The notes beneath the pieces are model-generated. The model searched no databases. It was not told the DNA's origin and worked only from the letters and a program-made list of their open reading frames with translations. A stretch of 21,999 nt of DNA, taken from positions 1 through 21,999 of IMG/VR virus record IMGVR_UViG_3300008450_000522; one strand, written 5' to 3'. The DNA is from a virus. Each line of letters begins with the position of its first letter. Position 1 is the first letter of the stretch. The position numbers and the translations under genes are program-made. This document shows, one piece after another, positions 1-21,999 of this stretch.

Positions 1-1
1 G

Positions 2-2755
2 TTACCAGATTTCGTAAGAAGTGACTATCCAAAATTTGTCACATTCTTAGAGAAATACTATGAATGGCTGGAAACTACAGATAGCGTTTCCTATGAAATT
101 GATGCATTACGCAATGCAAATGATATTGATAGTTCCGATGACTATTACATTGAACAATTAAAAAAAGATTTAGCTCCTTATTTTCCTCAAGATATTGTAA
201 CCGACAAAAGACTATTTTTAAAACTAGTCACTCAATTTTATAGATCCAGCGGAACACAAGAGTCAGTTAAGTTTCTTTTTAGAGCATTGTATAATGAAAA
301 TATTGATATCTACTATCCAAAAGAAGATATTCTAAAAGCATCGGATGGTAAGTGGGTATTGCCTTTAGCACTTAGAATTGATACTGATGATAACAATATT
401 TTTAACATCGCAAAAACTTTAATTACCGGCGAAACATCAAAAGCTACAGCACTTGTTGAAAAAGTAATTCAATCTGTTGACCGTCAACTTGGTATTACAT
501 ATACGGAAATTTATGTTTCAAATGTTAAAAGATTGTTCGCCACTGGCGAGAGAATAACATCAACATATGTTGATGTAGATACTGGTCTAAATGTTACTGT
601 TAGTGGGCGCTTGATTGGCGCACTATCAGAGATAAAAATTAATCCACTAAATAGAGGTCTTTTTTATAATGCATACGATCCGGACGTAATTCCTTCATAT
701 ATTGGAGATCCAGTTAGTATTGTTGGTGGTTTAAATCCTGTTGCAAATACTCCAGTTGGTGCGGTTGCACATGTTGGAGTGGTAACAAAAGGTGGTATCA
801 CAGATATCATTGTTGAAAAAAGTGGATTTGGATTTAGAGATCCCGTAATAAATCTCAATTCATCAATCATTGACTTCAAAGGTGGTTTTGCTAACACAGC
901 TTTTGGCACAGAAGCAAAAGCCTCAATTAATCTTTTAGACACATCAGTTTCAAGATTAATAAATGTTTCAAATATGTCCGTCCAAACATTACACGGACTA
1001 AGACCGAATATTGCAAATATTGAAAATGTGACAATATCAAATGCAACAACATTTGATGCATTCACCGTTTTTCCAATTTCTTTCGTTGTAATTGACGGTT
1101 CGGGTGGTGGTTATCGTCAAAAGCCAACCGTTGAAACTTACAGTTTTTACAATGAAGACTATGATGATATTTTAGTATGCACCGCACGAAATATTGTAAA
1201 AGGAACATATCTCATAAGCGATACTACGCAAAACTTAACAGTTTCTTTTGAAGCTGGCGACTATGTTAGATTGTTTATCAATAACAAATTTGAAGCAATT
1301 CGTGAAGTTTCTTCAGTTGATACGAATAATTTGTATTTCGCTGAAGAATTTCCTAATGACTTAACAAATGTGTCCGTTTATAAAATTCTTAGAAATGATT
1401 TATCTAAACTTGGATCACTTGGAAGAATAACAGTTAACAGTGGCGGGACTGGATATTCTAACGGCGATATTTTAATTTTTACCGGCGGTTCTGGTTATGG
1501 TGCAAATGCATTCGTAAGCGTTTCCGGAGGAATAATTACTTCCGTTACAATGAATAACCATTCATCAAACGCATTTGTTATTGGCGGTGAAGGATATAGG
1601 AGAGATTCATTACCATCAATTAATGTTCAATCAGTTTCTGGTACGAATGCTAATCTGACGATTGCTGAAATAACAGGTGATGGTGAACAGTACGGACTAA
1701 CCACATCAAGAATTGGCGCAATAACATCATTAAGAATTAGCAGTTTTGGATATGATTATGTTGAAGCTCCACTAATATCGTTGAGAAATGCAGACATAGT
1801 ATTGAATGGTGTTACGGAAGGACAATTGTTCGTTTCAAATACCTCAATTTATCAAGGCACATCAAACATTAGTTCTTCATTTAGCGCAACAGTAGATTCT
1901 TATAATTTTGAAACTTCAACGCTTAGAATATTTAATTATCGTGGTGTTTTTGATGAAACTAAAATTATCAAGTCGGATGATGACACAGTTACCGGAAATG
2001 TAACATCATTCTTATTCTATGGCGACGGTAATGCTAAAGCTACAGCAAATTTTGAAAATGGTTTGATTCGTTATCCTGGTATTTACTTAAATACTGATGG
2101 ACAAATTAGCGCGGATAAGAAATTGCAAGATGGTGAAAAGTATCATAACTTTTCTTATGTTATTAAATCACAAACTGACTATTCTAAGTTTAAGAAACCA
2201 TTAAATGACATTGTTCATCCAGTTGGAACAAAAACTTTTATTACTAAAATTGATGATAATTCGGAAATATTGAATCAAATTAATACATCGGCCTTCATAA
2301 CAATTACTTCTCTTGCGGATACATACAATATTGCCAATGGTTTAAATAAAATTATTACCACAAACGCAAGTGCGAATCTTCAATCTACAGTTAATGTTGG
2401 CGATTTAATCCTTCTATCAAATGTCCACAAAAGATTGCAGAATACAGTTAATGTTGTTTCTGGATCAAACATCCTCTTTGGTTCAGCCAATAGTGTCAAC
2501 TTCATAAATGACTTACAAGATGGAGATACAATTTATCTTTCCACTGGAAATACAGTAACGATTAAAGAAGTCACCAATTCCTCTTTTGCTATACTAGACA
2601 CTATAATTAATGTAACATCAACTTCAGCGACTGTTAATTTGGTTTATACGGCTACAATTAGGGCAAATTCTAGAAATGCAAATACCATATTTGCTGATAG
2701 CATATTTACATCAAACGGCAGCAATTTGAGCGCAACCATTCAAAAAGTTAGATAA
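2..2755 (+). CDS. Large baseplate wedge-type structural protein, 5' end cut by window edge
   Basis: The frame is open from base 2 with no stop until TAA at 2753-2755, giving at least 917 residues; the true start lies outside the window. The visible N-terminus (LPDFVRSDYPKFVTFLEKYY, then a stretch with FYRSSGTQESVKFLFRALYN and IYYPKED) matches my recollection of a large virion protein encoded just before gp8 in T4-like cyanophages and relatives, which is the gp7 position in T4 gene order. The rest is beta-rich with Gly/Tyr repeats (GFGFRDP near base 826, GGGYRQKP near 1104, GGTGYSNG near 1441, GEGYRRDS near 1588, FGYDYVEAP near 1745). No membrane segment is seen. It presumably forms part of the baseplate wedge or rim. 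The structural role is fairly sure; equating it with gp7 rests on position and is uncertain. Confidence 0.8.
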   Translation, partial: LPDFVRSDYPKFVTFLEKYYEWLETTDSVSYEIDALRNANDIDSSDDYYIEQLKKDLAPYFPQDIVTDKRLFLKLVTQFYRSSGTQESVKFLFRALYNENIDIYYPKEDILKASDGKWVLPLALRIDTDDNNIFNIAKTLITGETSKATALVEKVIQSVDRQLGITYTEIYVSNVKRLFATGERITSTYVDVDTGLNVTVSGRLIGALSEIKINPLNRGLFYNAYDPDVIPSYIGDPVSIVGGLNPVANTPVGAVAHVGVVTKGGITDIIVEKSGFGFRDPVINLNSSIIDFKGGFANTAFGTEAKASINLLDTSVSRLINVSNMSVQTLHGLRPNIANIENVTISNATTFDAFTVFPISFVVIDGSGGGYRQKPTVETYSFYNEDYDDILVCTARNIVKGTYLISDTTQNLTVSFEAGDYVRLFINNKFEAIREVSSVDTNNLYFAEEFPNDLTNVSVYKILRNDLSKLGSLGRITVNSGGTGYSNGDILIFTGGSGYGANAFVSVSGGIITSVTMNNHSSNAFVIGGEGYRRDSLPSINVQSVSGTNANLTIAEITGDGEQYGLTTSRIGAITSLRISSFGYDYVEAPLISLRNADIVLNGVTEGQLFVSNTSIYQGTSNISSSFSATVDSYNFETSTLRIFNYRGVFDETKIIKSDDDTVTGNVTSFLFYGDGNAKATANFENGLIRYPGIYLNTDGQISADKKLQDGEKYHNFSYVIKSQTDYSKFKKPLNDIVHPVGTKTFITKIDDNSEILNQINTSAFITITSLADTYNIANGLNKIITTNASANLQSTVNVGDLILLSNVHKRLQNTVNVVSGSNILFGSANSVNFINDLQDGDTIYLSTGNTVTIKEVTNSSFAILDTIINVTSTSATVNLVYTATIRANSRNANTIFADSIFTSNGSNLSATIQKVR

Positions 2756-2758
2756 ATA
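2751..2758 (+). promoter_or_regulatory. Late-promoter-like motif (GATAAATA) before gp8, doubtful
   Basis: GATAAATAGA shares nine bases with the two stronger motifs at 13546 and 16549. However it overlaps the stop codon of the upstream gene, and a start about six bases downstream would fall right at the gp8 ATG, giving a leaderless message. It may be chance. Confidence 0.3.
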
Positions 2759-2763
2759 GAAAC

Positions 2764-4092
2764 ATGTCAGCACTCTTAACTAAAAATTTCAAAATTTTGA
2801 TGGCAGAACAAGTCTACAACCAGTTGGACTTGGGAGCAAATGCATACTTGCCCGCCGCTAAAAAATCTTATATGTATGCCTTTTTTGGCAGACATTTACC
2901 ATGGAATTCAGGAACCGAAGTAGCAGGATCGCCATCTGAATCGGAATCTGATATAAACAATTTCTACAAATATGGTGTTCTTGCGAAACAAATATCTCTG
3001 GAAAATGCTTCTCTTGTTATTCCTAGAAATAATTGGACAGCAAATACAGTATATAATACATATCAATCAACTACAAACTTTTATATAATAAATTCAAAGG
3101 ATCAAGTTTTTAAGTGTCTCTCAAATGTTGCGCCTGGTACTGCATCTACGGTATCACCAGAATTAACACTATCAACAACTTCACTAGAAGAACCGTACGT
3201 TGAGACTTCCGATTTTTACAAATGGAAGTACATGTACACATTAACATCTACACAAAAACAAAAATTTCTAACCGATGATTGGATGCCAGTATCTGTAAAT
3301 AAGTTTGTACGAGCCGCCGCCGAACCAGGCTCAATTGATATTGTGACTGTAACAAATTCTGGTAATAATTATACTCTCGGTACTGTACAAAACATTATTA
3401 CAATTGAAGGTGATGGAACAGGTGCTGTATTAAAAGCAAATGTTTCTGGTGGTAAAGTACAAAATATAGTTATTCAAAATCGCGGAAATTATTACACTTA
3501 TGCAAATCTAACTTTTACTGATGTTAGTGGTGGCACAGGAACATCGGCGACGGCTGAAGTTTCAATTGCGCCACATAATGGGCATGGATATGAGCCGACT
3601 TATGAGTTGGGTGGTTCCACAATTATGTTTAATGTGGAATTTGACCAAGATGAGGGTGGAGTATTACCCGTTGATAATGATTTTCGTGAAGTTGTGCTTT
3701 TAAGAAATCCATACAAATATGGCACAACAGCATTAGCTACCGCACAAACATATTCTCTATACACTCTTGTTAAAGTTTCGCCCGGCGTTGGCGACTTTAA
3801 CAACGATGAAGTTGTTTATCAAGGAACAACATACGCAAGTGCAACATTTACTGCTGATGTAATTTCATTTAGCGAAACGCCAAACTTATTGTATCTAAAC
3901 AATGTTCGTGGAACATTGCAAACAAATCAAGCCATTAGAGGCCTACAAACCGGCGCTATTCGTATTGTAAATTCCATAACAAATCCCACTCTTGATTTGT
4001 ACTCTGGAAAGATATTATACATATCAGATAAGTTACCAATTACAAGAGACCCAGCCCAAACCGAACGAATTCGTTTCATTTTGAGTTTCTAA
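2764..4092 (+). CDS. 8: Baseplate wedge protein, T4 gp8 family
   Basis: This 442-residue protein looks like the gp8 baseplate wedge family of T4-like phages. Features that recall exo-T-even gp8 are the start MSALLTKNFKILMAEQ, the segment FYKWKYMYTLTSTQKQKFL near residue 152, DDWMPV soon after, and GHGYEPTYELGG near residue 275 followed by a beta-rich end. In T4, gp8 is a dimer linking gp7, gp10 and gp6 in each wedge. This protein is longer than T4 gp8 (334 aa), mainly because of an inserted Gly-rich beta segment at about residues 191-270 with two NY/GY-type repeats. The ATG lies 8 bases after the upstream stop; no strong ribosome binding site is visible, so translation may be coupled. It sits between the gp7-position gene and the DUF4815-type gene, which matches T4-like order. 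Confidence 0.87.
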   Translation: MSALLTKNFKILMAEQVYNQLDLGANAYLPAAKKSYMYAFFGRHLPWNSGTEVAGSPSESESDINNFYKYGVLAKQISLENASLVIPRNNWTANTVYNTYQSTTNFYIINSKDQVFKCLSNVAPGTASTVSPELTLSTTSLEEPYVETSDFYKWKYMYTLTSTQKQKFLTDDWMPVSVNKFVRAAAEPGSIDIVTVTNSGNNYTLGTVQNIITIEGDGTGAVLKANVSGGKVQNIVIQNRGNYYTYANLTFTDVSGGTGTSATAEVSIAPHNGHGYEPTYELGGSTIMFNVEFDQDEGGVLPVDNDFREVVLLRNPYKYGTTALATAQTYSLYTLVKVSPGVGDFNNDEVVYQGTTYASATFTADVISFSETPNLLYLNNVRGTLQTNQAIRGLQTGAIRIVNSITNPTLDLYSGKILYISDKLPITRDPAQTERIRFILSF

Positions 4093-4103
4093 ACGAGGAA
4101 TAA

Positions 4104-7100
4104 ATGACTGCTACCTTTAACTACGATCCATATTATGATGATTTTGATGAAGATAAAAACTTCATGCGTGTTTTGTTTCGTCCTGGATACTCGGTGCAAG
4201 CCCGTGAGTTGACTCAATTACAAACCATATTATCAAATCAAATTGAAAAATTTGGCAATCACATCTTTAAGAGTGGTAGTCCAATTGTTGGTGGTAAAGT
4301 TTCTTTAGATACTAAAGCAAATTATGTAGTCTTGTCTGCTCAATACAATAACTTGGACGTTGATGCTACGCAATTCCTAAACAAGACTGTCGTTTCATAT
4401 AACTCATCAAAAATAATTAGAGCAAAAGTTATTGCAATTGACACATCAACTGCAAATCCTATTCTTATTTTAAAATATTTAAGTGGCGAAAGATTTTCCG
4501 AATCGGACGAAATTCGTGTTTACGGTCAAGAAATTTATGCTCAATTAAGATCCACATTGGCTGTTGGTGGTTCTTACATTGCCAAATTACAAGAAGGTAT
4601 ATATTATTTTAAAGGACAATTTGTAAAAGTAGTTCCACAATATCTTATTCTTGAAATTTTTTATCGTGTAGGATATAACACATCAACAATTAATTTAAAC
4701 CCATCATACAAAATCGGTATTGAATTTACCGAAACCATTGTTGATGAAGTTGATGATACATCATTGTTGGATCCAGCACAGGGCGCATTTAACTATCAAG
4801 CACCAGGAGCTGAACGTTTTGCAATTCAAACTTCTCTAGCAAAGAGAACATTAGATTCTGCTGATATTTCAACATTCTTTGAAATTGTTCGTCTTGTTAA
4901 TGGCGTAAAAACAAAAGAAATTGACTATCCAATCTATAGTGAAATTGAAAAAACTTTAGCTCGCCGCACCCATGATGAATCTGGAAACTATACTGTAGAT
5001 CCATTTGTTATTTCTCTTGAAGAAGGGGATACAGCTAATGGTAAATTTAGTGTAATTTTAGATCCAGGTAAAGCGTATGTGAGTGGTTATGAGTTTGAAA
5101 CGATTGCTCCAACAATTATTTCGGTTGATAGAGCAAGAGATGTTTCAAATGTTTCAAGTTTTGATTTACCAACAAATTATGAAAGTAGTTTGGTTCTAGC
5201 GAATGTTCGCGGCACACTTGATATTACTTCATTCCCATCTTTGGATATCCATTCGGTTCCATTTACAAACATAAGTTTATCAACAACTGCGACATATAAT
5301 TCTACCAAAATTGGTACAATTTATGCAAACATGATTCGCTATAATGATGCATACAATTCGGACATTGGTAATACTCACACATTTACTGTAAATACATTTG
5401 GTGCTAATACTGTTCCAATTACAGGAACACTATCTGGACCCGATTCTTCTTCAACTTCTATTGTAATTCCTACAGCATTCAACAATGCTTTGCCATCAAA
5501 TGCATATGCAAATATGTATTTCCAGATTACAAATGGTGCCGGTTCTTCATTATCGCCAATTCTGATTACAACCTCAAATGCTACACACATTACTTTGTCC
5601 ACAGCATTGACTTTTAAACCGGACTCAAATACGTTTACAATTCAATCTGACATTAAAAATGCAGAATCATTAGCTATAAGTGATGGAACATACATTCAAT
5701 TTGCGGGCAACGTTGATACAGACTCAAAAGATTCAACTACAGGATTTGTTTCTATTAGTGAACCCGTGAGAACAAGTCTTGTTTTTGAAACTCCATATGA
5801 GGCGATTAAAGCTAATACAATTAGCAATATGGATTTTCAAGTAAGAAAGAAATATACGGGTACAACATCTGGTGGTAAATTTACTGTAACCGCTTCAGGC
5901 TCAGACACTTTTTCATTCTCAACTGGATCAGGAACAATTTCGGATTCATTGATTCTGAATAACATGATTTGTTTTGTTCGTTCAGATAGTGCGAGTAATG
6001 TTCAATATGGTATTGTTCCTAATACAGCAATTAGCTTATCAAATAATAACTTCACAATTACCTCAGTTTCAACATCATCATTTGAAGTTGATTTGAAAGC
6101 TGCCGAAGCGATTAAAGTTGATTTGCTTGTAACTACAAAAATCAATAACGCAGAAGATGGTTCAACTGGTGTCACAAAGCGTAAACAATTAGTACCAATT
6201 ACAGGCGGAACAGATTTACATTCATTGATTCCTTATGAAATGAATACTGCTGGAACTGAAGGAACAACTGTTCTATATTCAGCAAATACATCCGGCGAAG
6301 TAACATATTTTTCAGGTGGTGCGGTATTCAAAAGTATCGGCGCAACCAACTTTGATAGCGGCGCTGTGTTAACAGATTTAAGAACACCAGGAAAAGTAGT
6401 TAGCTTGCAAGTTCCTGATGTGTATGAAATCATTGGCATCTATGATTCTAGAAACACAGGATCAAATGTTACCTCTGCTATGTTGACAAGTTCATCTAAT
6501 GATATTACATCATACTATGAGTTTGATAATGGTCAACGTAAAACTCATTATGACCACGCAACAATTAAATTGAAACGTGGATATTCTGCGCCTGTAGGAA
6601 AAGTATTTGTACAATATAGGTACTTCAAAAACTTGTCCGTATTTGCAGGATTATTTGATGTTGATTCGTACTCAAAAGGTTCAAATATTTCTTATTCAGA
6701 TATTTCCAAGTTTGATAATATAGAAGATAAAAAACTTATTTCTTTAAGAGGCGCATTTGACTTTAGACCATACAAAGCTGTGGGTGGAACATCGTTGTCT
6801 GGAGCATTGAATCCTGAGCCATTGGAAAATATCACAATGGATTATGATTATTTCTTGCCGAGAATTGACCAAGTTGTAGTTAAATCTTCTAGAGAAATTG
6901 GAGTACTAAAGGGACAATCAGCCGTTGTTCCAGTTCCTCCTCCAGTTGATAAAAAAGATATGTTGATTTATACTTTGTATATTCCAGCATATACCGAAAG
7001 TGTTAAGGATATCCGCGCAGACTTTAAGAATCACCGCAGATATACGATGAGTGACATTCAAGCATTTGAGGATAGAATTCGTGGACTAGAGTACTATGTT

Positions 7101-10100
7101 GCATTGACAACATTGGAAAAGGATGCAGCCTCAACAAAAATTCTGGATAACAATGGTCTAGAGCGTTCAAAATATGGTATTCTTGTTGATAACTTTACAT
7201 CAAAAGATTCACAAGCCACATTCTCGGACGTGGATTATGATAATAGAAACTTGATTGATGCGGGAAGATTATATCCAGCTTCTCTAATGAGAACTGTTGC
7301 ATTGGAAGCTAATACATCATTAAGCACTGGCGCAACAAAAATTGTCGGTGCTGGTACTAAAAAAGCGTTAATGCTTTCTTATAGCACGACTGAATTTGCA
7401 AAACAACCTTATGCAACAAAATCATTAGCTATTGCTGATGCAACTTTTGCTAACTTCAAAGGCAAAACAAAATTGTTCCCAGAATTTACTGGAGATGTTG
7501 ATACTGGTTCTACAGCAAGAGTTACTTTAAACTCAACACAGGGTATTGATAATGCTTTCAACTTTATCAATGATGCATTTAAGTATGTCGCAGACAACAA
7601 TAAACAATGGGCTGATGATAGAAATAGTCCTTTTGCACAAATCGCCGATAGTAAGTGGTATAAAACACTCAAAGAAACTGATTATACAAAACAAACCACG
7701 GTTGGTTTGGGAGGAAGAACTTTTGGTGTTTATGCGGCCGTTAATGATAACACTTATTTGACCAAGGGCGCAGAACTAAATCAAAAACAAATTACAACTT
7801 CAACATCACAAGTGGATGTAGGAACTTTTGTTACAGACTTAGCTATTCAACCATACATGAAGTCAAAGCAAATTCTTTTTGCTTCTGATGGAATGAGACC
7901 TTCAACAGTAATGTATTCTTTCTTTGATAATACCGATGTTAACAAATACATTGTAGTGCCAAACAAAGTTACATTGAATGCTAATACAACTTTGATTTCG
8001 GGTGAATCAATTCTCACAGCAAATACTATTGCAGACTTGACCGCAAACTTAGTAAGTCTGTTATCTGGTGGAAATTCTTTTGATGCTGGATTTGTTGTTG
8101 TGAGTGAGCCCGGTTCAGCCAATGTCTCTATTATTAATGAAACTGGTAAGCCACTTTCTAGTAAATATGTTTATGGTTTGGATAGCGGTAAATACTATAC
8201 AGTAAGTTCCGTGACTGACCATCGTTCCGGTGTAACAAGAGGTGTTACAGCTACAACTATCACTCTTGCTTCTGATGCGCCAGCTTACAGCATAGTTGGA
8301 AATACGATTACTATTATTCGTTCAACTTCATCATTTGAAGGAGTTGGAGCACAATTCACCGTAACAGCATACGATACCAGCACAAAGGTTGCTACAGTAA
8401 GTGGAGCAACTGCTTATGTTGGTGGAACATATGTTTATAGTTTTGGCACAAATATGTCTAACAAACTTGGACAAGCTGGTGGTGCATTCTATATGCCAAA
8501 AGCAACATTCCGTTCAGGTGAAAGAAACTTCCGTGTTACTGAATCTTTTAATAATACATATGATGCAGATTCAATTTCATTCTCCGACAAAACATACAAT
8601 GCAACTGGTTTAACTGTAAACAAAACAACTCTTGTTGATACGGTATTAAATGTTGATGTTGATAGAAGAATTGTTGGCATACAAACTTCCGATAGACTAG
8701 TTGGTTCAGTAGCCGCTGGACAAGAATTATTATCAACATTTGTTGTAGGAGGAACCGATCCTCTTGCTCAAACATTCTTTGTTGACCCAACTGTGTATCC
8801 ACAAGGTTTGTTTTTAAGTAGTGTTGATTTATTCTTTAAAGCAAAAGATGATGGCAATTTGCCAGTGACACTACAAGTTCGCCCAACTGTAAATGGATTT
8901 CCATCTTCAGATTACTGGTATCCAGAATCCGTGGTAACAAAATATCCATCACAAATTAATATATCGGAAACGCCAAGTGTTACTGATTCAAGCACATCTA
9001 CGAATTTTGAATTTAGTTTCCCAGTATATTTAAAACCTGGTCAATATGCGTTAATTGTTTTAGCTGATACTCAAGATTATATTGTTTGGGAAGCTGAAAA
9101 GGGTGGAACAACTACCAATAATGAGTATGTGGATAAACAACCATACATGGGCACTTTGTATAAATCACAGAATACCGCAGAATGGACTCCGTTTATTAAT
9201 GAAGACTTGATGTTTAGATTAAATCGTTGTGTTTTCACACCGAATAGTACTGCGACATATTACTTGAGAAATCAAGCATTGCCAACTAGCACAAACTATG
9301 ACAAATTAAGATTGCTTACAAAACCAATTATACCAGATGCAAAAGTTACATCTTTGACGCATAGCATCACAACGACTACGATTTCAGGAACAAAAGAATC
9401 ATCATTCAGAACATTGTCTTCGGGACAAACATACAACTTCTCTAATGATGATTTGTATCAAGTTGGATATCGTAGAAAGAAAATGTTCAATGCGAATGAT
9501 TTTACATTGAAATTGGAAATGACTACAACAAGCGATGCAGTTTCTCCAATATTCTCAATGGAAGCCGCTTCTGTAAATATATGGGAAAACTACGTTGATA
9601 ATGCAGAAATCAATTCTGAAGATTTTACAATTATAAATCCTGGTAGAGGATATAGTAATGCAAACGTAATTACAATCACAAGTTCATCCGGCACAGGAGC
9701 AAATGCTAACGTGACTGTTGACGCAAATGGTAATGTTATTGCAGTTTATGTAACATCGCCAGGTTCTGGTTATTTGGATGACTTTGAAATTTCTTACTAT
9801 ACACATCCAACAACTCCAGCAACAATTGTATTGAATAGCGAATATGATTCTTCTGGTGGTCCATGTCAAGCACGGTACATTACCAAGCCGGTTAAATTGG
9901 CTGATGGGTATGATGCTGGTGATTTACGTGTATTCCTTGGCGCAAACAAACCTGGATCTTCGGAAGTTTCGGTATTCTATAAAGTGTTATCAGATAGTGA
10001 TGCAACTCCATTTAAAGATAGACCATATCAAAAAATGGTGTGTATTAATCCTACTGTAACATCATCGCCTGATAACGAAACATTCCGCGAATATGAGTTT

Positions 10101-10262
10101 CGCCCATCAGCCACAACAAATGCAATTACATATGCCGGAATAAATGGTGTAACATATGATTCGTTTAAGACTTTTGCTATCAAAGTCGTATTGACATCCA
10201 GTGATCCAGCAATTGTACCAAGTGTTAAGGATTTGCGTATCATCGCAACTCCAGCAGAGTAA
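4104..10262 (+). CDS. Giant DUF4815-type virion structural protein (gp10-position)
   Basis: This 2,052-residue protein starts with the signature of the DUF4815 family found in T4-like cyanophages and related phages: DPYYDDFDEDKNFMRVLFRP, then GYSVQARELTQLQT and FGNHIFKSG (residues about 8-60). Other family-like segments are YTMSDIQAFEDRIRGLEYY near residue 980, DPLAQTFFVD near 1552, and YKSQNTAEWTPFINEDLMF near 1686. In between lie long Ser/Thr/Asn-rich beta stretches typical of fibrous virion proteins. Near the C-terminus (about residues 1840-1898) is a Gly-rich GRGYSNAN/GSGYLDD repeat like those in the two upstream genes. GAGGAA at 4095-4100 gives the ATG a ribosome binding site. It probably forms the baseplate rim or a fibre attachment point, the place occupied by gp9/gp10 in T4; that role is inferred. 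Exceptional length for one gene; no frameshift is seen. Confidence 0.85.
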   Translation: MTATFNYDPYYDDFDEDKNFMRVLFRPGYSVQARELTQLQTILSNQIEKFGNHIFKSGSPIVGGKVSLDTKANYVVLSAQYNNLDVDATQFLNKTVVSYNSSKIIRAKVIAIDTSTANPILILKYLSGERFSESDEIRVYGQEIYAQLRSTLAVGGSYIAKLQEGIYYFKGQFVKVVPQYLILEIFYRVGYNTSTINLNPSYKIGIEFTETIVDEVDDTSLLDPAQGAFNYQAPGAERFAIQTSLAKRTLDSADISTFFEIVRLVNGVKTKEIDYPIYSEIEKTLARRTHDESGNYTVDPFVISLEEGDTANGKFSVILDPGKAYVSGYEFETIAPTIISVDRARDVSNVSSFDLPTNYESSLVLANVRGTLDITSFPSLDIHSVPFTNISLSTTATYNSTKIGTIYANMIRYNDAYNSDIGNTHTFTVNTFGANTVPITGTLSGPDSSSTSIVIPTAFNNALPSNAYANMYFQITNGAGSSLSPILITTSNATHITLSTALTFKPDSNTFTIQSDIKNAESLAISDGTYIQFAGNVDTDSKDSTTGFVSISEPVRTSLVFETPYEAIKANTISNMDFQVRKKYTGTTSGGKFTVTASGSDTFSFSTGSGTISDSLILNNMICFVRSDSASNVQYGIVPNTAISLSNNNFTITSVSTSSFEVDLKAAEAIKVDLLVTTKINNAEDGSTGVTKRKQLVPITGGTDLHSLIPYEMNTAGTEGTTVLYSANTSGEVTYFSGGAVFKSIGATNFDSGAVLTDLRTPGKVVSLQVPDVYEIIGIYDSRNTGSNVTSAMLTSSSNDITSYYEFDNGQRKTHYDHATIKLKRGYSAPVGKVFVQYRYFKNLSVFAGLFDVDSYSKGSNISYSDISKFDNIEDKKLISLRGAFDFRPYKAVGGTSLSGALNPEPLENITMDYDYFLPRIDQVVVKSSREIGVLKGQSAVVPVPPPVDKKDMLIYTLYIPAYTESVKDIRADFKNHRRYTMSDIQAFEDRIRGLEYYVALTTLEKDAASTKILDNNGLERSKYGILVDNFTSKDSQATFSDVDYDNRNLIDAGRLYPASLMRTVALEANTSLSTGATKIVGAGTKKALMLSYSTTEFAKQPYATKSLAIADATFANFKGKTKLFPEFTGDVDTGSTARVTLNSTQGIDNAFNFINDAFKYVADNNKQWADDRNSPFAQIADSKWYKTLKETDYTKQTTVGLGGRTFGVYAAVNDNTYLTKGAELNQKQITTSTSQVDVGTFVTDLAIQPYMKSKQILFASDGMRPSTVMYSFFDNTDVNKYIVVPNKVTLNANTTLISGESILTANTIADLTANLVSLLSGGNSFDAGFVVVSEPGSANVSIINETGKPLSSKYVYGLDSGKYYTVSSVTDHRSGVTRGVTATTITLASDAPAYSIVGNTITIIRSTSSFEGVGAQFTVTAYDTSTKVATVSGATAYVGGTYVYSFGTNMSNKLGQAGGAFYMPKATFRSGERNFRVTESFNNTYDADSISFSDKTYNATGLTVNKTTLVDTVLNVDVDRRIVGIQTSDRLVGSVAAGQELLSTFVVGGTDPLAQTFFVDPTVYPQGLFLSSVDLFFKAKDDGNLPVTLQVRPTVNGFPSSDYWYPESVVTKYPSQINISETPSVTDSSTSTNFEFSFPVYLKPGQYALIVLADTQDYIVWEAEKGGTTTNNEYVDKQPYMGTLYKSQNTAEWTPFINEDLMFRLNRCVFTPNSTATYYLRNQALPTSTNYDKLRLLTKPIIPDAKVTSLTHSITTTTISGTKESSFRTLSSGQTYNFSNDDLYQVGYRRKKMFNANDFTLKLEMTTTSDAVSPIFSMEAASVNIWENYVDNAEINSEDFTIINPGRGYSNANVITITSSSGTGANANVTVDANGNVIAVYVTSPGSGYLDDFEISYYTHPTTPATIVLNSEYDSSGGPCQARYITKPVKLADGYDAGDLRVFLGANKPGSSEVSVFYKVLSDSDATPFKDRPYQKMVCINPTVTSSPDNETFREYEFRPSATTNAITYAGINGVTYDSFKTFAIKVVLTSSDPAIVPSVKDLRIIATPAE

Positions 10263-10264
10263 TC

Positions 10265-10498
10265 ATGCTTGTGAAAGTTGAAGGTACCAATTTTATTAAA
10301 GATACTGGCACAAACGCCCTGTTGATGACGGGGCGGAATGCATTGATTGAAAATGAAGCAAGGAAAAAACTTGCTGATAGGATGAATGGCAAAAATAACG
10401 AGATAAATAACTTGAAGAATCAAGTGGAAGAATTGTCTTCGGATATGAAGGAAATTAAGTCCCTACTAAACGCATTGTTGAAACAGAGTAAAGAATAA
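10265..10498 (+). CDS. Small coiled-coil protein following the DUF4815 gene
   Basis: This is a 77-residue protein. The N-terminal half ([20 protein letters not shown], then [16 protein letters not shown]) is followed by a charged helical C-terminal half with heptad-like spacing (residues about 42-74: [20 protein letters not shown]), typical of a coiled coil. A short protein with a similar start and a coiled-coil end follows the DUF4815 gene in T4-like cyanophages as I recall them, so it is likely a conserved virion or assembly partner. It begins 2 bases after the upstream stop and its TAA overlaps the next ATG (TAATG at 10496-10500), which points to translational coupling on both sides. No enzyme motif is seen; the function is unknown, with an adaptor or trimerisation role inferred. 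Confidence 0.75.
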
Positions 10499-12942
10499 TG
10501 TCAATTAATAACATTACACGAACAAATACGATTGATGAATGGCGCATTCAGACGAATCAATCTGCCGGCGAACTTAATAAAATAGAAACCGGAAATTATG
10601 ATAAGTATGCTGGTTCTCTTAATATTGCATGTACCGCAGTTTTATCCATTACCGCTCAAGGAACTCCGCTTCAAGTTTCAAATAATGCTCTAATTGGCAC
10701 TCAACTTACGGTCGGTAAAGATATTGTTTTAGGATCAGAAGTAGCTCAATCGGGCAATCTTTCTGTTGGAAATACAGTTTATATCTACGGTAGCGCAACG
10801 GCACTTTATGTTGCAAATAATATAATTTCTAACGGCAGTGTTGTTATTAAAAACACTATTGTAGCAAATAATGTAACAGTAAATTCAAACGTAGTTGTTA
10901 TTGGTACAGCAAACGCAGGATATTTAGGTGTAGCAAATAGTGGTTATGTTGGCACAACTTTAACTGTTATTGGAAATACAGCAGTTGGTAATTTAACAAC
11001 AGCAAATTCTGTTGTTGCTGACAATGGTCGTTTTAGTAATAATGTAACCGTAGAACACATTATAGCGGCTAATTCCGTTGTATCCTACGGCGCTAGAATA
11101 ACCAATAACACAACTACAGGCAATTTAAATTCAACATCCGTTGTAGCTGATAATGCAAGAATAACAGCAAACGCAAATGTTGCCCACTTAGTCGCTTCTG
11201 GTTCAGTTGTGGCAGACAGTTTAAGAATAACAAGCGCAACTACTTCCGCTAACATCAGCGGTAATGTTATTGCAGGAAATGTAAATACTCAAGGTATGGT
11301 GTATGCTGGGTCTTTAGTATCCGGTAAGACTGATGTTGGTACATTAACAGCATCATCTTTTGAAATAACCGGCAGCGGCGATGCAACAATTGGTGGTTCT
11401 TTAACAGTAGATGGAAACTTCATACTAAATGGTAGTATTGTTTATGATGCGGATATTTTAACTATAAGCACGGCAGCGCCAGTAACAACTACTGGCGCTG
11501 GATATTTTGGCGTCTGGAGAGGAAATACAATTGGTGGTGTTTCTGGTCATAATGGTCTTTCAAATTCAGACGCAAATGCATATATTCGTTGGAGTGCCTC
11601 TGCTAATAACTGGCAAATCCGAGACATATTCAACTCGGATGCTACCACAACGTATTCTAAAATACTTACTGCAAATCTAATTACCATAAGCACTTCAACG
11701 GTAAGTAATAATGATTTTGCATCTTCATGGTTAATGAAGAACTATGTTGATAACGCAAATACTAATTTAAAAAATTATGTTGATGTTGCTAATACCAACA
11801 TGGGAAATTATGTTGATGTTGCTAATACAAGTGTCGTTAGATATGTCAATACACAAGTTACAGCAAATGTTTTGAATTCTGGTGCCGCGGTTGTTGTCGC
11901 ACAAAACTTTGCTACTGCTGTTGATGATTCTGATCCAGGTAATGGTAATATTAAATTTAATAATGCAACGATTGCATCAGCAACTTTTGCATACATGGAT
12001 AATTTGGACACATATGCACAAACAATTACAGGAATATTGTCCACATATGGCGATTCAACCAATACTGTAAAAGGTCACCTAAGATTTTCCGTGTTTGGTG
12101 CATCAACTACAAAATTTGCAGTTTTTGCTATTGCATCATCAACAGCAGCCTCTGGTTACTATAAAGTTGGTTTGACTTATGTTTCTGGCGCAGGAACATT
12201 TAGTAGTGGCGACCTCGTTATGGTTCAATATTCTAGAGCAGGCAATTTGGGCGCTCAAGGACCAACAGGACCAACAGGACCAACAGGACCACAAGGCGCT
12301 CAAGGAGCCCAAGGACCAACGGGACCTCAAGGACCCACTGGCGCACAAGGCGCACAAGGACCAACAGGACCAGCAGGATCAAATGGCGGTCCAGGACCAA
12401 CAGGACCTCAAGGCGCACAGGGTCCCGCTGGACCAACAGGACCAACGGGACCAACAGGACCAACCGGGGCACAAGGCGCTCAGGGAGCCCAAGGTGCTCA
12501 AGGGGCAACAGGACCATCAGGAACAATTACCAACACAGCTTATCAAATGACTTCTCTTGGTGTTGGCACTCCAGCCGCGGCAGGAACAGGAGACATTCGT
12601 GCAACTGGCTCCATAACTGCTGGTTACTCTGATGATAGATTAAAAACGAGATTGGGTAATATTGAAAATGCTCTTATTAAAATTGCAGCCATTTCGGGAT
12701 TCTATTATGAGCCCAATGAAATAGCGCAAGATTTAGGATATGAATTAAAAAGAGAAGTTGGTGTATCCGCTCAAGAAATTCAAGCAGTTCTTCCTGAAGT
12801 TGTTGTTTCTGCTCCAATAGATGACCAATATTTAACTGTACATTATGATAAACTTGTTCCTTTATTGATTGAATCTATTAAAGAATTGATTAAATCATTC
12901 AAAGATTTGAAAGATGAAGTTGACGAATTAAAGAAGAAATAA
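10498..12942 (+). CDS. Tail fibre with collagen-like stalk and C-terminal S74 self-cleaving chaperone
   Basis: This is an 814-residue fibre. The N-terminus ([20 protein letters not shown], then GELNKIE) looks like an anchor segment seen in structural proteins of T4-like marine phages. Residues about 70-300 are Val/Asn/Ala-rich beta repeats ([18 protein letters not shown] type). [11 protein letters not shown]...NNWQIRDI segment at about 335-378 is a small beta domain. Residues 585-677 are about 30 unbroken Gly-X-Y triplets (GPT, GPQ, GAQ). The C-terminus has [17 protein letters not shown] from residue 710, which fits the Peptidase_S74 / endosialidase intramolecular chaperone: Ser711 and Lys716 have the Ser-Lys spacing of the known catalytic dyad, and the last residues form a coiled coil ([16 protein letters not shown]). 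In the family the chaperone folds the trimer and then cuts itself off before the serine, leaving about 710 residues here. The start overlaps the upstream stop. Confidence 0.87.
12250..12528 (+). repeat. Collagen-like Gly-X-Y coding repeat, tract 1
   Basis: About 30 consecutive 9-base units encode [12 protein letters not shown] and similar triplets without an interruption. The DNA repeats ggaccaacagga and ggcgcacaagga many times. The tract probably forms a triple-helical stalk just before the S74 chaperone. Confidence 0.9.
12628..12645 (+). other. Predicted S74 autocleavage site (Ser711-Lys716)
   Basis: These codons read SDDRLK. In characterised endosialidase-type chaperones, cleavage happens directly before the serine of an S-D-x-x-L-K motif, helped by the lysine five residues later. 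Both residues are present, so self-processing is expected to release a C-terminal piece of about 104 residues. Confidence 0.7.
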
Positions 12943-12943
12943 G

Positions 12944-13276
12944 ATGGCCGCATTTTCAGAAATCGTTATAGAACAAGGCGCAACATTCAACACTACAATT
13001 AATGTTGAAGATACAGCTGGAGCCGCAATTAATCTTTATGGTTATACTGCAAACTCCATGATGCGTAAATCATACTATTCAACAAGTGCAACAACAATTA
13101 CATCCACAGTAACTGGCACAGCAAATGGTGAAGTAACTCTTAATGTGTCGGCGGCTAATACTGCGGCATTAACACCAGGCCGATATGTTTATGATGTAAT
13201 TATTACATCTCCAACATCTGTAGTAACAAGAGTTGTTGAAGGAATTGTGACGGTTCTACCTTCAGTTACGAGGTAA
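12944..13276 (+). CDS. Small beta-sandwich virion protein
   Basis: This 110-residue protein (MAAFSEIVIEQGATFNTTIN, then VEDTAGAAINLYGYTANSMM and GRYVYDVIITSP) has the pattern of a single immunoglobulin-like or BppU-N-like beta domain: a start with 'QGATFN', a 'D..G..I.L.G' turn, and an end with 'pGRYvYDV...'. Such domains are common in baseplate and tail proteins, where they bind or decorate fibres. No cysteines and no signal peptide are present. It starts 1 base after the S74 fibre's stop and ends 2 bases before the next ATG, so it lies in a tightly coupled fibre operon. A role as a fibre connector or decoration is inferred; the exact family is not certain. Confidence 0.7.
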   Translation: MAAFSEIVIEQGATFNTTINVEDTAGAAINLYGYTANSMMRKSYYSTSATTITSTVTGTANGEVTLNVSAANTAALTPGRYVYDVIITSPTSVVTRVVEGIVTVLPSVTR

Positions 13277-13278
13277 TT

Positions 13279-13533
13279 ATGGTTACAGCTAGAATCAATA
13301 CTCCAGGAGTGATTGGTAAAGTTGCTGTTCGTCCAAATCAAAGAACAACAATTGCAGATCCAAAGTTTACACCTAAACCTAATGTTGGTTTAGTTGAATT
13401 GTTTGATACTGCTATTGACCAAGCGGAGGAAGGCGACATTATTACATATGTCTCCAGCACAGGAAAATTTGAAAATCAGCAACTTGGAAATGTAAGTGTG
13501 CAAGTTCCTAGAATAAATGGTGGGTTTTTTTGA
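13279..13533 (+). CDS. Small protein with shared C-terminal GGFF tail
   Basis: This is an 84-residue protein starting MVTARINTPGVIGKVAVRPN. GAGG at 13270-13273, inside the end of the upstream gene, is its ribosome binding site. The middle, FDTAIDQAEEGDIITYVSS followed by TGKFENQQL, resembles the 'G..L.Y....GKF' segment seen in other phage structural proteins. The last residues are PRINGGFF, closely like HLNGGTF of the 549-residue fibre and VKSGGTF of the 187-residue coiled-coil protein further on. This suggests that these proteins share a docking or trimer-end peptide. The stop is TGA after a run of seven T. The function is unknown; a small structural role in the fibre assembly is inferred from context. 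Confidence 0.7.
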   Translation: MVTARINTPGVIGKVAVRPNQRTTIADPKFTPKPNVGLVELFDTAIDQAEEGDIITYVSSTGKFENQQLGNVSVQVPRINGGFF

Positions 13534-13544
13534 CTTACCAAATT

Positions 13545-13552
13545 CATAAATA
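13545..13552 (+). promoter_or_regulatory. Putative T4-type late promoter (CATAAATA)
   Basis: CATAAATAGA lies in the 54-base gap before the 549-residue fibre gene. It is one base from the T4 late consensus TATAAATA. If the motif occupies about -13 to -6, transcription would begin near 13558 and give a leader of about 30 bases holding AAGGAA (13577-13582) just before ATG 13588. Confidence 0.6.
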
Positions 13553-13587
13553 GAATAATAAGAAGATTCCACAATTAAGGAACGATA

Positions 13588-15237
13588 ATGGCAAATACAG
13601 TAATTCAACTAAAATATTCCAGCATAACCAACAAACCGCCTACACTCAATGTAGCGGAACCAGCATATTCCAACGTATCAAGCACTCTTTGGATTGATGA
13701 TGGAACCGGCGTTGTAGCCATTGGTGGTAAAGCATATACCGATAAAATTGATGCCGCAGCCTCAGCCGCGACAGCAAACGTTCTTGTTAAGCGAGATACC
13801 ACAGGTAATGCATCATTCAATTACATTACAGCTAATGTTGTAGGTAGCATTTATGGCAATGCTACAAGCGCAGATAAGTGGTTTACCGCTAGAGATATTG
13901 GTGTTTCTGGTGATGCAACAGGTATCGTTTCAGTTAATGGCACAGTAAACGCTAATATTCCATTAGTTCTTTCCAACTCTGGTGTGGCTGCTGGAAATTA
14001 TGGTGGTGCAACAAATGCCGCAGTAATTTCTGTAGACACAAAAGGTCGTGTAACATACGCGGCTAACGTTCCGATTTCTTCTACACTAAACTTCTCGGGC
14101 GATGTTGGTGCGGCTCCAGGAACATTATCTCTAATCTCCGATACACTAACAATCAAGGGCAGTCTAAACGGCGGTATCAGTACCAATGCTGTTGATGCAA
14201 ACAATACAGTACTTGTTAATGTTGATAATACTGTTCTTAGAAATTCTGGAAATCAATTTATCTCCGGCGACTTGTCATTAACAGGAAGTTTGTTTGTTGC
14301 TGGTAATACCACAACAGTGGATACTACAACAATATCAACAGCAGACTCTTTAATTAGACTAGGCGCAAATAACACAGTAAGCGATGTTCTAGATATTGGT
14401 TTCTATGGCAAAGCAAATACAGGCACAGAAGTAACTCATCACGGTCTTGTTCGTAGAGCAGGAACTGGTAATGACTTCTTCTTGTTCAAAAATTTAAATA
14501 CTGATCCAACATCAAACGTTCTTGCTACAGGTTCAGTAACGGCTGCTAATACTGCTACCTTGAGAGCCAACTTAACTGGCGGTATGATTTCCGCTCTTGC
14601 TAATACTATTGGTGTTGTTGACGGTGGTACTGGCGCAGGCACATTTGCGACTGGTAGTATTCTAGTTGGTGATGGAACAAACTCATTAAAAGTACTTGCT
14701 AATACAGGCACTGCAGGAGCATATGGTTCAGCATCTAATACATTAATTGTTACCACGGATGCATATGGTCGTGTGTCAGCTATTACAAATAGTGCAATTC
14801 AAATTGATGCATCTAATATTGTATCTGGCAAAGTATCAATTGCAAGAGGCGGTACAAACAACGATTCTTACACAACTGGTGCGGCAGTATTCTATGATGG
14901 TACTGCAATCAAGACATTAGCAAATACGGGCACAGCAGGAACTTATGGTTCAGCATCTTATGTTCCTGTTGTTACAACTGATGCATTAGGCCGTGTTTCT
15001 GGTGTAAGCAATACTGCAATCAATATTGATACAAGCGCAGTTGTTTCTGGTACATTAGGTATTGCAAGAGGTGGTTCAGGAGCATCTTCATTCTCAATTA
15101 AGGGTGTTATTGTTTCTGATACATCATCAACAACTGGTGCATTGTCTGCTTTGACTTCACCGACCGAAGGTCACTTATTACAAATTAACTCATCTGGAGC
15201 ACCAACTTTTGCACACCTAAATGGTGGAACATTCTAA
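13588..15237 (+). CDS. Tail fibre with QLK-type N-terminal anchor and GGTF C-terminus
   Basis: This is a 549-residue fibre. The N-terminus (MANTVIQLKYSSITNKPPTL, then STLWIDDG) resembles MANTLIQLK of the 237-residue gene and the Mtd-N-like QLRRG start of the 732-residue gene, so it is probably an anchor domain. Residues about 240-320 hold a DSLIRLGANN...DIGFYGK...HHGLVRR domain whose relative is in the 732-residue protein (DTLIQLGKEN...DIGFIGH...HTGLIRK). The distal part has two copies of a fibre repeat, GTAGAYGSASN..VTTDAYGRVS (near 14707) and GTAGTYGSASY..VTTDALGRVS (near 14932), each followed by an IARGG turn. It ends in LNGGTF. AAGGAA 5 bases before the ATG is a good ribosome binding site, and a late-promoter-like motif lies just upstream. 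It is most likely a trimeric host-binding fibre. Confidence 0.82.
   Translation: MANTVIQLKYSSITNKPPTLNVAEPAYSNVSSTLWIDDGTGVVAIGGKAYTDKIDAAASAATANVLVKRDTTGNASFNYITANVVGSIYGNATSADKWFTARDIGVSGDATGIVSVNGTVNANIPLVLSNSGVAAGNYGGATNAAVISVDTKGRVTYAANVPISSTLNFSGDVGAAPGTLSLISDTLTIKGSLNGGISTNAVDANNTVLVNVDNTVLRNSGNQFISGDLSLTGSLFVAGNTTTVDTTTISTADSLIRLGANNTVSDVLDIGFYGKANTGTEVTHHGLVRRAGTGNDFFLFKNLNTDPTSNVLATGSVTAANTATLRANLTGGMISALANTIGVVDGGTGAGTFATGSILVGDGTNSLKVLANTGTAGAYGSASNTLIVTTDAYGRVSAITNSAIQIDASNIVSGKVSIARGGTNNDSYTTGAAVFYDGTAIKTLANTGTAGTYGSASYVPVVTTDALGRVSGVSNTAINIDTSAVVSGTLGIARGGSGASSFSIKGVIVSDTSSTTGALSALTSPTEGHLLQINSSGAPTFAHLNGGTF
14707..15090 (+). repeat. Twofold fibre repeat (GTAGxYGSAS...TTDAxGRVS...IARGG)
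   Basis: Two adjacent protein repeats of about 75 residues start near 14707 and 14932. Both contain NTGTAG(A/T)YGSAS, TTDA(Y/L)GRVS and S(I/L)..(I/A)ARGG-type turns. This motif is common in phage fibre shafts and marks beta-strand units of the trimer. Confidence 0.7.
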
Positions 15238-15259
15238 ATTATAATGAAAGGATTTTATT

Positions 15260-15823
15260 ATGGATGTGAGATTACAAAATGCTTATGTAGAAGTTTTGCT
15301 TGGCAATTTTATGGAAGTTGTCAAGCAGAATTTAATGTTTCAAGCACAAATTGAAGTAAATAAGAATAGTTTACAAGAAGCAGAAGATTCTGTGAGAAGG
15401 TTAAAAGAAGTTTCTGAAGCGAATATAACATATCAATCTCAACTTGTTGAAAAAGATAAAGTTATAAATCAACTAACGACCGAACGAGATAATCTAAAAA
15501 GTTCTTCCGGAAATAATGATTCTTTGAAACAAGAAAAAGATAGATTGCAAAATGCAGTCAATGACTACATGAGGCAATTAAAATCTGCACAACAAGATGT
15601 GTTGACCGCTAAGAGTGAATCCCAAAATGTTTTAATGCAAAACAATAATCGGATTGAAGAACTCACTAAATATGTTGCAAGATTGGAAACTGTAGTTCCT
15701 GCAAACAAACTTAAAAAAGTTAAACTTGGTGAAGTTGTTCAACCTGATACTCCAGAGATTGCTGTTGAAGAACCAGTTCTTCCAATTGATGATGATATTG
15801 TAAAATCTGGCGGAACATTCTAA
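15260..15823 (+). CDS. Coiled-coil virion protein with C-terminal GGTF tail
   Basis: This is a 187-residue protein. The start MDVRLQNAYVEVLLGNFMEV, followed by VKQNLMFQAQIEV, recalls a small protein of T4-like cyanophages placed among structural genes. From about residue 25 to 145 it is almost continuous charged helix with heptad spacing (DSVRRLKEVSEAN, DKVINQLTTERDNLK, RIEELTKYVARLE), indicating a long coiled coil. An acidic, Pro-rich linker (PEIAVEEPVLPIDDD) leads to the C-terminal KSGGTF, matching the tail of the upstream fibre. It lies 22 bases after that fibre; AAAGGA near 15246 precedes the ATG. It probably co-assembles with the fibres as a scaffold, stalk or assembly factor. No catalytic motif is seen; the function is not known. 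Confidence 0.75.
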   Translation: MDVRLQNAYVEVLLGNFMEVVKQNLMFQAQIEVNKNSLQEAEDSVRRLKEVSEANITYQSQLVEKDKVINQLTTERDNLKSSSGNNDSLKQEKDRLQNAVNDYMRQLKSAQQDVLTAKSESQNVLMQNNNRIEELTKYVARLETVVPANKLKKVKLGEVVQPDTPEIAVEEPVLPIDDDIVKSGGTF

Positions 15824-15833
15824 GATTCGGTAA

Positions 15834-16547
15834 ATGGCAAACACACTAATTCAGTTAAAAAATTCAGGCGCATCAGGTAATACACCAACTACATTATCGC
15901 CGGGCGAATTGGCTATTAACTATGCCGATGGTAAACTGTATTATGGTAATCAAACAAATACCGCAATTTTATTTGATGTTATAACTGAGCCTACTGGACT
16001 AAATCAAGAAATTCAATTTAATGATTCTGGTGCATTTGGCGCATCAGCAAATCTAAAATTTGATAAAACAACAAAAACTTTAACTACCGATAATATTGTT
16101 GCCGGTGAAATCACAAGTAATGTCACCACAAGAATTAGTAATGTTTCAAACTCAGCATTTGCACAAGCAAACTTAGCATACAATGCAGCCAATTCCGCAG
16201 TAACAACTGGACAAGCAAACGTTGGTGCTGGACTAATTGTTGTTACGGGAAGAACAAATTCAGCATTTGGACAAGCCAATTTGGCTTTTGATAAAGCAAA
16301 CTCAGCTAGTGGTTTAGCACAAGCCGCATATGATTATGCTAATACCGTTTCTGTTGGAGGAGGAACTTCTTCATCAGATTATTTTCCAACTGCGCCTTAT
16401 GGTTTTGTTACTGAAAGTTTGGTTGCTCTCGTTTCAGATAATACATTCATACAAGGAGAACTGGCTGGACCAGTTTATGATTGTTCAGATAATCCAGTAA
16501 CACCCGAAGGCTTTTACTTGGAAAAAGACCTTGGCTATTTAACGTAA
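15834..16547 (+). CDS. Short tail fibre-like protein with QLK anchor and FAQANLAY repeats
   Basis: This is a 237-residue protein. The N-terminal anchor (MANTLIQLKNSG, then LSPGELAINYADGKLYYGN) is related to that of the 549-residue fibre. Residues about 57-77 (NQEIQFNDSGAFGASANLKF) form a beta motif that also occurs in the 550-residue fibre. Residues about 100-170 are Ala/Asn-rich helical repeats (SAFAQANLAYNAANSA, SAFGQANLAFDKANSA) and one QANVGAGLIVVT unit, like those of the next gene. The C-terminus (DYFPTAPYGFVTESLVALVS, then IQGELAGPVYDC) has no match I recognise and no GGTF tail. The ribosome binding site is weak; the ATG is 10 bases after the preceding stop. It looks like a short paralogue of the 732-residue fibre with a different tip; the role is inferred. 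Confidence 0.75.
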   Translation: MANTLIQLKNSGASGNTPTTLSPGELAINYADGKLYYGNQTNTAILFDVITEPTGLNQEIQFNDSGAFGASANLKFDKTTKTLTTDNIVAGEITSNVTTRISNVSNSAFAQANLAYNAANSAVTTGQANVGAGLIVVTGRTNSAFGQANLAFDKANSASGLAQAAYDYANTVSVGGGTSSSDYFPTAPYGFVTESLVALVSDNTFIQGELAGPVYDCSDNPVTPEGFYLEKDLGYLT

Positions 16548-16555
16548 CATAAATA
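16548..16555 (+). promoter_or_regulatory. Putative T4-type late promoter (CATAAATA)
   Basis: CATAAATAGA is identical over ten bases to the motif at 13545. It begins one base after the stop of the 237-residue gene. A start near 16561 would leave an 18-base leader with AAGGA (16568-16572) before ATG 16579, a layout very similar to the upstream copy. Confidence 0.6.
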
Positions 16556-16578
16556 GATTGATAATTTAAGGATATTAA

Positions 16579-18777
16579 ATGCCAACGCAATTACAGTTAA
16601 GAAGAGGAAATACAGCCCAAACTGCAACATTTACTGGAGCAGTGGCTGAGATTACCGTTGACACAGATAAGAAAACAGTTGTTGTCCATGATGGCACAAC
16701 AGCTGGTGGTTTTTCTCTTGCTTTAGAATCAGCGCAGTTAGACCAATTTGCATTCACAAAAGCAAACTTAGCGTTTGATAGAGCAAACTCAGCATTCGCT
16801 CAAGCAAATACGGCCTATAGTACAGCTAATACAAAATTCAATTCTGCTGGCGGCACAATTTCTGGTAATGTAATTGTAACTGGTAATGTAACTCCAACAA
16901 CAGATAATGTTTATAGTTTAGGTTCAGTTGGAAATCGTTGGAAAGATTTGTTTGTCGGTCCAGGTTCAATCAACATTGATGGTATTGTTATTGGAAATAA
17001 TGGTGGGCAGATTGTAATCTCCGGCGCATCTGATTTTGTTTTTCAATCAACAACTGGCGCACCTTCCGTATCATCATCGGCTACTGCTAACATTGCGCTC
17101 AATGCTTTCAATCAAGCCAATCTAGCATTCAATCAAGCAAATACTTCTTACGGTTCTTTTGCACAAGCTAACTTAGCATACGCACAAGCAAACTCTGGTG
17201 TTGGTATTGCTGTTTCTGCATTTGCTCAAGCCAACTTAGCGTTTACGGCTGCTAATAATGCTGTGGATACTTGGGTTAGAAATCAAGCTAATGCCGCATA
17301 TGATGCCGCTAACTCAGCAGTAACAGCAGGACAGGCAAACGTTGGTGCTGGACTTATTACTGTTACTTCAGCTTACCAAGCAAACGTAGGTGCTGGACTT
17401 ATTACTGTTACATCAGCATATCAAGCAAACGTAGGCGCTGGACTACTAGCATATCAAACAGTTTCGCAAGCTAACGTTGGCGCAAGTGTAATTACTTTAT
17501 CCAATAACATAACTAATGTATTTAATCAGGCTAATCTTGCTTTTAATGCCGCAAACAATGCTGTAGATACTTGGGTAAGAAATCAAGCTAATGCCGCATA
17601 TGATAGAGGCAACTCTGCTTTCTCTCAAGCTAACTTAGCATACACCACAGCAAATGCCGCATTACCAAAAGCTGGTGGTACAATTACTGGTGACTTGACA
17701 GTTTCGGGTAACTTAGTTATTACTGGAGCTACAACAACACTTAATGTTACCTCATTGAGTGTTTCAGACACTCTTATCCAATTAGGTAAAGAAAATCAAT
17801 CAGATTTGTTGGATATTGGTTTCATTGGTCACTACGCTAATACGCCAAACAATCACACAGGTTTGATTCGCAAATTCTCTGATGGCAAATATTACTTGTT
17901 TGATAATCTGCAAACAAATATTGAACCAACTAATATTATTGATATTGCAAACACAAGAGTTGCAACACTAAGCGCAAATCTAGTTACGAATGTAATCACA
18001 TTGCGCGGACTTGATCCATTAGATTACTCAAATACAATTTATAGTAATGCACAAGCAAATACTGGTGCGGCTGTTATATCTGTAACATCCGCATATCAAG
18101 CTAACGTTGGTTCCGCTAGAATTGATGCGAATACGGCTAATACAACTTTAGCCGCTAGTATTGCATCTGGTAGACAAGCTGATAATGCTAACGTTGGTGC
18201 TAGTATAATTGCAGTCACAAGTGCATATCAAGCAAACGTTGGTGAAGGTCTAATATCAACCGCTAATACTGTAACATTGGCCTATCAAGCAAATACTGGC
18301 GCTGGACTTATTACTGTTACATCAGCATATCAAGCAAACGTAGGCGCTGGTCTAATTACCAAAGTTGATAAAGCTGGTGATGTGATGACTGGTGCATTGT
18401 CTACCAGCGGTGCAATAATTGGTTCAAGTTTAACATCAAATACAGTAGCAACAATTAATACGAATGCAGTTTATGAATCTACTGCTGTAACAACTGCGTC
18501 TGCTACTCAATTTACATTAGATTCATTCTCAACAACTGCATATCGTTCAGCTAAATATCTCGTTCAGATTTCTAGCGGTTCATCATATGAATTACTAGAG
18601 ATGACTTTGATTCACGATGGAACAACTGTGTATTTGTCTCAGTATGGTAATATTAAAACTGGTGCGACATTGGGCGTATTTGACGCTACAATTTCAACTG
18701 GTACTTTAAGTTTGTTAGCTACACCAAACAATGCAGTAACTACATTTAAGACAGCAATAACTCTGATACCGACATAA
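16579..18777 (+). CDS. Long tail fibre with Mtd-N-like anchor and QANVGAG/FAQANLAF repeats
   Basis: This is a 732-residue fibre. The first 55 residues (MPTQLQLRRGNTAQTATFTG, then AEITVDTDKKTVVVHDG) match the N-terminal beta domain known from the Bordetella phage tropism determinant Mtd and many other fibres. Next come Ala/Asn-rich repeats (FTKANLAFDRANSAFAQAN). YSLGSVGNRWKDLF at residue 112 is a common fibre beta motif. Three exact-length 15-residue repeats (QANVGAGLITVTSAY) start at residue 252 and decayed copies recur to about 600. Residues 397-460 hold a DTLIQLG...DIGFIGH...HTGLIRK domain. The last ~100 residues (DSFSTTAYRSAKYLVQISSG, then LIHDGTTVYLSQYG) form a C-terminal domain seen in marine phage fibres. 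AAGGA 6 bases before the ATG and an upstream late-promoter motif suggest its own strong expression. It is likely a trimeric host-binding fibre. Confidence 0.84.
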   Translation: MPTQLQLRRGNTAQTATFTGAVAEITVDTDKKTVVVHDGTTAGGFSLALESAQLDQFAFTKANLAFDRANSAFAQANTAYSTANTKFNSAGGTISGNVIVTGNVTPTTDNVYSLGSVGNRWKDLFVGPGSINIDGIVIGNNGGQIVISGASDFVFQSTTGAPSVSSSATANIALNAFNQANLAFNQANTSYGSFAQANLAYAQANSGVGIAVSAFAQANLAFTAANNAVDTWVRNQANAAYDAANSAVTAGQANVGAGLITVTSAYQANVGAGLITVTSAYQANVGAGLLAYQTVSQANVGASVITLSNNITNVFNQANLAFNAANNAVDTWVRNQANAAYDRGNSAFSQANLAYTTANAALPKAGGTITGDLTVSGNLVITGATTTLNVTSLSVSDTLIQLGKENQSDLLDIGFIGHYANTPNNHTGLIRKFSDGKYYLFDNLQTNIEPTNIIDIANTRVATLSANLVTNVITLRGLDPLDYSNTIYSNAQANTGAAVISVTSAYQANVGSARIDANTANTTLAASIASGRQADNANVGASIIAVTSAYQANVGEGLISTANTVTLAYQANTGAGLITVTSAYQANVGAGLITKVDKAGDVMTGALSTSGAIIGSSLTSNTVATINTNAVYESTAVTTASATQFTLDSFSTTAYRSAKYLVQISSGSSYELLEMTLIHDGTTVYLSQYGNIKTGATLGVFDATISTGTLSLLATPNNAVTTFKTAITLIPT
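17332..17466 (+). repeat. Three tandem 45-base units (QANVGAGLITVTSAY)
   Basis: Units begin at 17332, 17377 and 17422, exactly 45 bases apart and in frame. The first two are complete at protein level; the third diverges after QANVGAGL. DNA identity between units is high, which points to recent duplication or gene conversion. Confidence 0.85.
17392..17441 (+). repeat. 50-base perfect direct repeat, copy A
   Basis: These 50 bases (starting gctggacttattactgttac) are identical to 18301-18350. The two copies are 909 bases apart, a multiple of three, so recombination between them would remove 303 codons without breaking the frame. Confidence 0.85.
18301..18350 (+). repeat. 50-base perfect direct repeat, copy B
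   Basis: This is the second copy of the 50-base sequence at 17392-17441, inside the same fibre gene. It encodes AGLITVTSAYQANVGAG in the same frame as copy A. Confidence 0.85.
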
Positions 18778-18792
18778 TAAAATTTATCAACA

Positions 18793-18798
18793 AAGGGA
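18793..18798 (+). promoter_or_regulatory. Ribosome binding site that supports a TTG start
   Basis: AAGGGA lies 9 bases before TTG 18808. An in-frame TGA at 18802-18804 rules out any earlier start, and no in-frame ATG follows soon, so the TTG is the only reasonable start for the 550-residue fibre. Confidence 0.7.
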
Positions 18799-18807
18799 TA
18801 GTGAACT

Positions 18808-20460
18808 TTGGCAACAACAAGATTATCAACAGTAATTGGTAACGTCATAGTAGGCGCTACTGGTCCTCAAGGTCCACAGGGGGCTCAAGGTGCTACTGGA
18901 CCTCAAGGCGCACAAGGAGCACAAGGCGCTCAGGGCGCCCAAGGAGCACAAGGCGCTACTGGTCCCCAAGGTGCAACACCAGCCATTGGTGGTTCAAATA
19001 CACAAATTCAATTCAACAATAGTGGTTCATTAGGCGCATCTGCCAACTTAGTTTGGGATGGCACAAATTTGGGGGTTGGAATAAGTTCGCCACTTAGCCG
19101 ATTAGATGTTCGTGCAACGGCGGGTGAATTGGGTAGATTTGCCATTTCTAATTCGGGCGTTGGATATCTTCTTGTTGGAGGTGGGGCATCGACAACTGAG
19201 GGCTTGCGTTTAAGTTATGACAATACAGATGGCTCTTCAAATATCAATAACTTTTATAACGCTTCGTTAAAATTTTCTACTAACAACACAGTTCGTGCCA
19301 CTATCGACTCCAGCGGTAACTTGGGTGTAGGGACTACATCTCCTTCAACTGGTAAATTTAGTGATGCGTCATATGCGTTTTTAATTCAATCTGCAAGCAC
19401 TAGCACAGGCACAAATATTTTTGCCAGCAATTCTGATAACTCAAAATTTGTTGGCTTATGGAGTGGTCATTCAGGGGCAGAGCCTGCAATTGGTGTTAAG
19501 ACTGGTAATGCGTTTACATTTGGTAAATGGGCTGCAATAAACGGGACTGGTGGTTTTACCGAAAATATGCGTATTGACTCTAGCGGTAACTTAGGGTTGG
19601 GTGTTACGCCTAGTGCTACAAGTTCTGGTGTCAAATCGTTTGAACTGCAGGGCGTAGGTTCGGGTCTTGTTTCTTTTGGCAGTGTTGACACGGTAGTAAC
19701 GGCGGGTGCTTTCTATTCTTCCACAGGCTGGAAATATTCAGTAAGTTCATCTGCTGTTTCTTATTATTACCAATCGGCTGGCAAACATCAATGGTTTAAC
19801 GCCGCCTCTGGCACAGCAGGTAATGCGCTCACCGCCACCCAAGCAATGACCCTTGATGCAAGCGGTAACTTAATAGTTGGGGATACATCTTCTGGAAGAC
19901 GTTTCAAAACTAGATTAGATTCGAACACAGTGTATTCATCTTCTGATTTTGAAACTTCATCCCTTCACTACTACATAAACAATGCCAGTTCAACTATTGG
20001 AGCCTACACCGGAATTCAATTTGCAGTAGGAAACAACGGAGATGCGGCAATCTCGGCAATACGCACTGGTGATGGAGAATCAGCATTAACTTTTGGAACT
20101 CGCGGCCTTGGGGTTAGGGGAGAGCGTGTCCGTATTGACTCAGGCGGTAACTTTAGCATTACTCAAACACCGGGTAAATACACAGTTGACGTAACTGGAG
20201 GAGCTACCAGTATTGCTAACGGCGGCACAGTTGATTTTCCTAGTGCGTCAGGAATGCTAGTAGTGAATAATTGGCAAAATGGAGCCGTAACACTATACCT
20301 TTGCGGTGGCGGAGCAGTAACTGTAGTTTCAAACGTCATTGCTCAAGCTGGATCTTTTGCTTATAACAGTGGTATTGGTGGGTATACTTGGACTAATAAT
20401 GTTTATGGTGGAACTGCTACATTTGGGTTCTTCTTTGTCCGAACAAGAACAACAGCCTAA
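18808..20460 (+). CDS. Collagen-containing tail fibre with beta-rich 'DSSGNLGVG' distal part (TTG start)
   Basis: This is a 550-residue fibre starting at TTG (MATTRLSTVIGNVIVGATGP). Residues 16-57 are 14 Gly-X-Y triplets (GPQ, GAQ, GAT). NTQIQFNNSGSLGASANLVW at residue 64 is a motif shared with the 237-residue protein. The distal part has a recurring unit with the core (I/L)D(S/A)SGNLGVG: RATIDSSGNLGVGTTSP, MRIDSSGNLGLGVTP, MTLDASGNLIVGD, VRIDSGGNFSI. This unit is common in tail-fibre shafts of many phages. The C-terminus is hydrophobic and aromatic (TATFGFFFVRTRTTA) and lacks an S74 chaperone. From about base 19060 the codons look more GC-rich than the upstream genes (more ggg, ccc and cgc), which suggests the distal part came from another phage. 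Probable role: receptor-binding fibre. Confidence 0.82.
   Translation: MATTRLSTVIGNVIVGATGPQGPQGAQGATGPQGAQGAQGAQGAQGAQGATGPQGATPAIGGSNTQIQFNNSGSLGASANLVWDGTNLGVGISSPLSRLDVRATAGELGRFAISNSGVGYLLVGGGASTTEGLRLSYDNTDGSSNINNFYNASLKFSTNNTVRATIDSSGNLGVGTTSPSTGKFSDASYAFLIQSASTSTGTNIFASNSDNSKFVGLWSGHSGAEPAIGVKTGNAFTFGKWAAINGTGGFTENMRIDSSGNLGLGVTPSATSSGVKSFELQGVGSGLVSFGSVDTVVTAGAFYSSTGWKYSVSSSAVSYYYQSAGKHQWFNAASGTAGNALTATQAMTLDASGNLIVGDTSSGRRFKTRLDSNTVYSSSDFETSSLHYYINNASSTIGAYTGIQFAVGNNGDAAISAIRTGDGESALTFGTRGLGVRGERVRIDSGGNFSITQTPGKYTVDVTGGATSIANGGTVDFPSASGMLVVNNWQNGAVTLYLCGGGAVTVVSNVIAQAGSFAYNSGIGGYTWTNNVYGGTATFGFFFVRTRTTA
18853..18978 (+). repeat. Collagen-like Gly-X-Y coding repeat, tract 2
   Basis: Fourteen consecutive 9-base units encode GAT, GPQ and GAQ triplets near the N-terminus of the 550-residue fibre. 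Unlike tract 1, the tract lies at the proximal end of its protein. Confidence 0.9.
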
Positions 20461-20468
20461 GGAAAAAA

Positions 20469-20741
20469 ATGGAATATACTGTCAACAAGATTCAAGACCA
20501 ATCATTTGGATATAATATTTCAATGGAACATTTGGGGAAAAAAATTAACTTTAATGTTTTTTGTGCAAACAGTGAAACTGAAATTCCCGAATTGGTAGCC
20601 CATCACCTTGCTTTTTTAGAAGCACCCGTCCCTGTATATCAGACTGAACCCCAAGTCTCTAGTTTACAAACTTTACTAGAACAACAACAAGCACTCATCA
20701 CCCAACTGCAAGCCGATGTAGCGGCGCTTAAAGGAGCATAA
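20469..20741 (+). CDS. Small protein with C-terminal coiled coil, between fibre genes
   Basis: This is a 90-residue protein (MEYTVNKIQDQSFGYNISME, then LGKKINFNVFCANSETEIPE). The N-terminal part looks like a small alpha/beta domain; the C-terminus (LQTLLEQQQALITQLQADVA, then ALKGA) is a Gln-rich coiled coil. I recall similar 'LLEQQQALIxQLQADxAALKGA' ends in small proteins near tail fibre genes of various aquatic phages, but I cannot name a family. It lies 8 bases after the 550-residue fibre, with AAGGA in the gap as ribosome binding site. The base use resembles the distal part of that fibre, not the T4-like genes upstream, so it may have arrived together with it. A fibre assembly role is possible but unproven. 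Confidence 0.7.
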   Translation: MEYTVNKIQDQSFGYNISMEHLGKKINFNVFCANSETEIPELVAHHLAFLEAPVPVYQTEPQVSSLQTLLEQQQALITQLQADVAALKGA

Positions 20742-20744
20742 ACC

Positions 20745-21077
20745 ATGTCAACAATCACCTGGAACATCAGCGCAATGAACTGTTATCCTCAAGCAGAGGG
20801 GCAAACAAATGTCGTATTCACCGTTCACTGGCAATGCAGTGGCACACAAGTACAAGATGGTAAGACTTACAGTGGATCTGTTTACTCAACTTGTGGTGTG
20901 ACTTACGCCGCTGGATCAACATACATACCATATGCTAACTTAACAAAAGAAGATGTTCTTGGTTGGATTTGGGCATCTGGTGTAGATAAGGACGCTACAG
21001 AAGCGGCGGTACAACAACAGATTGACACGGCAATTAATCCACCCGTGATTACTCCAGCATTGCCTTGGGAAAATTAA
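20745..21077 (+). CDS. DUF7936-like small phage tail-region protein
   Basis: This is a 110-residue protein. STITWNISAMNCYPQAEG at the start, HWQCSGT, then ANLTKEDVLGWIWASGVDKD and ATEAAVQQQIDTAINPP...LPWEN match a small family found beside tail fibre genes in many phages, which I believe is listed as DUF7936 (the number is from memory). Family hallmarks seen here are a beta-sheet N-terminal half, 'yanLTe.dVlgWiw', and a C-terminal 'pp....lPW'. It has three cysteines. AAGGAG at 20731-20736, inside the end of the upstream gene, is the strongest ribosome binding site of the window. Its function is unknown; the location suggests a decoration, chaperone or connector protein for the neighbouring fibres. 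It probably belongs to the same imported cassette as its two upstream neighbours. Confidence 0.72.
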   Translation: MSTITWNISAMNCYPQAEGQTNVVFTVHWQCSGTQVQDGKTYSGSVYSTCGVTYAAGSTYIPYANLTKEDVLGWIWASGVDKDATEAAVQQQIDTAINPPVITPALPWEN

Positions 21078-21108
21078 AATTCCATTTTTTAACAAGACTA
21101 TATAAAAT

Positions 21109-21999
21109 ATGGCATCTAATCAAGACTTCATCATAAAGAATGGGCTAACAGTTGGCTCATCGCAAGTGATTGCAGCCAATGGTCGTTGGGTTGGTGCTAA
21201 TACAGGACTTATTGGTCCACAAGGAAGTACTGGTCCCGCAGGATCAAATGGTCCAACAGGTCCACAAGGAGCGGCTGCACCTTGGGTAGTAGTTACTGCA
21301 AATACTACTGCAACATCAGGTCAACAATTAATTGCAAATACTTATACCGGTGCATTTACAATAACTTTACCAGCTTCACCTTCAGTTGGCAATGTAGTTG
21401 TAATTACAGATGGATATGATTGGACAGTAAATAATTTAACTATTGCTGGTAACGGAAGTACAATTGAAAATTCAGTTAATGATTTGTTAGCTGATGTTAG
21501 AGGTACAACTATTGAACTTATTTACGATAGTTATACTTGGCAAGTTGTATCAACAATTGGTCCAATGGGTAATACTGGTCCACAAGGTCCCATAGGCACT
21601 ACAGGACCAACAGGACCACAGGGCGCACAAGGACCAGGCGGACCAACAGGACCAACAGGACCTCAGGGCGCACAAGGAGCTACAGGTCCTACTGGGCCGC
21701 AAGGCGCTCAAGGCGTAATAGGAGTAACAGGACCAACTGGCGCACAAGGACCCACAGGACCACTTGGACCAACAGGACCTCAGGGTGCAACTGGACCACA
21801 AGGAGCCCAAGGAGCCCAAGGTGCTACAGGTCCTCAAGGCGCAACAGGACCGCAAGGCGCTCAGGGAGCAACAGGAGGTACTGGCCCTCAAGGAGCCCAA
21901 GGAGCCCAAGGCGCACAGGGACCCGCTGGTCCTACTGGCCCTCAAGGAGCAACAGGAACTGCCGCATCAATATCTTTAGGTCCAACAACTACTGGGCCA
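21109..21999 (+). CDS. Collagen-rich tail fibre, 3' end cut by window edge
   Basis: An ATG at 21109 opens a frame with no stop up to the last base, so at least 297 residues are encoded and the C-terminus lies outside. The N-terminus ([20 protein letters not shown], then [13 protein letters not shown]) is typical of structural proteins in T4-like marine phages, where 'QDF.VK.GL.V' marks an anchor. Residues 33-56 are eight Gly-X-Y triplets. Residues 57-150 are a beta domain ([20 protein letters not shown], then [27 protein letters not shown]) commonly found in fibre proteins. Residues 151-285 are 45 unbroken Gly-X-Y triplets, the longest of the window. No strong ribosome binding site is visible. 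The tip is missing here; it may carry another chaperone or receptor-binding domain. Confidence 0.85.
21559..21963 (+). repeat. Collagen-like Gly-X-Y coding repeat, tract 3
   Basis: Forty-five consecutive Gly-X-Y triplets ([12 protein letters not shown]) run without interruption. A shorter tract of eight triplets lies at 21205-21276 in the same gene, separated from this one by a beta domain of about 94 residues. Confidence 0.9.

Follow-up and report, generated by a model that had tools for sequence, protein, structure and literature searches.

Three neighbouring genes of this viral DNA encode fibre-like proteins (P1, P2 and P3) with related N-terminal domains, which raises the question whether their products are alternatives for one site on the virion or successive parts of one structure. 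The window, i.e., the whole stretch of DNA that was analysed, comprises 21,999 nt (positions 1 to 21,999 of the IMG/VR record IMGVR_UViG_3300008450_000522), and the viral record is probably a fragment. T4-like baseplate genes are located upstream (a gp8-type wedge protein, phrog_438, at 2764-4092 and a 2052-aa phrog_358 protein), and comparable gene orders were found in the cyanophages S-SSM7 and P-HM2 and in the pelagiphage HTVC008M. The first-pass annotation had given the starts, coordinates and lengths of P1 (549 aa), P2 (237 aa) and P3 (732 aa) correctly. The features of the locus are listed in Table 1, in which socket denotes an N-terminal domain of the P1/P2 family (class A) or of the Mtd_N family (class B), and plug denotes a C-terminal peptide of the form [DNS]GGx[FY]-COOH (plug A) or D[YLF]Gx[LIV]x-COOH (plug B).

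Table 1. Features of the fibre locus. Positions refer to the window; the terms plug and socket anticipate the putative docking discussed in the text.
Feature	Position	Strand	Remarks
P4, collagen fibre with C-terminal Peptidase_S74 (intramolecular chaperone)	10498..12942	+	Own N-terminus, outside the socket family
84-aa virion-type protein, plug A end ..RINGGFF, before P1	13279..13533	+	Plug codons 13516-13530; GGx[FY] end kept in orthologues
P1, 549 aa: N-terminal class A socket, conserved shaft, C-terminal plug A (..NGGTF)	13588..15237	+	
P1 class A socket domain, subtype EPAYS..LWI (middle-link type)	13588..13725	+	
P1 internal module (residues 225-335), common to P3 369-474	14260..14592	+	45% identity, E 5e-17
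P1 plug A, NGGTF-COOH	15220..15234	+	
187-aa predicted coiled-coil protein, plug A end ..KSGGTF (15806-15820), without socket, directly before P2	15260..15823	+	
P2, 237 aa: class A socket (terminal subtype), C-terminal plug B	15834..16547	+	
P2 class A socket domain (GELAINYADGKLYY)	15834..15974	+	
P2 plug B, DLGYLT-COOH	16527..16544	+	
P3, 732 aa: Mtd_N (class B) socket, repeats, module in common with P1 (17683-18000), variable tip, without plug	16579..18777	+	
P3 Mtd_N (PF18454) socket	16579..16734	+	Pfam E 1e-13; 1yu0 E 9e-15; Foldseek E 1e-4; Mtd homology reaches residue 76
P5, collagen protein, own N-terminus, outside the socket family	18808..20460	+	
P6, collagen protein, runs past the window end, separate N-terminal anchor	21109..21999	+	Anchor common to several tandem collagen genes in relatives

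The N-termini of the three proteins are related, as had been annotated: P1 and P2 belong to one sequence family, and P3 carries Mtd_N, the N-terminal domain of the major tropism determinant (Mtd), a receptor protein of Bordetella phage. Mtd_N is distantly related to the P1/P2 family and is predicted to fold similarly. Compared directly, the P1 and P2 N-termini matched only weakly (41% over 41 aa, E 0.06). Iterative HMM searches with either N-terminus as the seed collected the same number of domains (101), and both searches included P1 and P2 at E about 1e-19 to 1e-23. The P3 N-terminus scored 51.3 bits against the Pfam family Mtd_N (PF18454), above the curated cut-off of 26.3 (E 1e-13), and residues 1-76 of P3 matched the solved structures of Mtd (1yu0, E 9e-15). 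Because no Pfam match was obtained for P1 or P2, these were filed only as a related family and not as Mtd_N; the Mtd_N profile recognized 1 of 46 members of the P1/P2 family, at E 0.06. Pfam and PDB sequence searches with P1 and the class A profile returned nothing useful, and searches with whole P1 and P2 against annotated phages gave almost no matches, so that there was little functional annotation to borrow. Alignment of the class A and class B profiles by hhalign was collinear (E 3e-4, probability 39%), with at most 7% probability in controls using unrelated families or shuffled columns. Moreover, a family of hyaluronidase-type N-domains was matched by both the class A and the Mtd_N HMMs and forms a bridge between the two classes, whose relation is remote.

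The AlphaFold2 models of the N-domains were fairly confident (pLDDT 87 and 82). In Foldseek, the P3 model retrieved Mtd first (E 1e-4) and phage hyaluronidases next; the leading matches of the P2 model were the N-domains of HylP and Mtd, with low scores (Z 3-4, Foldseek E about 0.5-1). The strands of the models nearly coincide in position and the models retrieved the same solved domains, so that the predicted folds are similar; for the P1/P2 domain, the HylP- or Mtd-type fold is tentative given the low scores. The homology of the N-domains supports a common socket family for P1, P2 and P3. It does not extend to the collagen proteins, which had been counted into the same multi-adhesin device: P4, P5 and P6 begin with three other sequences. 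A single anchor for all six fibres was rejected on these differing N-termini and on the absence of a plug from the genes before P4- and P6-type domains. The P6 N-terminus, NQDFIxKNGLTxGS, recurs in several tandem collagen genes per genome (21109-21999 in the window and loci L013, L098, L019 and L029), and their upstream genes are without plugs.

The bodies of the three proteins are not as unrelated as the first-pass annotation had stated for their C-termini. Residues 225-335 of P1 and 369-474 of P3 form a common internal module of 114 aa (45% identity, E 5e-17), and AQANxAY-type repeats are common to P2 and P3 (E 5e-9). P3 matches Mtd at the N-terminus only, its body being composed of repeats and a T4-like module; no match to the Mtd C-type lectin was found in P3. 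Template/variable repeats and a reverse transcriptase, as expected beside a gene targeted by a diversity-generating retroelement like mtd, were not noticed among the ORFs examined.

Inspection of the extreme C-termini revealed short conserved peptides. Four products of the window bear a plug (the 84-aa protein, P1, the 187-aa protein and P2); the 84-aa protein, P1 and the 187-aa protein showed no mutual similarity on alignment, yet all of them end in GGxF. In the first set of loci, GGxF-type ends were present at 100 of 689 distinct gene ends, compared with 0.15 expected from composition. Genes with plug A run up to the last class A socket gene and then stop, and the same plug A pattern occurs in isolated phages, namely Vibrio podoviruses, the cyanophages P-HM2 and S-CBS2 and Limnohabitans phage DC31. 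The gene before Mtd_N ends with DLGGIA in the Bordetella phage BPP-1 (bbp9 before mtd), with DLGSVA in HTVC008M and with DLGYLT in P2 of the window, and the plug B pattern was present in most of 79 newly fetched Mtd_N loci. In many proteins encoded upstream of Mtd_N (in L124, L138, L157, L160, L173, L183 and similar loci) the plug B motif occurs a second time, some 11-14 residues from the C-terminus (DYGLITGAVG..DYGSIA). The 110-aa protein encoded at 12944-13276 (phrog_1084/3304) has a strongly conserved C-terminus of another kind, ..LPSVTR; its relatives in L025 (2029-2436) and L026 (3216-3620) carry an extension ending in DGGTF.

Comparison of plugs with the following genes demonstrated, at the level of the encoded protein ends, a genetic pairing in which the class of the plug matches the class of the next gene's socket. 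The gene immediately before a class A socket ended with plug A at 98 of 125 distinct ends and with plug B at none of the 125, and the gene immediately before Mtd_N ended with plug B at 58 of 80 and with plug A at 2 of 80, these exact fractions being optimistic since the regular expressions were shaped on the same data. Many of the apparent misses were near variants such as NDGSSF, DAGFF, IDGGTFT and EDLGPGLT. Plugs were found in 4 of 403 background genes and in none of the genes before two sets of control N-domains (0/31 and 0/13). Upstream proteins were also collapsed to families, clustered with a coverage limit against merging via low-complexity matches; matched and mismatched classes still differed clearly (Fisher p 5e-15), and this class match across many families is the robust part of the result. 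The same dependence was seen among class A socket genes themselves: the C-terminus was plug B in 23 of 26 cases where the next gene was Mtd_N, plug A in 17 of 18 where it was class A, and plug A in 31 where a coiled coil and then a class A gene followed; 37 of the 38 followed by neither socket nor coiled coil were without plug. Loci were sampled via sockets, and plugs without sockets are therefore under-counted; a GGxF end was observed on two fibre-type genes that have no socket gene next to them (L058 and L079).

These observations make it likely that the products of the genes at 13279-18777 are virion proteins linked in a defined order by a plug-and-socket code. In this reading, the last 5-6 residues of one link would dock into the N-terminal Mtd_N/hyaluronidase-type domain of the next. 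P1, with socket A and plug A, would act as a middle shaft, P2 would be held by its socket A and present plug B, and P3, carrying the tip, would receive plug B in its Mtd_N socket, giving the order 84-aa protein, P1, (187-aa protein), P2, P3. Such head-to-tail docking is the simplest mechanism and would account for the class match, the position of the peptides, the lack of a plug on the last link and the occurrence of plug together with socket on the middle links. Since Mtd and the phage hyaluronidases are trimers, docking would by analogy probably occur trimer on trimer. In line with a chain of structural proteins, the plug protein as well as the socket protein of Cellulophaga phi13:1 is recorded as a virion protein (mass spectrometry). 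Against the chain counts the excess of plugs in the window (four, facing three sockets), so that the 187-aa protein has only a tentative place in it; the role of this protein and the site of the chain on the virion are inferred.

The ordered chain has to be weighed against the model of the first-pass annotation, in which the three fibres have one shared socket and compete for, or mix at, the same virion site. The homology of the N-domains agrees with this model, but the arrangement in related genomes makes it very unlikely. Viral-contig loci keep the order 77-aa protein, P4, 110-aa protein, 84-aa protein, P1, 187-aa protein, P2, P3 and collagen genes. P1-type domains (signature EPAYS..S..L(W/F)I) and P2-type domains (signature GELAINYADGKLYY) co-occur in nearly every relative, and among the 93 related loci that contain at least two such genes, the P1-type precedes the P2-type in 81. 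Such a fixed order of distinct subtypes indicates a sequence of positions and not interchangeable rivals. P1 is nearly invariant (full-length identity mostly 84-100% among close relatives, in some 72%), in contrast to P2, P3, P4 and the collagen genes, whose lengths and tips differ between relatives, and it bears a plug itself; moreover, the plugs before the P2 and P3 sockets are of different classes. These data are better explained by an ordered chain on a single particle than by a set of rivals.

The plug peptides could also bind a common third partner, for example an assembly chaperone or a baseplate protein, their adjacency to sockets reflecting only the clustering of fibre genes. Two or three tagged proteins may indeed precede one socket gene, as do the 84-aa protein, P1 and the 187-aa protein, and the tagged fibre genes of L058 and L079 lie next to no socket. 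We nevertheless regard this explanation as improbable, because the peptide class tracks the class of the directly following socket, also when class A socket genes are considered by themselves, and genes of the same clusters located before other N-domains are without the peptide; a common partner does not predict the switch of class. Finally, the peptides are located at gene junctions, which are sites of module exchange, and might be read as a DNA-level element such as a ribosome-binding or recombination site. This is hardly credible given that the plugs are encoded with all four glycine codons, with TTT or TTC and sometimes TAT or TAC, that the distance to the following gene is highly variable (10th-90th percentile, -1 to 52 nt), and that the conserved unit belongs to the upstream reading frame, whose stop codon marks its end. 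Free codon choice and varied spacing show that the conserved unit is the peptide.

Several fibres joined in a defined order via terminal modules are a feature of anchor-branched receptor-binding protein complexes and of the long-fibre chains of T4. From neither of these do we know of a C-terminal short-peptide code matched to the N-domain class of the next protein. No description of the C-terminal motif was found in a literature search that mostly covered sources outside subscription journals, and the relevant passages of two cryo-EM papers show no similar joint. The closest known counterpart of P3 is Mtd of BPP-1: the two share the homologous N-terminal region and an upstream gene ending in DLGx(I/L)(A/T), and differ in the remainder of the protein. 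The N-terminal beta-prism of Mtd is presumed to attach the Mtd trimer to a tail fibre protein (PMC10743442), and the Mtd literature searched names no peptide partner of Mtd_N; if docking holds, the plug B peptide would be the missing partner. The phage hyaluronidases HylP1/HylP2 (2c3f, 2dp5, 6x3m), trimeric tail fibres whose N-terminal domain is among the leading structural matches of the P2 N-domain model, are similar in that a DGGx end is frequent in the gene that precedes a hyaluronidase-type N-domain. They differ in that P1 and P2 have no hyaluronidase domain, and the structural scores are low (Z about 4).

The hyaluronidase-type N-domains suggest a third class of pairing. DGG was found in the last 13 residues encoded by the upstream gene in 43 of 60 cases, compared with 4 of 131 in the background, the 13-residue limit having been chosen after the data were seen; with the strict limit of 8 residues only 20 of 58 remained. 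This pairing occurs in phages of Gordonia, Arthrobacter, Cellulophaga, Streptococcus and Pseudomonas, and in proteins before the hyaluronidase-type class DGGTP is repeated. The plug-socket rule is common but not universal: not every Mtd_N socket gene has an upstream plug gene, and no recognisable plug precedes the sockets of S-SSM7 (..YVVII), S-SM1 and Rhodococcus phage ReqiPoco6. In an out-of-sample check of bacterial genomes, only 1 of 14 Mtd_N loci had a plug upstream, most of these loci being without a close upstream gene. There is about an even chance that the pairing amounts to an address code across many kinds of tailed phages, in which each peptide class ([DNS]GGx[FY], D[YLF]Gx[LIV]x or DGGx) would be recognised by the matching class of Mtd/HylP-type N-domain, and gene order together with protein ends would predict joins and their order. 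A practical question still awaiting an answer is how modular fibres can be swapped among phages without losing attachment. If true, a readable end-code would make the assembly order of uncharacterised fibre clusters predictable from their sequences, would show how tips can change with the joints remaining compatible, and would point to a likely partner, so far missing, for the N-terminal domain of Mtd.

Some variants were noted in individual loci. In L102 (13351-17940), L190, L195 and L196, cyanophage-type Mtd_N is preceded by hydrophobic ends (..YVVII, ..VTII and ..VWII), which perhaps represent another plug class. The P2 orthologue before the Mtd_N gene in L021 (10001-11014) ends with ..IIDLQQ instead of plug B; DLGLIT is located some 20 residues before this end. 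Finally, small proteins of 65-74 aa that consist of little beyond a class A socket and plug A are encoded in L060 (7321-7518), L076 (811-1008) and L071 (7-231). Minimal socket-plus-plug proteins thus exist, as expected of connectors, and these three are good candidates for structure determination.
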